Of a stretch of DNA of 64,000 bases, positions 1 through 64,000 are shown one piece after another. The DNA is from Thermoanaerobaculia bacterium (GTDB taxonomy: Bacteria; Acidobacteriota; Thermoanaerobaculia; Multivoradales; J023), in contig JALCBJ010000006.1 of assembly GCA_028066595.1 (NCBI GenBank), forward strand, positions 27,685 to 91,684, given 5' to 3'. Position 1 is the stretch's first letter. Each line of letters begins with the position of its first letter. The translations under genes were made by a program, and so were the position numbers. The notes beneath the pieces were generated by a model that saw only the letters and a list, made by a program, of their open reading frames with translations, was not told the DNA's origin and made no database searches.

Positions 1-588
1 GCCTACGATGGGCTCTTGCCCGACCTCGATCTTGGCTCGCTCGAGGCGCTCGGCGCCGACCTGAGCCCAGGTCTCCGAGAAGATTAACGTATGGCGCCGC
101 TGCCACGGTACTTCCATGGCTTCGAGTAGAAACCGGGAGTCGTCACCTACCCAGTGCGGCGACTTCGCGGGTCGAGAAACCGCGGGCCGGAGCAGCAGGG
201 AGCGCAGCCACCCTCCGGGAGGCCAGAGACCCGAGGCATATCCCCAACGCTTGGCAATGCCAGCTGCCGTCACCCAGCGCACGTCGGCGACCCGATCGGA
301 GAGCACGAGCGCTTCGTCGAAGCCCGCCTCGCGGAGGCGCTGAAAGTCGAGTCCGGCGTCCCGGTGGAGACACAGCGGTTCTGAGACGTCTTCCGGTGGT
401 CGGTCCCGCATGCGCAGGTGAAGCAACGTGGCGTAGATCAACGATGCCGGCTCGGTATCGGTCAAAGCCACGACCAACCGTCCGGTGGCCGACAGCGAAT
501 CGAACACCGACAGGCTCGTCAACAAGCCGACGACGCCCCGTGGTGGAATCACCAGCGTTCGCCGCACGGGAAGTCGCGTAGGGCTCAC
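1..588 (-). CDS. ADP-heptose:LPS heptosyltransferase-like glycosyltransferase (GT9), C-terminus cut by window
   Basis: An open frame of 196 codons runs from a GTG at 588 off the left edge of the window. The GTG shares a GTGA overlap with the lpxK stop, so the two are translationally coupled. The N-terminus reads LVIPPRGVVGLLTSL, followed by DEALVLSDRVADVRWVTAAG and a KRWGYASG stretch; this matches the N-terminal half of WaaF/RfaF-type family 9 glycosyltransferases, where a short P-rich loop is followed by a hydrophobic 'rigid acceptor' region. Family members add heptose to the inner core of LPS at the cytoplasmic face of the inner membrane. The position directly after waaA and lpxK supports an LPS-core role. 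The nucleotide-sugar site lies in the missing C-terminal half, so the exact sugar specificity cannot be assigned. Confidence 0.72.
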   Translation of the reverse strand, partial: MSPTRLPVRRTLVIPPRGVVGLLTSLSVFDSLSATGRLVVALTDTEPASLIYATLLHLRMRDRPPEDVSEPLCLHRDAGLDFQRLREAGFDEALVLSDRVADVRWVTAAGIAKRWGYASGLWPPGGWLRSLLLRPAVSRPAKSPHWVGDDSRFLLEAMEVPWQRRHTLIFSETWAQVGAERLERAKIEVGQEPIVG

Positions 589-1643
589 GACAGCCGTTCC
601 GGGATGAGCTCGCCGAGCCGTTGTTCGAGCCAATCGAAGAACGCCGGTTCAGGTTCTGCGCGCACCGGGATCTCCACCAGCGGACGGTCGAGACGCGACT
701 GAAGCTTGACTCGATCCTTCGACGTCACCACCACGGCTTGAGCACCGGAGGAGTCGAACGCGCGGCGCACCGTTTCGAGCGCTTTCGCGTCATAGGGATC
801 GTGATCACGGAATACGACTTCTGCTGCGATCTCCAGACCTGACCGCTCTACGCTGCGCCGGAAAGCGTCCGGGCGGGCGATCGCGCATACCAGCACCACC
901 GGCCCCTGGAGCGGAGGAGCGCCCTCTGACGGCACGCCGGACTGGCCGACGGACCGAGGCTCCAGCACGACCGTGGGAGCCAGGAAGCCGGGACCTGCGA
1001 AGCCGTATCGTCGCAACCCGCGGGCGAGCCGCTCGCCCTGGGCGTCATCCAGATCCAGACCCGTGACCAGCAAGGCGTCGGCTCGTGCCGACGAGGCCAA
1101 GGGTTCCCGTAGCCTACCGCCGGGCCACAACCGACCGCCAGCCAGGGGATCGGCGGCGGGAAACGCCAGCAGATCGAGATCGCGGTGGAGACGAAGGTGG
1201 GAGAAGCCATCGTCGAGAAGGAAGAGGTCGGGAACCGGATCGAGACGCTGCAGAGCATGACGACCCGCCAGAGCGCGATCGGCGGCAACGACGACGGCGA
1301 CACCCGGCACTTCGGCGGCCAATAACACGGGCTCGTCGCCCGCTTGGCGCGGACCGAGGAGGGGCCCTTCGCCATGGGACACCACGGTGACGCCGCCGCC
1401 TTTGCGCCCATAGCCGCGGGAGAGGATGGCAACCCGCAACCCGCGGTCACGAAGCTGACGCGCTATGGCCGCTGTCAACGGCGTCTTACCACCCCCGCCC
1501 CAGTGTAGATTGCCGACGCTCACCACGGGGCGTGGCAAGCGTTGGGCACGGTCTCGCCACCAGCTTCGTCGAGCCCGATGGCCTAGACCATAGAGGCGCT
1601 GCCAGGGCGACCACGACGGTCCCGGTACATCGAAGCCGCTCAC
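585..1643 (-). CDS. lpxK: Tetraacyldisaccharide 4'-kinase
   Basis: LpxK phosphorylates the 4' position of the lipid A disaccharide at the inner membrane. The 352-residue product has the family-specific Walker A VGNLHWGGGGKTP (residues 43-55), the SRGYGR motif (75-80) and LLDDGFSHLRL (142-152), which in LpxK carries the catalytic/Mg-binding Asp residues. The length is normal for the family. The start at 1643 overlaps the waaA stop by four bases, and the stop overlaps the next gene. Lipid A synthesis implies a diderm cell envelope. The cognate early Lpx genes are not in this window. Confidence 0.95.
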   Translation of the reverse strand: MSGFDVPGPSWSPWQRLYGLGHRARRSWWRDRAQRLPRPVVSVGNLHWGGGGKTPLTAAIARQLRDRGLRVAILSRGYGRKGGGVTVVSHGEGPLLGPRQAGDEPVLLAAEVPGVAVVVAADRALAGRHALQRLDPVPDLFLLDDGFSHLRLHRDLDLLAFPAADPLAGGRLWPGGRLREPLASSARADALLVTGLDLDDAQGERLARGLRRYGFAGPGFLAPTVVLEPRSVGQSGVPSEGAPPLQGPVVLVCAIARPDAFRRSVERSGLEIAAEVVFRDHDPYDAKALETVRRAFDSSGAQAVVVTSKDRVKLQSRLDRPLVEIPVRAEPEPAFFDWLEQRLGELIPERLS

Positions 1644-3040
1644 GAACCGCCAGCCTGCAGGTCTGATAGCAGGGGTTCAAGCATCGTCAGGCTGCGCTCC
1701 ACCGCTCCCGTTCCTTCCTCCAAGAGCGACTTCGCGCGCCGCCCTACCGCCTGTGCCGAGGGCGGATCCGCCAACCAATCGCCCCATTGGCGAGCCAGAC
1801 CGCCGAGATCGTCCACTCGACTCCAGGCCTGCCGGCGATCGAAGATCGCGGCCATCTCTCGGAAGTTGTGCATCGACGGTCCGACGACCGTGGGCACTGC
1901 GAACTGGGCTGGCTCGAGAGGATTGTGCCCACCGGTCGGAACCAGTGTGCCACCGATGAATGCGGCCTGTGCCAGGCAGTAGACCCGAGAGAGCTCACCG
2001 AGAGTATCGAGGAGGACGACGGCCGGTTTCGCGCCGTCTGCCTTCTGCTCGGGATCGGATCGCCGAACGAAAGCCAATCCGCGACGCTCCAAAACCTCGG
2101 CTACGTGGCCGAAACGCTCGGGATGGCGGGGCGCCAAGATCAGCAAGCCGTCGTGCTCGCTCCGAAGCGATTCGAACGCGTCCAGCACCATCTCGTCCTC
2201 GCTCGGACCGTTGGACGAGCTCATCGTCGAACCGGCTACGAGGATCGGACGCCCCCCCGCCAAGCCCAGCAGGGCTTGTTCCAAGCCGGGATTCTCCCCG
2301 GGCGGCGGTGCGTCGAACTTGAGATTGCCCGTGACCTGGATCTTTTCGGGCTCGACACCGAGGGTCTCGAAACGCCGCGCGTCGTCGTCGGTCTGCACGC
2401 CAAAAGCGTCGACATGACGGTAGAAGAGATCATTTACCCGCCCGAGCGCCTTTTGGCGCCGGAAAGCTCGATCGCTGGAGCGTCCGTTGACCACCGCCAC
2501 CGGCACGGACCGGCGCGCCGCGTCGGCCAGTGCCAGCGGCCAGTAGTCACCTTCCACCAGGACCATCGCGGTCGGACGGAAGCGACGATGGAAACGTGCG
2601 AGAAGCGGACGCAGGTCGAATGGCAGATAGGCCACGGCAACCCGGCCTTCTTCCACCCGCCTCCGAAGACCGTTGGCCGCCTGACGTTGGCCCGTCGGTG
2701 TGATGGTGGTCAGCACCACCGCCACTTCCTCCGGCAGCCGGTCGAGCATCGCCTTCACCAGCGTCGTGCCGACCATCGCCTCGCCTACCGACACGCAATG
2801 CACCCAGATCGCTCGCGTACCAAGGGGTGCGGCCGGTAGACGAAGGGTCGTGCGACCCGGCAACGTCTCCAGGTAGTGGCGTAGTCCATCCCGCTTTGGA
2901 CCGCCCTTCCGCATCCACAAGAACGGAGCGGCCACGATGGACAGGAAGGTGTACACGACTTCATACACCAGCCACGACAGCCAACGGAGCGAACCGAGGA
3001 CCGTCGGGCCCTCGTTTTCAGCGCTGTTGGTCATTGTCAT
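1640..3040 (-). CDS. waaA: 3-deoxy-D-manno-octulosonic acid (Kdo) transferase
   Basis: WaaA (KdtA) transfers Kdo from CMP-Kdo to lipid IVA. The ATG at 3040 gives 466 residues beginning MTMTNSAENE. The frame stays open further upstream, but that stretch is low-complexity Arg-rich and has no family similarity. A single N-terminal membrane segment (about residues 21-40) is followed by HCVSVGEAM (81-89); the Glu of this motif (E87) is the catalytic base in the family. The C-terminal domain has PRHPERF and FIGGTLVPTGGHNPLEP, the CMP-Kdo binding region. It is first in the operon waaA-lpxK-heptosyltransferase. A TATACT box lies nine bases upstream of the ATG. Confidence 0.95.
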   Translation of the reverse strand: MTMTNSAENEGPTVLGSLRWLSWLVYEVVYTFLSIVAAPFLWMRKGGPKRDGLRHYLETLPGRTTLRLPAAPLGTRAIWVHCVSVGEAMVGTTLVKAMLDRLPEEVAVVLTTITPTGQRQAANGLRRRVEEGRVAVAYLPFDLRPLLARFHRRFRPTAMVLVEGDYWPLALADAARRSVPVAVVNGRSSDRAFRRQKALGRVNDLFYRHVDAFGVQTDDDARRFETLGVEPEKIQVTGNLKFDAPPPGENPGLEQALLGLAGGRPILVAGSTMSSSNGPSEDEMVLDAFESLRSEHDGLLILAPRHPERFGHVAEVLERRGLAFVRRSDPEQKADGAKPAVVLLDTLGELSRVYCLAQAAFIGGTLVPTGGHNPLEPAQFAVPTVVGPSMHNFREMAAIFDRRQAWSRVDDLGGLARQWGDWLADPPSAQAVGRRAKSLLEEGTGAVERSLTMLEPLLSDLQAGGS

Positions 3041-3096
3041 GGGGCCGGGAGTATACCGACGAAGCCAGACTGCGAGGTGGCCCGTACTCTCCGTCG
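3041..3096. promoter_or_regulatory. Divergent promoter region waaA / DUF1223 gene
   Basis: These 56 bases separate two divergent starts. On the minus strand TATACT (3055-3050) sits 9 nt before the waaA ATG. On the plus strand TACTCT (3085-3090) sits exactly 6 nt before the DUF1223 ATG. Neither gene shows a Shine-Dalgarno sequence here, which fits a leaderless or near-leaderless transcript. No convincing -35 box is visible. Confidence 0.4.
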
Positions 3097-3987
3097 ATGG
3101 GTTACGAACCGCGAACGACCGATGCCTCTCCCAGTTCTGCCAACACCATACGACGCTTGGCTTGGATCGCCTGCGGTGCCCTCGCGATCTGGGTCGGCTT
3201 CGCCATCGGACGTTCGGAGAAGAACGTCTCGAATGCAGCCCCGGCGGTGGGCGACGGGCCGCAACCCACCGTCGTCGCATCCTCCGTGCCGGTCATCGTC
3301 GAGCTCTTCACATCCCAGGGATGTTCTAGCTGTCCTCCTGCCGACCGGCTTCTCGCCGAGCTGGCGAGGGACCAACCGGTTCCCGGCGCCCTCATCGTGC
3401 CCATGTCGGAGCACGTCGACTATTGGAATCGCCTCGGCTGGCCGGATCCGTTCTCCAAAGCGCAGTTCAGCGATCGTCAGCGGATCTACGCTCGTGCTGC
3501 GGGCAGCCGACGCATCTACACGCCCCAGATGGTAGTGGACGGTCGCTACGGTTTCGTGGGGAGCCAGCGCAAAGAGGCGCTGGCGAATATCGCCAAGGCA
3601 TCGATGGCCACCCATGCGGTGGTGGATCTCGACCCGTGTGACGACATGACTGATGCCTCCGTGTTGTGCAGCGCCGTCGAGATTCGGGATGTGCCCGAAA
3701 TCACGGAAGGCGACACGACTCTGGCGGTCTACGCCGTCACTGAGCTCGACTTGGAGGTGGACGTGCCACGGGGCGAGAATGCCGGACGTGAGCTTTCCCA
3801 TGTCGCCGTAGTCCGCGAGATGGCCGAGCTCGGGGTTGTCGAGAACGGCACCTTCAGAGACCGCGTGAGCACACGGATCGAGGAGGGTTGGAAGCGTGAG
3901 AACCTGCGCCTCGTCGTCTTCGTGCAGGAACGTGCATCCCGGCGGATCCTGGGCGCTGGAATTGCCGCGCCGGGGTCCTCCTTCTGA
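3097..3987 (+). CDS. DUF1223 family membrane-anchored thioredoxin-like protein
   Basis: The 296-residue product has one N-terminal membrane segment (about 21-38) and then the DUF1223 core: VIVELFTSQGCSSCPPADRLL with a CxxC pair (C76, C79), SEHVDYWNRLGW, and TPQMVVDGRYGFVGS. DUF1223 proteins have a thioredoxin-like fold and are exported or membrane-anchored; their substrate is not established, though a thiol-redox role is a reasonable guess from CxxC. The chosen start is the first ATG after the divergent promoter. A longer upstream reading frame exists but only overlaps waaA antisense. The gene appears monocistronic. Confidence 0.88.
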   Translation: MGYEPRTTDASPSSANTIRRLAWIACGALAIWVGFAIGRSEKNVSNAAPAVGDGPQPTVVASSVPVIVELFTSQGCSSCPPADRLLAELARDQPVPGALIVPMSEHVDYWNRLGWPDPFSKAQFSDRQRIYARAAGSRRIYTPQMVVDGRYGFVGSQRKEALANIAKASMATHAVVDLDPCDDMTDASVLCSAVEIRDVPEITEGDTTLAVYAVTELDLEVDVPRGENAGRELSHVAVVREMAELGVVENGTFRDRVSTRIEEGWKRENLRLVVFVQERASRRILGAGIAAPGSSF

Positions 3988-4122
3988 GCCAGGCCTACCG
4001 ACTTCGATCCCACCGACGGGTCGAGCGGCCCAGATCGCGAGCGGGCACGTGAGGGCAAGCTGACCCCACGGCTGTTCCGACCAGCTGTCCGCAGTCCGAA
4101 ACCTCGTCTTACTTCCTCCGTA

Positions 4123-4157
4123 CTATATCGGCGACCGATAGTCGGTCACCGATATAG
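4123..4157. promoter_or_regulatory. 35-bp palindromic operator upstream of padR
   Basis: A 35-base inverted repeat is centred on A4140: CTATATCGG, one mismatched base, GACCGA, then a TAG spacer and the complementary arm TCGGTC, mismatch, CCGATATAG. Sixteen of 17 outer positions minus one mismatch pair correctly. It ends 17 nt before the padR ATG. PadR dimers typically bind long AT-edged palindromes in their own promoters, so this is most likely the autoregulatory operator of the padR-permease operon. Confidence 0.75.
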
Positions 4158-4174
4158 AGCGACCAGGAGGTGCG

Positions 4175-4519
4175 ATGTCCAGATCCCCTAGATCCCTGAT
4201 GACGCCGGCGGAGCTTCATATCCTGCTGTCCTTTGCCGACGGTCCCCGCCACGGCTATGCCGTGCAGCAGGACGTGGAGGCGCGTACGGAAGGTGGTCTG
4301 GTGCTCGGGCCAGGTACGCTCTATGAAGCTATCCATAGGATGCTCGCCCGAGGCTGGTTGCTCGAGGCACCCGACTCGAAGCAGGGACGCCGCAAGGCCT
4401 ATCGGTTGTCGGATGACGGTGCCCTCGAGCTGCGCCGAGAACTCGGGAGGCTGGATCGGGTCGTCGCCTGGGCGCGCTCGAGGAATCTGCTCGACACATC
4501 TGCCGGAGGTGCCTCGTGA
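4175..4519 (+). CDS. PadR family transcriptional regulator
   Basis: A 114-residue winged-helix protein of the short PadR subtype. Visible family features are LTPAELHILLSFADGPRHGYAVQQDVE, LGPGTLYEAIHRMLARGWL and GRRKAYRLSDDGALELRREL, the recognition helix and wing. A strong Shine-Dalgarno (AGGAGG, 4165-4170) precedes the ATG. The stop overlaps the GTG start of the following permease by four bases, so regulator and permease form one translationally coupled unit, the arrangement common for PadR plus acidobacterial-type permeases. It probably represses its own operon through the palindrome just upstream. The inducing ligand is unknown. Confidence 0.93.
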   Translation: MSRSPRSLMTPAELHILLSFADGPRHGYAVQQDVEARTEGGLVLGPGTLYEAIHRMLARGWLLEAPDSKQGRRKAYRLSDDGALELRRELGRLDRVVAWARSRNLLDTSAGGAS

Positions 4520-7191
4520 CTCCGGGCAGAACCGTTCCGCGATCGATCCAGTGGGCCCTCACGTGCTGTCCCGTGGCCTTTCGCGACGCCCACCGAGACG
4601 AGATCTTGGCAGACGCCGCCGATCGCCTGGACCCAACCCGAGGTGTGCGACGTTTCCGCCTCCAGGTCTCGATGACCCTGGACGTCCTTCGTGCAGCGTA
4701 CCGGCTTCGCCGGCACCCCGAATCGGTGAACCGACGAATCTTCTCCGAGCGGCATCAGGCCGGGTTCGCCGACAGTCTGTGGATCGATCTGCGATCCGCG
4801 GGGCGAGCGCTGCTCCGAACTCCCGGCCACTCGCTGACCATCGTGTTCACCCTGGCCCTCGCCCTCGGGCTCGCCATCAACGTTTTCGGCGTCTTCTACG
4901 GCGTGCTCGTTCAACCCTTGAGTTGGGACCAACCCGATGAGTTAGTCTACGTCACGTCCTCGTGGAAGTCTCGGGGGGTCGATCGCGCGGGCCTGTCGGG
5001 AGGCGATTTCTACGACGTACGCCGTGACGTCACGAGCTTCGACGACGTGGCAGCGCTGACCGTACGCCGCCAAAACCTCACGGGTATCGACTCACCGGCG
5101 AGCCAGGTTTACGTCGGTTGGGCCTCCGGCAATCTCTTCGACCTTCTCGGCGTCGAGGCCCGCCATGGACGGGTGTTCCGCGACGGTGAGGACCCGGAGA
5201 TCGTGCTCCTGTCCGACCAGCTGTGGCGCCAGCGCTTCGGAGCCGATCCGGCAGTGCTCGGGCGCAAGATAGAGCTCGACGGCTGGCCCTACTCCATCGC
5301 AGGAGTGCTGCCGGAAGATTTCCGATTGGAGTTACCGGGCCAGAGCAGCCGAGCCGATCTCTGGCGCCTGCCCGACGACCGATGGTCGAACGGCGACGTC
5401 TGGGGACAGGACACACGCAATGTGGGGATCCTCGTCATGCTGGGCCGACTGCGGGCCGGGGCCTCGCTAGCGGATGCCGAGCGTCAGCTCGCAACCCTCT
5501 CCACCGGGCTTCGAGAACAGGTTCCGCCGTACGGCGAGCGTGGTTGGGCACTGCGTGCCGAACCCCTTCACGCCACGCTGGTGGAACCGGCCCGCCCCCT
5601 ACTCACCCTACTTCTCGGCGCGGCTGCGTTCGTCTTGGCCATCGCCTGTGCCAACGTCATGCATCTCGTCCTGATACGCGCCCAGAGCCGTGCCTCGGAG
5701 CTCGGGATGCGCTTGGCACTCGGCGCACCGCGACTCCGCCTTCTGCGGCTACTTCTCCTGGAATGTTCGCTCCTGGCCGGCGCCGCAGGTGCCTTGGGCT
5801 TCGGCTTCGCGATGGCCGGCCAACGAATTCTGACGGCTCTGCGCCCCGACGGCTTGCCCCGGTTCCACGAGATCGATCTCGGCAGCTCGACCCTGCTCTT
5901 CGCAGTCTGCGCCGTCACCGTATCGACACTCCTCTTCGGTTTGTGGCCTGCATGGCACGCTGCCCGTACCGACCTGTCGAAATGGCTACGTGGATGGCGC
6001 ACCGAAGGACGGTCGGGCGGCGTCGGACCATGGCTCGTATCGACCGAGGTGGCGCTCTCCCTCATCCTCCTAGCGGGTGCGGCTCTTCTCTTTCAGAGCC
6101 TGCTGCGCCTGCAAGACGTGGATCCCGGATACGGTGTCGACGACATCTACACTTTCAGTGTCTCGTTGCCCTCGACACGCTACGACTTCCGAGCCGGCGA
6201 CACCGGTGAGTTCCTGACCCGCCTGGAGTCCGAGGTGACTGCGTTGCCCGGGGTACGCGGCTCGGCGGCGGTGTGGCCCGGTCCGTTGATGCCAAGTCGT
6301 TGGGGTGGCGATCTCGAGGTCCCCGACGGCACGACGAGCCGCGCGCAGTATCGCATCGCCTCTTCCCCATTCTTCGACTTGATGGGCATCCCCCATCTCG
6401 AGGGCCGCCTGTTCACGGCCGCCGACGACAGCTCCGTGGTCGTGGTCAGCCGATCGTTGGCGGAGTCGATGTGGCCGGGTCGCGACGCCATCGGCCGCAC
6501 GCTGACGGCTTCTCCCTGGGGTCCGTCGGAGGAATTCGAAGTCATCGGAGTGGTGGACGATGTCCAGCTGCGAGATCTGAGAGAAGCCCCGGAGCCCCAT
6601 GCCTATTTCGACCCCCGCCACTGGTCCTGGGCCGACTGGGAGATCCACTGGATCGTGAAGACCGAGCAGCCCGACGCCGCTGCGGCGGAAGCCGGGCTGG
6701 TTCCTGCGCTCCAGGACCGAGTGGCAGCACAAGATCCTCTGGTTCCTCTGGCCGATCCGCGCCCACTGCGGCATCTCGCGGAGGACCAGATGTCGCTGCA
6801 GCGCTTTGCCCTGGTACTGGTCGGCGTGTTCGCCAGCGTCGCTGCGGTCCTCGCCGCGGTCGGGCTCTACGGCGTGGTCGCCTATTCGGTGAACCGACGT
6901 CGACGCGAAATGGGTATTCGTATGGCCCTGGGCTCCGCGCGCTCCGGAATCGTGGCACTCATCGTCCGACGCGGCGGGCGTTGGATCGGCACCGGCATCG
7001 CGATCGGGCTCGGTGGCGCATTGCTCCTGGGCCGGTCTCTGGAGTCCTTGCTGTTCGAGGTGGGCGCTCGCGATCCCGGAACGCTCGGCGTGACGGCCCT
7101 GGCGGTGGCGTCCATCGGCCTCGCCGCCTGCCTGGTGCCGGCCCTGCGCGCCGCGCGAGTCGATCCAGCCACGGTTCTGAGAGCGGACTAG
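4516..7191 (+). CDS. MacB/FtsX-type ABC transporter permease, ADOP family
   Basis: The 891-residue permease starts at a GTG overlapping the padR stop. Residues 1-80 form a soluble N-terminal extension (CPVAFRDAHRDEIL...) found in PadR-linked ADOP proteins. The rest is a duplicated unit: a membrane helix (about 105-130), a MacB-type periplasmic domain, three helices of an FtsX domain, a second periplasmic domain and a C-terminal FtsX domain with RRREMGIRMALGSARSGIVALIVRRGG. There is no ATPase gene next to it, as usual for these 'orphan' permeases. The substrate is unknown; related proteins act in macrolide/peptide efflux or envelope processes. Confidence 0.9.
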   Translation: MTPGRTVPRSIQWALTCCPVAFRDAHRDEILADAADRLDPTRGVRRFRLQVSMTLDVLRAAYRLRRHPESVNRRIFSERHQAGFADSLWIDLRSAGRALLRTPGHSLTIVFTLALALGLAINVFGVFYGVLVQPLSWDQPDELVYVTSSWKSRGVDRAGLSGGDFYDVRRDVTSFDDVAALTVRRQNLTGIDSPASQVYVGWASGNLFDLLGVEARHGRVFRDGEDPEIVLLSDQLWRQRFGADPAVLGRKIELDGWPYSIAGVLPEDFRLELPGQSSRADLWRLPDDRWSNGDVWGQDTRNVGILVMLGRLRAGASLADAERQLATLSTGLREQVPPYGERGWALRAEPLHATLVEPARPLLTLLLGAAAFVLAIACANVMHLVLIRAQSRASELGMRLALGAPRLRLLRLLLLECSLLAGAAGALGFGFAMAGQRILTALRPDGLPRFHEIDLGSSTLLFAVCAVTVSTLLFGLWPAWHAARTDLSKWLRGWRTEGRSGGVGPWLVSTEVALSLILLAGAALLFQSLLRLQDVDPGYGVDDIYTFSVSLPSTRYDFRAGDTGEFLTRLESEVTALPGVRGSAAVWPGPLMPSRWGGDLEVPDGTTSRAQYRIASSPFFDLMGIPHLEGRLFTAADDSSVVVVSRSLAESMWPGRDAIGRTLTASPWGPSEEFEVIGVVDDVQLRDLREAPEPHAYFDPRHWSWADWEIHWIVKTEQPDAAAAEAGLVPALQDRVAAQDPLVPLADPRPLRHLAEDQMSLQRFALVLVGVFASVAAVLAAVGLYGVVAYSVNRRRREMGIRMALGSARSGIVALIVRRGGRWIGTGIAIGLGGALLLGRSLESLLFEVGARDPGTLGVTALAVASIGLAACLVPALRAARVDPATVLRAD

Positions 7192-7271
7192 TCGACCGGC
7201 CAACCGGCGCGCTCGCCTTGGGCGACGGCGATTTCAGCGTCCCGAGAGTCGAAGGTGCATGAACAGAACAA

Positions 7272-7305
7272 GGGCCCCGGGTCGTCTCGCGACGGCCCGG
7301 GGCCC
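7272..7305 (-). terminator. GC-rich hairpin, probable terminator of the small minus-strand unit
   Basis: GGGCCCCGGG (7272-7281) pairs with CCCGGGGCCC (7296-7305), a perfect 10-bp stem with a 14-nt loop. On the minus strand it is followed by TTGTTCTGTTC, a T-rich but interrupted tract. It lies about 80 nt after the stop of the 13-codon ORF. It may also serve the plus-strand permease operon ending at 7191. Confidence 0.5.
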
Positions 7306-7383
7306 CTGGGTTTGTCTCGGTGGCGAGGGGTCCCTCGATTCGAAGGTGCCCCGGTCGACGCCGTGACGTCGATGGGAACCTCG

Positions 7384-7425
7384 CTAGGAGGTCGCCACCT
7401 CCATCAAACCATAGCTGTCGTTCAC
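7384..7425 (-). CDS. Candidate 13-residue peptide / leader ORF
   Basis: GTG at 7425 opens a 13-residue ORF, MNDSYGLMEVATS, ending at TAG (7386-7384). It is preceded by a near-ideal Shine-Dalgarno, AAAGGAGGT, with 7-nt spacing, far better than at most genes in this window. The last codons (ACC TCC TAG) include ACCTCCT, which is exactly complementary to the AGGAGGT of its own ribosome site (7438-7432) and also to GGAGGT inside the ORF (7402-7397). The RNA could thus switch between an exposed and a sequestered ribosome site. No known peptide family is recognised. It could be a regulatory leader, a micropeptide or the translated part of a small RNA. Confidence 0.45.
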   Translation of the reverse strand: MNDSYGLMEVATS

Positions 7426-7582
7426 AGGACCACCTCCTTTCTAGGCGTCACCAACGTGGCGGGCCCCACCCCGCCCGGCCCTCGGGACCGCCCAAAATCC
7501 CTCCGGCCGCCGCGGTCTCCGCACTCGGAAGATGAGATCGAAATCTCGTTCCAGGTGGTAGCCGCGGATGGTCGCTACCTGT

Positions 7583-7612
7583 ATCTTGCGTCGGCGCGAC
7601 GGCCGGTGTCAA
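7583..7612 (-). promoter_or_regulatory. Candidate promoter for the small minus-strand unit
   Basis: On the minus strand a consensus TTGACA (7612-7607) is followed after 18 bases by CAAGAT (7588-7583), a weak -10. It lies in the dusB-downstream gap, after the dusB stop, so it would drive the 13-codon ORF independently of dusB with a leader of roughly 150 nt. Confidence 0.35.
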
Positions 7613-7667
7613 ACCCCTAGAAGATTCTCGGCGAAAGCGGAGGGCCTGTCTTGGTGGGGGTTTGGGG

Positions 7668-8696
7668 CTATGCTGCTCGACATTCTTCGACCCGTTCGGC
7701 GACGATCAACTCGTCGAGGTATCCGGCCACCAGCTCGTAGAGCGCCAGGGGGTCCTCCCCCGCCGGACCGATCCGACGCCGCAGGTCGGCGCCACCGGGC
7801 CAGCCCCGGCTGTACCAGTTGGTGAAGGTGCGCAGCTTGTGGAGCGCATGCCTGGCATCCTCACGCTCGAGCAGCGTGTCGAAGTGGGCAAGCACCAGGT
7901 CACGGCGATCCTGCAGGGTCGGCTCCATCACATCCGACCCCGACAGCGCCGCCTCGATACGGCGAAAGATCCACGGATCGCGGGTGGCGCCACGTCCCAC
8001 CATGACGCCGTCGCAGCCGGTTTCTCTCAGAATGCGAACCGCGTCTTCTGCCCGACGCACGTCACCATTGCCTAGCACTGGAATCGATACCGCTTGCTTC
8101 AGCTCACCGATGGCGCTCCAGTCGGCCTTGCCGGTGAAGCGCTGGGCAGCGGTGCGCGGGTGGAGCGCCACGGCGTCGGCGCCTTCTTCCTGGCAGATCC
8201 GCCCCAACTCCAGGTAGTTGGCTCGCCGGTCATCGAGACCGAGACGAAACTTCACCGTCAACGGGATCTCGAGCACGGCACGTACCTGCTTGACGATGTC
8301 GCGGGCCAAGTCGAGATCACCCATCAGGGCCGCGCCGGCACAGCCCTTCAAGACCTTGTTGGCAGGACAGCCCATGTTGATGTCACAGACGTTCGCACCC
8401 CGATCCTGTACCTCGCGCGCAGCGTCTGCCATGGTCGCTGCTTCCGAGCCGTAGATCTGGATCGACAGCGGCCGCTCTTCCTCGTCGTAGTCTAGGAGCT
8501 TGACGATGCGCTGGTCGCCCTGCATCAGCATCTTCGACGAGATGAACTCCATCGTCACCAAACCGACGCCGCCGATGCGCTTCACGATCTTGCGAAAGTC
8601 GCGATCGGTGACGCCGGCCATGGGCGCCAGCACCGTTGGCGGTGAGACCGTGACCGGGCCCAGTCGGAATCCAGAGTATTGCGTCGAAGCGTCCAT
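7668..8696 (-). CDS. dusB: tRNA-dihydrouridine synthase, DusB type
   Basis: A 342-residue FMN enzyme that reduces specific uridines in the tRNA D-loop. It has the TIM-barrel signatures LAPMAGVTD (23-31), INMGCPANKV with the catalytic Cys at C110, VKFRLG, HPRTAAQRFTGKADW and GNGDV (FMN-phosphate region). The length and the CPANKV form fit DusB rather than DusA/DusC. The ATG at 8696 lies 9 nt after a TAGAAT box with no Shine-Dalgarno. It is divergent from the sigma-54 activator gene and is not next to fis, its usual partner in enterobacteria. Confidence 0.93.
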   Translation of the reverse strand: MDASTQYSGFRLGPVTVSPPTVLAPMAGVTDRDFRKIVKRIGGVGLVTMEFISSKMLMQGDQRIVKLLDYDEEERPLSIQIYGSEAATMADAAREVQDRGANVCDINMGCPANKVLKGCAGAALMGDLDLARDIVKQVRAVLEIPLTVKFRLGLDDRRANYLELGRICQEEGADAVALHPRTAAQRFTGKADWSAIGELKQAVSIPVLGNGDVRRAEDAVRILRETGCDGVMVGRGATRDPWIFRRIEAALSGSDVMEPTLQDRRDLVLAHFDTLLEREDARHALHKLRTFTNWYSRGWPGGADLRRRIGPAGEDPLALYELVAGYLDELIVAERVEECRAA

Positions 8697-8798
8697 GAAC
8701 GGCCGATTCTAGCTGCTCCAGCCAAGACAGCGTGGATGGTGGGACCTGCATTCGGAGTCGTTCGGGTCGCCAGTTCCACCATCGCGTAGACTGCACTC

Positions 8799-10160
8799 AT
8801 GACCGAGCGCATCCTCATCGTCGACGATTCGGCGGGAACACGAGATGCGCTGACCGGCATCTTGGAGGACGAAGGCTACGAGGTCGCTGCCGTCGGTACC
8901 GCCGCAGAAGCGCGAGATCAATGGCGGATCAGATCCTACGATCTGGTGTTCTTGGATCTGATGCTACCCGACGCCGACGGAATGGAGCTGCTCGACGAAG
9001 CGCTGTCGGATTTCGTCGATCTGCCGATCATCGTGGTTTCCGGCCATGGCAACGTCGACCTGGCGGTGAAGGCGACACGCCTCGGTGCGTACGATTTCCT
9101 GGAGAAGCCGCTGGCGCTCGAACGCGTCATGTTGACGGTGCACAACGCACTCGACCGACGGCGCATGCGCCGCGAAATCGAGCAGCTCTCTCACCATCTC
9201 TACCCCACCGAGCTGATCGGCGACAGCCCTGCCATGCGACGCCTGAAGTCGGAGTTGGAGCGCGCCGGCCCGTCGGACAGTCGCATCTTGCTCATGGGAG
9301 AGAACGGTACCGGCAAGGAGCTGGCGGCTCGCAGAGCCCACCAGCTGTCGGCGCGGACCCATGCACCGTTCGTCGACGTCAACTGCGCCGCCATTCCGGA
9401 AGAGCTGATCGAGAGCGAGCTCTTCGGTCATCGCAAGGGCGCCTTCACCGGAGCGACGTCCGACCGCACGGGTCGGTTCCAGCAGGCGGACCGCGGCACT
9501 CTCTTCCTCGACGAGGTGGGCGATATGTCCCTCAAGACCCAAGCCAAGGTCTTGCGGGCACTCCAAGAGCAGCGTTTCGAGCGTGTCGGGGGTTCCGACC
9601 CCATCCAGGTCGACGTCCGGGTCATCGCAGCCACGAACAAGGACTTGGAAGAGGAGATCCAGGAGGGTCGTTTCCGGGAGGACCTCTACTTTCGCCTCGC
9701 AGTCATCCCCATCGAGATCCCGCCCCTGCGGGAACGTCGAGAGGACGTTCCGCGGCTGGTAGAACATTTCGCGGCCGCGTATGCGCGTGAGCAGGGCCGT
9801 CGCCCCAAGACCTTCGCCGAAGAGGCCATGGCGCGGCTACAGAGCTATGCGTGGCCCGGTAACGTGAGAGAGCTGCGCAACTTCGTCGAACGCATGATGA
9901 TCATGGCTCCGGGCCACGAGATCACGGTACGGGATCTACCCGCACCGATTCGCAACGCCGACGGTCCGCCGCTCGACGAGTTGCTGGACATCGAATACGC
10001 CGACCTGCGGGCGGCCCGCGCTGCCTTCGAGAAACGCTTCATCGAACGCCGACTGGCGGAGCAGGGAGGCAACGTCAGCCGGACCGCGGAAGTCCTGGGC
10101 CTGGAACGGAGCCATCTCTATCGCAAGATCAAGGCGTACGACATCGACATCCCGAGGTGA
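8799..10160 (+). CDS. Sigma-54-dependent response regulator (NtrC family)
   Basis: A 453-residue three-domain activator. The receiver (1-120) has acidic residues ILIVDD and phosphoacceptor D53 in FLDLMLPDADG. The AAA+ domain (about 138-370) has Walker A GENGTGKE (167-174), the sigma-54 loop GAFTGA (214-219) and Walker B LFLDEVGDM. A Fis-type helix-turn-helix closes the protein (about 415-450, ending LERSHLYRKIKAYDI). It should open sigma-54 promoters after phosphorylation by a histidine kinase; no adjacent kinase is present. A TAGACT box six bases before the ATG and no Shine-Dalgarno suggest leaderless expression. Confidence 0.95.
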   Translation: MTERILIVDDSAGTRDALTGILEDEGYEVAAVGTAAEARDQWRIRSYDLVFLDLMLPDADGMELLDEALSDFVDLPIIVVSGHGNVDLAVKATRLGAYDFLEKPLALERVMLTVHNALDRRRMRREIEQLSHHLYPTELIGDSPAMRRLKSELERAGPSDSRILLMGENGTGKELAARRAHQLSARTHAPFVDVNCAAIPEELIESELFGHRKGAFTGATSDRTGRFQQADRGTLFLDEVGDMSLKTQAKVLRALQEQRFERVGGSDPIQVDVRVIAATNKDLEEEIQEGRFREDLYFRLAVIPIEIPPLRERREDVPRLVEHFAAAYAREQGRRPKTFAEEAMARLQSYAWPGNVRELRNFVERMMIMAPGHEITVRDLPAPIRNADGPPLDELLDIEYADLRAARAAFEKRFIERRLAEQGGNVSRTAEVLGLERSHLYRKIKAYDIDIPR

Positions 10161-10172
10161 CTCACCCGCCCA

Positions 10173-11843
10173 CTAGACGATATCGGCATCGGCCAATCGG
10201 ACCCCCGACTTGCCGGCCTCTTTCACCTCGTACAGAGCCCGGTCGGCGGCGGCGGCCAGACTCTCGGAGTCGGCGTATTCCGGAAAGCTCGCCACTCCAC
10301 AACTCAGAGACACGTGAAACTGGTTGTCGCCGATCGAGTGACTGAGCTGGCCGAAGGCCAAGCAGAGCTCTTCCATGAGGCCCGCGGCTGGCCGACCCTC
10401 GGTGGAAGGCATCAGTACTGCGAATTCGTCGCCGCCGTAGCGCGCCACGATATCGGTGCTCCGTAGGCGTTTCTTCAGCATCCCGGCCAGACTGCGGAGA
10501 ACCCGATCTCCCACCGCATGGCCCCAGGTGTCGTTGACGCTCTTGAAGTCGTCCAGGTCGATCATGGCGAAGGCCAAGCTCGACGACTCACGGCCGGCGC
10601 GCCGCACTTCTTGATGAAGCCGCTGCTGGTGCTGGGAGTGGTTGATCAGACCCGTCAAGCCATCGAGCTCGATCAGACTGCCCAGCTGGCGGCCGCGTCG
10701 TGCCCGCGGCAAGACCGTCGCCACCAGCGTCTCGGGATCTACAGGCTTGGTGAGGAACTCGTCACCACCCCGCGACAGCGCCTGGATCTGTTCGTCCGGG
10801 TTCGTCTCGCTGGAAAGGAAGACGATGGGGATCGGCAGCCACATCTCGTGCTGACGCAGCACCTCCGCCAGCTCCGGTCCGCTGCAGTCGGGCATGTAGA
10901 GATCTAGGAGAAGCAAGTCGGGTCGGATCTCGGAGACAGAGTCGAGCAGCCGCAGGGGATCCGTTAGGACGGTCGTGTGTACGTCCGCTTCCTGAAGGAT
11001 GCGAGCTGTATACCTGGCCTGCTTCTCGTCGTCGTCGACGATCAATACCTCGTAAGGTCTCTCTGTCTTCCGTCCCGTGATCCGGTCCAGTCGCTCCGCG
11101 AGATTGGCCAGATCGACCGGCTTGGTGAGGTAGCCCTTGCCTCCCGCACGGATGGCGTGAAGCCTCGCTTCGAGATCGGAGCGTGACGAAAGAAAAAGAA
11201 TCGGTGGCGGGTCTTCCACAGAGTCGTGGAGCCGACGCACCAGCTCGGTGCCCGCGAGATGGTCACCTTCGAACACGACGTCCATCAGCACCGCGGCTGG
11301 CGGCCTCTCTCGAATCGACTGCTCTGCGGAGTCTGGATCGACGAACACCTCGACCGTGTAGCCGTAATGGCGGAGTTGCAGGCCGATGGCGCTCGCCAGA
11401 TCCCGATCGTCGTCCACCAAGACGACCCTCCCAGCCGCCTCCTGGGGAGGTTTGGGAATGCCGTCGAACCGACCGGGGAGCGGGGGCAAGCGATCCGCCG
11501 AGTAGCGAAGGCTGGCACGGCGCAACGCGGAGATCTGTCGCTCGACGGAATCGGCGATTTGCTCCTCGGGGACGTCGCCCTCGTCGCGCAGCGGCTTGAG
11601 CACGGATTCCAGGGCATGAGCCGCCCCGGCGACGGCATCGAAGCCGAACGTGGCTCCCTCGCCGTGAAGGCTATGGGCCAGTCGATGCAGATCCTCGAGC
11701 GCTGGCAGTCGCCACCCCGACTTCAGGGATAGCCAGATCTGTTCCAGGTCGTCGATGCGTTGCTGCATCTCGCCCAGAAACTCCATCTGGATTTCGCGGA
11801 GGTACTCACCTGGAGTCAGGTCGCGCGATTCGGCTTCGGTCAT
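10173..11843 (-). CDS. Diguanylate cyclase with Hpt and two receiver domains
   Basis: The 556-residue protein combines four modules. An Hpt-like helical domain (about 10-110) has LAHSLHGEGATFGF with candidate phospho-His H57. Two receiver domains follow (RVVLVDDDRDLA...LMDVVFEGD and YEVLIVDDDEKQA...LLLDLYMPD). The C-terminal cyclase has an intact RYGGDEF motif and an RxxD inhibitory site (RSTD) five residues before it. It should make cyclic di-GMP from two GTP, under control of phosphorelay input. No membrane segment is seen, so it is cytoplasmic. It converges with the sigma-54 activator gene, 12 bases apart. Confidence 0.92.
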   Translation of the reverse strand: MTEAESRDLTPGEYLREIQMEFLGEMQQRIDDLEQIWLSLKSGWRLPALEDLHRLAHSLHGEGATFGFDAVAGAAHALESVLKPLRDEGDVPEEQIADSVERQISALRRASLRYSADRLPPLPGRFDGIPKPPQEAAGRVVLVDDDRDLASAIGLQLRHYGYTVEVFVDPDSAEQSIRERPPAAVLMDVVFEGDHLAGTELVRRLHDSVEDPPPILFLSSRSDLEARLHAIRAGGKGYLTKPVDLANLAERLDRITGRKTERPYEVLIVDDDEKQARYTARILQEADVHTTVLTDPLRLLDSVSEIRPDLLLLDLYMPDCSGPELAEVLRQHEMWLPIPIVFLSSETNPDEQIQALSRGGDEFLTKPVDPETLVATVLPRARRGRQLGSLIELDGLTGLINHSQHQQRLHQEVRRAGRESSSLAFAMIDLDDFKSVNDTWGHAVGDRVLRSLAGMLKKRLRSTDIVARYGGDEFAVLMPSTEGRPAAGLMEELCLAFGQLSHSIGDNQFHVSLSCGVASFPEYADSESLAAAADRALYEVKEAGKSGVRLADADIV

Positions 11844-12207
11844 GGTATGAGGCGGAAAGCGAAGCCCGGCGACATCACCGCGATTAGCGCTCCCGGAAAC
11901 GCTCCGAGAGGCGACGGGACCGGGCGGTGAATACGACGGGAATTGAATCGATTAAGAAGGCCTGAGACTTCGACCCTCTCACAGAGGCCCCGAACGATGA
12001 GGCTATCTGCCTTGATATTACGACGGGAATTACGCCACTGCAGCCCCCTTGTCGTAGATGATATTTCCTGATGAACAATCCCTTTCAGAGCCTCTTCCCA
12101 GGCTGTGGGCAGCTTGCATGAGTCGATGTCGTCAGCTAGTCGTACGACAGCCTGTTCATGGTCTTCTATTGATCGAACAACTCTCGCGACTTAACGAATC
12201 CTCTGAA
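11844..12207. other. Intergenic region with a 13-bp direct repeat
   Basis: This 364-bp gap is more AT-rich than its neighbours and has no convincing gene. The sequence TACGACGGGAATT occurs twice in direct orientation (11932-11944 and 12019-12031), 87 bp apart, which could be a pair of regulator sites upstream of the GGDEF gene on the minus strand. A 64-codon frame (12078-11884, minus) has no recognisable features. Confidence 0.4.
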
Positions 12208-12909
12208 TCAAAGGTCAACCGACAGGCTCCAGTCGTCGAGAAGCTGTCCCAGTGCCGGGGTCGCGTCGGCGAGCGTCGAATCGAATATTCGACCGAGTCG
12301 CTCGAGATCCTCGACCGTCATCGCCGGCAACCCGACTCGCCTCCGAACGCCGTCCAGGCGTCCGGCAACGCCGGGACCGTTCGCGTAGCCTGGTACCCAA
12401 TCGCTCGACGACACCTGCTCGAGGATCCCGTCCAGTCGTTGATGAAAACCCGCGGGCAACGGAGATGCGTGCTCCTCAGCTGCAACTCGCAGCTCCGCCC
12501 CGCTGGCGTCGATCGCCTGCCGGATCTTCCGGAGCGTCCGATCTACACCGACCTGCCGCAGCAACGCTCCGTCGAGGCACAACTCCCAGCCGATGTGCGC
12601 AAACAGACCCATCTTCTCCGCTCGGATCGCGGCGTCACGAAAACGGCGTACCAGCATCCGCTCTCCGTTCACGAAGACAGGATGGCGATGGAATACGTCG
12701 TCGGCACGCAGGTGATGGCGAACTCCCTCGAGCAAGGCCGAGACCACCAGAGACGCACCTGCCCCCGGACCGACCTCCGGCCGCGGCCGAACTCGCCGAT
12801 GAGTCATCCGCCAAAGGTCGGGCAGCATCGCTCCCAAGCCCGCAACATGGCCGGGGAGGCGGGCGCCCAGATCCCGGTCCGCCAGATGACGGTGCAGCAG
12901 GAAGTTCAG
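12208..12909 (-). CDS. Hypothetical protein, ACP-phosphodiesterase-like (distant)
   Basis: About 233 residues. The N-terminus LNFLLHRHLADRDLGARLPGHVAGLGAMLPDL and the later GVRHHLRADDVFHRHPVF recall the DUF479/AcpH layout (MNFLAHLHLA... and GVRLHRAID.FTD.HP). The Asp-rich middle is partly conserved. The reading frame has no ATG, GTG or TTG at the expected N-terminus: a CTG (12909) would match the family start, and an ATT (12921) overlaps the preceding stop as ATTGA. The only ATG upstream (13026) lies deep inside the peptidase gene. The gene is coupled to the M14 peptidase gene before it. Function is tentative. Confidence 0.45.
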   Translation of the reverse strand: MNFLLHRHLADRDLGARLPGHVAGLGAMLPDLWRMTHRRVRPRPEVGPGAGASLVVSALLEGVRHHLRADDVFHRHPVFVNGERMLVRRFRDAAIRAEKMGLFAHIGWELCLDGALLRQVGVDRTLRKIRQAIDASGAELRVAAEEHASPLPAGFHQRLDGILEQVSSSDWVPGYANGPGVAGRLDGVRRRVGLPAMTVEDLERLGRIFDSTLADATPALGQLLDDWSLSVDL

Positions 12910-12916
12910 GGCAGGC

Positions 12917-15568
12917 TCAATGACCGTGCATCTCTTCCCGCGGCTCTTGGGCTGGGCGCCTGTCGAGCATGCCGCTGAGAAAGATGGAGTTGAGGAAAAG
13001 CCGATTGGTTCCGTACCAGATGGCACGGAAGTTCGGGTCGATGGCGAAGCGGACGACCGCCCCGCGACCGAACCGTTGGGCGATCACTGCCGGGGTGCCG
13101 GCCAGCTTCTCCGCGTTCTCTTCGGATACGTAGCCCGAGAGCAGCGGCTCGTCGGTGAACGCAGCGACCGTGATGTACGGACTATCCTCGGCTTCCAACA
13201 TGAGCCGGGAGTTCTTGAATACCGACAGCAGCTCTTCGCGATAGCCGAATGCGAGAGGGTGGGTCAGGTCGAGGCGACTCTGGAAGATGGTGCCGCTGAT
13301 CAGGCCTTTGGCGAAATCCTGATCGAAGTCGGCGTAGGGCTTACGTTCGGACTTGTCGTTCTCGTCCTTGCTGCCGCCAGCCTTCTCCTCCTCCTCACCT
13401 GACTTCAGGACGCGCTCGGTTGCCCAGCGCGCTCCACCCTTGATCGCCACCAAGACGCCACCCCCTCGCGCCCAACTTCGAATCTTCTCGGTGAGATCGT
13501 CCGACGATCCGAGGCCCCGACCGTTCACCAACACGAGGTGACTGTAACGATCGAGGTCCACCCATTCGACGTCGTCCCGATCCAGCAAGGTCGTCTCGAC
13601 ACCGAACCGATGATCCAGAAGATGCCAGGCCGCGCCCACTTCGTAACTGGAGAAACCACTACCGCTGACGATCGCTACCTTGGGCGCAGAGAGTGGACGG
13701 ACGTTGGGGCTCCCCAAGTCCGGACCCACGACCGTCAGTCCACCGAGTATGGCGATCGGTTCGATGCCGTCCTCGGTCGCGACACGGCCGAGAGCCGTGT
13801 TCACCGCATCGTCGTCGAGATCCTGGAAGCCGAGGTGCACGAGCAGTGTGCCCGGTTCGAAGTGGCGGCCACCTTGCGGCGTTTCCGCCTCCAAACCGAT
13901 GCCAGCGGCGCGAACCCGGACTCCGGCACGCTGTAGACGATTGAGAGCCGACGGCGCTGCATAGTGATGCCACTCGACGGCGTAGGCCACGGCATCGCCG
14001 TTTGGCTCGAAGCCCGTCGCCGGCACGCTCGACGACCAAGACTCGCCGACGGCGCCAGCGGACGTCAGCTCTGCGAAGGGCAGACCGAAGGCGTGAGGGA
14101 GTGTCCATGACGACACGTCGTAAAACGTGTCGTCCTCGAATTCCGTGCGAGTTTCGAAAAGTGCTCTCGCGAGGCGCGATTGCCGCTGTCGTAGCGGCAC
14201 GACCAGCGAATCCCCTGGCTCGAAGTCTCGCCCTCCGACCCGGGTCGCGGACTTCAACGCCCGTGTTTCGATGCCATGCGACGTCAGAACGTCTGCCATA
14301 TGTCGCAGACGGCCCGCGTCGCCGGCGTCCGATACGACCCAGCCCACCAGATCCTCTGCCGTAGCCTCCGCAGCGGCGTCGCGATAGAAGTCCCGTTGAT
14401 AGGAAAGGAGATTCTCACGCTCGGCCACCGTCCCACGCAGGGTCGACAGGGAAGTGACGACTTGATTGCGGATGCCGAAGGGGAAGGTCAGAACACCGTC
14501 GGCCGGTGCGTTGTCCGATTCCTGCACATGGCCACGCGCGCTGGCCTGTTCGAACAGGATCCCCACCGCACCTTGGATGTCTGGATACGTCGAGCCTTTG
14601 CCGTAGTAGAAGTCGTCGAACGATTCGCGGGTGTAGTACAGCGAACCGATCTGGTCGAGCGCTGCGGCGTGATGTTCCGCGAGAGCCTGGGTCAGCTCGA
14701 CATTGCGTTCCGGTGTCAGAGGGTTCTTGCGGCTGTCGACGCCAGGCTGAAAGAAGAACGTGGCGTGGGTGCCCATCTCGTGATGGTCGGTGTGCACGTT
14801 GGGCCGCCATGCATGGAACGTGGTGAGTCGAGCCCGCGTTTCAGGATGTTGCGCCAGGAGCCAATCTCGGTTGAGATCGAAGAAATAGTGGTTCGTGCGC
14901 CCACCCGGCCACGGCTCGTTGTGCTCCCGGTGATGGGGATCGGCGGTGAGCACGACTCCCCGGTTAGTGTTGACCCAGTGAGCGAAACGCGACTGGCCGT
15001 CTGGATTGAGCGACGGGTCGAGGAGCACTACGACATCGTCCAGGATGCTATCGAGCTCCGTGCTCCGCCCTGCAGCAAGGTAGTAGGCGACCAGAGGCGC
15101 CGCATTGGATGCGCTCGCTTCGTTGCCGTGAACGCCATAGCCCAGGTAAGCCACGGCGGGTAGCCCCGAAAGGTCGAGATCAGCATCGGAAGCCGGATCG
15201 GACCACGCCAGGTGTTCCTGCTGAATCTCGTCGAGCCGGGAATGGTTCTCCGGCGAGGTAATGGTGAGTACCACGAGTCGACGCCCTTCATGGGTCCGTC
15301 CCGTATTCCGCAGGGTCACCCGCTCCGAGGCGGCCGCCAGCTCTTCCATGTACTCCACCAGCTGATCGTGGCGCACATGCCATTCTCCAGGCTGGAATCC
15401 GAAGACGTCGGCAGGCTTGGGCACCGCCGGATCGTAGTGTGTCGGAACTTGCGACTCCGCAGTCGGCAGGTAGTACGAGAGATCGGGCGTGTCGGCCGAC
15501 ACAGTGGGGGCCAACCAAAGGTAGAGATAGCTGAGGGCCAGAACGAGGGAGGCGGAACGTCCGATCAT
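12917..15568 (-). CDS. Secreted zinc carboxypeptidase, M14 family
   Basis: The ATG at 15568 gives 883 residues with a signal peptide (MIGRSASLVLALSYLYLWLA, cleavage near VSA). The M14 zinc motif is seen as GYGVHGNEAS (H147, E150). FDLNRDW supplies the Asn-Arg substrate-binding pair, NVHTDHHEMGTH probably holds the third ligand, and GILFEQAS the catalytic Glu. A large C-terminal region (about 400-883) with a class I glutamine amidotransferase-like fold pattern (VAIVSGSGFSSYEVGAAWHLLD) follows, as in other large acidobacterial M14 proteins. It is exported and probably scavenges peptides. A longer frame upstream of 15568 lacks a signal peptide and was not chosen. Confidence 0.88.
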   Translation of the reverse strand: MIGRSASLVLALSYLYLWLAPTVSADTPDLSYYLPTAESQVPTHYDPAVPKPADVFGFQPGEWHVRHDQLVEYMEELAAASERVTLRNTGRTHEGRRLVVLTITSPENHSRLDEIQQEHLAWSDPASDADLDLSGLPAVAYLGYGVHGNEASASNAAPLVAYYLAAGRSTELDSILDDVVVLLDPSLNPDGQSRFAHWVNTNRGVVLTADPHHREHNEPWPGGRTNHYFFDLNRDWLLAQHPETRARLTTFHAWRPNVHTDHHEMGTHATFFFQPGVDSRKNPLTPERNVELTQALAEHHAAALDQIGSLYYTRESFDDFYYGKGSTYPDIQGAVGILFEQASARGHVQESDNAPADGVLTFPFGIRNQVVTSLSTLRGTVAERENLLSYQRDFYRDAAAEATAEDLVGWVVSDAGDAGRLRHMADVLTSHGIETRALKSATRVGGRDFEPGDSLVVPLRQRQSRLARALFETRTEFEDDTFYDVSSWTLPHAFGLPFAELTSAGAVGESWSSSVPATGFEPNGDAVAYAVEWHHYAAPSALNRLQRAGVRVRAAGIGLEAETPQGGRHFEPGTLLVHLGFQDLDDDAVNTALGRVATEDGIEPIAILGGLTVVGPDLGSPNVRPLSAPKVAIVSGSGFSSYEVGAAWHLLDHRFGVETTLLDRDDVEWVDLDRYSHLVLVNGRGLGSSDDLTEKIRSWARGGGVLVAIKGGARWATERVLKSGEEEEKAGGSKDENDKSERKPYADFDQDFAKGLISGTIFQSRLDLTHPLAFGYREELLSVFKNSRLMLEAEDSPYITVAAFTDEPLLSGYVSEENAEKLAGTPAVIAQRFGRGAVVRFAIDPNFRAIWYGTNRLFLNSIFLSGMLDRRPAQEPREEMHGH

Positions 15569-15599
15569 GTGAACTCCGAGGTCGACGGTGGAAGTGCGT

Positions 15600-16544
15600 T
15601 CAAGGCGCAGGAAGGTCGGGAAGCGACAGGGGAATGGGGGTGAAGCCGACGAAGAGGAAGGCCAGCGTGGCCCAGCCCAAGAGCCTTCGGAATGGGCCCA
15701 GCCGCTCACCATATACGCCCAGCGGCGGATGGCGAACACCGAAAATCAAAATTAGAAAGTACAGCAAGCTCCAGTGCCACAGCCCAAGGACCAGAATCGC
15801 CGCACCCGCGGCGAGGAAGATCACGGTCGATATACGGTGGGCATGGCGCGGAGTCAGTGCGTAGAGAATGTGTCCGCCATCGAGCTGGCTTACCGGAAGC
15901 AGATTGAGTGCTGTCACCAGGAAACCGACCCAGCCGGCGAATGCCAGAGGATGGAGAAGCAAAGTATGGTCCGCGGGCACGTCGACGATCCAGCTCGCCA
16001 AGAAGCGGAAGAGTAACGGCTCGCCGATTTCCAGATACGAGTCCGTGTGCTGTACCGGTACGTTTTCCGACAGCGGCAGACCCACCAGAACACAGGCTAG
16101 GGCCGGCACCAGACCGGCCAGAGGACCGGTGATCGCGATGTCGAACAACCCGCGAGCCCCCACCGAGTTGGGCCGCATGGCGATCACAGCGCCCATCGTG
16201 CCGAGCGGCGGCAGGGGCATCGGAATGAAAAACGGCAGGCTGGTCGCGACCCCGTATCGACGCGCCTGCACGAAATGCCCCATCTCGTGACAAAGAAGGA
16301 CGAAGAGCACTGCCGCCGAATATACGAATCCACCGACCCAAGACGTCGTGATCACCGTCAGGAGGAAGAGCGTCAGCGGTAGTCGCCAGCGGTAGGAAGC
16401 GACCGGAGGCGGTGCGGGTCGACGCTCGACGAGCAGAACGCTCGGATCGCTCTCCGACGGACGGATCCGGTAGGGTCCACGATCACCGTATTCGTCGACG
16501 AATCGATCGGTGGAAGAGGGTTCGGAAGTGGAGCGTTCGCGCAT
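15600..16544 (-). CDS. Site-2 protease-like M50 metallopeptidase
   Basis: A polytopic membrane protein of about 314 residues with the intramembrane zinc motif HEMGH in LFVLLCHEMGHFVQARRYG and the third-ligand motif NLLPVSQLDGGHIL. At least six hydrophobic helices are visible. S2P-type proteases cut membrane-spanning substrates such as anti-sigma factors; here no sigma/anti-sigma pair is adjacent, so the substrate is open. The long insert with FFIPMPLPPLGTMGAVIAMR matches the EGY/Slr-like plant and bacterial group III members. ATG codons at 16544, 16574 and 16601 are possible starts; 16544 was chosen because residues before it look noncoding. Confidence 0.88.
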   Translation of the reverse strand: MRERSTSEPSSTDRFVDEYGDRGPYRIRPSESDPSVLLVERRPAPPPVASYRWRLPLTLFLLTVITTSWVGGFVYSAAVLFVLLCHEMGHFVQARRYGVATSLPFFIPMPLPPLGTMGAVIAMRPNSVGARGLFDIAITGPLAGLVPALACVLVGLPLSENVPVQHTDSYLEIGEPLLFRFLASWIVDVPADHTLLLHPLAFAGWVGFLVTALNLLPVSQLDGGHILYALTPRHAHRISTVIFLAAGAAILVLGLWHWSLLYFLILIFGVRHPPLGVYGERLGPFRRLLGWATLAFLFVGFTPIPLSLPDLPAP

Positions 16545-16604
16545 GGGAAAGCACCCGTCCGGGCGCCGACGCATCTTACCGTCGACAACGGACGATCCCA
16601 TTCA

Positions 16605-16633
16605 TTGACGAGTCAACTACCGATCCGTACAGT
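16605..16633 (+). promoter_or_regulatory. marR promoter with overlapping palindromic operator
   Basis: TTGACG (16605-16610) is a good -35 box, and TACAGT (16628-16633) follows after exactly 17 bases as the -10. The -35 lies inside a perfect palindrome, TTGACGAGTCAA (16605-16616), which is the expected size for a MarR dimer half-site pair. Binding there would block RNA polymerase. The predicted transcription start falls at about the A of the marR ATG (16641), so the message would be leaderless. Confidence 0.6.
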
Positions 16634-16640
16634 TCTCGGC

Positions 16641-17138
16641 ATGTCGAGGCGTTCGAGTCCACTCCAGCGAGAGATCGGCCAGTCCAAGCCGTTCGCAACG
16701 TCCCGGCAGGAGGCCACCCTGGCCTTGCTGCGTACCGCGGACGTGGTCCGCCGCAGACTGTCGGACTTCTTCGAAGGCCACGGGTTGACCACCCAGCAAT
16801 ACAACGTCTTGCGCATCCTGCGCGGGGCAGGCGAGTCCGGCCTGCCCACACTGTCCATCGGAGAACGGATGCTGGAACGCACTCCGGGTGTCACCCGCCT
16901 GGTCGACCGTCTCGTGGAGAAGGGCTGGGTGTACCGCGAACGATCGCCGAACGATCGCCGCCAGGTGTTCTGCTTTCTCAGCGAGAGTGGCCTCGAGCTT
17001 CTGTCGCGGCTGGACGAGCCCGTCCTCCGCCTCGACGAGACGTCGCTCGGTGGGCTGAGCTGCGGCGACGAAGAGCAACTCCTTCGCCTTCTCGACAGGA
17101 TCCGCGATCCGTCGACAGGCAAGGAACCAGGTTCCTAG
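16641..17138 (+). CDS. MarR family transcriptional regulator
   Basis: A 165-residue winged-helix protein beginning MSRRSSPLQREIGQ. The MarR core is visible as LTTQQYNVLRILRGAGESGLPTLSIGERMLERTPGVTRLVDRLVEKGWVYRERSPNDRRQVFCFLSESG, with the D-R-R wing. The start was placed at 16641, eight bases after a TACAGT -10 box and without a Shine-Dalgarno; a TTG at 16605 in frame is part of the promoter palindrome and is less likely. It is followed after seven bases by a SnoaL-like gene. It probably autoregulates through the palindrome; its ligand is unknown. Confidence 0.9.
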   Translation: MSRRSSPLQREIGQSKPFATSRQEATLALLRTADVVRRRLSDFFEGHGLTTQQYNVLRILRGAGESGLPTLSIGERMLERTPGVTRLVDRLVEKGWVYRERSPNDRRQVFCFLSESGLELLSRLDEPVLRLDETSLGGLSCGDEEQLLRLLDRIRDPSTGKEPGS

Positions 17139-17145
17139 CCAGATC

Positions 17146-17502
17146 ATGGACGTATACGACCATGCCGCTCTCGATCGAGAGCTCAACCAAGCCATCTGCC
17201 GGGGCAAGACTTCGGAGGCGTTCGAGCGCTTCTATTCCGACGATGTCGTGATGGAAGAACCTGGGGGTGAGGTCACCGAGGGCAAGGCAGCCAATCGGAC
17301 CCGCGAACAGGAGCTCGCCAGGAAGGTGCGCGAAGTCCATGCGGAGCTCGGGCCCCATGCAGTGAACGGAGACGTCTCGCTCTCGCAATGGACGATGGCG
17401 GTGACCTATCTCGACGGCCGGCACCGACGAATCGAGCAGGTTGCGGTAAGGCTTTGGAAAGACGGGATGGTGGCCCGAGAGCGCTTTTTCTACGAGGGTT
17501 GA
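17146..17502 (+). CDS. SnoaL-like (NTF2-fold) protein
   Basis: A 118-residue protein with the short NTF2/SnoaL pattern: an N-terminal helix, FERFYSDDVVMEEPGGEVTEGKAANR, then beta strands VTYLDGRHRRIEQVAVRLWKDGMVARERFFYEG. Such proteins form cone-shaped barrels that bind or convert small hydrophobic ligands; many are unassigned. It starts seven bases after marR and is most likely co-transcribed, so it may be part of the MarR response. No catalytic pair can be assigned with confidence. Confidence 0.75.
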   Translation: MDVYDHAALDRELNQAICRGKTSEAFERFYSDDVVMEEPGGEVTEGKAANRTREQELARKVREVHAELGPHAVNGDVSLSQWTMAVTYLDGRHRRIEQVAVRLWKDGMVARERFFYEG

Positions 17503-17641
17503 GGGAGTCGGATAGCCACGGCTGCGTGCTATGCTGCAGGACTCCGCGTGAGATCGACCGGTCCTATCCGCCGGCCTCGCGCCCGTCGCGTCCGGCCGCT
17601 GACATCAAGGATCTTCCCCCGAGATCAGGACCTCGATCGCC

Positions 17642-17986
17642 ATGTCCGACCAGCGCCTCTACAAGGTCGTCTTCTTCAGCCAGGGGCAGATCTACGAGAT
17701 GTACGCTCGGCAGGTTTCCCAAGGCGGGCTCTACGGCTTCGTCGAAGTCGAGGACCTGGTATTCGGGGAGCGTAGCAAGGTGGTGGTCGACCCGTCGGAG
17801 GAACGCCTGAAACGAGAATTCGAAGGCGTCCGGCGTTTCTTCCTGCCCATGCACACGATCCTTCGCATCGACGAGGTGGAGAAAGAGGGCACGAGTCGGA
17901 TCACCGAGGACAAGAATCAGAGCGACGGCAACGTCGCCACTTTCCCAGTGCCGCTCTACACGCCCAGCGGCTCCGATCGGTCCTGA
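17642..17986 (+). CDS. DUF1820 family protein
   Basis: A 114-residue soluble protein beginning MSDQRLYKVVFFSQGQIYEMYARQVSQGG, then LYGFVEVEDLVFGE and ERLKREFEGVRRFFLPMHTILRIDEVEKEG, which is the DUF1820 signature. The family is well conserved in Proteobacteria and has no established function. The gene ends 11 bases before the histidine kinase gene and is probably co-transcribed with it. The C-terminal tail (about 90-114) is polar and likely disordered. Confidence 0.85.
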   Translation: MSDQRLYKVVFFSQGQIYEMYARQVSQGGLYGFVEVEDLVFGERSKVVVDPSEERLKREFEGVRRFFLPMHTILRIDEVEKEGTSRITEDKNQSDGNVATFPVPLYTPSGSDRS

Positions 17987-17997
17987 ACCGGGGAGCG

Positions 17998-20745
17998 ATG
18001 GCTTCCGAACGCGGCGCCCGTCTCGAACGCTGGCTCACGCCGCGACGAGCCGGAGTCCTGGCTCCGCTGGCTGTGTTCCTTCTTTTCAGCGGCCTCGTTC
18101 TGGCGTTCTCGGTCTCTCAGAAGAAGGCCCACATCCGCCAGGTCGACGTCCGCACCGAGACGGTCGCCGATCAGCTCGTGGATCGTTTGCCGGAAGTGGT
18201 GGAGCAACGGCTCGATCTGGCGCGGGCTCTGCGCGAGCAGTGGCAGCAGCCCGACCACAGTCTGGAGAATCTGCAGGACGTCGCTCTTCTGCTGCAACAG
18301 CAGAGCCCCGGCCTCCTCGCGATCAACTGGATCGATCGAGACGGGCTGATCCAATGGGTGGCCCCATACGCTGACAACGAGGACGCCCTGGGCAAGAACG
18401 TCGGCGACAATCCCCAAGCCGGTCCATTCTTCCGTCAGGCGCGCGAGGAACGCACCGATCGCATCTCGGCACCGCTCAAGCTCTACCAAGGTGGTTGGGG
18501 ATTCGTCGCCTATCTGCCGACCATCCGCGAGGGGGAGCTGGCGGGCTTTATCAATGCCGTCTTTCGCTTCGGCAACCTCTTCGACTACGCCGTTCCCGAA
18601 GAGGTACGCACCCAATACGGCCTACAGGTTTTCTACGACGGTGAGTTGATCTACGACAGCTGGCGCGAGGGTGCCCAACGTACCGCAGAACGGGCCGTGG
18701 AACGCGACCTTGCCTCGCAGGGCAACGAATTCGTCCTGCGCCTCCTGCCCCATGAGGATACGGTCCGCATGGAGCCGACCAAGATCTGGTCTCCTCTGAT
18801 CTTCGGCCTCCTGTTGGCTCTGATCTTGGCGCTCCTCATCCGCGCCCTGGTGGTCAGCGGAACCAGGTTGCGACAGCAACAGCAACTGATGGACCGCATC
18901 TTTTCGGAGCTGCCGGTGTCGGCGCTGCGCATTGCAGAGGACGGCACGATCGAACAGTCCATCGGTGCGGGCGCCGAACGCCTGGGATTCATCGACGAAC
19001 ACCACGAGAGCGGCACTCTCGACTCCGTGCCCGTGATCGCTCGCTACCTAAGCCGGGCCCTGGAAGGTGAATCCGTGGAGTTCGAGCTCGACGGACGCTG
19101 GCGTGGCGAGCCATGGACCTATCAGTTCTTCTTCTTCCCCGACGAGATCCGGGGCCAGGGCATCGTGGCCTTCGCCATGGACATTTCGGACCGCAAGCGC
19201 GCGGAAGAAGCCCTCCGGCGGAGCGAGGAACAGTACCGCCGTTTCTTCCAGGAGGCTCCATTCGCATACTTCGTGGTCGACCCCGAAGGGAAGATCGAGC
19301 TGGCCAATCCGCGGGCCATGGAGCTTTCCGGCTATACGCTGGGGGAGCTGGCGGGCCGCTCCGTGCTGGACCTCTATGCGCCCGGTAGTCAGGGCCGAAC
19401 TCGCGCCGCCGAGCTGTTCGACCGTATGCTCCTGGGAGAGGAGATTCGCAATCTCGAGGTCAAGCTACAGCGGGCGGACCGCTCAGTGCTCTGGGGTAGC
19501 CTTTCGATCCAGGCCATCCGAAACGCCCACGCCCAGCTCACCGGCTGCCGCTACCTGCTGGTGGACATCACGCAGCGCAAGGAGCTCGAAGAGCGCTTTC
19601 GCCAGTCGCAGAAGATGGAAGCGGTCGGTCGCTTGGCCGGCGGCATCGCGCACGACTTCAACAACTTGCTCACTGCGATCATGGGCTATGCCCGTCTGGC
19701 CGTGAGCCGCGCGGACCTCGACCAGGCCATCCGCAGCGACCTCTCGGAGATCCAGAAGGCGGGGCAGAGAGCTGCCTCTTTGGTGTCCCAACTGCTCACT
19801 TTCTCGCGCCGTCAGATCACCGAGAGCAAGGTCTTCGACTTGAACCACCTGGTCCGGGAAATGGACCCCATGCTTCGCCGCCTTGTGCGGGAGGAAGTCG
19901 AGATCTTCAGCAAGCTGAGCGTCGGCCTGCCCAACGTGCGAATGGATCCAGGACAGATGGAGCAAGTAGTGATGAACTTGGTGGTCAACGGCCAGGAAGC
20001 CATCGAGCGTACCGGTATCGTGACCTTGGAGACCGACGTCTTCGAGCCTTCGGCCTCTGACCGAGAGCGGGCTCAGGGCGACGTGCTGCGAGCGGATCGA
20101 TACGTACGGCTGCAGGTGTCGGACAATGGCTCGGGCATGAGCGAGGAGGTCATGGACCACGTCTTCGAGCCTTTCTTCACCACCAAACGCGACGGTGCCG
20201 GTACCGGTCTCGGCCTGGCCACGGTGTATGGCATCGTCGAACAGGCCGGCGGTGCCATTCTGGTGGACAGTGAGCCCGGCGAAGGCACCACCCTGTCGAT
20301 CCTTCTGCCTTGTGTCGAGGAAGAGTTGACCCGCGAGTCGGTGCCTGCACCCGGAGAACTGCCTCGAGGAGCCGAAACCGTTCTGCTGGTGGAAGACGAA
20401 GACACGGTTCGCAACTTGGCCCAGGAGATGCTCCAAAGTCTCGGCTACGCGGTGATTACCGCCGAAGATGGTGTCGCAGCTTTGGAAACCATCCAAGGGC
20501 GAGAGGAGCAGATCGACCTGCTGCTCACAGACGTAGTGATGCCTCGGATGGGTGGTGAACGCCTCTACGACGAGATGGCCCGCCTTCGCCCCGGCCTACC
20601 GGTCCTCTACAGCTCCGGCTACACGGAGAGTACTGTGATCCACCACGGCGTGCGTGATGGCGGCGTTCCGTTCATGCACAAGCCCTATACCCTCGACGAA
20701 ATGGCACACGCAGTGCGCAAGGTTCTGGACAGCCGGGGATCATGA
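17998..20745 (+). CDS. Membrane-bound hybrid histidine kinase (CHASE-PAS-PAS-HisKA-HATPase-REC)
   Basis: A 915-residue kinase. Two membrane helices (19-39 and 264-287) bracket a periplasmic CHASE-type sensor ([25 protein letters not shown]). Two PAS regions follow (about 295-400 and 410-530), then HisKA with phospho-His H552 in [21 protein letters not shown], a HATPase with [19 protein letters not shown] and [13 protein letters not shown], and a receiver with phosphoacceptor D845. The receiver may act as a phosphate relay to another response regulator. A GGGGAG site lies just before the ATG. The ligand is unknown; CHASE domains often bind small molecules outside the cytoplasm. Confidence 0.93.
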
Positions 20746-20841
20746 CCCGAGGAAGGTGCCTTTGACCTGCCGCGTCCATGAACGGAAGTGGGTCTAGTAG
20801 TGCTTGGGCCCCTCCGGCCTCTCAGTTTCGCACCCAAAGAC

Positions 20842-20856
20842 AAGACTCCCGGTCTT
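20842..20856 (-). terminator. Possible weak terminator after the accessory operon
   Basis: On the minus strand AAGAC (20856-20852) and GTCTT (20846-20842) form a short stem with a CGGGA loop, followed by GTCTTTGGG. It lies about 75 nt beyond the last gene of the minus-strand accessory trio. The stem is only 5 bp, so this is tentative. The rest of 20746-20928 shows nothing recognisable. Confidence 0.3.
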
Positions 20857-20928
20857 AGGTTTGGACTCCCTTGGACCTAGTCGGCAACATGGTGGATGGC
20901 GGCTGGCCAGCCGAGGCTACGGGTGTTA

Positions 20929-21366
20929 CTACTCTGCTGGTTGACAAAACGTATGACCACGCCAGCGCGGCGGAGCTTCAAGAATGGTTGCTGCTTGAGC
21001 CATTCCAGCCAGTGCTGGCTTAGGCTTCTTCCCGACAATCTCCCCATGCGCTACTTCATCTTCTTCAGGAACCATAGCAACCGCTTGCTTGTACTTCCGA
21101 GGAACCGAGGCCCGCAACGAGGCGACTCCGTGTTCGGGCCAGCCGCTCAAGTAGGAGGCTGGAGTGTACCCTTCAGCTTCGGGATGAGTCGTGACGCAAA
21201 CTGAGCAGGAAACATGGGGCCGATTGTTTCCGAATGCCTGACTGGTCAGCCGATGGCAACTCCTGTTCTTATCGTAGATGACCCATGTCGGATGGATTCG
21301 GCGCCAGAGCGGTGCGGTGTCTGGAATGGAAGCGTCGTCGGGGAGTTCGTCTCCGGGGAGGACCAT
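20929..21366 (-). CDS. Conserved hypothetical protein (accessory trio, third gene)
   Basis: A 145-residue soluble protein. The layout LWRRIHPTWVIYDKNRSCHRLTSQAF, then VSCSVCVTTHP, and later VAMVPEEDEVAHGEIVGKKPKPALAGMAQAATIL resembles a widespread uncharacterised family in which a 'WRRI.P.W...D' start is followed by SSQAF and a C-terminal HA.V.GKK motif; that resemblance is from memory. No catalytic motif is identifiable. The gene starts three bases after the stop of the preceding gene, so it belongs to the same operon. Base composition is lower in GC than the core genes around it. Confidence 0.65.
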   Translation of the reverse strand: MVLPGDELPDDASIPDTAPLWRRIHPTWVIYDKNRSCHRLTSQAFGNNRPHVSCSVCVTTHPEAEGYTPASYLSGWPEHGVASLRASVPRKYKQAVAMVPEEDEVAHGEIVGKKPKPALAGMAQAATILEAPPRWRGHTFCQPAE

Positions 21367-21369
21367 TCT

Positions 21370-21807
21370 CTAGTGAAGGCGCTGAATCCAGTTGTGAAGA
21401 ACCTGCCAGTCCGACTTCAGCGTTTGGTCATTCATCGTCCCTGTGTTCGCATCGCAGAGATACGCACCAATCCGGATCGGAGAGTTGATCTCGATCTCAA
21501 GATCAACCTGGTTGCAGTGCCATTCAACCTGGAACCCGCCCACACACGTAGGGACGACTTCAGGCTCGGGAGTCTCGGGTGTCGCGATTCGGTAGATCAA
21601 GTCTAGTACCGAAAGGGCGAGTTCAGGAGCCGGAACTGGGGCGCCGTAGGAGTCCCATCCCTCTGGAAGCGCTAGAAGTTGAGCGAGCTTCACTTCAAAT
21701 CGCCGCAGCCATTCGGGATCCTGCGAGCTGGTCAGCAGTGCTGTCCCCTCGGCGCCCAAGGCGGCGCCAACCGGGGCATCAGAATCTGAGAGGTATTGAT
21801 CAGGCAT
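21370..21807 (-). CDS. Hypothetical protein (accessory trio, middle gene)
   Basis: A 145-residue acidic protein beginning MPDQYLSDSD. Its centre reads LLALPEGWDSYGAPVPAPELALSVLDLIYRIATPETPEPEVVPTCVGGFQVEWH, a GWDSYGA...P...GG.Q.EWH pattern that I have seen in small proteins of unknown function next to TIGR04255 genes, but no function is known to me. The start overlaps the end of the TIGR04255 gene by eight bases and the next gene follows after three, so the three are one transcript. It has no signal peptide or membrane segment. Confidence 0.65.
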   Translation of the reverse strand: MPDQYLSDSDAPVGAALGAEGTALLTSSQDPEWLRRFEVKLAQLLALPEGWDSYGAPVPAPELALSVLDLIYRIATPETPEPEVVPTCVGGFQVEWHCNQVDLEIEINSPIRIGAYLCDANTGTMNDQTLKSDWQVLHNWIQRLH

Positions 21808-22648
21808 CGGTTCTCCCCCAAACTCGGTGCATTTCAGGACTTGTCAGGTCAACGAATCCCCGCACGATCCACTCCCTAGCCAGTTCGAAGAATTCCTGGG
21901 CGGACTCCGGCGTGCTTTCCACAGGAGTCCCACGGGCGATCATTTTCAAGCCTAGCAATGGAGACTGCGTTCCTATCACGTGCAGTGGTTCTAGCTCAGC
22001 GTGAAGGCGACCGATCGGGACTCCATTACCGTCGGTCATCACAAAGCGAGCACGTGCCTCGACGTTCTCCGGATCTCTAAGCCATTGGAGATTTGGCACT
22101 TCAGCAAACGGAACCGCGTTGCCGGCTTGAGAGAACGTATCCCAGACACCTTCAGCCGGGTGGATGTGGTTCACATAGACGACTTCGCACTGGTTGATTG
22201 GTGTGAGGGCTACCTCGTTGCGTTCCAGATGGCTCCGCAGCGTCTCTAGATGTTCAAGGAACCGCTCTACTACCCATTCGAATCGCGGATAGGCGCCGCC
22301 GCTATCTGTCCTCTTCCAGTTGAAGTGAAATCGATCACGCTGAAGTTGCAGAAGCTGATCCTCAGTTTCTGACAAGAGCCAAGCCCGCATTGGCACCTGC
22401 TCATTGACCAACAACCGGAGCTGAGGTTGTCCTGGTGCGACACCGAACCTCTCGAAGGAAGGTTGGAGCGCGGGTTTCGGCTGTAACACCGGGAACCGCT
22501 CCCGGAATGCACAGCCCCAAATGTCGCCAAGGTGCAGCGAGTTTAGCGGAAGCGGATCGAACTGGAAGCCGACAGCTACCTCGACGAGAGGTGGCCGTTC
22601 GAAGTCCGGCAGTGGAACCATCTGCGCGTTTGTCGGCCGGCGACTCAT
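21800..22648 (-). CDS. TIGR04255 family protein
   Basis: A 282-residue protein. The N-terminal FERPPLVEVAVGFQFDPLPLNSLHLGDIWGCAFRERFP is the hallmark of TIGR04255, a sporadically distributed family of unknown function. The middle has RDRFHFNWKR and YPRFEWVVERFLEHL, and the end LAREWIVRGFVDLTSPEMHRVWGR, also typical. It is the first gene of a three-gene minus-strand operon. Scattered distribution and lower GC fit horizontal transfer. The family may act in host-versus-mobile-element conflict or in protein assembly, but this is speculation. Confidence 0.85.
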   Translation of the reverse strand: MSRRPTNAQMVPLPDFERPPLVEVAVGFQFDPLPLNSLHLGDIWGCAFRERFPVLQPKPALQPSFERFGVAPGQPQLRLLVNEQVPMRAWLLSETEDQLLQLQRDRFHFNWKRTDSGGAYPRFEWVVERFLEHLETLRSHLERNEVALTPINQCEVVYVNHIHPAEGVWDTFSQAGNAVPFAEVPNLQWLRDPENVEARARFVMTDGNGVPIGRLHAELEPLHVIGTQSPLLGLKMIARGTPVESTPESAQEFFELAREWIVRGFVDLTSPEMHRVWGRTDA

Positions 22649-22867
22649 ACTCGCCTTATGGACAGCCAGTTCCCGGTTGCCACGTCATAAATGTTCGCCA
22701 TGCTAGTTACGTAGGTGGTTCAGGTGGCGCAATCGAGGAAGTGCGGCTAGATTCCGGCTCGCGCTCAAATCACACTAGCACAGCGACTGTTCACACCACA
22801 GTCTCACATAATTCCTTGACACCTAGTGCTTTCAGACCCAGATCCGCAAGTTACAGGATCGAGTTCA

Positions 22868-23161
22868 TCACCCCGGCATCCATCGGTGGCGCACGACTAC
22901 AAGATCGCGCCACGGTACATTCCATGATCCGCTCCATCGCCGGATGCTGATGCCCGCGGCCATGGCTCCAGGCAGAAAAGCATGCTCCTTCGGGATGCAC
23001 ATCGCGCCGAAGAAGATGAGACCGATTACCAGAAACCCTGCCGCACTTTCCGAATCTGTGGCGTTGGTCTCCGTCACTGCCTTTCCGGCGAACCACGGCA
23101 CACGTATAGCTGCAGTGGCAGACGACTGTTCTGAGGAGTAGATAGTGCTCAAGCACCACAC
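22868..23161 (-). CDS. Possible small membrane protein
   Basis: A 97-residue frame from a GTG at 23161 contains one hydrophobic stretch, SAAGFLVIGLIFFGAMCI, followed by a basic region. An overlapping frame (23159-22851) lacks such a pattern. There is no clear Shine-Dalgarno and no recognised family. It could be a real accessory gene or chance; the sequence lies between the accessory trio and the his-trp promoter. Apart from this, 22649-23191 shows no gene. Confidence 0.3.
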   Translation of the reverse strand: MWCLSTIYSSEQSSATAAIRVPWFAGKAVTETNATDSESAAGFLVIGLIFFGAMCIPKEHAFLPGAMAAGISIRRWSGSWNVPWRDLVVVRHRWMPG

Positions 23162-23191
23162 AGTTCTACGACACCCCCGCGGAGGGACTTC

Positions 23192-23220
23192 TTGACAGCG
23201 TAGAGACCACCTGCTTTAAT
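23192..23220 (+). promoter_or_regulatory. Sigma-70-type promoter of the aroDE-his-trp operon
   Basis: A perfect TTGACA (23192-23197) is followed after exactly 17 bases by TTTAAT (23215-23220), a five-of-six match to TATAAT. It is the best-matching promoter in the window. The expected transcription start near 23227 gives a leader RNA of about 325 nt before aroDE, long enough for the leader peptide and alternative hairpins found there. Confidence 0.8.
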
Positions 23221-23299
23221 GCCGTCGCTATTCGACCGGCGCAACCTCGCCCATCGACACCAAGCCTCGAACAAGGCCTCTAGACCCGCACTAGCCATC

Positions 23300-23359
23300 A
23301 TGCCGACTCGCACCCAGACTTCCCATTCCTGGTGGCACGGCGTGCATCACGGCGTCTAA
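23300..23359 (+). CDS. Candidate his-trp operon leader peptide (4 His, 2 Trp)
   Basis: ATG at 23300 opens a 19-residue peptide, MPTRTQTSHSWWHGVHHGV, ending with TAA (23357-23359). Residues 9-17 carry His9, Trp11, Trp12, His13, His16 and His17, i.e. six codons for exactly the two amino acids whose biosynthesis genes follow. His and Trp are rare in proteins, so this cluster is very unlikely by chance at this position. Ribosome stalling here when His-tRNA or Trp-tRNA runs short would change folding of the RNA just after the stop codon. The ribosome site is weak, with no clear Shine-Dalgarno. No His/Trp leader of this mixed kind is known to me. Confidence 0.75.
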   Translation: MPTRTQTSHSWWHGVHHGV

Positions 23360-23395
23360 AAGCTGGGTGCGTCCCGGCTGCTGTGAGACCGGGAC
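23309..23395 (+). promoter_or_regulatory. Candidate attenuator: mutually exclusive RNA hairpins
   Basis: Four segments can pair in two exclusive ways. Segment 1, CGCACCCAG (23309-23317, codons 4-6 of the leader peptide), is perfectly complementary over 9 bp to segment 2, CTGGGTGCG (23363-23371), just after the stop codon. Segment 2 (AGCTGGG, 23361-23367) can instead pair with segment 3 (CCCGGCT, 23373-23379; 7 bp, one G-T). Segment 3 (GTCCCGG, 23371-23377) can also pair with segment 4 (CCGGGAC, 23389-23395; 7 bp). This is the 1:2 + 3:4 versus 2:3 logic of classical attenuators. The 3:4 hairpin lacks a following T-run, so termination may happen further down or need Rho. Confidence 0.6.
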
Positions 23396-23442
23396 GAGGA
23401 CCAAGGCGAGCCAGCCTCTTTCCGGATCTCCCTCAGCGGAGA

Positions 23443-23466
23443 CGACGAAAGGGGCTTTCGGCGTTT
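23443..23466 (+). terminator. Possible attenuator terminator in the his-trp leader
   Basis: CGACGAAAG (23443-23451) and CTTTCGGCG (23455-23463) form a stem of eight pairs with one A-G mismatch and a GGG loop, followed directly by TTT (23464-23466). The T-run is short for an intrinsic terminator. It lies 88 nt before the aroDE start and after the switching hairpins, where an attenuation terminator would be expected. Confidence 0.4.
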
Positions 23467-23553
23467 GGGCCTGCTGCATCCGGCTAGACGAACCGAAGCG
23501 TACCTTCCCCGACACCGTCACCTCTCACCAACAAACTCAGAACGAGACTCGAT

Positions 23554-25065
23554 GTGAAGCGGACATCCCTGGTCGCCACTTTGACCACGCCCCCATCGGA
23601 CGACGGAGCCGAGCTTCGCTCCCTGCCCGAGGGGACCGATTGGCTCGAGGTCCGCGCCGACCTGGTCGGGGACTTGGATCCGGCGTGGCTACGCGATCGC
23701 TGGAGTGGAGGCCTGATCTACACACTGCGGTCGAAGGCCGAGGGAGGGAAGGCAAAGGGCGGACGGGCAGCGCGCCAGCGGCGGTTGTCCGCAGCCGCCG
23801 CCGACTACGACCTCGTCGACCTGGAAGCTGAAAGGGACCGTACCGACGAGATGCTCGGCGCCATCCCCGCCGAACAGCGTCTGATCTCGTGGCACGGCCC
23901 ATCGACCCACCTCACCGGGCTCAAGGAACGTTTCGCCGGCCTGGCCAAGACACCGGCGAGGTTCTACAAGATGATCCCCTTTGCCGCGCAGAGCGGTGAC
24001 GGCATCCGAGCTCTGGCACTTCTCGACTCCGTACGGCGCGACGATTTCATCTGCTTCGCAGCCGGCGACATCGGGTCCTGGACCCGCATCCTCGCACCGC
24101 GCCTCGGTTGCCCGTTGGTGTACGGCGCATTCGGTGACGAGCCCGGCGCCCCCGGCCAGTGGACAGTCGAGAAGCTGAGCCGCGACTACGGCCTTCCCCA
24201 TCTGCCAGCCATCGACCGGGTCTGCGGCATCGTCGGCAATCCGGTCGTCCATTCCCTGTCGCCTCGGCTGCACAACGGGGCCTATCGGGAGTTGGGAGTC
24301 TCGGCGGTCTACGTGGCGCTCCACGTGGAAGCCTTCGGCGACTTCTGGCTCGAGGTCGTCGAGTCGGGTTCCATGGAGGTCTTGGGTCTACCCCTTCGTG
24401 GCCTTTCGGTCACGTCACCACACAAAGAAGTGGCACTGGCCGTTTCGGGGGCGTCGAGCCCGAGAGCCCAGCACATCGAGGCCGCCAACACGCTGGTCCG
24501 GCATGACGAGGTTTGGGAGGCCGAGTCCACGGACCCCGACGGCGTGGTGCTGGCCTTGACCAGCGCGGGCGTCGAGCTCGGCGGTCGAAAGGCCGCCGTC
24601 GTGGGCTGTGGTGGTGCCGGCAAAGCGGCTGCTTACGGTCTGCAGTTGGCGGGCGCGAAAGTGACTCTCGTCAATCGCTCGAAAGAACGGGGGAAAAAGG
24701 CGTCGATGGAACTGGCCCTACCCTACCGGCCTCTCGACGAGTTCGATCCCGCGCGCTACGACGTGATCGTCCAGGCGACGGCGCTGGGCCACCTTTCCGA
24801 CGATCCCCTGGCGTTCGACCCCGAGAGACTGGCACCCCATGCGGCCGTCCTCGACATGGTCTACGGCTCCGGTCCGACCCGCCTGCTGCAGCGGGTGGAA
24901 GAGCTGGGTCGCATCGCCGTGGAGGGCCGGGAGATGCTGCTCTATCAGGCCCTCGAGCAGTTTCGCTTGATGAACGGGTGCGAGCTCGACGAGAAGTTGG
25001 CGCGAGACCTGCTCAGCATACCGGCTCCGAGCCGCACCAAGGAAACGACGGACGGCACACCATGA
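23554..25065 (+). CDS. aroDE: Bifunctional 3-dehydroquinate dehydratase / shikimate dehydrogenase
   Basis: A 503-residue fusion for two consecutive shikimate-pathway steps. The N-terminal type I dehydroquinase (1-215) has EVRAD, catalytic His in LISWHG (H114) and Schiff-base Lys in FYKMIPFA (K139). The shikimate dehydrogenase (about 222-490) has GIVGNPVVHSLSPRLHN, LSVTSPHKE and the NADP loop GCGGAGKAAA. The order AroD-AroE is that of the plant enzyme and of some bacteria. The start is a GTG at 23554 that overlaps an out-of-frame ATGTGA start-stop (23552-23557) with no strong Shine-Dalgarno. It heads the operon and supplies chorismate precursors for tryptophan. The stop overlaps hisZ (ATGA). 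Confidence 0.92.
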   Translation: MKRTSLVATLTTPPSDDGAELRSLPEGTDWLEVRADLVGDLDPAWLRDRWSGGLIYTLRSKAEGGKAKGGRAARQRRLSAAAADYDLVDLEAERDRTDEMLGAIPAEQRLISWHGPSTHLTGLKERFAGLAKTPARFYKMIPFAAQSGDGIRALALLDSVRRDDFICFAAGDIGSWTRILAPRLGCPLVYGAFGDEPGAPGQWTVEKLSRDYGLPHLPAIDRVCGIVGNPVVHSLSPRLHNGAYRELGVSAVYVALHVEAFGDFWLEVVESGSMEVLGLPLRGLSVTSPHKEVALAVSGASSPRAQHIEAANTLVRHDEVWEAESTDPDGVVLALTSAGVELGGRKAAVVGCGGAGKAAAYGLQLAGAKVTLVNRSKERGKKASMELALPYRPLDEFDPARYDVIVQATALGHLSDDPLAFDPERLAPHAAVLDMVYGSGPTRLLQRVEELGRIAVEGREMLLYQALEQFRLMNGCELDEKLARDLLSIPAPSRTKETTDGTP

Positions 25066-26042
25066 AAGTCACCGCATCACTCCCCACCGGTGTTGCCGCG
25101 CTCCTCTTCGACAGTGCACGCCACCGTCGCCGACTCGAAGGCGAGATGGTGGAAAGCCTGGAGCGAGCCGACTTCACCGAGGTCGTACTGCCCGTGGTGG
25201 ACTACCTTGAGCCATACGACGCGATGCTGTCAGAGACGAGCCGCGCAGAGCTCTACCGTTTCGTCGATCGCGACGGCGCCATGCTCGCCCTGCGCGCCGA
25301 CTTCACCCCTATGCTGGCTCGTCTGTTGGCACCACACCTCGACGCCTCGCGTACGGACGACCTGCCGCTAAGGGTGTTCTACCGAGGTGACGTGTTGCGC
25401 TACCAAGAGGAGCGCGCCGGCCGGCAGCGAGAACTCTATCAGCTGGGAGCCGAGATACTCGGCGCCGAGGGTGAGAAAGCCGAAGCCGAAGCCCTACTGC
25501 GCTTCCTTGAGCTGCTGGCGGTGGGTGAGCGGTCGCGATTGACGGTGGTGGTCGGCTTCGCGGGAGCGCTGGACCGACTGCTCATGGACCGTTTCGACGA
25601 CCGGGCGGAAGCCATTCGGCTGGTGGATGCCATCGTCCGCCGCGAGCGGCATCCGGCACGGACGGCTGGCGAGGGATTGCTGCAGGTGGTACAGCACGGG
25701 GTACCCGACGATCCCGAGGTTCTCGGCACCGAATCGGCGGCGCATCTCCGGCGTTTGGGCGCATTGCTGGAGGATCTGCAAGCGCGCTTCCCTGCCATCA
25801 CCCTACGTCTCGACCTGGCAGAGTTCGCCGATCAGGTGACGACACCCGAGCTCGTAGAGGTGATCGGAGCCCGCGCCTACTACGACGGAGTGGTCTTCCG
25901 TGCGTTCACGGATCGGTCGGCGGAGCCGGTGGGTAACGGCGGCCGCTACGACCGCTTGTTCGAGCGCCTCGGCGCCCGAATCACAGCCTGTGGTTTCAGC
26001 TTCAGCCTCGACCGTCTGGTCGGCAGAGGAAGACCGTCATGA
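25062..26042 (+). CDS. hisZ: ATP phosphoribosyltransferase regulatory subunit
   Basis: A 326-residue HisRS paralogue that lacks the anticodon-binding domain and cannot charge tRNA. It carries motif 2 (RVFYRGDVLRYQ...RELYQLGAEILG) and motif 3 (GNGGRYDRLF...GFSFSLDRL) of class II synthetases. HisZ forms a hetero-octamer with short HisG and is needed for its activity and for histidine feedback. The ATG at 25062 overlaps the aroDE stop; a longer upstream frame is antisense-like noise. The short HisG directly downstream confirms the pairing. Confidence 0.93.
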   Translation: MKVTASLPTGVAALLFDSARHRRRLEGEMVESLERADFTEVVLPVVDYLEPYDAMLSETSRAELYRFVDRDGAMLALRADFTPMLARLLAPHLDASRTDDLPLRVFYRGDVLRYQEERAGRQRELYQLGAEILGAEGEKAEAEALLRFLELLAVGERSRLTVVVGFAGALDRLLMDRFDDRAEAIRLVDAIVRRERHPARTAGEGLLQVVQHGVPDDPEVLGTESAAHLRRLGALLEDLQARFPAITLRLDLAEFADQVTTPELVEVIGARAYYDGVVFRAFTDRSAEPVGNGGRYDRLFERLGARITACGFSFSLDRLVGRGRPS

Positions 26043-26677
26043 TTCTCGCGTTGCCCAAGGGGCGCAATCTGAAGATCGCTCTGCAGGCTTTTCGGGCTGC
26101 CGGGTTGCCCCTCGACAGGGTACCGGGCGGCCTCGAGGAGGGCGACCGCAGACTCCGCGTCGACCTGCCGGACGCAGGTTTTCAAATCCTCCTGCTCAAA
26201 GACTGGGATGTTCCGCTTTACGTGGAGTACGGCATCGCCGACGTCGGCATCGTAGGCTCCGACGTGCTGGCGGAGGTAGGTGGCGACGTGCTGGTACCGG
26301 CGCGCTTCACCGATGGCCGTTGCCGGCTGTCGCTGGTCGGACGAAACGAGCTACCCGCGCCCGGCGCACAGGTGCGCCTGGCTTCGAAGTTCACCAACAT
26401 CGCCCATCAGGTCGTCGCCGATGAGCCCTGGAACGCCGAGATCTTGAAGCTCTTCGGATCGGTCGAGCTGGGTCCTTTGCTGGAGCTGTCGGAAGTCGCC
26501 CTCGACATCGTCCAGACCGGCCGCACTCTGAAAGAGAACCACCTACGGGAGCTCAAGGTGGTGCGCGAAGTGGCACCGTTACTACTGGTCCACCGCGCCG
26601 CCTTCCAGCGCCATCGGGAACGTATCAACGACCTGGTGGACGCCTTCGAAGCGGCCGGTGTCGTCGACCTCGACTGA
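26039..26677 (+). CDS. hisG: ATP phosphoribosyltransferase, short form
   Basis: First committed step of histidine synthesis: ATP plus PRPP gives N1-phosphoribosyl-ATP. The 212-residue product lacks the C-terminal regulatory ACT-like domain of long HisG, as expected when HisZ is present. Visible motifs are MILALPKGRNLKIAL, YGIADVGIVGSDVL and the PRPP-binding VALDIVQTGRTLKENHLREL. ATGA overlap with hisZ indicates coupled, stoichiometric synthesis. Confidence 0.95.
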   Translation: MILALPKGRNLKIALQAFRAAGLPLDRVPGGLEEGDRRLRVDLPDAGFQILLLKDWDVPLYVEYGIADVGIVGSDVLAEVGGDVLVPARFTDGRCRLSLVGRNELPAPGAQVRLASKFTNIAHQVVADEPWNAEILKLFGSVELGPLLELSEVALDIVQTGRTLKENHLRELKVVREVAPLLLVHRAAFQRHRERINDLVDAFEAAGVVDLD

Positions 26678-26719
26678 GATCCCCCAACCGCGATTCGATC
26701 AACTCCTCGGAGACTCACC

Positions 26720-28036
26720 ATGGCACTCTTCTCCATCGTCGATGCCCGCCGCCGGAGCGGCCAGAAGCTCCTCAACCGGCTGGAGAGCCGCAGCGACGGC
26801 ATCCTCGATCCCAAGGTCGTGGCCCAGACCGCCAAGATCGTCGATTCGATCCGCCGCGGAGGCGACCGCTCGCTGCTCAAGGCCGTCCGGAAGTTCGACG
26901 GCGTGAAGCGTTCCCAGGTCGTCGATCTGCGGCTACGCCCGGAACGCGCCGATCGCCGCACGTTGCCGGCGGGATTCGAGCACGCGCTCGAACGCGCCAT
27001 CGTCGCCGTAGAGCGCTATCACGAAGCGCAGCGTCACCCCTCCATTCGGCTCGAAGAAGCGGGCATCCGCCTGGAGGAGCAGCGGCGGCCCCTACGCCGT
27101 GTCGGTGTCTATGTTCCGGGTGGGCGCGCCACCTATCCATCCTCTGTGGTGATGACGGTGGGTCCGGCCAAGCTAGCCGGCGTCGAGGAGATCGTCGTCG
27201 CCACACCTCTGGCCGGCTGGGAACGTTCGGCATCGCTGCGGCACGCCTTGGAACGTCTCGGCGTTACCGAGGTATGGGCCATGGGTGGTGCCCACGGTGT
27301 GGCGGCGCTCGCCTACGGCACCGAGACGATCCGCCGCGTCGACAAGATCGTCGGGCCGGGAAATGCCTGGGTCACGGCTGCCAAGCACGTGGTCTCGACC
27401 CGCGTCGGAATCGAAGGGCTGACCGGGCCGAGCGAGGTGGTGATCGTCGCCACGGGTTCGGCCGATCCGTCGTTGGTGGCGGCAGATCTCTTGGCCCAGG
27501 CCGAGCACGATCCCCAGGCTACGACCCTTCTCATCACGGACCAGGCGGCGCTGGCACGGCGCGTGCGCAGTCAGATCAAGACTCAGATCCGGTCCCTCGA
27601 AACGGCACCGGTCATCCGACAGTCGCTACACCTCCACGGTGGAGCCGTCGTCGTGCCCAACTTGGAGACGGCCCTGGAGTGGGTCGAGCGCATCGCTCCT
27701 GAGCACCTGCAGCTGGTAGGGGAAGAGGCCGAGACATTGGCCGACCGCGTGCGGAACGCTGGAGCGGTGTTCGTCGGCGAGGCGACGCCGGTCGCCTTCG
27801 GCGACTACCTCGCCGGCCCCAGCCACTGTCTGCCGACCGGGGGCTCGGCCCGCTATGCCTCGGCCCTGGGGGTGGAAGACTTCGTTCGCCGTAGCCATCT
27901 GGTGCAGTTCTCCGCCACCGCGGCGGAGCGCTGCGCTCGTGCCACGGCCATCCTTGCCGACGTCGAGGGACTGCCTGCTCACGCCGAAGCAGCACGCCGT
28001 CGCAGCGACCTTGCGCGCGAGGACGGTACCCGATGA
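26720..28036 (+). CDS. hisD: Histidinol dehydrogenase
   Basis: Catalyses the last two steps, L-histidinol to L-histidine with two NAD. The 438-residue product has VYVPGGRATYPSSVVM, the NAD-binding IVGPGNAWVTAAK, the zinc ligands in DLLAQAEHDPQAT and the catalytic Glu-His pair in RIAPEHLQL, all in standard positions. There are 42 bases after hisG, with a CGGAG ribosome site; this is the widest gap between annotated his genes apart from hisC-hisB. It overlaps hisC by ATGA. Confidence 0.96.
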   Translation: MALFSIVDARRRSGQKLLNRLESRSDGILDPKVVAQTAKIVDSIRRGGDRSLLKAVRKFDGVKRSQVVDLRLRPERADRRTLPAGFEHALERAIVAVERYHEAQRHPSIRLEEAGIRLEEQRRPLRRVGVYVPGGRATYPSSVVMTVGPAKLAGVEEIVVATPLAGWERSASLRHALERLGVTEVWAMGGAHGVAALAYGTETIRRVDKIVGPGNAWVTAAKHVVSTRVGIEGLTGPSEVVIVATGSADPSLVAADLLAQAEHDPQATTLLITDQAALARRVRSQIKTQIRSLETAPVIRQSLHLHGGAVVVPNLETALEWVERIAPEHLQLVGEEAETLADRVRNAGAVFVGEATPVAFGDYLAGPSHCLPTGGSARYASALGVEDFVRRSHLVQFSATAAERCARATAILADVEGLPAHAEAARRRSDLAREDGTR

Positions 28037-29145
28037 CCCAGCTGTCCGGCACGGCCGGAGGCACCGTCGACCCGACACGCTTGGTCCGCCCCGAGATGCG
28101 CGAGCTGGGCATCTACCACCTCGACCTATCGCCCTGCCGTCACAAACTGGACCAAAACGAGGTCCCGTACGACCTGCCACGGCGAATGAAGCGGAGGATC
28201 GCCGAGCGCTGGATCGGGCGTTCCTGGGCACAGTACCCCGACTTTCACTGCGACGCGGTACGTGATCTCCTGGCGCGCCACAACGGCTGGAACTTCGAAG
28301 GCACGCTGGTGGGCAACGGCTCGAACGAGCTCTTGGGTATCGCCATGGAGGCGCTGGCCCGACCGGGCGGCGAGGTCCTGACGATCGCGCCCAGCTTTGG
28401 CCTCTACCCGATGTTCGTGCGACGGGCTGCGGCGATACCGAGGGTGCTGCTCTCGGATGAAGATCTCCGCCTGCCTCTGGCGGCCCTGGAGGCGGAGGTC
28501 GAGTCCGACCCGACCCGACCCGTGATCCTGTGCAGCCCCAACAACCCGACGGGAGATGCCGTCAGCGTGGCTCAGGTGGATCGTCTGTTGTCGAAGATGC
28601 AAGGCCCCTTGTTGCTCGACAATGCTTACGGCGAGTTCAGCGAGCACGACTACCGACTGCTCCTACGCGAGCATCGGCACCTCGTCCTCTTCCGCACCTT
28701 CTCAAAGGCCTGGTCCCTCGGTGGTCTTCGGCTCGGCTACCTTCTCGCCGACCCGGAGCTGGTACATCAGCTGATCAAGGTGAAGCTTCCCTACAACGTC
28801 GGTATCGCCCATGGATTTGCCGCCGAGGAGGTCCTGCGAAACCCGCGAACGGCCGAGCGGCGCGTCGGCGCCATGCTGGCCCGCCGGCCTCAGTGGCAGG
28901 AGATGCTCGAGTCCGTGGGTCTGACGGTCTTCCCGTCGGAGGCGAACTTCTTCCTCGTTCGGCTGCCACTCGAACATGATGCAGACGTCGTTCGTCGGGG
29001 CCTGGAGGTGCGCGGCATTCGGGTACGGGACGTATCGAGATACCCCCGCCTTCACGGCTGCTTGCGGGTCTCGGTGGGGAACGGCAGAGCGTTACGCGAC
29101 GTCGAGGCGGCCCTCCGAGATGTCTTGAGGCCAGCGGAACGATGA
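28033..29145 (+). CDS. hisC: Histidinol-phosphate aminotransferase
   Basis: A 370-residue PLP fold-type I aminotransferase that converts imidazole-acetol phosphate to histidinol phosphate. It has the substrate motif KLDQNEVPYDLP, CSPNNPTGD, and the PLP lysine in FRTFSKAWSLGGLRLGYLL. The usual D-E/P-AY motif reads DNAYGEF here. The start overlaps the hisD stop, and the stop overlaps the ATG of a 40-codon ORF. Related aminotransferases can act on aromatic substrates, but the operon context makes HisC the clear assignment. Confidence 0.93.
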   Translation: MTQLSGTAGGTVDPTRLVRPEMRELGIYHLDLSPCRHKLDQNEVPYDLPRRMKRRIAERWIGRSWAQYPDFHCDAVRDLLARHNGWNFEGTLVGNGSNELLGIAMEALARPGGEVLTIAPSFGLYPMFVRRAAAIPRVLLSDEDLRLPLAALEAEVESDPTRPVILCSPNNPTGDAVSVAQVDRLLSKMQGPLLLDNAYGEFSEHDYRLLLREHRHLVLFRTFSKAWSLGGLRLGYLLADPELVHQLIKVKLPYNVGIAHGFAAEEVLRNPRTAERRVGAMLARRPQWQEMLESVGLTVFPSEANFFLVRLPLEHDADVVRRGLEVRGIRVRDVSRYPRLHGCLRVSVGNGRALRDVEAALRDVLRPAER

Positions 29146-29264
29146 ACACGGAAGCGACGCATTCCTCCCGCGGTACCGATCGCGACCGCGTACCGCGGAG
29201 ACGTCGAGTGAAGAACAGGAACAGCAGAACCATGGGAATCCAACTCGAGACGGAGGATCGGTAA
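29142..29264 (+). CDS. Candidate 40-residue basic microprotein inside the his operon
   Basis: An ATG at 29142 overlaps the hisC stop as ATGA, and the 40-codon frame ends in TAA (29262-29264) overlapping the hisB ATG as TAATG. It therefore fills the whole hisC-hisB gap in one frame, with the same coupling geometry as its neighbours. The product is polar and Arg-rich, beginning MNTEATHSSRGTDRDR with an RRRR stretch at 19-22 and a less basic end QLETEDR. No family is recognised. It could be a real microprotein, or a translated spacer that keeps ribosomes on the message up to hisB, which has its own GGAGGA site within this ORF. Confidence 0.45.
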   Translation: MNTEATHSSRGTDRDRVPRRRRVKNRNSRTMGIQLETEDR

Positions 29265-29878
29265 TGCCTACCCACCGAGGGAACCGGGTCGGACGCGTCG
29301 AGCGAGCCACAAAAGAAACGTCGATTCGCGTACAGCTGGATCTGGATGGCGGTGAGCGGACGATCGACGTACCCGACGGCTTCTTCGCCCACATGTTGGA
29401 CGCCTTGACGACCCACGGCGGTCTGGGGATCGATCTCGAGGCCCGGGGCGACACCCACGTCGACCTCCATCACACGGTCGAGGACGTAGGGATTGCGATG
29501 GGTGACGCTCTCGTTGAGGCTCTGGGTCAGCGACGGGGCATCGTCCGTTTCGCCAGCGCATATACGCCGCTCGACGAGGCCCTCTCCCGCGCGGTCGTCG
29601 ACGTGTCCGGTCGTGGTTTCTTTTCGTGGCACATTCCCGAGGAGCTGCGACATGTCTGGGTGACCCGCGAATTCCCACTCGACCTGGTCGCAGACTTCTT
29701 CCAGGCATTCGCCGATCGCGGCCGTTTCTGCCTACACCTCGACGTGCTCCGCGCCCGCAACGGTCACCACGCCGCCGAGGCCTCGTTCAAGGCGGTGGCA
29801 GTGGCCCTTCGTCAGGCTCTCACCGTCCGCCCCGAGCTGGACGACGTACCGTCGACCAAAGGGACGCTGACCGCATGA
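29264..29878 (+). CDS. hisB: Imidazoleglycerol-phosphate dehydratase
   Basis: A 204-residue monofunctional dehydratase without the N-terminal histidinol-phosphatase domain found in enterobacteria. The Mn-binding repeats are visible: HMLDALTTHGG, HVDLHHTVEDVGIAMGDAL (first HHxxE) and ARNGHHAAEASFKA (second HHxxE). A GGAGGA site lies eight bases before the ATG, inside the preceding 40-codon ORF. The stop overlaps the hisH ATG. Since HisB lacks a phosphatase, the cell needs another enzyme for histidinol phosphate. Confidence 0.95.
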   Translation: MPTHRGNRVGRVERATKETSIRVQLDLDGGERTIDVPDGFFAHMLDALTTHGGLGIDLEARGDTHVDLHHTVEDVGIAMGDALVEALGQRRGIVRFASAYTPLDEALSRAVVDVSGRGFFSWHIPEELRHVWVTREFPLDLVADFFQAFADRGRFCLHLDVLRARNGHHAAEASFKAVAVALRQALTVRPELDDVPSTKGTLTA

Positions 29879-30537
29879 AGACCGAGGCCACGAACCGACC
29901 GCCGGTCGCCGTCATCGACGCCGGAGTCGGAAACTTGGGCAACCTCTTTCGCGCTCTGCGCCACGTCGGAGCCGATCCAGAGCTGACCACCGATCCGGCG
30001 ACCGTAGAACGTTCGACCACGATCGTCCTTCCCGGGGTCGGAGCGTTCCGGCCACCGCGAGAACGTATGCGAGGAGGGCTCGAACGGGCGCTCCGATCAG
30101 CACTCGACAGCGGCGCCCATCTCTTGGGCATCTGTATCGGCTATCAGCTGCTCTTCGACTCAAGCACGGAGTTCGGCACCACCGACGGATTGGGGCTGCT
30201 TCCAGGCCGCATCGATCGTTTGCCCGAGAGCGTCGCGCTCCCTCAGATCGGTTGGAATCGTCTCGTACGTAGGGCCGATCATCCGCTCTTATCCGGCATT
30301 CCGGACGGCGAGAACGAAGGACTGTTCTACTTCGTCCACAGCTATGCGCCCTACGACGTGCCGGAGACGGTCCGACTGGCGGAGGCGGTTCATGGTGGGG
30401 CCTTCGTGGCGGTGGCAGGCCGCGGCAGGGTCTACGGTACCCAGTTCCACCCCGAGAAGAGCGGACCCAACGGATTGCGCCTGCTGCGCAACTTCCTCGA
30501 CCTCGCCGAGAACCGAGCTGCGGTATGCCCGAACTGA
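29875..30537 (+). CDS. hisH: Imidazole glycerol phosphate synthase, glutamine amidotransferase subunit
   Basis: A 220-residue class I amidotransferase that releases ammonia for HisF. It has VIDAGVGNLGNL, PGVGAF, the nucleophile in LLGICIGYQLLF (usual GICLGMQ) and the His-Glu dyad in YGTQFHPEKS. The ATG at 29875 overlaps the hisB stop; a longer frame upstream runs inside hisB. The end overlaps hisA by 13 bases. Confidence 0.95.
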   Translation: MKTEATNRPPVAVIDAGVGNLGNLFRALRHVGADPELTTDPATVERSTTIVLPGVGAFRPPRERMRGGLERALRSALDSGAHLLGICIGYQLLFDSSTEFGTTDGLGLLPGRIDRLPESVALPQIGWNRLVRRADHPLLSGIPDGENEGLFYFVHSYAPYDVPETVRLAEAVHGGAFVAVAGRGRVYGTQFHPEKSGPNGLRLLRNFLDLAENRAAVCPN

Positions 30538-31253
30538 TACCTGCCATCGACCTGCGTCAGGGCCGCGTGGTGCGCCTGGAGAAAGGCGACGACGCGCGGC
30601 GAAAGGCCTACGACCGAGATCCGAAGGAGCTCCTGACGCGATTCGCTGAGGTCGGCGTCCGGCGTGTGCACATAGTCGATCTCGACGCCGCGTTCGGCGA
30701 AACGCCACAGCGCGCCCTGCTGGAGGAGCTCGCTCGGTTCACACCTGTCGCACTCGAGGTCGGGGGCGGATTCCGCACCGACACAGACGTGAGCTGGGGT
30801 CTCGACGCCGGACTCGATCGGATCGTCATGGGCTCGGTGGTGGCCAAAGACACCGACGGATTCCTCGCCATGGTCCGATCTTTTCCGGGACGGCTGGTAC
30901 CAGCCATCGAAACCGCAGGGGGTGAGGTCAAGATCGGCGGCTGGACAGAGAAGGCAGCGCTCGGTCTCGAAGATCTCTGCTCCCGCCTGCAGGGCGCCGA
31001 TTGCCCGGCGGTCCTGGTCACCGACGTAGAGAAAGACGGCATGCTGCAGGGACCGAACCTGGGACTGGCGGAGCGCGTGGCCCGGGCGACCGGCATCCCG
31101 GCCATCCTCTCGGGTGGCGTCCGGGACCTGGAAGATCTCCGCCGAGCGGCAGAAAGTCCTCACCTCTCGGCCGTCATCGTCGGCAAGGCTTACTACGAAG
31201 GCCACCTGGATCTCTGGGAAGCGATCGAGATCCTACCCGGAGGTTTGAAATGA
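30525..31253 (+). CDS. hisA: ProFAR isomerase (HisA), with Glu at the usual catalytic Asp
   Basis: A 242-residue TIM barrel for the Amadori rearrangement of ProFAR to PRFAR. It has [16 protein letters not shown] (general base D9), [11 protein letters not shown], the phosphate loop [10 protein letters not shown], and [13 protein letters not shown]. In the strand that normally carries the second catalytic Asp (D127 in the Thermotoga enzyme, context LDTRGG), the sequence reads [14 protein letters not shown], so the residue is Glu129. Whether this changes rate or substrate range is unknown. It overlaps both hisH and hisF. No trpF is in this operon, so dual HisA/TrpF use cannot be excluded. Confidence 0.9.
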
Positions 31254-32086
31254 GCGCGCGATCCGGACCCGAACGCCGCGGCGAAAGTGGACTCGTGTTC
31301 CGCGTCATCCCATGCCTCGACGTGAAGGACGGACGCGTGGTCAAGGGCATCCAGTTTCAAGATCTGCGGGATCTGGGAGATCCAGCGGAAAGTGCCGCGC
31401 GGTATGCCTCCGAGGGTGCGGACGAGATCGTCTTTCTCGACATCACGGCGGCACCCGAGTCCCGCGAGACCGATCTGGATTGGGTGCGTCGCACGGCCGA
31501 GACGGTCTTTGTTCCCCTGACCGTGGGCGGAGGGGTCCGCAGACCGGAAGACGCCGAAAGACTGCTGCGATCTGGCGCCGACAAGGTGGCCACCAACACT
31601 GCGGCATTGGAAGATCCCAAACTACTCACCGAGCTGGCCGAGCGTTTCGGTAGCCAGTGCGTGGTGCTTTCGGTCGACGCCAAACGCCTTCCCGGAGACG
31701 GGCCTCCGAGGTGGGACGTCGTCACCCACGGAGGCCGTAAAGCCCGGGGCATCGACGCCTTGGAGTGGATCGAGCGCGGCATCGCACACGGAGCCGGTGA
31801 GATCCTGCTCACCTCGATCGACGCCGATGGCACGAAAGACGGCTACGATCTGGACCTCTTGCATGCGGTGGCGGAACGCGTCACCGTTCCCGTCATCGCG
31901 TCGGGCGGGGCCGGAACCCTCGAGCACCTGGTCGACGGTCTCCGGTCCGGCGCCTCCGCGGTACTCGCAGCCTCGATCTTCCACGAGGGAACCCATCGCA
32001 TCGACGACGTGAAGCGTGCCCTGGCCGAGCGCGGCTTCGCCATGCGACTGGAATCTGGCCGCGTGCCTTCGGGGAGCTCGGCATGA
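31250..32086 (+). CDS. hisF: Imidazole glycerol phosphate synthase, cyclase subunit
   Basis: A 278-residue TIM barrel that joins PRFAR and HisH-derived ammonia to give IGP and AICAR. Signatures are [55 protein letters not shown], the catalytic Asp in VLSVDAKR, and [14 protein letters not shown]. The ATG at 31250 overlaps the hisA stop; about 18 polar residues precede the barrel. AICAR links the pathway to purines. Confidence 0.95.
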
Positions 32087-32769
32087 TCGATCCGGCCGAG
32101 CTCAAATACGACGACAGAGGCCTGTTGCCGGTGGTCGTCCAGGATGTGGCAACCGGCGCAGTCCTCATGGTCGCCTGGGCCAACGCGGAGGCCGTCCGTC
32201 GCACGCTCGAGTCCGCCGACGGTTGGTTCTGGAGTCGGTCGCGGCAGGAGTTGTGGCGTAAAGGCGCGACGTCGGGCCACGTCCTGCGAGTGCAAGAAGT
32301 GGCCGCGGACTGTGATGGCGACACCCTTCTGTACCGGGTCCATCCAGCCGGACCGGCCTGCCACCTGGGGACTCGCACCTGCTTCGACTCCGAATCTCCT
32401 GAGCCGGACTCCCGCAACGGCTTCGAGAACCCGGCACGATTGGAGTTGGGCTGGCTGGCCGAGATCCTCGACGCACGCCGTGCTGCGGCCACGCCGGAAT
32501 CCTCGTATACCGCGCGCTTGTTGGCGGCCGGCACACCGCGTATCGCCCAAAAGGTCGCCGAAGAGGCTGCGGAAGCTGCGATCGGCGCCGTCGTGCACAG
32601 TCAGGATGAGACGGCCGAAGCTCGTTCGGAGCTGGTGGGCGAGGCGGCCGATCTCCTCTATCACCTCAGCGTCCTCCTCCTCGATCGCGGCATCGACCTG
32701 CGGGACGTCGCCGAGCGCCTGGCCGAGCGACATCGATCCCGACTTCCCGAGAGTGAGCAGAGATCATGA
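32083..32769 (+). CDS. hisIE: Phosphoribosyl-AMP cyclohydrolase / phosphoribosyl-ATP pyrophosphatase fusion
   Basis: A 228-residue fusion for steps two and three. The HisI part (1-115) has [33 protein letters not shown] and the zinc-binding Cys residues in ADCDGD and [12 protein letters not shown]. The HisE part (about 130-220) is an all-alpha MazG-like domain with [14 protein letters not shown] and [17 protein letters not shown]. It is the last his gene, with ATGA overlaps on both sides, including with trpE, showing that his and trp genes are on one message. Confidence 0.96.
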
Positions 32770-34241
32770 CGGAAACGAAAAAAGCAGCCGTCCACGTCAG
32801 GGAGCTCCTGGCCGACAGCCTGACGCCACTGGCGGTCTACCGTCGCCTGGCCAAGCTGTCGAAAGTCCGGTTCCTGCTGGAGAGCGTCTCCGGAGGGGAG
32901 CAGGTTTCCAGGTTCAGCTTTCTCGGCACCAAACCGCGAGAGATCTACCGCCTGTGGCCGGATCGGCTCGAAGTCACTCGGAGCTCGGATCCCGGCAAGG
33001 GCTCCGCTCATACCACGGAGGTCTTACCCGGCGAGCCCCTCGACGCCTTGCGCCGCGAGCTCCGCCGGGTGCGATCCGAGCCTGGGCCCATTCCGTTCAC
33101 GGGTGGTCTCGTCGGCTTCTTCGGCTTCGATCTGGTACGCATGATCGAACATCTGCCAAACCGACCACCGGACCATTTCGGGCTGCCGATCGCAGCGTTC
33201 GGCCGCTTCGACACAGTGGTCGTCTTCGACCATGCACGTCAACGCGTCCTGGCCATCGCCAACGAGATCGAGGACGAGGTCTCGATGGCGGAAGCCGAGG
33301 ATTCGCTGCGCCAACTGTCGGAGATCCTGACGTCCGACGGTGGCACCCGCGCCGTGGCCATGCCGGTAGACCAGCAATACGAAACGGCGCCCACGAGCCG
33401 AGTGTCCATGTCCGGGCCCGAGTATCGGGCCGCCGTCGAGAAAGCCAAGGAGTACATCCGCGCTGGCGACATCTTCCAAGTGGTGATCGGACGGCGCTGG
33501 ACCGTACCGCAGGCCCCCGGACCGCTCGCGCTGTACAGAGCGTTGCGCATGGTGAATCCCAGTCCCTACATGGTTCTGCTGGAGCTACCTGATGCCGCTC
33601 TGGTGGGCGCCTCGCCGGAGATGTTGGTGCGCAAGGCTGGCTTGCGGGTGGAGAACCGACCGATCGCCGGCACCCGCCCTCGCGGCGTGGACGAGGAAGG
33701 TGACAGAAGACTGGCGGAGGACCTGTTGAGTGATGCCAAGGAGCGGGCCGAGCATGTGATGCTGGTCGACCTGGGCCGCAACGACGTCGGCAAAGTGGCG
33801 GCGCCGGGCACGGTGAAGGTGTCGAGCTTCATGGAAGTCGAGCACTACAGCCACGTGATGCATCTGGTATCGAGTGTGGTGGGAGATCTCGACCTCGGCA
33901 GAGACGGTCTCGACGCCCTCCTAGCCTGCTTCCCGGCGGGGACCCTGTCGGGAGCGCCCAAGATCCGCGCTTTGGAGATCATCGACGAGCTCGAACCGGA
34001 GGCCCGCGGTCCCTACGGCGGAGCGGTGGGATACTTCAGCTACTCCGGCGACGTCGACACCTGCATCACGATCCGCACCCTGGTGGTCAAAGACGGCGAG
34101 ACGTCGGTCTCCGCTGGCGCCGGTCTCGTCGCCGACTCCGATCCCGCCGCGGAGGAACGAGAAACCGAGAACAAAGCCGCCGGTCTCCTGGCCGCTGTGT
34201 CGCTGGCGCAGCAGCTGGAAGCCGCGGAAAGGGTCCCATGA
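32766..34241 (+). CDS. trpE: Anthranilate synthase component I
   Basis: A 491-residue chorismate-utilising enzyme that makes anthranilate with ammonia from TrpG. The N-terminal feedback site is visible as FLLESVSGGEQVSRFSFLG; the LLES motif binds tryptophan in allosterically controlled TrpE. The C-terminal half has IRAGDIFQVVIGRR, NPSPYM, the NRPIAGTRPRG loop, HVMLVDLGRNDVGKV and SAGAGLVADSDPAAEERETENKAAG. TrpE rather than PabB is supported by the LLES site and by trpD downstream. Its ATG overlaps the hisIE stop. Confidence 0.95.
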   Translation: MTETKKAAVHVRELLADSLTPLAVYRRLAKLSKVRFLLESVSGGEQVSRFSFLGTKPREIYRLWPDRLEVTRSSDPGKGSAHTTEVLPGEPLDALRRELRRVRSEPGPIPFTGGLVGFFGFDLVRMIEHLPNRPPDHFGLPIAAFGRFDTVVVFDHARQRVLAIANEIEDEVSMAEAEDSLRQLSEILTSDGGTRAVAMPVDQQYETAPTSRVSMSGPEYRAAVEKAKEYIRAGDIFQVVIGRRWTVPQAPGPLALYRALRMVNPSPYMVLLELPDAALVGASPEMLVRKAGLRVENRPIAGTRPRGVDEEGDRRLAEDLLSDAKERAEHVMLVDLGRNDVGKVAAPGTVKVSSFMEVEHYSHVMHLVSSVVGDLDLGRDGLDALLACFPAGTLSGAPKIRALEIIDELEPEARGPYGGAVGYFSYSGDVDTCITIRTLVVKDGETSVSAGAGLVADSDPAAEERETENKAAGLLAAVSLAQQLEAAERVP

Positions 34242-34945
34242 TTCTCCTCATCGACAACTACGACTCCTTCACCTATAACTTGGTCCAACTCCTGAGGGAG
34301 GCAGGCGCCGAGGTGGAGGTCGTGCGCAACGACGCGATCGAGCCTGCCGAGGTCGCAGCACGCGCCGCTCGGGCAGAGCTCCGGGGTGTCGTGCTATCGC
34401 CCGGCCCGGGGCGCCCCGAGAACGCCGGCATGTGTCCGGCCCTCTTCGCTGCCCGACCCGATCTGCCGATCCTGGGGGTCTGCTTGGGTCACCAATGCCT
34501 CGGCCATGCCTGGGGCGCCATGGTCGAACGTGCCCCCAAACTGATGCACGGAAAGACGTCGATGGTGCGCTACCAGGACGACCCACTCTTCGAGGGTCTG
34601 CAGAATCCTTTCCAGGCCACCCGGTACCATAGCTTGGCCGTGCGCGACGGCTCGCTCCCAGCGGAGCTGAAGCCCATCGCATGGTGTGCTGATCCGGCAA
34701 CGGAAGGAGGGGACGAAGGGACCGTGATGGCACTCCGCCACCGTGAGCTGCCGTATTGGGGCGTTCAATTTCACCCGGAGTCGGTCCTCACCCATGCCGG
34801 CGTCCACATGCTGCGGAACTTCCTGCGCATCTGTGGCATCGCCGTTTCCGAAGAACCACCTCAACCGTTGGTCGATGAAGCGCACCTCGAGGCGGTCATG
34901 GCAGCTATCACCGAGGCCGACCTGAGCTCTGCAGAACATCCCTGA
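34238..34945 (+). CDS. trpG: Anthranilate synthase component II (glutamine amidotransferase)
   Basis: A 235-residue class I amidotransferase. It has ILLIDNYDSFTYNLVQLL, LSPGPGRPENAG, the nucleophile in LGVCLGHQCLGHAWG, and WGVQFHPESVLT. It is about 40 residues longer than typical TrpG, with an acidic C-terminal tail. It may also serve folate synthesis as PabA, as in many bacteria with one such gene. ATGA overlap with trpE favours 1:1 synthesis. Confidence 0.94.
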   Translation: MILLIDNYDSFTYNLVQLLREAGAEVEVVRNDAIEPAEVAARAARAELRGVVLSPGPGRPENAGMCPALFAARPDLPILGVCLGHQCLGHAWGAMVERAPKLMHGKTSMVRYQDDPLFEGLQNPFQATRYHSLAVRDGSLPAELKPIAWCADPATEGGDEGTVMALRHRELPYWGVQFHPESVLTHAGVHMLRNFLRICGIAVSEEPPQPLVDEAHLEAVMAAITEADLSSAEHP

Positions 34946-34962
34946 GAAGATCCGGAGATCCC

Positions 34963-35976
34963 ATGAGTCGAAACGAGAACGCTGAGCTCCAGGACATCCT
35001 CGCCGGACGCGACCTCTCCCGGGAGGTCACGCAGGCACTGTTCGGCCGCTTGATGGACGGCGAGCTCAGCGACGTAGTGAAGTCGGCCCTCCTGGTGGGC
35101 TTGGCGATGAAGGGTGAGGCCGCCTCCGAGATCGCCGGAGCGGCGTCGGCCATGCGAAAACGGGTGCTGACCATTCCCCATACGGTGGCCAAGGTCGTGG
35201 ACACCTGCGGCACCGGCGGAGACGGCAAAGGAACGTTCAACATCTCGACAGCGGCGGCTTTGGTAGCCGCTGCGGCAGGGGTACCTGTAGCGAAACATGG
35301 CAACCGATCGGTCAGCTCCAAGTCGGGCTCGGCCGACGTCCTCGCCGAGTTGGGTGTACGCATCGACCTGACACCCGACGAAGCAGGCCGCTGTCTGCAT
35401 GCCGTGGGGATCGCATTTCTCTTCGCGCCCAAGCTGCATCCGGCGATGAAGGAGGTCATGCCGGTACGCAGAGAGCTCGGAGTACGCACCATCTTCAACG
35501 TGCTCGGCCCGCTGACCAATCCGGCGGGAGCTCAGCGGCAGGTGGTGGGCGTCTTCGCACAGCACCTCGTCGACACTGTCGCCGATGTGCTCGCCGAGCT
35601 GGGTTCAGAGCACGCCTTCGTGGTCCATGGCTCCGACGGTCTCGACGAAATCACGCTCACCGGCCCCACACGTATCGCCGAAGTACGCCGGGGTGAGGTG
35701 CGCACCTACGAAATCGGTCCGGGCGACCTGGGTCTGGATGTCTGCCAACCCGCGGACTTGGCAGGAGGCACGCCGCAAGAAAACGCCGAGGCGATGCGCC
35801 GCGTACTGGGCGGTGAAGAGGGCCCCCTACTCGACATCACCGCCGCCAACGCCGGCGCAGCCATGGTGGCGGGAGGACTGGTCATGGACCTTGCGGAAGC
35901 TGTCGAAGCCGCCCGTGAGGTCATCCTCTCCGGTCTCGCGCAGGCGAAGCTGGAGGAACTCGCGGCCTGGTCCTGA
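34963..35976 (+). CDS. trpD: Anthranilate phosphoribosyltransferase
   Basis: A 337-residue enzyme transferring phosphoribose from PRPP to anthranilate. The PRPP site is clear: VVDTCGTGGDGKGTFNISTAAALVAAAAGVPVAKHGNRSVSSKSGSADVL; KLHPAMKEVMPVRRELGVRTIFNVLGPLTNPA follows. It is 17 bases after trpG and is the last recognisable gene of the operon; trpC, trpF, trpB and trpA must lie elsewhere. Both HisG and TrpD consume PRPP, which gives metabolic sense to joint control. Confidence 0.96.
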   Translation: MSRNENAELQDILAGRDLSREVTQALFGRLMDGELSDVVKSALLVGLAMKGEAASEIAGAASAMRKRVLTIPHTVAKVVDTCGTGGDGKGTFNISTAAALVAAAAGVPVAKHGNRSVSSKSGSADVLAELGVRIDLTPDEAGRCLHAVGIAFLFAPKLHPAMKEVMPVRRELGVRTIFNVLGPLTNPAGAQRQVVGVFAQHLVDTVADVLAELGSEHAFVVHGSDGLDEITLTGPTRIAEVRRGEVRTYEIGPGDLGLDVCQPADLAGGTPQENAEAMRRVLGGEEGPLLDITAANAGAAMVAGGLVMDLAEAVEAAREVILSGLAQAKLEELAAWS

Positions 35977-36055
35977 ACCGTCCGTGCCCTGTCTTCTACC
36001 CAGAAGGCATGCCGTCGCCTTGGCTTCCTAGACTCCGCCGAATAAGCTCCGCCGC

Positions 36056-36772
36056 ATGCACATCGCTTTCGATGCCGACGACACGCTCTGGCACAACGAG
36101 TCGATCTTCAACTGGACCCAGGAACGGGTGGCCGAGTTGCTCGCCGACTGGACGCCGGCGGAAGCGTTGGGCCAGCGGCTGAACATCATAGAGCGTCGCA
36201 ATCTCGATCTGTTCGGCTACGGCAGCAAGGGATTCACACTGTCGCTGATCGAGACCGCGTTGGAGCTCTCGGAAGAAAACGTACCAGCATCGGTGATCCG
36301 GCAGATCCTCGACTACGGAAAGGCGATGATCGAGCATCCGGTGGAGCTTCTCCCCGGCGTGCGATCGACCCTCGAGTTACTCGGCGCGGAGCACCCGCTG
36401 CTCTTGATCACCAAAGGTGAGCTGTTCCACCAAGAGACCAAAATCGCCCGCTCCGGACTGGCCGATCACTTCGACGTGATCGAGATCGTTTCCGAGAAAG
36501 ATCCCGAGACGTACCGACGCGTGTTGGCGAGCCACGACATCGACGCCGCTCGCTTCGTCATGATCGGCAACTCGGTCAAATCCGACGTGCTGCCCGTGGT
36601 GTCCATCGGGGGCCAAGCCATTCACGTGCCCTACGAGTCGACCTGGGAGCTCGACATGGTGGAACACCGCGGCGCGGACGAAGAGGGTTTCTTCGTGGCC
36701 GCGACCATGGCCGACGTACCCGATGTCATCCAGCAGATCGCCTCGTTGGGCTGGAACACACTGGCCGATTGA
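36056..36772 (+). CDS. HAD superfamily hydrolase
   Basis: A 238-residue phosphatase-like protein. HAD motif I is FDADDTLWHNE (nucleophile D6, acid/base D8), motif II is LLITKGE, motif III K near SEKDPETYRR, and motif IV GNSVKSDV. The helical cap between residues 15 and 95 is of the C1 type. It lies 79 bases after trpD on the same strand, with possible separate promoter elements (TAGACT, 36029-36034). HisB here lacks a phosphatase domain, so this gene is a candidate histidinol-phosphatase by context only; its closest look-alikes are generic HAD proteins such as YjjG/GPH types. Confidence 0.88.
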   Translation: MHIAFDADDTLWHNESIFNWTQERVAELLADWTPAEALGQRLNIIERRNLDLFGYGSKGFTLSLIETALELSEENVPASVIRQILDYGKAMIEHPVELLPGVRSTLELLGAEHPLLLITKGELFHQETKIARSGLADHFDVIEIVSEKDPETYRRVLASHDIDAARFVMIGNSVKSDVLPVVSIGGQAIHVPYESTWELDMVEHRGADEEGFFVAATMADVPDVIQQIASLGWNTLAD

Positions 36773-36837
36773 GAGCCGAATGAGATTCTTCGTCGGATAT
36801 CTCGCGATCAGATCGATGTTGTACTAGCATATAGCTA

Positions 36838-39717
36838 ATGTTGAAACTAGCTTCTGCGCTGGCGCGCCTGCGGCCCGCCATGGGCCACAGTGCCGCTCTG
36901 CTTCCCCTGATCGTCGCCTCCCTCGGCCCCCTCGCGCAGGCGGCCCACGCCGCCGCTCCCGAGTTTCAGCAAGAGACCGACCTGGAACTCTGGGATGGAC
37001 GATTCACCGTGCGTGTGACGTTCACCGACGGCCTGTCCGGCCCACGGACCGCACAGGTCAGCAGTGCGCGCCACCGTAGCGCGGTACTGCATTTCTTCCA
37101 CCCGACCAATCCCGAGCTGATGGTCAAAATCCTCGACGGTCGGGAGATCAACGGCCATTTCTGGTTCCTCTATGGCGCCATCACCACTCTGGCTGTGGAG
37201 CTCGAGCTGGAAGACCGCGTGACCGGCGTGACGCGGACCTACCGCAAGGCCGAAGGCTGGCCTCAGGGTGCCGCCGATGTTGCGGCTTTCCCCGACTCCA
37301 GCTCCACCGGCACCGGAGTTGCCGCACAGATTCGGCCGCCGACCTTCGCACCTACCCCGATGAGCGCACCCACCAGCGGACGCTGCGTTCCAGACGCCTC
37401 GACACTCTGTTTTCAGGCCGGCCGGTTCCGTGTCACCGGTTCCTGGCGTCTCGACGGCTCGACCTCTATTGCCCGTGTCGCCCCGGGCAGCGACCGGTCC
37501 GGTTACCTCTGGTTCTTCGATCCCGACAATCCGGAGGTGCTGATCAAGATCTTGGACGGCCGTCCGATCAACGACTCGTTCTGGGTCATGTTCGGTTCTG
37601 CAACTCACCTCCCCTTTCGGCTCGTTGTCACCGATCTGGAGACCGGAATCGCGAAGTCGTTCCCGGGAGACGAGTTCGGCGGCGGTGCGGATGTGTTCAG
37701 CTTCGGCCCCCACGGTGACCACCCGGCCCCGCCGGACATCCTGCTGCCGGCGGACGGTGACGTCGTCAATCCCCACGATCCGGCGCTGTGGACCGACGCC
37801 AGGTCCAGTGCCTCCGATTCCGGTTGCCTCGACTATCGGATCCAAGAACGAACCCCGGCCGGCGAGCGACTGGTATGGCGGGCCGACTGCCTACGTGGGG
37901 CCGAGAGCTATCACCCTCACCTCGAAGAGGGGAATTTCGTCGACGATTCGGTAGCGGCCGGCAAACTGGCCGGAGAAACCGAGCATCGGCTCCTCGTTCG
38001 GCAGCGGCGAACCGAAGCCGATGGTGAGATCGGAGGGCCCTGGGCGGAACAAACCTTCCGGACCGGCCCCATCGAGGGTGTCGTCTATTCACTGGTCGCA
38101 GGTGGAGCCCTGGATCTGCCGGCTCCTACCTGGAAGGCGGGTGGCGAACCCGTGCATCTTCCCGACGCGTCGTGTGTGCTTCGGATGCAGAGCGGTATCG
38201 CTCCGATCCTCAGCTTCCAAAGCGCACGCGATGGCGAAGTCGCCGAGTGCCAGGTGGCGTCACCGCCAGCCGAGCCGGCCGCAGTGCGTGTCACGGTCGG
38301 CGATTGCACCCGTCGCCTCCGGCTGCCGGCCAGCGAGATCCGTTGGCGGACTTCGACGGGCCGCTCCCTCGGGGCTTCGCTGCCAGATCTCGATCTATCG
38401 CCAGGGGATACCGCTCGTTTCGACGTCTCGTCAGGTGGTAGCTCGTTCTTCGCGGTCGAAAACACGTCCGGCATCCTCGACCTCGAGAGGCTCGCTCGAC
38501 ACTCCGCCTCTCCCTGGTGGTTGGCGCCCGGCCTCGAGATCGAGCGAATTCACACACCGGGTCTCGCGTTGCCGGTGAATCTGACGCCGGGCCCTGGTCT
38601 TCGAGTCCCGGCACACGAAGCCTCACCCGATGACCCACTCTTCTACATCACCGAGCTCTACGGCACGATCCGGGTGCTGCGCCGCGACGAAGGCTTCGGG
38701 ACTTTCGTCGACGAACTGCTCGACTTCGATCCCACAGGGGATTTTCCCGGCAGCGGCGAGATGGGTTTGGTGGGAACCGCGATCGACCCGACCAACGGTG
38801 ACCTGCTGGCGACCCTCGTATACCCGAGCACCAACCCGGATCCCTTGTTCGGATTCTCCGGGCGCGTCGTGCGCCTGCCCAGTGACGACGGCGGGCGTAC
38901 CGCCGCGGGTGTGGAGACCGTTCTCGATTTGGGACCGGAGACTCGCCAGTCCAGAGCGCATCAGATCTCACACCTGAGCTTCGGTCCCGACGGCATGTTG
39001 TACGTCCATGTAGGGGACGGCTTTGCATTCCAGCAATCGCAAGATCTCGACAGCTTTGCAGGCAAGATCCTCCGGCTACGGCCCGACGGCACGGCACCGA
39101 CGGACAACCCCTTCTATGACGCCACCGACGGCATCACAGCAGCCGACTACCTCTACTCCCTCGGAATGCGCAATCCTTTCGGCGGCGATTGGGGCCCCGA
39201 TGGACGCCTCTACGTAGCGGAAAACGGCCTGTCGGTGGACCGACTCGCCCGAATCGAACCGGGCTTCAACTACGCCTGGGGACAGAACGGCGAGGGTACG
39301 GACGAACAGATGAGGGTCGGCGCACTGTTCAACTGGCCGGAGGCGGTAACTCCTTTCGATCTTCTCTTCATGCCTGCAGGACCGAGCTCCCTTCCCGAGG
39401 ACTGGTCAGGGAAGGCGCTGGTGTCGGAGTTCGGACCCACCTATGGCTTCGGCGCCACCCGACGCGGCAAACGCCTCGTCCTATTCGATCTCGACGACGG
39501 GCCTATCCAGCCACGGACCGTCCTGCGCTACGACGGCCAGGGTCCCGCCACCGTTGCCGCCGCAGCCGTAGTCAGCGGTACGCCGGAGCATGACGGTCTC
39601 TATTTCGTCGATTTCTTTCCAGAGCCCTTCGACGACCCGGAAGCCGATCCGGCAGCGCCCGGGGCCCGGCTCTGGCGGGTCCGAGTCCAGGCACCCACTC
39701 TCGGTGACACTGAATGA
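36838..39717 (+). CDS. Secreted PQQ-type glucose/sorbosone dehydrogenase-like protein
   Basis: A 959-residue exported protein with a signal peptide (about 1-39, ending AHAAAP). Two copies of a beta-rich domain follow (51-139 and 191-278), each with FFxPxNPE.x.KILDGR.IN..FW; I know this repeat only from large acidobacterial secreted proteins. A middle beta-sandwich region (about 290-500) leads to a six-bladed propeller (about 555-950) with the GSDH pattern LTPGPGL, MGLVGTAIDP, HLSFGPDGMLYVHVGDG, GKILRLRPDGTAPTDNPF, SLGMRNPF and GPDGRLYVAENG. It should oxidise sugars in the periplasm if PQQ is supplied. A TAGCAT box ends seven bases before the ATG. Confidence 0.85.
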   Translation: MLKLASALARLRPAMGHSAALLPLIVASLGPLAQAAHAAAPEFQQETDLELWDGRFTVRVTFTDGLSGPRTAQVSSARHRSAVLHFFHPTNPELMVKILDGREINGHFWFLYGAITTLAVELELEDRVTGVTRTYRKAEGWPQGAADVAAFPDSSSTGTGVAAQIRPPTFAPTPMSAPTSGRCVPDASTLCFQAGRFRVTGSWRLDGSTSIARVAPGSDRSGYLWFFDPDNPEVLIKILDGRPINDSFWVMFGSATHLPFRLVVTDLETGIAKSFPGDEFGGGADVFSFGPHGDHPAPPDILLPADGDVVNPHDPALWTDARSSASDSGCLDYRIQERTPAGERLVWRADCLRGAESYHPHLEEGNFVDDSVAAGKLAGETEHRLLVRQRRTEADGEIGGPWAEQTFRTGPIEGVVYSLVAGGALDLPAPTWKAGGEPVHLPDASCVLRMQSGIAPILSFQSARDGEVAECQVASPPAEPAAVRVTVGDCTRRLRLPASEIRWRTSTGRSLGASLPDLDLSPGDTARFDVSSGGSSFFAVENTSGILDLERLARHSASPWWLAPGLEIERIHTPGLALPVNLTPGPGLRVPAHEASPDDPLFYITELYGTIRVLRRDEGFGTFVDELLDFDPTGDFPGSGEMGLVGTAIDPTNGDLLATLVYPSTNPDPLFGFSGRVVRLPSDDGGRTAAGVETVLDLGPETRQSRAHQISHLSFGPDGMLYVHVGDGFAFQQSQDLDSFAGKILRLRPDGTAPTDNPFYDATDGITAADYLYSLGMRNPFGGDWGPDGRLYVAENGLSVDRLARIEPGFNYAWGQNGEGTDEQMRVGALFNWPEAVTPFDLLFMPAGPSSLPEDWSGKALVSEFGPTYGFGATRRGKRLVLFDLDDGPIQPRTVLRYDGQGPATVAAAAVVSGTPEHDGLYFVDFFPEPFDDPEADPAAPGARLWRVRVQAPTLGDTE

Positions 39718-40032
39718 CACCGCGTTGACATATTTCGCCACAGCGCCATTTCTCGTCACTCCAGCTCGTTCGAGAGTGCTTCACTGGACGAATCGTGTCA
39801 CTAGCGGATCGGAAACCCGCTAGAAACCGTGCTTCCGAACCTGGCAACGATCTTGCTCTAAGGAATGGCGTGGATCTCGCGGGAGGGATCCGAGGACCTT
39901 CGCCTTCTCCTGAATTGCAACGGCCAATGGCCGAATCCAAAAGCCGCCGTTTTCGGCGGCTTTTTTCTTTCCCTTTTCCTCGAACTCGGATCCGCGGCGA
40001 GCCACAGGTCTATGTGGCGCCGTCCCAACCGT
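39718..40032. other. Convergent intergenic region with bidirectional terminator
   Basis: 315 bp between two convergent genes. No gene is recognised. The only clear element is the bidirectional terminator at 39939-39964, listed separately. Confidence 0.6.
39939..39964. terminator. Bidirectional intrinsic terminator
   Basis: AAAAGCCGCCG (39939-39949) and CGGCGGCTTTT (39954-39964) form a perfect 11-bp stem with a TTTT loop. On the plus strand it runs into TTTTTTCTTT, on the minus strand into TTTT. It serves the dehydrogenase gene (plus) and the CRTAC1 gene (minus), which converge here. It is the best intrinsic terminator in the window. Confidence 0.9.
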
Positions 40033-43000
40033 TCAAGGTATCTCTTTTTGCCGGAAGACCGTCCGCGTCTGATAGCTGCGCAAGAAGTCACGATGAGCAG
40101 GGGTGTCGGGGTATGCATGGCCTCGCGGATCTGGGTACCCCTCCATGTCGGAATAGGGCAATGGGCCGACGCTCTGGGATGCCGTCGTGTTGATATCGGC
40201 ATCCTTGACCCAACCATCGGTGAACAGCACCCAGCGGCGGACCCAGCCGTCGGGTAGCGGCGGTAGGTTCGTGTTGTCGTAGACGACGGTCATCTCGTCG
40301 CCAGCAGCCATGACGGCGTAGCGATCATCGGCTGCTCGCACCAGCTCCGAAACGTCACCAAAGCGGGTGAAGGCGCCGACCATCGGTCGAAAGGGAGAGT
40401 CGCTGCGGACCGTTCGGTAGTCGAATAGATGTGGGCCATCGGGCGAGTGGCGAACCAGACGCGAGAAACCCCGGGGATGAAGGTCTGCGGATACGGGCGA
40501 TAGCGCTGTGATCCGAGGTGTGGAGTCGCTGCGCCGGGCCAGCGCCGCGGCATCCCAGTAGATCTGGAGATTCGTCCGCAAGCGCAGTCTCAGCCCATCA
40601 CTCGTTTCTAGCTCCGGAGGCAAGTCGACCACCATCCCCTTGCGTTTCCCCGCAGGGAAGCCGACGAACGGCGCCACGGTCTGCCAGCGCCCGTCCACCT
40701 CGACCTCGAGTTCGGGCCCATACGGGTCCAGCATCGGATCGGCCGCGAGCGCTACGTTGATACTCGTATCGGTGGGGAACGTCCAACCCCATAGCAAAAA
40801 ACGGAGACTGCCCGCGAAGTCGGTGCCGAGGCCGAGATCACCGAACTCCAACTCCAATGTCTGTCCCGAGGTCAGCCCTTGGTATCGGGTCAGAGCGAGG
40901 TCGCCGACATAGATCTCGTCGCGATGAGCGAGCTGGCGACGAACATCCCGTGATTCCTCCGCCAGATAGAGCTTCGCTCCCTTGGGTGGAACGATGTCTT
41001 CGACGAGCTGGATAGGCAGCTCCGATGGATATGGCGGTGGCAATATGCGTTCGTCCACCACCAGCTCGGCGGAGGCTGGGTGGTCCACTGCATAGAGCAC
41101 CTGCTCGTCCACGTACGCGGCCTCCCAAAGCTCCTCGGTCACCGCGAGCCAGAGTTCGTTACCCACCGGACGCAGCGCATCTGGCGGAAGCAGCACCGCG
41201 TCACGAGCGCTCTGGTGGGGCGCCGGGCGTCCGTCGGCCATCACCATCCCGAGAGGCGATCGCCACATGAGATCGGTGACGAAGCGGAATCCGTCGCCGT
41301 CCCAGGTATACAGAAACGGGCACGAGCCCTTGAGCACCTGCTCCTCCACCAGGCTCTGGTCAGCCGCGACATGCTGCCAGATCTGCGACAACCCGTTGGG
41401 CCACACAACCCGGACGACGTCGGCCCGACGGCGGGAACCCAGTCCGACGTGGTTGACACCCCCTTCCCCGGAAAGGACCATCAGCCGTCCGCCGACCCGA
41501 GCCTCGATACGAGTGAACAGACCTTGGGTGTTGTTCTTCGAGTTGTTGTGCTCGCGACCCACCAGGGTGAGTCGCAGCCAGTGGTTCTCGTTGCCGGAGT
41601 CGTTGCGCCACAGGTGAAGTTGGCCGTCTTCGCCGAGGGCCGTCAGGTCGAGATCGCCGTCGTCGTCGAGGTCGGCGGCCATCAGCTGGTGGATCAACGA
41701 GCCGGCAAACTCTTCCGAGGCCAGGGATTCCGCCTGAAACCCGCCGTCGCGACGCCGCAGCAGCTCGAGACCGGCGCCACTTCGTACTCGGCGGATCACC
41801 ACGTCGAGATCGCCGTCGTTGTCGAGGTCAGCAACTACGGCGGCCTGCCACCCTTCCGTCGTCTGCCCCTGGAAGGCCTGTTGATCGCGCACGAAACCGC
41901 CATCGTGGAACCGCCAGAGCTCGGCACCGCCACGACCCCAGAAGATCAGGTCGAAACGGCCGTCGCCATCGAAATCACCCAGCTCGATCTGTCGAGCACT
42001 CGGTGCGGCGTTCGCGAGGCCGATGGAGCTCGTGGACTCCACCAGGGCGCCGGCTCGGCGATTGTCGAGGTATGCCACCGTACCGGCGCGAATGACCACA
42101 ACGTCGAGATCGCCATCGTCGTCGAAGTCCGCCGAAGCGACATCGGTGACCCGGTGCTCCGAAACGAGACCCATACTTCCGGCCTGATCCGTCCAGGTGC
42201 TGCCGTCGTTCCGCAGATACCGAAAACCCGTGAACAGGTCGAGATCGCCGTCGTGGTCGACGTCGAGGGGCCAAAGGCCTTCGATCTGGCCCCCGGCGTC
42301 GAGGGAGAACAGCGCCGAGGGTGGTGCGGGATCCTCGATCCATGAAGAGAGGATGACGACCTTCCGTGCCTCGGGCCCGGCCCACACCAGATCGGTCTCT
42401 CCGTCGCCACTGAGGTCCCAGCTCCCCACCGCTTCGACAGCACCCGAAGATTCCAGTCGACGTAGTCGGTCCAGGTCCTCCACCTCGAACCACCCAGAAT
42501 CTCCGGCGGCGAGCAACGTGTCGCGCCCGCGTCGCCGTGCCGGGACGAGATGGGATACGCCCAAAGTCTGGCTTCCCGAATAGACGAAAACCAGCTCCGG
42601 GTCGGCACCACCCTGGACGCTGACGGGCAGAGGCGGCAGGAAGTCCTGCATGGCGAAAGTCTCGCCTCCGACGCCTCCGGAGAGTCGCTGGCTACCGAGC
42701 CGATAGAGATCGTGGGCGCGCAGCAGATTGTGCAGAACGGCGGCACGGGGGCGCGCCATCTCGAGAGCATCGTCGGTGGCCCCCTCGGCGCCGAAATCGA
42801 AGCCAAAGGCAGCCGAGCCCAATCGTTCCTGCAGGTCGGCAGCGTGCTTCGCTGCCTGCTCCGACGCTACAGCGAAACCGCCGAGACGTTTCCCGACCGC
42901 GTCGAGGGCATCGGCCGCAGCGACCGCGTCGCCCGCGGCCAACGCCGACTCCAAAAGCAACAGCCCGAGCATGAGATTCTCGGGATCCCGGTCGTGGGCA

Positions 43001-43506
43001 CGGAGCAAGGCCGATAGCTGCGCCGAAGCCGCACCCTCCTCGGAGGCCTGAAGCTCGCGTAAACGAAGCGCCTGCAGGTAGTGGGGCCGCGCGTCGTCGG
43101 GATGGGCCGCGATGAAGCGCGTCGTCATGTCATGCCAGCGGGCCTCTGCCGCTGGCTCGAAACGCAGGCTCCACGTCACGGCAAAGAGCGCTTCGGGGTT
43201 GTCCGGGTCGAGGGCCAGAGCCCGATCGACTTGCCGTAGCGCCTCCTCAGAGCGACCGAGGGCGAAGTAGGAGATCGCCAGGTCGACGGCCGGCAGGACG
43301 TTGTCGGGCAGGATCGTGGCCAGTTCCTCCAGGCGCTCGGCAGCCCGGCCGAAGCGGCCTTGCTCCAGATCCGCCAGGGCGCCCGAACGAAGCTCCACAG
43401 CGCGACGAAAGTCAGCCTCACCGGGCTGCTGGGCTCGTGGCTGAGCTGCCAAGGTGCCGACGCCGATGAGCCCGAGTAGCGTCAGCACGGCCCCGACGCA
43501 CTTCAT
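40033..43506 (-). CDS. CRTAC1-type TPR / FG-GAP / ASPIC-UnbV secreted protein
   Basis: The ATG at 43506 overlaps the stop of the preceding gene (ATGA) and gives about 1157 residues with a signal peptide (MKCVGAVLTLLGLIGVGTLAAQ). Residues 30-210 form TPR-like helices. The centre is a beta-propeller of FG-GAP/VCBS repeats with calcium loops such as DVDHDGDLDLF, DFDDDGDLDVVVI, DLDNDGDLDVVI and DLDDDGDLDLTAL. An ASPIC/UnbV motif (VVWPNGLSQIWQ) follows near 750. The last 400 residues are a beta-rich unit (LKGSCPFLYTWDGDGFRFVTDLMWRSPLG...) seen in acidobacterial relatives. A surface or periplasmic adhesion/binding role is likely. Confidence 0.85.
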   Translation of the reverse strand: MKCVGAVLTLLGLIGVGTLAAQPRAQQPGEADFRRAVELRSGALADLEQGRFGRAAERLEELATILPDNVLPAVDLAISYFALGRSEEALRQVDRALALDPDNPEALFAVTWSLRFEPAAEARWHDMTTRFIAAHPDDARPHYLQALRLRELQASEEGAASAQLSALLRAHDRDPENLMLGLLLLESALAAGDAVAAADALDAVGKRLGGFAVASEQAAKHAADLQERLGSAAFGFDFGAEGATDDALEMARPRAAVLHNLLRAHDLYRLGSQRLSGGVGGETFAMQDFLPPLPVSVQGGADPELVFVYSGSQTLGVSHLVPARRRGRDTLLAAGDSGWFEVEDLDRLRRLESSGAVEAVGSWDLSGDGETDLVWAGPEARKVVILSSWIEDPAPPSALFSLDAGGQIEGLWPLDVDHDGDLDLFTGFRYLRNDGSTWTDQAGSMGLVSEHRVTDVASADFDDDGDLDVVVIRAGTVAYLDNRRAGALVESTSSIGLANAAPSARQIELGDFDGDGRFDLIFWGRGGAELWRFHDGGFVRDQQAFQGQTTEGWQAAVVADLDNDGDLDVVIRRVRSGAGLELLRRRDGGFQAESLASEEFAGSLIHQLMAADLDDDGDLDLTALGEDGQLHLWRNDSGNENHWLRLTLVGREHNNSKNNTQGLFTRIEARVGGRLMVLSGEGGVNHVGLGSRRRADVVRVVWPNGLSQIWQHVAADQSLVEEQVLKGSCPFLYTWDGDGFRFVTDLMWRSPLGMVMADGRPAPHQSARDAVLLPPDALRPVGNELWLAVTEELWEAAYVDEQVLYAVDHPASAELVVDERILPPPYPSELPIQLVEDIVPPKGAKLYLAEESRDVRRQLAHRDEIYVGDLALTRYQGLTSGQTLELEFGDLGLGTDFAGSLRFLLWGWTFPTDTSINVALAADPMLDPYGPELEVEVDGRWQTVAPFVGFPAGKRKGMVVDLPPELETSDGLRLRLRTNLQIYWDAAALARRSDSTPRITALSPVSADLHPRGFSRLVRHSPDGPHLFDYRTVRSDSPFRPMVGAFTRFGDVSELVRAADDRYAVMAAGDEMTVVYDNTNLPPLPDGWVRRWVLFTDGWVKDADINTTASQSVGPLPYSDMEGYPDPRGHAYPDTPAHRDFLRSYQTRTVFRQKEIP

Positions 43507-46007
43507 TCGTCGACCGTTTCGAAGGTGTCTCGGCCGTAGTGCAGCCGGATCCGGCGATTCGTCGGTACGCTTTCGTAGGTCTGCACCGTCCCGCCCGGCC
43601 AGGTCACCTCCAGCTCGACTTCCTCGGCCGATCCGACGCCCAGGTGGAGCGGCCGCTGGCTCACCGACAAATAGCCCTCGCCGCCGGTCGCCATGCGCCA
43701 AACATACAGACCGTCAGAGTCCCCTGCAGATGACGTCGCCACGATCACCGCGCCCACCGCACCAGGGTTCACGGGTGGTCCATCATCTCCACCCTTCCCG
43801 CCGAAGAGCTCCACTTGAAGCCATCTCGACGTCGGCCTCGCCTGCAGATCGTTGCGCAAGATGCGAGCCTGATCGTGGAAGCTGGACATCGCGACGTCGA
43901 GATCACCATCGCGATCTAGATCTGCGAGGGCCAGAGCTCGGGAGTTGACCCCGGGAAGCTCGGACCCGCTCTTCTCCACCACTTGGAAGCGGTACCCTCC
44001 ATCCTCGCCACGCGACCCGCGATAGAAGACGTTGGGCTCTCGTCGGTGGGTCGTCGGGACGAGCTGATCACCTCCAGGATGGGGTCGCCACTGGAAGAAG
44101 GTGTTGTAGTCGTGAAGGCCCGAGAGCACGAGCAGGTCGTCCAGGCCGTCGTGGTCGGCGTCGAAGAAGAGGGCACCCCACGCCCACCCCGTATCTGCCG
44201 CCGTCAGGCCCATCGCGCTCGACTCATTGCGGTACGCAACTCCTTTGGCGCTGGCTTGCGACACGAGAAGCGAGTTGGCCTCGCCGAGGCTGCCGTCAGC
44301 GGGATTCCAGGTCCAGATGTTGGTGATGAACACATCCGGCAGCCGGTCGCGATCGAGGTCGGCGAAGGCGGCGTTCATGCCGTGAAAGGGATCGTCGCCG
44401 CCGGTCTTGTCACCAACTGTCGCGAATCGGCCTTGCCCGTCGTTGCGCAGCACCTCGTTGCGACCGAAGTCGTTGGCGACATAGAGGTCTTGATCCCCAT
44501 CGCCGTCGAAATCGAAATGAGATACCGCTTGCGCCCAACCGGTGTCCCCGACGCCGGCAACGGCTCCCTCGGAGAAGCGCAGACCACCTTGGTTCAGGAA
44601 CAGTCGATTGGGCTGTGCGTTTCTCGAATCCGGACTCAGCCAGGGCGAGGCGCCCTGGAGATAGTCGCCGAAATTGCCCACGAAAAGATCGAGGTCACCG
44701 TCGCCATCGGCGTCGAAGGCGGCCGCTGCGCCTGCGATGTCGCCGGGTCTCGACAGGCCGGAGGTCTTCGTGACGTCGACGAGACGCATACCGGTTGCCG
44801 ACCTGTCGTTACGATAGAGCCGGCTGCCGTCTTTCGCGGCGGTGACGAACAGATCGAGGTCGCCGTCTCCGTCGAAGTCCGCTGGCAGCGGCATGCGCGC
44901 TTCGAACGACGCTGCACCTTGCGGCTCGACCTGCAGTCCGACGGCTTCCGACACGTCTTCGAATTCGATCGCACCCTGTCGGGCCTGGTTGCGGTAGAGG
45001 CGGCATCCCGCTCCGCCACAGAAGACCAGATCCGGCCACGAGTCGCCATCGAGATCCCTGGCCGCCACACCACCGCCGCTGAAGGTCGGAGCGTCCTCGC
45101 CCCAGCGCCGGAATCGCGCGATCCAGTCGCTCGAGACGTGACGGAACCGGAGGCCGGCGCGGTCGGTGACGTCGGAGAACCACGAGCCCGGAGCTACATC
45201 GACCGCGTTCCATAGATCGACCGGTTCACCCACCAGACGGAGCCGCTGAATCCGCTCCACCGCAGCGCGGAGGTGGCGCGGCTGGACGTAGCTGTCGAGA
45301 TTCTGACGGGCCTCTTCACCCGCGAGCCTCAGTAGCAGGAGTGCAAATACGCCCGAAGCCTCCGCCAGACGGTCGACGGCGCCTTCGCTGAGAGTGGCGT
45401 CGGCGAGTCGCTGTGGGATGGGTTGCTGCACCAGGAATCCCAACGCGGCCCATGGGATGCCCGTGGCTGTCATCGCTTTCAGATCCCAGGTCTCCAGTGG
45501 GATCGAAGCTCCCTCCGGGAAGAGGACCGTCTCCCGCCATGGATTCTCGCGAGTCGGCAGCACGCGATCGATGGCGGCGACGACGTCTTGCTCCGAAAGA
45601 CTCGAGTAGGACCGATCTACCCCGTTCGACGGCCCGGCGGCCAGCATCAACACCCCTCCGGCAAACCGGGCCGTGGAGCGTAGTGTCGCTTGTAGCACGG
45701 CCTGTCGATTCTCGGCACCCGCTAGCAGCGGATATGCCACGAAGTATCGGGACAGGTTGCGTTCCAAGAGGCGCTCGGCTTCGGCGGGCCTGGCGCCCAG
45801 CTCCTCCAAACTGCGACGAGCGATCGTGTCGGCGAGACGTTCTTCGGGCTCCTGCGCTGGCAAAGCGGAAGCTTGAGCGAGCCAGGCCGACAGCCCGGCC
45901 GTCGCCCAGACAGCGATCTTCACAGTCACGAGCGCGCGGAAGCGGTCGCGGAAAGAGGTCGCGGCGAGCCTCGAGGCGGTCGATGTTTGCGGAATTCTGT
46001 CGAACAT
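43503..46007 (-). CDS. CRTAC1 family FG-GAP / ASPIC-UnbV exported protein
   Basis: An 834-residue protein with an N-terminal hydrophobic export segment (VTVKIAVWATAGLSAWLAQASALPA). A helical region (about 50-270) precedes a propeller with repeated calcium loops: DLDGDSWPDLVF, DFDGDGDLDLFVT, DADGDGDLDLFVG, DFDGDGDQDLYVAN, DLDRDGDLDVAM. The ASPIC/UnbV end reads VELEVTWPGGTVQTYESVPTNRRIRLHYG. It overlaps the following, larger CRTAC1 gene by ATGA, so the two are made together. Function unknown; the family resembles human cartilage acidic protein in architecture only. Confidence 0.87.
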   Translation of the reverse strand: MFDRIPQTSTASRLAATSFRDRFRALVTVKIAVWATAGLSAWLAQASALPAQEPEERLADTIARRSLEELGARPAEAERLLERNLSRYFVAYPLLAGAENRQAVLQATLRSTARFAGGVLMLAAGPSNGVDRSYSSLSEQDVVAAIDRVLPTRENPWRETVLFPEGASIPLETWDLKAMTATGIPWAALGFLVQQPIPQRLADATLSEGAVDRLAEASGVFALLLLRLAGEEARQNLDSYVQPRHLRAAVERIQRLRLVGEPVDLWNAVDVAPGSWFSDVTDRAGLRFRHVSSDWIARFRRWGEDAPTFSGGGVAARDLDGDSWPDLVFCGGAGCRLYRNQARQGAIEFEDVSEAVGLQVEPQGAASFEARMPLPADFDGDGDLDLFVTAAKDGSRLYRNDRSATGMRLVDVTKTSGLSRPGDIAGAAAAFDADGDGDLDLFVGNFGDYLQGASPWLSPDSRNAQPNRLFLNQGGLRFSEGAVAGVGDTGWAQAVSHFDFDGDGDQDLYVANDFGRNEVLRNDGQGRFATVGDKTGGDDPFHGMNAAFADLDRDRLPDVFITNIWTWNPADGSLGEANSLLVSQASAKGVAYRNESSAMGLTAADTGWAWGALFFDADHDGLDDLLVLSGLHDYNTFFQWRPHPGGDQLVPTTHRREPNVFYRGSRGEDGGYRFQVVEKSGSELPGVNSRALALADLDRDGDLDVAMSSFHDQARILRNDLQARPTSRWLQVELFGGKGGDDGPPVNPGAVGAVIVATSSAGDSDGLYVWRMATGGEGYLSVSQRPLHLGVGSAEEVELEVTWPGGTVQTYESVPTNRRIRLHYGRDTFETVDE

Positions 46008-46072
46008 GAGGCTATGGCGCGATTTTTAGCCCAACCACGCAAGTCGGGTACAAGAACACGTCTCGGTTCATG

Positions 46073-48160
46073 TCAGTGACAGGCTCCCCGGGCCAGTCTT
46101 TCGTGCTCCTCCGGCACCCAGCCCCGATCTAGGTAGCTCCGAAGACGAGCTTTGGCAGGCTCGAAGCCATCGAGAGCGGCTCGGAGCGCGTGTCGAACTG
46201 CGCATCGCCGGTCTCCGATGCTCTCGCATGCCGTGGCGACCAGATCCCGTACGTCCGCCGGCGTGTGGTCGTCATGATGGTCGGCGACCTTGCGGCCGAG
46301 GTCGGCGGCCTCCTGGTCACGCCCCAACTGCTTGAGGACCCGGAGGCGAAGGACCTGGGAACGGAGATGGTCCAGAGTGACGTCCTGAACTGCGGACAGC
46401 GCCTCCTCCGGCTGCCGCCGCGCGAGCGACATGTAGGCTTTCAGCCAGGCATAGTCGGGATGGTCCGGTTCGGAGGAGGCGCCAGTCTCGAGAAAGCCCT
46501 GGGCCCGCTCGAGGTCAGGCCGTGGCATGCACTGTAGTGCGAGCTCGGCGCCGAGTCTCGCCAGATAGGCGCTTCCCGGGGAGAGGGCCCGCGCAGTCTC
46601 GACCTCGGCCAAGAAGAGGTCGAGCTGCCCAGATTCTCGGCAGGGGACCACGGAATGCATCTCGTCTCGGCAAGCGGACAGCCCTCTCAGGTGGTGTGGA
46701 GCACGCCCCGAGGGCATGAAGAGAGACTCCCGTTCGCCGACCCAAACTGTCGACCAAACCGGGTCGGCAACGAGCTCGAGGCAGATGCTCTTGTCTTTCG
46801 GAATGACGGCGGCCCCGAATCCATGGATCCGGTTCAGGGCGTCGAAAGTTGTCTTGTCGTCATCGGCGGTACGCGCGGCATAGAACTCTTCACCGTTGAA
46901 CAAGACCTGTGTCCTGCCGTCGATCACCACCCGAGCGTCGCCGTAGAGCTTCCAACCCAGGTAGCCGCCGTCCACATAAGTGTTGAACAGTGGACCCTCG
47001 AACCCTAATCGCTGCAGAGCCTCCGTCGTCTGGATGGGGAAGTTCGGCCGGTGAATGCTCAATGAAGGCGCACCGGAGCGCCAGTAAAGAGAGCTCGGCA
47101 CCGCCACCGTCGCCAACAGACCGAGAGCTACCCAGACACGAGACTCGACGCGGGTACGACGACTCCATACCGTCGCCGCGAGCGGCAAGGCGAGATAGGC
47201 GAGGGCAGCCAAGAATCGTACGGAGTTGGCCGCCATCGCCATGCCGAGCACGAGGAGCATGGTGGGCCACAACGGCAGGCGGCGGTGGCTCACTGCGCCC
47301 GACACGGCGGCGGCCAGAAGGAAGAGCAAGGAGAGGATGTTCGGGGTGAAACTCAGCTCGGAGAACCGGAACGGACGCATCTCCTGTACATGGCGGATCA
47401 CATCGGGATCGGTGTGACCTACCACGAGAGTGACGATCCCGATTCCGTGGGCCGAGGTCAGAGTCAGGGCCACGAGACCGGCGAGAAGCACTCCGTGCCG
47501 AAGACGGAGGTTTTTCCAGGCCTGGAGGCTTCCTTGGCCGGCGCCTCCCGTCAGCATCGCCGCGAACACGACGAACGGCGCGATAACTACCGAAGCGTGG
47601 GTCTGCGCCCAGACAGCGAAGAGTGCGACCAGGCCCAAAGCCGACGATCGAAACGCCCGATGGACACGCAGACCCAGGAACAACGCCAGCGGCAGGAAGA
47701 CCAGGAACACGGCCTGAGGTCGAGGAGCGAACCTCAGATGCGCTGCTCCGACGACAAGACATGTGAGGGTCAACGCGGTCCAGGGAGCCTGGGGGCCGCA
47801 AAGACGCGACGCCACCTTCCAGCAGAGTAGAAACGACGCGGCCGCCAGCACGGCGACAAACAAGTTGATCGCGGCGAATCCCCCGAGACCATGGAGGCCG
47901 AAGAGCACGACGTCGAAAAGCCACTCCACATTGCGGTAGGTGTCAGCCGCGGCCAGTCCGATCGGCTCCGGGAAGACCCTCGCTACGGCTTCCACCGTGG
48001 CTCGTCCCATCGACAGATGCCACCAGAAGTCAAACGCCGAGATCGGCCGCATCGCCAGGCCACCGAAGACGGCGGCGAGGGTCGCGACGATCTTCGGGAC
48101 GTAGAAGGTTTCGGCTGGGGGCGGTGGGTCGCGCTCGCTGTAAGAGGTTACGTGCACCAT
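46073..48160 (-). CDS. Polytopic membrane protein with C-terminal TPR-like domain
   Basis: A 695-residue protein with about ten hydrophobic helices in residues 25-390, including SAFDFWWHLSMGR near the start, a WWHL motif typical of uncharacterised GT-C-like membrane proteins. A short soluble part (RLGFEGPLFNTYVDGGYLGWKLYGDARVVIDGR) follows, as in other integral proteins of that type, then helical TPR-like repeats (about 520-680). It might be a lipid-linked sugar transferase, but no catalytic Asp pair can be fixed. It sits between the kinase and the CRTAC1 genes on the same strand, 65 bases from the latter. Confidence 0.75.
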   Translation of the reverse strand: MVHVTSYSERDPPPPAETFYVPKIVATLAAVFGGLAMRPISAFDFWWHLSMGRATVEAVARVFPEPIGLAAADTYRNVEWLFDVVLFGLHGLGGFAAINLFVAVLAAASFLLCWKVASRLCGPQAPWTALTLTCLVVGAAHLRFAPRPQAVFLVFLPLALFLGLRVHRAFRSSALGLVALFAVWAQTHASVVIAPFVVFAAMLTGGAGQGSLQAWKNLRLRHGVLLAGLVALTLTSAHGIGIVTLVVGHTDPDVIRHVQEMRPFRFSELSFTPNILSLLFLLAAAVSGAVSHRRLPLWPTMLLVLGMAMAANSVRFLAALAYLALPLAATVWSRRTRVESRVWVALGLLATVAVPSSLYWRSGAPSLSIHRPNFPIQTTEALQRLGFEGPLFNTYVDGGYLGWKLYGDARVVIDGRTQVLFNGEEFYAARTADDDKTTFDALNRIHGFGAAVIPKDKSICLELVADPVWSTVWVGERESLFMPSGRAPHHLRGLSACRDEMHSVVPCRESGQLDLFLAEVETARALSPGSAYLARLGAELALQCMPRPDLERAQGFLETGASSEPDHPDYAWLKAYMSLARRQPEEALSAVQDVTLDHLRSQVLRLRVLKQLGRDQEAADLGRKVADHHDDHTPADVRDLVATACESIGDRRCAVRHALRAALDGFEPAKARLRSYLDRGWVPEEHERLARGACH

Positions 48161-48198
48161 CGGATGGCGCTATCGTACCGTCAGGGTAGCCGGCGCTC

Positions 48199-49593
48199 TC
48201 AACCTCGAAAAGCCGCGAGATCGGAGGGCGCCATCACCCGCGAGGTCGCCGCCGACCGGAACGGCCGTTCTCGAACTCCGAAGACGTTGGGGTGCCAGAT
48301 ACCAGGTGCTTCGGGCAGCGCGCGCAGTCGGACAATGACTTCCGCGGCCGAAGCCGGACGGCGCTTCGGTTCCCGCGCCAGGAGATCGGCGAGGAGCTGG
48401 ACGAACTCTTCCGAGATTCCCGGGGCTGCATCGCGAGCGGACGTCATCTCACCGTGTACCGTGGCGAGGAGTCTCTGTTGTGGGTTCTTGCCGGTATAGG
48501 GAAGCATCCCGGTGAGCGCCTGGAACAGCACCACGCCGAGGCCGAAGAGATCCGCCCGCTCGGAGTATGTTTCGCCCAGGAGGACTTCCGGCGGTAGATA
48601 CCCTGGCGTGCCGAAAATCGTCTCTTCTTCCTCGTTGAGAGACGCGATGAGCTGAGCCACGCCGAAATCAGAGACCTTGATGCTGCCATCGCGGCCTAGC
48701 AGGATGTTGCCAGGTTTGACGTCCTGGTGGACGATGCGCTCTCGATGGGCGACTTCGAGTCCTGCAGAAATCGCCAGCCCGAGGTGTAGTGCCTCGCCCG
48801 GCTCCAGTACTCCCACGGCCGCCAGGTACTCCGCCAAGCTCATACCGTCGACGAACTCCATGGCCAGAAACGCGTAGTCCCGCGCGCCGCCAACATCGAA
48901 AAGCGTCACGATGTTGGCGTGGGTGAAGCGGGCTACCGTCACCGCCTCGTGTAGCAGATCGGCTACCTGCCGACTGGCCGAGTCGGCGTTGCGGGCCCGA
49001 GCGAGCATGCCCGCACCGACCTCCAACTGATCGAAACGGAGCGTCTTGAGCGCGACGGGACGCTTGAGCCAGGGATCCCAGCCGCGAAACACGAGTCCGC
49101 TGCCACCCTCCCCCACCACTTCCAGCGCCTGGTAACGGCCCAGGTAGAGCGTTCCTTCCACCTTGCCTTCGCGTTGCGCCTGCTGCAGCTGGGCACCGTT
49201 CAGCTCTGGACCGGCAGAGCCACGGGCAGGCTGCGCCACCAGGCGTTCGATGCGCAGCACCAGCTCCTCCGGCTCGAACGGCTTTCCCAGGAAGTCGTCG
49301 GCTCCCTGACGAAGTCCCTTCACTCGGTCCTGACCCTCGGCCTGGGCTGAGAGAAGGAGTACCGGCACACCGCCTGTTGTGGCCCGGTTGCGCAACGCCT
49401 GTAACGCGTCGTGTCCCGACATCTCGGGCATCAGCACGTCGAGCACCACAGCGTCGGCACCGTGCTCCGCTGTGAGCTCGGTGATGTCTCTCGCATCCGA
49501 ACTGGTCACGACACGATGGCCCGCACGGGTGAGCGCCGCGTCCACGAGGAGGAGAGCGTCGGGATCGTCGTCGATGACGAGGATAGTAGCCAA
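48199..49593 (-). CDS. Receiver domain fused to Ser/Thr protein kinase
   Basis: A 464-residue fusion. The receiver (1-120) has ILVIDDD and phosphoacceptor D52 in VLDVLMPEMSG, with the conserved Lys in LGKPFEP. The Hanks-type kinase (about 153-430) has the glycine loop GEGGSGLVF (161-169), K183, catalytic HQDVKPGN (289-296; Gln replaces the usual Arg), DFG (309-311) and GTPGYLPPE. It should couple phosphotransfer from a histidine kinase to Ser/Thr phosphorylation. The start is a TTG at 49593 with AGGA about ten bases upstream. It is soluble, first on the minus strand of a divergent locus with the TPR/CRTAC1 genes. Confidence 0.92.
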   Translation of the reverse strand: MATILVIDDDPDALLLVDAALTRAGHRVVTSSDARDITELTAEHGADAVVLDVLMPEMSGHDALQALRNRATTGGVPVLLLSAQAEGQDRVKGLRQGADDFLGKPFEPEELVLRIERLVAQPARGSAGPELNGAQLQQAQREGKVEGTLYLGRYQALEVVGEGGSGLVFRGWDPWLKRPVALKTLRFDQLEVGAGMLARARNADSASRQVADLLHEAVTVARFTHANIVTLFDVGGARDYAFLAMEFVDGMSLAEYLAAVGVLEPGEALHLGLAISAGLEVAHRERIVHQDVKPGNILLGRDGSIKVSDFGVAQLIASLNEEEETIFGTPGYLPPEVLLGETYSERADLFGLGVVLFQALTGMLPYTGKNPQQRLLATVHGEMTSARDAAPGISEEFVQLLADLLAREPKRRPASAAEVIVRLRALPEAPGIWHPNVFGVRERPFRSAATSRVMAPSDLAAFRG

Positions 49594-49810
49594 AGTGGGG
49601 GGTCCTGTTTGCCCTGCGACATCGATTCGTTGGTGGATCCGCTCCGGTCGACGACCGTAGTCCAGGGGTGATCCGTGCGGAAATCCCGGTGCTGCCGCGA
49701 TAGCTTGTAGATTTTAGCAGGCGCGGGCCGCTTTCTCCCGGCCGTGATGCGTTCTCAGGATGTGCCGACTTGCCGTCGGACTGTGGGAGCAGTGTATTAG
49801 TCTGTGGCCG

Positions 49811-50842
49811 ATGGAAACTACGACCCGCGCATCTCGACGGACTGCCGGACTGCTGGCCACTATCTTGGCTTTGACCGCAGCTACTGTGGTACCTCCGGCA
49901 GCAGCCCAAGAGCTGAGCCCGATCGAACGTTCGCATCAGCTCGACATGGTCCATTCCCTGATCCAGCGTGGCGAGCCGGCAGAAGCCCTGGATCTCCTCG
50001 CCAGCCTGGCGAAACGACGAGGCAAACGCGATAGCGAATCGCCCCGGGAAATGATGCTCCGGGGCACGGCGCGGATCATGCTGGGTGAGGTCAAGGCCGG
50101 CGCAGAACTTCTGGAAACCGCGCTGGAAGCCGATCCCGCTCTGCGCGAGGGATGGCTCAACCTCGGCGGGTTGGAAGTGGCGGAAGGCAACTACGAAGCG
50201 GCCCTGGAAGCGTTCAGGAGAGCTCACGAGCTGGCACCGGACAGACCGGAGAGCCATCTCAACCTCGGAGCCGTGTTGGTCATGCTGGATCGACGCGTCG
50301 AGGCACGAGATCACTTCGATCGCTTCCTGCGACTGGAGGGCGGCAGCGCCGATGCCCAGTTCCTGGTCGCCGCCAACTATGCCCTGGCAAAGCTGGAGCA
50401 CTTGGCCATCGAGCACTTGACGAAGGCCATCGAGCTCGACGAGTCGAAACGGATGGCGGCGCGGCAGGACCGCCGTTTCTTGGCGCTCGACAGCATGGAG
50501 TACCGCATCCTCCTGCTCTCGGACGAGTACGAACCGCCGGCGGACTACCACAGCTTTGCCGGCGCGTTTCGCAAGCGCTGGAGTCAAAGTGACCCGAGCT
50601 TGCTATACGCCGTCCTCGATGCTCTTGCGGAACAGGGAGTTCCCTACCACGGAGAGGTAGAGTCCAATCCGCGCTGGGCTCTCCTCTGGGCCGACCGCAG
50701 CGTCCGCATCAAGGTCCACAATCAAGATAATGGCACCGGCGTCGTTCGACTCTCGGCACCTCCATCGGCGTTCACTCCCGACGAATGGCAGCAGATGTGT
50801 CAGGAGTTGTTGCGCCGGGTTCATGACCGATTGGGCGAATAA
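49811..50842 (+). CDS. Exported TPR-repeat protein
   Basis: A 343-residue protein with a signal peptide (ending VVPPAAAQE, about residue 33). TPR helices are visible, e.g. EGWLNLGGLEVAEGNYEAALEAFRRAHELAPDRPESHLNLGAVLVMLDRRVEARDHF split across residues 110-170. The C-terminal part (about 210-343) is not TPR and has no known fold. ATG 49811 was chosen; a further upstream in-frame start (49760) would mask the signal peptide. It is followed by the CRTAC1 gene 16 bases on, so both are probably co-expressed. Confidence 0.8.
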   Translation: METTTRASRRTAGLLATILALTAATVVPPAAAQELSPIERSHQLDMVHSLIQRGEPAEALDLLASLAKRRGKRDSESPREMMLRGTARIMLGEVKAGAELLETALEADPALREGWLNLGGLEVAEGNYEAALEAFRRAHELAPDRPESHLNLGAVLVMLDRRVEARDHFDRFLRLEGGSADAQFLVAANYALAKLEHLAIEHLTKAIELDESKRMAARQDRRFLALDSMEYRILLLSDEYEPPADYHSFAGAFRKRWSQSDPSLLYAVLDALAEQGVPYHGEVESNPRWALLWADRSVRIKVHNQDNGTGVVRLSAPPSAFTPDEWQQMCQELLRRVHDRLGE

Positions 50843-50858
50843 ACCCGATCCCCAAAAG

Positions 50859-52766
50859 ATGACGTCTACCGAAGAACCACGCAAGCCGGACCAAGCTTCC
50901 GAAGAAGAGCTTCACGATCACGAGTTCGTCCCCGAAGACGACGAGATCATCGCGCGCGCGTTCCGGCGCTCGCTGCTGGTGATCGGCGCCGTGGCGCTGC
51001 TCGTACTGTTGGCGGTGTACTTGCTTCGGCCGGCGACAGACCCAGGGGAAGAGACGTCCCTGGCCACCGAGGCGCCTCGCGAGGTGGTACGGGAAGAGAT
51101 CACACCGCCTCGACTGACGTTCGTCGACGTCACCCAGCCTGCGGGAATCGACTTCACCCATGAGAGCGGAGCGGCGGGTGACAAGCTGTTGCCCGAAACC
51201 ATGGGCTCGGGCGTCGCGTTCCTCGACCTCGACGAGGACGGCGATCCGGACTTGCTTTTCTCCAACGGCGCCCGCTGGCCCGAGGACGGCGGTGGCTCAT
51301 CCGGCCCCAAGCTCTATCGCAACGACAGTACCGCGGACGGCATCGCCTTTGCCGATGTGACCGGACCGTCAGGACTCGATCAGATCCTGAAGGAGACGAG
51401 CTTCTACGGTACCGGCTTGGCCGTGGGAGACGCCGACGGCGACGGCCTTCCCGATGTCTTCCTTGCCTCCGTAGGAGGCAATCGCTTGCTGCGCAACGAG
51501 GGCGAACTGACGTTCGCGGACGTCACCACCGCGGCAGGCGTTGCCGGAGACGCGGACACCTGGTCGACCAGCGCCGCCTTCGTAGATGTAGACAATGACG
51601 GCGACCTGGACTTGTTCGTGTGCAACTACGTGGTGTGGTCGCGCCAGATCGACACCGACGTGGACTATCGCTTGACGGGTGTCGGCCGCGCCTACGGTCC
51701 ACCGGTGAACTACCAAGGTACCCAGCCTTACCTCTATCGCAACGAGGGTGACGGGACCTTCGTCGATATATCCGCCGAGGCGGGAATCGAAGTCGTCAAC
51801 GACGCTACCGGCGTTGCCGTGGGCAAGGGCTTGGGCGTTGCACCCATCGACATCGATGCCGATGGCTGGATCGATCTCATGGTGGCGAACGACACCGTGC
51901 AGAACTTCCTGTTCCATAACCAGGGCAATGGCACGTTTTCCGAGTCGGCCCAGACCTACGGCTTGGCCTACGGACGTCAGGGCGAAGCCACAGGTGCCAT
52001 GGGCGTCGACGCCGCCCACTACCGCAACGACCGCGAGTTGGGCTTCGCGATCGGCAACTTCGCCAACGAGATGACGTCGCTCTACATCTCCCAGGGCGAC
52101 CCGACGCTCTACGCGGACGAAGCCATCACAGACGGAATCGGTGCACCCAGTCGCACGCTCCTGACGTTCGGCACTCTCTTTCTCGACGTCGATCTCGACG
52201 GTCGGCTGGACCTGCTCCAGACCAACGGTCATCTGGAAAACGAGATCGGCACCGTCGATCCCAGCCAGACCTACGAGCAGCGCTCGCAGCTCTTCTGGAA
52301 CGCCGGACCCGACCACCGCCAGACGTTCCTCGAAATAGCACCCGAGAACGGCGGCGATCTGGCCCGCACCCTGGTGGGCCGCTCGTCGGCTGTAGCGGAT
52401 GCCGATGGCGACGGCGACCTCGACGTCGTGCTCACTCAGATCGGCCGCCCGGCGCTCCTTCTGCGCAACGATCAGGCCTCGGGACATCATTGGCTGCGCG
52501 TACGTCTGCAGGATCCGACTTCGGCCAACCGGCACGCCCTCGGAGCTTGGGTCGAGATCACAGCGGACGGACAGACGCAGCGGCGCAGCGTCGTCGCGAC
52601 ACGCTCCTATCAGAGCCAGAGCGACCCGGCCGTGACTTTCGGCCTGGGGCCTGCGACGTCGATCGAAGCCGCGACGGTGATCTGGCCGGGTGGCTATCGC
52701 CAAGAGCTGGACCCATCGGACTGGAATGTCGACTCCATCCGTGTCGTGACGCGGAGCGATTCGTGA
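50859..52766 (+). CDS. Membrane-anchored CRTAC1 family protein
   Basis: About 635 residues with an acidic cytoplasmic N-terminus, one membrane helix (SLLVIGAVALLVLLAVYLL) and an exported FG-GAP propeller: DLDEDGDPDLLFSNG, DADGDGLPDVFLA, DVDNDGDLDLFVCN, DIDADGWIDLMVAND, DVDLDGRLDLLQTNGH, DADGDGDLDVVLT. The end carries ASPIC/UnbV (ATVIWPGGYRQELDPSDW). ATG 50859 is preferred; ATG 50823 would overlap the previous gene by 20 bases and adds residues with atypical codon use. It probably interacts with the TPR protein encoded just upstream. Confidence 0.85.
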   Translation: MTSTEEPRKPDQASEEELHDHEFVPEDDEIIARAFRRSLLVIGAVALLVLLAVYLLRPATDPGEETSLATEAPREVVREEITPPRLTFVDVTQPAGIDFTHESGAAGDKLLPETMGSGVAFLDLDEDGDPDLLFSNGARWPEDGGGSSGPKLYRNDSTADGIAFADVTGPSGLDQILKETSFYGTGLAVGDADGDGLPDVFLASVGGNRLLRNEGELTFADVTTAAGVAGDADTWSTSAAFVDVDNDGDLDLFVCNYVVWSRQIDTDVDYRLTGVGRAYGPPVNYQGTQPYLYRNEGDGTFVDISAEAGIEVVNDATGVAVGKGLGVAPIDIDADGWIDLMVANDTVQNFLFHNQGNGTFSESAQTYGLAYGRQGEATGAMGVDAAHYRNDRELGFAIGNFANEMTSLYISQGDPTLYADEAITDGIGAPSRTLLTFGTLFLDVDLDGRLDLLQTNGHLENEIGTVDPSQTYEQRSQLFWNAGPDHRQTFLEIAPENGGDLARTLVGRSSAVADADGDGDLDVVLTQIGRPALLLRNDQASGHHWLRVRLQDPTSANRHALGAWVEITADGQTQRRSVVATRSYQSQSDPAVTFGLGPATSIEAATVIWPGGYRQELDPSDWNVDSIRVVTRSDS

Positions 52767-52818
52767 GCCGATACGGTCCGCCGACCATCTGTCCTTTCGC
52801 CGGGGAGATCCTGCTCGC

Positions 52819-55800
52819 GTGAAACGGGGACATCTGCTCCGATGGCTGGCACGTCTGGCGCTCTCGCTGGTGACGATCGCATCGGTCGCGAGAGCCGAAG
52901 GGTCGGAGGCACCTTGGCTCGCGGGACCGTTTCAGGCCGATCCCACATCGATGCGGACGGCGGCGGACAACGCCCTCTCCGCGGCAAGAGAAACGCTCGG
53001 CGATTCGGTCGACGAGGGCGGCGCCGTAGTCTTGTTCCACGATGCCACGTATACATTCGACTCCACCGGTCGTGCCGTCTTCCGACGTCATTGGGTGTAC
53101 AAGGTTCTCAAGCGGTCCGCCGTGCCGGAATGGTCCGAGCTGGAGCTGCGCTGGTCACCGTGGCACCAGGCTCTTCCGACCATTGAAGCACGTGTGATCG
53201 GTACGGATGGTCGGGTCAGCGAGCTCAGTCAAACGGGGGTCGAAGAGAAGGCGGAACGACGGGGAAGGCCCGACGACCGGCCAGCCGGGCGCGCCGATCC
53301 CGATCGCCGACGCTGGCTGCTGGCTCGCCTTCCCGACGTCGTCGAGGGATCGCTGGTCGAGGTGGTGACGCAGGTCCGCGATCTCGGTCCGGCCTTCGAC
53401 GCCGGAGTGGTCCAGCGCCACTACTTCGTCATGTTCGTGCCGGTGCTCGACAGTCGATTCACCCTCGACGTGTCCAAGCGGCTGCCCCTGCGGTACACGC
53501 TGAGGAAGCTGGAAGGCGTGGATCCGGAGATCCACCAGACCAAGGATCGTTTCCGTCTGAGACTGCGCACTTGCAATATGCCCGCGGCCGGCGCCTCGCC
53601 GGAGGGGCTTCCAGGATACGTGCCGCGCTACCCTCATGTCTCCTTTTCCACCGGCAACGACTGGCAGCGTGTCGCCTCGCGCTACCAGCATCTGGTGGAA
53701 AGGGTGCTGCACCCCGACCTGGCGCAGCTCGACCCGGAGTTCGGTGCGCGCCTCGACGCCGCACTAGCCGACGTGCCAGCGGACCGAGCCGCGCGTGGCA
53801 AGGTCGACGTGGTGCTCGCCGCCGTGAGAGCTCGTGTACGCCACGACGGCTCGGAGCTCGAGGCGTCTCCCCCCGGGCCGCGACACCTGTCGGAGACCCT
53901 GGCCCGCAGCGAAGGCAATGCCGTCGACTTGGCGACCCTCACGATCGCAGCCCTGCGCCGTGTCGGAATTCGCGCCCATACCGCCTTGCTGGACGCCGGC
54001 TTCGGAGTCGATGCCGAGGCAGGTTTGCCTGGTCTCGGTCTGTTCAATCACGTCGTCGTCTACGTGCCGGAGCAGCTCACGGGTGGCGAGCCCCTTGCCG
54101 AGCTGTGGATCGATCCCGGTGCGCCTTTCGCTCGGGCGGGAGAGTTACCCCTGGTCGACCAGGGCCGCTCGGCGCTGGTGGCCGCCACCTCCTCCACCGA
54201 GCTGGTGAGATTGCCCACCACGACGCCCGACGACAACCTCGCCTCCGAAGAGCGACGGGTGATCCTCCGCGATTGGGGTCCTGGTGACCTGGTGGAGGCG
54301 AGTCGCTACGCCGGATCCGCCGAGCAGACCCAACGAGCCATCACCGGCGGACTGGACAATGCGGCCCGGCGTCGCGGCTACCTTGCGTACGTGCGAGCGT
54401 TCCACGGTGCCGCAGGACTCGGACAGATCAAGGAAAGCCCCGCAAACGACCTCGACCAGCGCTTCCAGCTTCGACTGGAGATCCAAGGCGCCGACTCGGC
54501 CACAACGGATCTCGAGAAAGCGAGTGTGCTGATTCCCGTATCAGAGCTAGCTCGCCGCATGCCGCAGATTTTTCGGGCTCCCCTCGATGGATCTCGGCAA
54601 GAGGAGTTCATATTCCATGAACCCTTCGCCACCGCCTGGAGCTATTTCGTCTACCCGCCGGACGGCTTCGTCGCTGGCGACCTGCCAGCCGACGAGGTTC
54701 TGGAGCTAGGGCCGGGGACCTACCGTCATGCCTTTCGAGCCGAGCGTGACCAGACCACCGGCAACGAGATCGTCCGCGGCACGCTCTACTTTTCGGTGGG
54801 CCAGCGACTGCTCACCGCCGATCAGTTCGAGCGTATGCACGAGGCCACTCTCCGATTCTTCGAACGTCCACCCCTCGAGATCGAGATCGTGCCCCGGTCC
54901 GAGCGGGCAGCCGGTCCCATCCAGCGCGCGCAGGGGCTGGCCATGATGGCAGCCCAAGATCCAGAGAGCGCGGCCCACCGGGCGCGTCTGGTTCCCGCAC
55001 TCCTCGAGCTTGGCCTGGTGGCTGAGGCGCGCAGTCAGGCGCGCCAAGCGAGCGATCTGGCGCCGGGCTGGCCTTTGGGATCCTGGGCCCTCGGGCTCGC
55101 CCTGAGCTACGACGGACTCGGCCGTTTCGCCGGACCGGGTCTGGATCTGGAGCCTGCACGGAAGCGGCTACGGGACGCGCAGCGCTCGGCGCCCGACGAC
55201 CCCCGGCTCAAGGACGTGCTGGCTCGCTTGGAAAGCGGGTCGAGCGGGTCGGACGAGCACACCCTATCGACCGCCACTGCCCAGGCGTCGGAAGCTGAGA
55301 CGCCCGGTCCAGCCGAGGACTCAGCGAGCCACTCTCCAGATCTCTCCGTCTTGCTGCCGGCGGATTTCGACGTCACATCTCTCCATCCCGAGGATCCCAA
55401 GACGCCACTCTTTCGCCTGCTGGCGTCACTGAGCCGGGGAGGCGAGCTCGCCGATGAGCTCCACCCGCGGGAAAGTCTGCGGTTGCAACGTAGCGGCACC
55501 GGGGAGTACCTCTCTCGGCTGAGCTCCCTCGACCGCCCGGCAGATATCGACGTCAACGGTGCTCCTCACCTCGGCTATCGCCTCGATCTGGAGCCTGGCG
55601 GCGGGGTCGGAAAGATCTTCATCACGGCGACCGGCGGCGATCTACGGATCTCGGCGGTGGACTCCGCGCCCGCTGCCCTCGGTCGGGAGGCCGTGGCAAG
55701 GTTGTGGGAGGGAGATCTGACCGGTGCTGTCCAATGGCTCGACTGGGCGTACGAAGAGTCGGACCGCTCCTCGAGCCGAGAGACCTCCTCTTTCCTCCGG

Positions 55801-56700
55801 CTCTGGCCGCCGCGCAAACAGGTCGAGGTCACCGCAGAGGAGATCCGGGTCGCCGCGGCAGCGCTCGCCGCCACCGCCGACCTCGAAGGACGTGGCGTCG
55901 AGTGGCTGCAGGCAGCAGCAGACCGGGCCGAGGGAATTGCGCCCTACGGACGAAGCTACTCCGAGTCTCAGGTCAGAGACCGCCAGCAAGCGGCCGGCGT
56001 GGCGTTGGTGGAAGCGCTGGTTTCGTCGGGCAACCAAGACGAAGCGGCCGCGCGCCTTCATCGTCTCTCGGCCGAGCCGGGACGCGATGGTCGACTACGC
56101 GACCTGGAGATTCAGCTGCGGGTCGAGCTCGAGGACTGGCGTGGGGTCGACCAGTTGGTGGACGCGGGAGAGCCTGCAGACATCCGGCGCGAGCCTGCAT
56201 CCGCGTTGCGCGCGCGCGCTGCGCTCTTGTCCGCACGCGGAGAGCGTGGCGAAGCCGCAGTACTTTGGAAGGCGCTCCACGAGCGCGGTGAGCTCTTGGA
56301 CGATGACGCTCTGCGCTGGACCGCGATGCTACTCGCGCCGGGCGTCGCAGCGGCATCATCTGATCTGCGAACTCTCGAGGCCCATATTCAACTCACCGCC
56401 GCTCCGAAGCTACTCCGCCGGGTAGCGGCTCTCTTCGCTGCCTTCGGCCGTGAGGTAGACGCCCACCACCTTCTCCTCCGAGCTGGTGGCTCGGAGCCCT
56501 ACAGCGCCACGCCCGCCGAGCTGTTCGTCAAAGCGCGCACCGCCGAGTCGATCGGCCTCGTCGACACCGCTCGTCGAGCCTACGCCGAGTTGGTGGCCGC
56601 AACGGGACCTGGCAGTGACCCCGAAGCCGTTCAGGACGAAGACGATCTGCTCTTCCGTCGGTTGGCGCAAGAACGGCTGTCCAGGTCGTCGTTCGGTTGA
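52819..56700 (+). CDS. Exported DUF3857 / transglutaminase-like protein, catalytic Cys missing
   Basis: A 1293-residue protein with a signal peptide (about 1-26). Residues 60-290 have the DUF3857 pattern (FDSTGRAVFRRHWVYKVL). The transglutaminase-like domain spans about 320-440: the usual GDCKD.ATL segment reads EGNAVDLATL, so Cys is replaced by Ala368, while His in FNHVVVYVP and Asp in LWIDPGAPF remain. It is therefore probably not an active transglutaminase/protease. The C-terminal half (about 690-1290) is helical and TPR-like. The start is a GTG at 52819 after GGAG. It lies 52 bases after the CRTAC1 gene and may belong to its operon. Confidence 0.85.
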   Translation: MKRGHLLRWLARLALSLVTIASVARAEGSEAPWLAGPFQADPTSMRTAADNALSAARETLGDSVDEGGAVVLFHDATYTFDSTGRAVFRRHWVYKVLKRSAVPEWSELELRWSPWHQALPTIEARVIGTDGRVSELSQTGVEEKAERRGRPDDRPAGRADPDRRRWLLARLPDVVEGSLVEVVTQVRDLGPAFDAGVVQRHYFVMFVPVLDSRFTLDVSKRLPLRYTLRKLEGVDPEIHQTKDRFRLRLRTCNMPAAGASPEGLPGYVPRYPHVSFSTGNDWQRVASRYQHLVERVLHPDLAQLDPEFGARLDAALADVPADRAARGKVDVVLAAVRARVRHDGSELEASPPGPRHLSETLARSEGNAVDLATLTIAALRRVGIRAHTALLDAGFGVDAEAGLPGLGLFNHVVVYVPEQLTGGEPLAELWIDPGAPFARAGELPLVDQGRSALVAATSSTELVRLPTTTPDDNLASEERRVILRDWGPGDLVEASRYAGSAEQTQRAITGGLDNAARRRGYLAYVRAFHGAAGLGQIKESPANDLDQRFQLRLEIQGADSATTDLEKASVLIPVSELARRMPQIFRAPLDGSRQEEFIFHEPFATAWSYFVYPPDGFVAGDLPADEVLELGPGTYRHAFRAERDQTTGNEIVRGTLYFSVGQRLLTADQFERMHEATLRFFERPPLEIEIVPRSERAAGPIQRAQGLAMMAAQDPESAAHRARLVPALLELGLVAEARSQARQASDLAPGWPLGSWALGLALSYDGLGRFAGPGLDLEPARKRLRDAQRSAPDDPRLKDVLARLESGSSGSDEHTLSTATAQASEAETPGPAEDSASHSPDLSVLLPADFDVTSLHPEDPKTPLFRLLASLSRGGELADELHPRESLRLQRSGTGEYLSRLSSLDRPADIDVNGAPHLGYRLDLEPGGGVGKIFITATGGDLRISAVDSAPAALGREAVARLWEGDLTGAVQWLDWAYEESDRSSSRETSSFLRLWPPRKQVEVTAEEIRVAAAALAATADLEGRGVEWLQAAADRAEGIAPYGRSYSESQVRDRQQAAGVALVEALVSSGNQDEAAARLHRLSAEPGRDGRLRDLEIQLRVELEDWRGVDQLVDAGEPADIRREPASALRARAALLSARGERGEAAVLWKALHERGELLDDDALRWTAMLLAPGVAAASSDLRTLEAHIQLTAAPKLLRRVAALFAAFGREVDAHHLLLRAGGSEPYSATPAELFVKARTAESIGLVDTARRAYAELVAATGPGSDPEAVQDEDDLLFRRLAQERLSRSSFG

Positions 56701-56719
56701 CCACGGACTGCAAGGGCCC

Positions 56720-59116
56720 TCACTCCTCCCGGAGGGTCACCATGGGATCGGTGCGAGACGCCTTGTACGCCGGCATCACGAGCGCCATGCCCGCCGCCAC
56801 CGCCAGGGTCACCACAGAGGCGGTCAGCACCGCGGTGTCGGCCGCGACGACCTCGAAGAGCAACCCGCGGACGAATCGGCCGGCCGATAGCGCACCTACC
56901 GCGCCCAGCACGAGACCCACGGCCACGGGCCGCAGTCCGCGAACGATGATGCCGCGCAGCACGTCCACGCGGCGGGCACCCAGAGCCATACGGATACCCG
57001 TCTCACGACGGCGACCCAGCACCGCCTGGACCGTCACGCCGTACACCCCGACCACCCCGAGGATCAGCGCCAACATGCCGAACGCGGAGAGCAGCGCGGC
57101 GAGAAACGCAGCGCCAGCCGAGGTGGCGCCTACGAGCTCTTTCACGGGTACGACCGCGGACACGGCGACATCGCGGTCGACGGAGAGCACCGCATCCCGG
57201 ACGGCGGCAGCCCGGCTCGAAGGATCCACGTCCTCCATCAGACGAGCAGCAACGTACATTCGCCTCCAAGGATTCTGGGAGAAGGGCATGTAGGCTTCGG
57301 CGAATGCGGGCTCATCGAGGCGGCTCTGACGCACGTCGCCCACCACTCCGACGACCTCGAGGGCCGTTGGCTCGTCGCGACCGAGGAAAAGGGTTCTGCC
57401 CACGACTTCTTCCAGGGTGCCGAGCCGGGGCCATGCGGCCTCCGCGAGTGTCTGGTTCACAACCACGACGGGGAGTCCAGCTGCGTCTTGCGGCTCGAAC
57501 GACCTTCCTGCCAACCGCGAGACTCCCATCGTCTCGAAGTAGTCCTCGGTCACCACACGCATCGAGGTGCCGGGCAAATCTCCGTCCGCGGGTATGGCAC
57601 GCGTATCGTCGGTGCGATACATCGCCCAAGCGCCACCCGGCGTCATCGGAAGAAACGGGATGGCTCCCACCTGCTCGACGTCCGGTACGGCAGCAACTCG
57701 GTCTGTGACCAGCCGGTAGTACTCGACGATCTTCTCCGGCGAGTCGTAGCGGTCCGAGGGAGGTGATGGCCGCACCGCGATCACACCCTCGGCGTCGAAC
57801 CCGGGATCGACGCGCTCGAGTTGCAAGAAGCTCTTGGTCATCAAACCGGCGACGACGACGACGGTCAACGCCAGAGCCACCTCGCCCGCGACCAGAGCCG
57901 AGCCCAACCACGATCTACCACCGAAACCACGGCTGCGCAGCTCGCTCACTCCCTCCGACGATCTCCACGCCGGTAGAAGACCGAACAGCGCCGACGCCAG
58001 CAGTGATACGAGCGCAGCAAAGGCAAAGACGCCCGCATCGAGACCGATCTCTGCGGTCCGCGGCAGGTCGGCTGGTAGATGGGGAAGCCCCAGCCGCAAC
58101 AACCCAGCTCCGAGCACGAGTCCAAGCCCTCCGCCGACGACTCCGAGCACCAAGCTCTCCGTGACTAACAGATGCACCAACCGACCGCGCTCTGCGCCCA
58201 ACGCCGCCCGCACCGACAGCTCTTGGCGTCGCGAACCACCTCGCGCCAACAGGAGATTGGCAACATTGAGACAGGCGATCAACAGCACCAAGCCGACCGC
58301 TGCCAGGAGCAGCATCAAACGCACATCGGCATCGCCCAGCAGCCAGGTCCGCAGCGGCACCAGTGCGACGGACGCCACATGGGCGGCGGACACCTCGCGC
58401 CCGCGCTCCGTCCAGAAACGCGCCATCAGCGTCCGAACCTCGTCCTGCGCCAAGCCGAGCGAGGCTCCGTCCGCCAAGCGCGCGTTGATGGCCAGGGGTC
58501 GACCGCCGAAGCTCGCGACGTCGCGCACCATGGGAGCCCAGACCTGCCAATCTTCCTCGATCCGCTGATGATGCGGCCCGAGAATACCCACCACGGTCCG
58601 GGCCCGACCACTGAGTTGCACCTGCTGGCCTACCACGCTCTCCTCGCCACCGAAGCGACGCTGCCACAGCTCATATCCGAGCACCACCACCGGCTCGGCG
58701 CCCTCCAATCCGTCGCGGGATTCGAATCCCCGACCGAGCGCCGGCGGTGCTCCGAGCACCAAGAAGTGATGTGGGTCGACTACGGCGCCACGCAGCTCTT
58801 CCGGCGGTGAATCGTCGGTCTCGAGCAAGAACAGCGACCGTCCCCAAGCTGCTACGCCGGCGAGCGTCGGAGCATGCTCGTCGAGGTAGAGAGCCTCTTC
58901 GAGGTTCGACGGAAACAGCGAGTCCGGCTGGAGGCGCACCAGACGCTCCGCGTCGGTATAGGGCAGTGGACGTAGCACTACACCCTGCACGACACTGAAA
59001 ATTGCAACGTTGGCGCCCAGGCCCAGAGTGAGGGTGACGAGCGCGATGATCGTGAAGCCAGGCCGGCGGGCCAGGCTTCGGCAAGCGAATCGAACGTCGT
59101 GCAGGATGGAACTCAC
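56720..59116 (-). CDS. MacB/FtsX-type ABC transporter permease, ADOP family
   Basis: A 798-residue duplicated permease starting at a GTG (59116) with GGGAG upstream. It begins directly with the inner-membrane unit SILHDVRFACRSLARRPGFTIIALVTLTLGLGANVAIFSVVQGVVLRPLPY, so it lacks the N-terminal extension of the first permease. Two periplasmic domains and two FtsX domains follow; the last has RRRETGIRMALGARRVDVLRGIIVRGL. No ATPase is adjacent. It converges with the transglutaminase-like gene. The frame before 59116 is Arg-rich and not considered coding. Confidence 0.88.
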   Translation of the reverse strand: MSSILHDVRFACRSLARRPGFTIIALVTLTLGLGANVAIFSVVQGVVLRPLPYTDAERLVRLQPDSLFPSNLEEALYLDEHAPTLAGVAAWGRSLFLLETDDSPPEELRGAVVDPHHFLVLGAPPALGRGFESRDGLEGAEPVVVLGYELWQRRFGGEESVVGQQVQLSGRARTVVGILGPHHQRIEEDWQVWAPMVRDVASFGGRPLAINARLADGASLGLAQDEVRTLMARFWTERGREVSAAHVASVALVPLRTWLLGDADVRLMLLLAAVGLVLLIACLNVANLLLARGGSRRQELSVRAALGAERGRLVHLLVTESLVLGVVGGGLGLVLGAGLLRLGLPHLPADLPRTAEIGLDAGVFAFAALVSLLASALFGLLPAWRSSEGVSELRSRGFGGRSWLGSALVAGEVALALTVVVVAGLMTKSFLQLERVDPGFDAEGVIAVRPSPPSDRYDSPEKIVEYYRLVTDRVAAVPDVEQVGAIPFLPMTPGGAWAMYRTDDTRAIPADGDLPGTSMRVVTEDYFETMGVSRLAGRSFEPQDAAGLPVVVVNQTLAEAAWPRLGTLEEVVGRTLFLGRDEPTALEVVGVVGDVRQSRLDEPAFAEAYMPFSQNPWRRMYVAARLMEDVDPSSRAAAVRDAVLSVDRDVAVSAVVPVKELVGATSAGAAFLAALLSAFGMLALILGVVGVYGVTVQAVLGRRRETGIRMALGARRVDVLRGIIVRGLRPVAVGLVLGAVGALSAGRFVRGLLFEVVAADTAVLTASVVTLAVAAGMALVMPAYKASRTDPMVTLREE

Positions 59117-59202
59117 GGCAAGCTCCCGTCGTCGACAAGAAGTTCTCTTGCCTTCTTGGACGAACCGGAGGCCGAAAGGTTCTGCTCTGGCACAATCACC
59201 AG

Positions 59203-59802
59203 ATGAAGCACTCCGTCGAGCAAGGTCCTCTGGAGCTCTTGGCCGCCTGGTACGCCGAAGCCCGCGAACACCCGGAGGTTCGCTACGTCGGCGCCGCTTG
59301 TTTGGCAACCATCGACGACCACGACCGGCCAGATGCACGCATGGTCATCGTCCGCGAGGTCGGCGAGGCTGGCTGCCTCTTCGCCACCGACTCACGGTCG
59401 GTCAAGATCCGCCAGCTCACCACCAACCCGAACGCCGCGCTGACGTTCTATTGGGGTCTGCTGGACCGCTCGGTACGCATTCGCGGCCGAGTGGAGGAAG
59501 CCTCGCCGGCGGACGCCGATCGGTGCTTCGGCGACCGTCCCCGGCGCAGCAAGCTCACTGTGTGGGCCAGCCACCAGAGCCGACCTCTCGAATCTCGCGA
59601 CGACCTCGTCGCTCGCTACGATGAAGTGCAAGAACGCTTCGGAGGCGACGACGACATCCCGCGTCCAGACACCTGGCGCGCCTACCGTTTGGTGGCCACA
59701 GAGGTCGAGTTCTGGCAGGCTGCGACTGCGAGACTGCACGACCGACGGCTGTTCCGTATGGGTCCCGAAGGAGAGTGGCAGGCGAGTCGGCTCGAACCGT
59801 AG
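59203..59802 (+). CDS. pdxH: Pyridoxamine 5'-phosphate oxidase
   Basis: A 199-residue FMN enzyme converting PNP or PMP to PLP. It has PDARMVIVREVGEAGCLFATDSRSVKIRQL, NAALTFYW, SVRIRGRVEEASPADADRCF, and the substrate-binding SKLTVWASHQSRPL. The C-terminal dimer region is shorter and more divergent than in E. coli (VATEVEFWQAATARLHDRRLF), but the WQ...RLHDR signature is intact. A CACAAT box lies six bases before the ATG and there is no Shine-Dalgarno, suggesting a leaderless message. It is divergent from the permease. Confidence 0.92.
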   Translation: MKHSVEQGPLELLAAWYAEAREHPEVRYVGAACLATIDDHDRPDARMVIVREVGEAGCLFATDSRSVKIRQLTTNPNAALTFYWGLLDRSVRIRGRVEEASPADADRCFGDRPRRSKLTVWASHQSRPLESRDDLVARYDEVQERFGGDDDIPRPDTWRAYRLVATEVEFWQAATARLHDRRLFRMGPEGEWQASRLEP

Positions 59803-59832
59803 CTGAGTCTTGGCGCGACTGGCGTTGAGCCC

Positions 59833-60297
59833 TCACTCCGTCGCCGGCGGAAAGCGCTTCTGAAACGTGAACGCCTGCGGACTCGGCCCTCTATGCCGGA
59901 TCAATTCGAGACGCTCGACGGCCTCCTCGACCGTCGGGATATGCCCTGCAGGAATCCACCAGAGGGCTTGGTGGGGTCGGTCGAGGGGCAGGAACCACTG
60001 CTTGCGATCGCGTATAGGCCCGACGTGCACACTACGATAGACGTAGTCGTGGAGCGCTTCGATGCTCGACCAGACCGACATGTTGACGAGGATCGAGTCG
60101 TCGTCGTACGGGCGAAAGGAGGTCGCGTCACCGTCCTCGTTCTGTAGGCGCCAGACGAAACCCGGAGCGGCGTCCGCGATCGCGTTGATGGCGTCGAGCT
60201 GATTCACGAAACCGGCCATGCTCGGATTGTCGAGCGGCGCTCGAACACGGCCGATATTGAATTGAGCGATGTGCCAGGAGCGGGGTGTTTCTTTCAT
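59833..60297 (-). CDS. DUF3291 domain protein
   Basis: A 154-residue protein beginning MKETPRSWHIAQFNIGRVRAPLDNPSMAGFVNQLDAINAIADAAPGFVWRL, then ILVNMSVWSSIEALHDYVYRSVH and QALWWIPAGHIPTVEEAVERL, the DUF3291 signature. The fold is a dimeric alpha/beta barrel like antibiotic-biosynthesis monooxygenases. The ATG at 60297 lies six bases after a TACAGT box. It is divergent from an AraC-type regulator, which probably controls it. The substrate is unknown. Confidence 0.85.
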   Translation of the reverse strand: MKETPRSWHIAQFNIGRVRAPLDNPSMAGFVNQLDAINAIADAAPGFVWRLQNEDGDATSFRPYDDDSILVNMSVWSSIEALHDYVYRSVHVGPIRDRKQWFLPLDRPHQALWWIPAGHIPTVEEAVERLELIRHRGPSPQAFTFQKRFPPATE

Positions 60298-60364
60298 GCC
60301 CGAACTGTAGTCAGCCACCCTCAGTACGGTCTTGTAGATTCTTAGCGCGCTATATAGTGAGTCC
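60298..60364. promoter_or_regulatory. Divergent promoters DUF3291 / AraC, both leaderless-type
   Basis: In this 67-bp gap, TACAGT (60309-60304, minus strand) lies six bases from the DUF3291 ATG, and TATAGT (60353-60358, plus) lies six bases from the AraC ATG. Neither gene has a clear Shine-Dalgarno and no convincing -35 boxes are seen. The AraC protein may bind between them. Confidence 0.5.
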
Positions 60365-61153
60365 ATGACGATGGTGAATATCGGCGACATCCTCGTCGAC
60401 GAGAAACTCTTCGAGCCGGGCCTCTCGGTTCCCTGGCATCGCCACGATGGCAGCTACGGTTGCCTGATGCTCGACGGACAGTCGAAGGAGGAACGTCGCG
60501 GCGAGACCATCGAGTTCGGCGTCGGAGACTGCTCTTGGCGCCCACCCCGTGCAGCCCACCGATTTTGGACAGGCGACACGACGGTCCAGGCACTCACCTT
60601 CGAGATTCCCGAAGAGCTTCTAGACGAGCTGGCGGATGGTGGACTACCCAGCCAGGAATACAGACGAGGCCGCTCGGCGACGGTGGTGGCGCTCAGTCAC
60701 CGCTTGCGAGCCGAGATGCAGCTCGGCGACGACGCCGACCAGCTGTCGTTGGAATCGTTGGTCTACGACCTCGTCGCCGAGGCGGCCGAATCCTTCGAGG
60801 AAAAGCACGGCCGGATCGAGCCGGGGTGGCTCCGTAGAGTCCGCGACCGGTTGCACGACGAGACCGGCTCGCGCCTCGCGTTGGCCGAGCTCGCCGAGGA
60901 TGCCGGCGTCCATCCGATCCACCTCGCGCGTACCTTTCGTCACCGGTTCGGTCGACCTTTAGGGTCCTACCATCGGCGCCTCCGTCTCGACCACGCGCTG
61001 CGGCGAGTCCTAGAAACCGACGATCCTCTGGCCGACATCGCGTTCGAGGCCGGCTTCTCCGATCAGAGCCACTTCACCCACCTGGTACGACGCACCATCG
61101 GGATCTCGCCGGGCAGGCTACGGATGCTCAGTCGAGGCGTCCACAAGACCTGA
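60365..61153 (+). CDS. AraC family transcriptional regulator with cupin N-terminus
   Basis: A 262-residue regulator. The N-terminal half (1-110) is a cupin-type sensing domain (PGLSVPWHRHDGSYGCLMLDG). The C-terminal pair of helix-turn-helix motifs (about 165-258) is clear: LALAELAEDAGVHPIHLARTFRHRFG and DIAFEAGFSDQSHFTHLVRRTIGISPGRLR. It is divergent from the DUF3291 gene and likely regulates it and itself. The ligand is unknown. Confidence 0.92.
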   Translation: MTMVNIGDILVDEKLFEPGLSVPWHRHDGSYGCLMLDGQSKEERRGETIEFGVGDCSWRPPRAAHRFWTGDTTVQALTFEIPEELLDELADGGLPSQEYRRGRSATVVALSHRLRAEMQLGDDADQLSLESLVYDLVAEAAESFEEKHGRIEPGWLRRVRDRLHDETGSRLALAELAEDAGVHPIHLARTFRHRFGRPLGSYHRRLRLDHALRRVLETDDPLADIAFEAGFSDQSHFTHLVRRTIGISPGRLRMLSRGVHKT

Positions 61154-61154
61154 C

Positions 61155-61181
61155 GGCCTGCCACCTCCCAGGTAGGCGGCC
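61155..61181. terminator. Stem-loop between convergent araC-type gene and permease
   Basis: GGCC-GCC-ACCT pairs with AGGT-GGC-GGCC around a CCC loop, an 11-bp stem interrupted by two single-base bulges. It starts right after the AraC stop codon. There is no T-run on either side, so it may protect 3' ends or aid Rho-independent release only weakly. Confidence 0.35.
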
Positions 61182-61205
61182 GAGGCCCGGACACACGCAG
61201 CGCGC

Positions 61206-63671
61206 TTACTCGTCACGTAGCGCCACAGCAGGATCGACTCCCGCCGCCCGCCAAGCGGGCACCGCGCTGGCAGCGGCGGCCAGGGTCAGCAACAACGCCA
61301 CGACCCCCAGGAGCATGGCCGGATCGAACGGCGAGACGCCGTGCAACAGCCGGTTCAAGGACAAAGCTAGCGGCACGGCTCCCAGCGATCCCAAGGCCAG
61401 GCCCCAGAACGCGAGTCCCAATCCCTGACGTACAACGGATTGCCGCACTTCCGTGGGTGCGGCACCCAGGGCGAGGCGGATCGCGAGCTCACGCCTCCGA
61501 CGGGCGACCGAATAGGCGGTGACACCGTAGGCTCCCACGGCAGCGATCAGCAGGGCGACGACGGCGATCACGGAGAACATCACGCCCCAGATGTGCTGAG
61601 CGAAGTAGTGCTGATCGAGCACACGGCCCATGGTCATGACGTGGTACACGGGGACCGACGAATCGAGCGCCGCCAGCTCGCGGCGTGCCAAGTCGGCAAC
61701 GGCATGTGGTGCAAGAGCGCTCTTCATGACGAGCGTGGGACTTTGGGTGACCGGACCCCAGCCTGTCGCTTCGCCCGTCATAGAGAGCGACATGGGCACG
61801 TACACCTGATTCGGTGGATTTGCATCAATCCCGGCCAGCATCTCCCCCGGATCGACACTCGAAACGGTACCGACGATTGTCAGCCAAGGCGATCCTTCCC
61901 GCTGCTGGCGAATGCGCCTTCCGATCGGGTCGGAATTCGGCCACAGATTCGTCGCCAATCCTTCGTCGATCAAAGCGACCTCGGCGCCCTGCTCCATTTC
62001 AGTCCGGTCGAAGAGTCTGCCCTGACGTCGCTCGATATCCAGGGTGTGAAAGTACGCGGTAGAGACCGCAGCCAGGCTCGCACGGGGCTCCTCGCCCGGC
62101 TCGAAGGTTCGATCTGCCACGTCGAGCGAGGCGACGATGACACCGTAGCGACTGATCGGCAGTCTGCCCGCGACCGCCACCGATTCGATCCCCGGTGCGC
62201 CCGCCAGACGATCGATCGCGCGCTCGAGGAATTCGAGTCCACGCTGGGTATCGACATCGTCGGCGAAATGGAGCTTGGCAGTCATCAGCCCATCGACCTC
62301 GAAGCCCGGATCGCGCTGCCGTACCTCTTGGTACGCGCGAACCATGAGAAAGGCACCGACGAGGACCACCACCGCCATGGCGTATTCCACCACCACGAGC
62401 GTCCGTCGCAGGCGTCCACCGGAAGTGCCCGAGTCTCCACGCCCTCCGCCCCGCAGCTCATCGGCCACGCCAGCCTCCTGCCGCTGCAGCCATGGAAGCA
62501 GTCCCAGAAACAACGCGACGAACACGGTGCTCAGTCCTGTATAGGCCACGACGGTGGAGTCGATGCGGAAATCAAGCCAATAAGGAATCTCGATCGGCGA
62601 GATCCGCTGCAGCCAATCCCCTTGCCACACCGTGAGCAGGAGACCCAGCCCGCCGCCTGCCAACGCGAGTAGCAACGTTTCTGCAACGGCCTGTCGAAGC
62701 AGCCGAAACTTGCCGGCACCGAGAGCAGTGCGAAGCGCCGTCTCGCGGCTCCGCGCCGTGGCCTGCGCCAGCACCATGTTGGCGACGTTTACACACACGA
62801 TCAAGAGAACCAGAAAGACCAACACCTGCATGACCCATGACGCCGTTTGGGTAACCGGTGGCAGCCATGCCTCGTGAAGCTCTCGGACATGAAAGCTCCA
62901 GCCGCGGTTGGTCTCGGGATACCGCTGCTCGAGGCGCGATCCGAGCTGGCGAACCTCTGACAGCGTCTGTTCGACCGTTGCGCCCGGCGCCAGCCGACCG
63001 AGAGCCTCCAGGTTCAACCTTCCGCGAGCTCTCGATGCGTTCACCCGGTCCAGCTGTAGCGGCGTCCACAGGTCGTGGTTCAAGGGAAACCGGAAACCCG
63101 GCTCCATGACGCCGATGATCTCGTGAGGCTGACCATCGATGACGAGTCGTCGGCCCACGACGTCCGGGTCGCCACCCAGACTCTGACGCCAAAGCCGTTC
63201 GGACAGCACCGCCACCGGCGCCGCACCGGGCATGTCGTCCGCGGGCTCGATGGTGCGTCCCTGGGCGGGCTTCACGCCGAGCATGGGAAACAGGCCGGCG
63301 GACACGTAAGCACCTCCGACCCGCTCGGCTCCCTTCCCCGAAACTCCGCTCAGGGACTCGATCTGATACTCGGCGCCGGTGTACGCCTCGATCCGTTGGA
63401 ACGAGGTCAGTTGATCCCGCAGCTCGAAGAAGTTGCCCTGCGAGACCTGAAAATATGTCTGCCCGGTCTCGGGCTTCGATTGCGTCACCAATGCCAGCCG
63501 CTCAGGATCCTCGAAAGGAAGCGGCCGGGTCACCATGGCATGGAAGCTGGAAAAAAAAGTGGCGTTGACGCCCAACCCCAGTGCCAACGTCAGGATGACG
63601 ACGAGCGCTGCGCCCGGGCGGCGGTGCAGGCTCCGGAAAGCGTAACGGAACTCGGAAACCAGTGCGGACAT
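61206..63671 (-). CDS. MacB/FtsX-type ABC transporter permease, ADOP family
   Basis: An 821-residue duplicated permease beginning MSALVSEFRYAFRSLHRRPGAALVVILTLALGLGVNATFFSSFHAM. It has two periplasmic MacB-like domains and two FtsX domains, the last with RRRRELAIRLALGAAPTEVRQSVVRQGL and PAWRAAGVDPAVALRDE, the common ADOP ending. There is no adjacent ATPase. A GGAG-containing site lies upstream of the ATG. It is the third member of this family in the window; the copies differ clearly, so they are not recent duplicates. Confidence 0.9.
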   Translation of the reverse strand: MSALVSEFRYAFRSLHRRPGAALVVILTLALGLGVNATFFSSFHAMVTRPLPFEDPERLALVTQSKPETGQTYFQVSQGNFFELRDQLTSFQRIEAYTGAEYQIESLSGVSGKGAERVGGAYVSAGLFPMLGVKPAQGRTIEPADDMPGAAPVAVLSERLWRQSLGGDPDVVGRRLVIDGQPHEIIGVMEPGFRFPLNHDLWTPLQLDRVNASRARGRLNLEALGRLAPGATVEQTLSEVRQLGSRLEQRYPETNRGWSFHVRELHEAWLPPVTQTASWVMQVLVFLVLLIVCVNVANMVLAQATARSRETALRTALGAGKFRLLRQAVAETLLLALAGGGLGLLLTVWQGDWLQRISPIEIPYWLDFRIDSTVVAYTGLSTVFVALFLGLLPWLQRQEAGVADELRGGGRGDSGTSGGRLRRTLVVVEYAMAVVVLVGAFLMVRAYQEVRQRDPGFEVDGLMTAKLHFADDVDTQRGLEFLERAIDRLAGAPGIESVAVAGRLPISRYGVIVASLDVADRTFEPGEEPRASLAAVSTAYFHTLDIERRQGRLFDRTEMEQGAEVALIDEGLATNLWPNSDPIGRRIRQQREGSPWLTIVGTVSSVDPGEMLAGIDANPPNQVYVPMSLSMTGEATGWGPVTQSPTLVMKSALAPHAVADLARRELAALDSSVPVYHVMTMGRVLDQHYFAQHIWGVMFSVIAVVALLIAAVGAYGVTAYSVARRRRELAIRLALGAAPTEVRQSVVRQGLGLAFWGLALGSLGAVPLALSLNRLLHGVSPFDPAMLLGVVALLLTLAAAASAVPAWRAAGVDPAVALRDE

Positions 63672-63946
63672 GGACGGCTCCAGCTGAGATCAGGAGATGG
63701 TCGGCTCGACGCTACCGAACGCTCCCAGCAATTCGCCTGCCAACCGACGAGAGCGCACGGTTCCAGTGTATTCCCACATCGGCGGCCGACCACCGTGTCC
63801 GGTTTCGGGATCCGACGAGCCGGTTCGATCTCCAAACCGCACAACACGTCGACGTTTCGCGCGGTCTCACACCTGGCCACCCCGGGAAGGCGCGACCACA
63901 CGTCCCTCGAGCGGCAAGGTGTGGCCGATCACGCCAAGTATCATCA
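63672..63946. other. Intergenic region upstream of the third permease
   Basis: About 275 bp with no recognised gene. Small frames here (e.g. 63712-63990, minus) have Arg/Ser-rich translations without family features. The end of the window contains a short tandem repeat. Confidence 0.4.
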
Positions 63947-63987
63947 GGAGCGGCTCTCGAGGAGCGGCTCTCGAGGAGCGGCTCTCG
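63947..63987. repeat. 14-bp tandem repeat, three copies
   Basis: GGAGCGGCTCTCGA is repeated at 63947, 63961 and 63975, the last copy losing its final base. Each unit includes GAGC/GCTC, so the block can also fold as a hairpin. It is close to the window edge, so its true extent is unknown. Confidence 0.85.
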
Positions 63988-64000
63988 CACTCTGCCGCGC

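Follow-up and report, generated by a model that had tools for sequence, protein, structure and literature searches.

The window, as we call the whole 64,000-nucleotide stretch of DNA analysed here, from an uncultured Thermoanaerobaculia bacterium, carries a long biosynthetic operon on the + strand (23554-35976) in the order aroDE-hisZ-hisG-hisD-hisC-hisB-hisH-hisA-hisF-hisIE-trpE-trpG-trpD. Nine of its 12 gene junctions overlap. The first gene encodes a bifunctional AroD-AroE protein. Among the histidine genes, hisG, hisD, hisH, hisF, and hisIE pass the NCBIfam cut-offs, and hisZ, hisC, hisB, and hisA were assigned from best NCBIfam matches that all fall below them. The tryptophan genes pass as well, with trpE at 524.8 bits against a cut-off of 517.7, trpG (trpG_papA subfamily) at 200.2 against 121.05, and trpD at 413.1 against 199.05. 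The original prediction had described an operon for exactly histidine and tryptophan, which is right as to the histidine genes and the first tryptophan steps but too strong, as aroDE is also present and the tryptophan share consists only of trpE, trpG, and trpD. A gene of the trpF family is found on a different contig of the window's genome. That HisA doubles as TrpF (PriA) was considered as an explanation for the joint operon and is unneeded, as all 14 genomes searched have a PRAI (TrpF-family) gene apart from hisA. Directly after trpD (36056-36772) sits a gene for a HAD-family hydrolase with a weak match to a HAD subfamily; it could be a candidate for the missing histidinol phosphatase. The named relatives of the window are mostly titled Acidobacteriota, several of them Thermoanaerobaculia.

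Table 1. Coordinates of the predicted control region and of the operon genes in the window
Feature	Position	Strand	Details
Predicted sigma-70-type promoter	23192-23220	+	TTGACA 23192-23197, 17 nt, TTTAAT 23215-23220; read from sequence
Leader peptide ORF, MPTRTQTSHSWWHGVHHGV	23300-23359	+	19 codons; ATG 23300, stop TAA 23357-23359; peptide end ...HSWWHGVHHGV
Segment A, codons 4-6, CGCACCCAG	23309-23317	+	9 bp complementary to 23363-23371 (CTGGGTGCG)
Segment B, just 3' of the stop codon	23361-23371	+	pairs with C (23361-23367 with 23373-23379) or with A
Segment C	23370-23379	+	partner B (antitermination) or D (termination)
Segment D, CCGGGACGAGG	23389-23399	+	partner C or E
Segment E, 5' arm of predicted terminator hairpin	23413-23425	+	23415-23425 pairs with D as antiterminator
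Segment F and interrupted U-tract (TTTCGGCGTTT)	23447-23468	+	3' arm of predicted terminator hairpin, 23447-23456
aroDE (3-dehydroquinate dehydratase/shikimate dehydrogenase)	23554-25065	+	NCBIfam aroE 8e-49, aroD 2.4e-13, both below curated cut-offs
Histidine genes	25062-32769	+	NCBIfam best matches; starts: hisZ 25062, hisG 26039, hisD 26720, hisC 28033, hisB 29264, hisH 29875, hisA 30525, hisF 31250, hisIE 32083
Tryptophan genes	32766-35976	+	NCBIfam; starts: trpE 32766, trpG 34238, trpD 34963

Upstream of aroDE is a short ORF with His codons at 23324-23326, 23336-23338, and 23345-23350 and Trp codons at 23330-23335. The four His and two Trp codons within nine residues that had been claimed for this 19-codon ORF are exact in both sequence and translation. 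A longer in-frame start overlaps the predicted −10 box, which makes the ATG at 23300 the more likely one, and from its sequence the ORF is probably translated in vivo. Among the 865 ORFs of 10-60 codons in the window, it is the only one with at least two Trp and at least three His codons in the last 14. At related loci (L085 onward), 27 of 23,006 distinct short-ORF peptides have at least two Trp, at least two His, and at least five of the two together in the last 14 codons, and 18 of these 27 are leaders of the same system. The TTGACA-17-TTTAAT promoter is plausible as read from the sequence, and transcription would be expected to start near 23227. A consensus promoter scan of 22900-23700 listed none; the promoter proposed here is absent from it because the scan demands A at position 2 of the −10 element. 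The pattern TTGAC-N-16..18-YNNAAT is found 5' of 12 of 33 related leaders, one of which had 24 nt searchable only.

The exact 9-bp complementarity of codons 4-6 (23309-23317) to 23363-23371 that had been pointed out is present, as is the pairing of 23361-23367 with 23373-23379; a further pairing, given originally as 23371-23377 with 23389-23395, extends to 23370-23377 with 23389-23396. The four-segment scheme (1:2/3:4 versus 2:3) built on these pairings falls short on the count, as there are six segments, A to F. What had been called 3:4 is the C:D hairpin, and E:F, which joins 23413-23422 with 23447-23456 by ten pairs, had been missed. A strict terminator scan called none in the window, where E:F is a 10-bp stem with an interrupted U-tract; the predicted terminator may therefore be weak or aided by other factors. 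The best fold of the pre-terminator transcript contains C:D and has a calculated energy of −28.0 kcal/mol, compared with −25.6 kcal/mol when B:C and D:E are forced. Because the fold with C:D is only slightly better, the ribosome would have to decide between the two, and their calculated energies appear close enough for it to do so. For A:B, the window's own duplex is at −24.1 kcal/mol versus a mean of −14.5 kcal/mol with swapped partners.

The conservation of these helices was followed in an alignment (A2) of 28 post-stop sequences, in which the consensus segments are GCCGGG (B), GTCCCGG (C), CCGGGACGAGG (D), CCTCCTTCCGG (E), and CCGGAAGGAGG (F). For C:D together with E:F, 89.7% of cells are paired (89.6% for E:F by itself), and 12 pairs show change on both sides, a number reached in 0 of 500 shuffles (shuffled mean 4.9). 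The competing helix B:C is paired in 91.7% of cells and shows change on both sides in 11 cells, a number that none of 500 shuffles reached (shuffled mean 3.1); it has no excess of further pair types (367 of 500 shuffles). D:E is paired in 89.8% of cells, with 32 of 500 shuffles as high in percent paired and 91 of 500 as high in pairs with both-side change. The covariation of D:E is weak on the alignment because its columns hardly vary. A partner-swap test compared duplex energies between own and swapped partners, with swaps made only between groups drawn by family and genus. The own partner is better in 27 of 28 sequences for B:C (p = 5.5e-5), in 26 of 28 for D:E (p = 1.1e-5), in 22 of 28 for C:D (p = 0.0051), and in 18 of 28 for E:F (p = 0.0013), and in 14 of 28 for the control B:D (p = 0.82). 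As a conserved helix A:B was rejected, the own partner being better in 13 of 27 (p = 0.79). The mutually exclusive set of the original prediction thus stands for the competing helices after the stop codon, in covariation and in the swap test, and not for its 1:2 helix (A:B) as a family trait.

The helices lie close to the end of the leader. Counted from the stop codon, the median distance is 1 nt to the start of B and 13 nt to that of C, and the last His codon is no more than 15 nt from the stop in 26 of 28, counts that the leader of G039 (L061) enters 8 nt early, as it does alignments A2 and A3. Read by eye with a stop homologous to that of its sister genomes, the G039 leader is ...GTCWRGRAQHRLS, with Trp and His counts unchanged. 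By eye, the best fold of the pre-terminator transcript contains B:C and D:E in half of the sequences (14 of 28), the window not being one of them. Four or more T in a row follow F in 16 of the 28 aligned sequences; a run of four is absent in 12, including the window, its sister G001, and genus g7. At L064, L065, L057, and L073 the 3' hairpin arm (GGAAGGAGG or alike) is located, by eye, at the expected Shine-Dalgarno position of aroDE, so that in some relatives the hairpin might act against translation too.

A covariance model (R1) was made from 27 post-stop sequences and contains no leader codons, its seeds having been picked mostly via Trp/His-dense leaders. The window, which is one of the 27 seeds, matches it at 23361-23462 with 44.4 bits. 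At E ≤ 0.01, matches are present in 54 of 72 genomes of the window's order, namely the 27 seed genomes and 27 others. Of 23 matches that were opened, 19 lie upstream of aroDE, hisZ, or trpE; one of these, in G064 of genus g7, keeps the hairpin region and has no leader. Three of the remaining four are weak and lie elsewhere, and one is at a contig end with a leader, SGWWWLGHIQWTGV, that resembles that of its sister genome. Outside genus g7, nine non-seed matches bear leaders (G003, G004, G006, G010, G018, G021, G025, G027, and G031). The R1 search missed G002, whose leader was found by reading. Class-wide, R1 matched 55 of 148 genomes at E ≤ 0.001; a class-level match in G131 has no leader and no his or trp gene in the 15.5 kb read.

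AroDE homologues are present in 56 of 59 related genomes, and 26 of 50 loci have a Trp/His-dense leader no more than 500 nt 5' of aroDE. G002, G003, and G006, at first taken to be leaderless, have a detached aroDE and carry the leader (GWWHGLHHHGI or SSWWYGVHHHGI) directly 5' of hisZ. On wider reading, such a leader is present at every operon of the order that could be followed without a break from the upstream region across his to trp. The expectation that His and Trp codons would be conserved with covarying stems was borne out when relatives were aligned: those with the same operon retain a mixed Trp/His leader ORF, and the post-stop helices covary. The mixed motifs include WWHGVHHH, WAWRTHHHH, WWGFVHHH, and WHWHWHH, in leaders such as GWWWHGVHHFGS (G001), GGWWHGVHHHGR (G005), WAWRTHHHHAVS (G011), AAAWWRGVHHHGNR (G012), WWGFVHHHVE (G007), SWWAHGHGKG (genus g7), and WWLRVHHHTT (L100). 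Variation at several codons 5' of the Trp pair in genus g7 falls mainly on the third base, an indirect sign that the leader is translated. Outside the order but within the class, 18 his loci were opened, and a leader-like ORF precedes the operon in 12 by scan and in G124 by eye; the 12 were found by Trp/His density and so are not an unbiased sample. The codons also come in other orders there, as in SWHWHWHHG (G141), LSWHWHHG (G142), and RHHHHWHWTVRR (G116). A leader was not seen in five of the 18 (L253, L261, L263, L264, and L265), of which L264 is a scrambled his-trp cluster. Family f3 (for example, L033, L045, L058, and L069) has aroDE-trpEGD operons that lack his genes. This family has mostly lost the attenuator, with R1 matches in one of 18 f3 genomes; hisD was not found in six of six f3 genomes searched, and two others gave distant hisD matches (39-40% identity) in the class search.

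In most relatives that keep the leader, its codons match the pathway genes downstream. With his and trp genes downstream, all 27 leaders contain Trp and 26 of the 27 contain two or more His; with his and no trp genes, Trp is present in one of seven; and with trp genes only, Trp is present in four of four and adjacent His codons in none of the four. These are counts over related rows, with genus g7 counted once and seven leaders of unresolved content left out. Within the order, Trp codons are found in all 23 leaders that trp genes follow and in none of the four that they do not (Fisher 5.7e-5), and adjacent His codons occur in 22 of 23 with his genes versus none of four without (Fisher 2.8e-4); minus three contig-broken rows, the values are 9.4e-5 for Trp and 4.7e-4 for His. 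On the AroDE tree, the state of his without trp amounts to four changes, three of them forced by supported branches. Independent pairs on this tree go the predicted way in three of three for Trp and in a mean of about 1.9 of two for His, too few for a significant sign test.

Examples of leaders with His and no Trp are RDLVHHHKMT (G010), RGVHHHHGMS (G025), SVVVHHHPVI (G026), and RGGMHHRHGP (G004). The trpE gene of these genomes is found elsewhere: G010, G025, and G004 carry it in a hisF-hisIE-trp or hisIE-trp cluster, G026 in a trpEGD cluster that lacks his genes. At L243 and L244 (genus g8) and L245 (G004, genus g4), hisF-hisIE or hisIE has moved with the trp genes to a second site, which has no evident leader in the 500 nt 5' of it. 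The his contig stops before the operon end in G004, G025, and G026. In G004, G010, G025, and G026, the 500 nt ahead of the split-off cluster with the trp genes showed no Trp leader. Among the converse leaders, with Trp and no adjacent His, are RPVWWCVRSRS (G034), CWRGRAQHR(LS) (G039), RWRSHVHLLGA (G036), and SGWWWLSHIHWTGV (G027), from genomes in which hisD was not found at E ≤ 1e-40. There are exceptions to the match. G036 and G027 retain two non-adjacent His codons; G075, with his genes only, has one Trp in its leader; the genus g7 leader has H-G-H rather than HH; and G124 has Trp and scattered His before aroDE-hisD-trpEGD. In G113 (L255), the leader GTTRHHHHGPPRR has HHHH and no Trp before aroDE-hisD-trpEG, and its family, f14, has rearranged short operons.

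The ORF and its codons, segments B to F, the covarying helices (B:C, and C:D together with E:F), and the match of codons to genes in most relatives are all present in the DNA. We propose with good confidence that the mixed Trp/His leader and its exclusive helices constitute a ribosome-mediated transcription attenuator of the aroDE-his-trp operon, in which a shortage of either amino acid would open both pathways. With the usual ribosome footprint, a ribosome on any of the Trp or His codons would leave B free, and a ribosome at the stop codon would cover B. When either Trp-tRNA or His-tRNA is scarce, the ribosome would halt at codons 11-17, leaving B to pair with C. Formation of B:C would release D to pair with E, E:F would be blocked, and read-through into both pathways would be likely. 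With both amino acids sufficient, the ribosome would reach the stop codon and cover B, and C:D and E:F could form and cause termination. Without translation, A:B would favour termination in the window. Such a device would be an OR gate with two amino acids as inputs to one operon. The response to either amino acid is suggested by codon content, and ribosome stalling and transcription termination at the window's leader are what the arrangement of codons and helices would predict.

It is possible that the same codons are sensed and that the output is translational, the F arm hiding the Shine-Dalgarno sequence of the first gene. The F arm GGAAGGAGG does lie, by eye, 6-10 nt 5' of the likely first start codon in several relatives, and the 12 of 28 sequences without four T in a row, the window included, are in keeping with such control. 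We regard it as unlikely, however, as aroDE starts about 98 nt 3' of F in the window and is also further downstream in genus g7, and a U-run of at least four is present in the other 16 of the 28. We think it quite improbable that just one of the two amino acids is sensed, with the other residues incidental or serving the RNA fold. Trp codons are absent in four of four genomes of the order with trpE away from the his operon, adjacent His codons are absent in four of four without his genes, and family f17 reaches the same content in another order (WHWHWHH). On the other side stand the single Trp codon of some leaders before his and trp genes (for example, WRRSGHHH) and the His-only leader before trpE in G113. 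The Gly and Lys third positions beside the His codons of genus g7 also favour sensing of one amino acid, being invariant in 19 distinct leaders of a set whose Trp and His codons were themselves fixed by the search pattern; this invariance could be an RNA constraint.

A small functional peptide, such as a His-rich metal binder, would account for the clustering of His and Trp residues. The N-terminal part varies by family, however, the residues mostly track which genes follow, and covarying post-stop helices go with the ORF, all of which make this a very remote prospect. GC-rich DNA does yield many short ORFs, 865 of them in the window, and yet a chance ORF with chance complementarities has next to nothing to recommend it, being already refuted by conservation: the composition is that of one ORF in 865 and is conserved across families with covariation.

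Leaders of another kind were first met via weak R1 matches (L248-L250). In family f10, Tyr/Phe-rich leaders (NWFYYGYYT, YAYYYGYYS, AYYYGFYT, FAYYYGYFT, and YAYYYGYFT) precede a chorismate mutase-DAHP synthase pair and are followed by hairpins and a T-run. They are present in 10 of the best 30 DAHP synthase loci, all of them f10 (L284-L286 and L288-L294), and no Tyr/Phe leader was seen at three other f10 loci among the same 30. From its sequence, the f10 leader is likely a mixed Tyr/Phe attenuator of the first aromatic step. In Acholeplasma, a Phe uORF preceding aroF is the nearest counterpart among the reports consulted (PMC8632094).

If the mixed Trp/His attenuator operates as proposed, a single leader would monitor two amino acids of separate pathways and control both. 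It also seems fairly likely to us that one attenuator chassis has been used in this class of Acidobacteriota, with its codons rewritten per operon as Trp and His, His, Trp, and perhaps Tyr and Phe before DAHP synthase. Nature would then have run the codon-replacement experiment several times, with the Trp/His version as an OR gate that joins two unrelated pathways. Codon content that tracks gene gain and loss amounts to a natural experiment through which the stalling rule can be tested directly, and such leaders would be ready-made OR-gate sensors.

Rfam models were compared with the leader region. His_leader (RF00514) and Trp_leader (RF00513) have no match at gathering scores in the window or in nine related loci, and at E ≤ 10 the sole match of Rfam in 23180-23600 is a sub-threshold L31 leader on the − strand. 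His and trp leaders that respond to a single amino acid are classical, and the attenuators known to us each respond to one amino acid or to a few of a single pathway. No mixed His/Trp leader is among the matches listed in the full-text literature, a body that most subscription papers lie outside. The E. coli thr operon, reportedly described by Lynn and co-workers in 1987 (cited in PMC7041290), is said to have a leader with Thr and Ile codons. Thr and Ile lie on one pathway. The thr leader is thus alike in that a single leader answers two amino acids, whereas His and Trp come from separate pathways that are joined here by the operon. As in thr, codons for more than one amino acid are found before an operon for both, which here has the His genes and trpEGD.

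Other known leaders share parts of the arrangement. The trp attenuators of Corynebacterium and Streptomyces, as described in the available portion of one paper, have double or triple Trp codons with an antiterminator and a terminator outside the Proteobacteria, but Trp codons are their sole regulatory codons (PMC1262725). For the histidine operons of Actinobacteria, the same paper describes no RNA structure as conserved in the upstream region (PMC1262725). A His-codon leader peptide before hisZ, as here, appears in the accessible sections of a 2010 survey for hisZ/hisS of Firmicutes, although it contains His only; for predicted attenuators of Acidobacteriota, those sections give almost no functions (PMC2965389).

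The closest counterpart is the his attenuator of Salmonella and E. coli. Here, too, a short leader ORF with codons for amino acids made by the operon is found ahead of mutually exclusive helices that covary (B:C and C:D/E:F, with B:C and D:E upheld in the swap test). The his attenuator has six segments in which C:D and the terminator E:F compete with B:C and D:E, the layout found here save for A:B and with E:F as a predicted terminator (PMC4046918). For Salmonella, the same source sets E:F against B:C and D:E and describes A:B as the helix that forms by default when the leader is not translated (PMC4046918). According to these partial sources, the leader ORF ends just before B, and promoter, leader, and hairpins precede the first gene in both systems (PMC4046918, PMC1183508); an extra hairpin ahead of the terminator is also described for the his attenuator in the excerpted source (PMC1183508). 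The differences are that the Salmonella/E. coli leader, as given in the same excerpts, has His only, seven in a row, whereas the window's leader has Trp and His (PMC4046918, PMC1183508), that the window's operon adds trpEGD and aroDE, and that A:B is not conserved. Overall, the leader described here would work like the his attenuator, stands outside the Rfam His_leader family as defined, and as a two-pathway variant of the his type is new.
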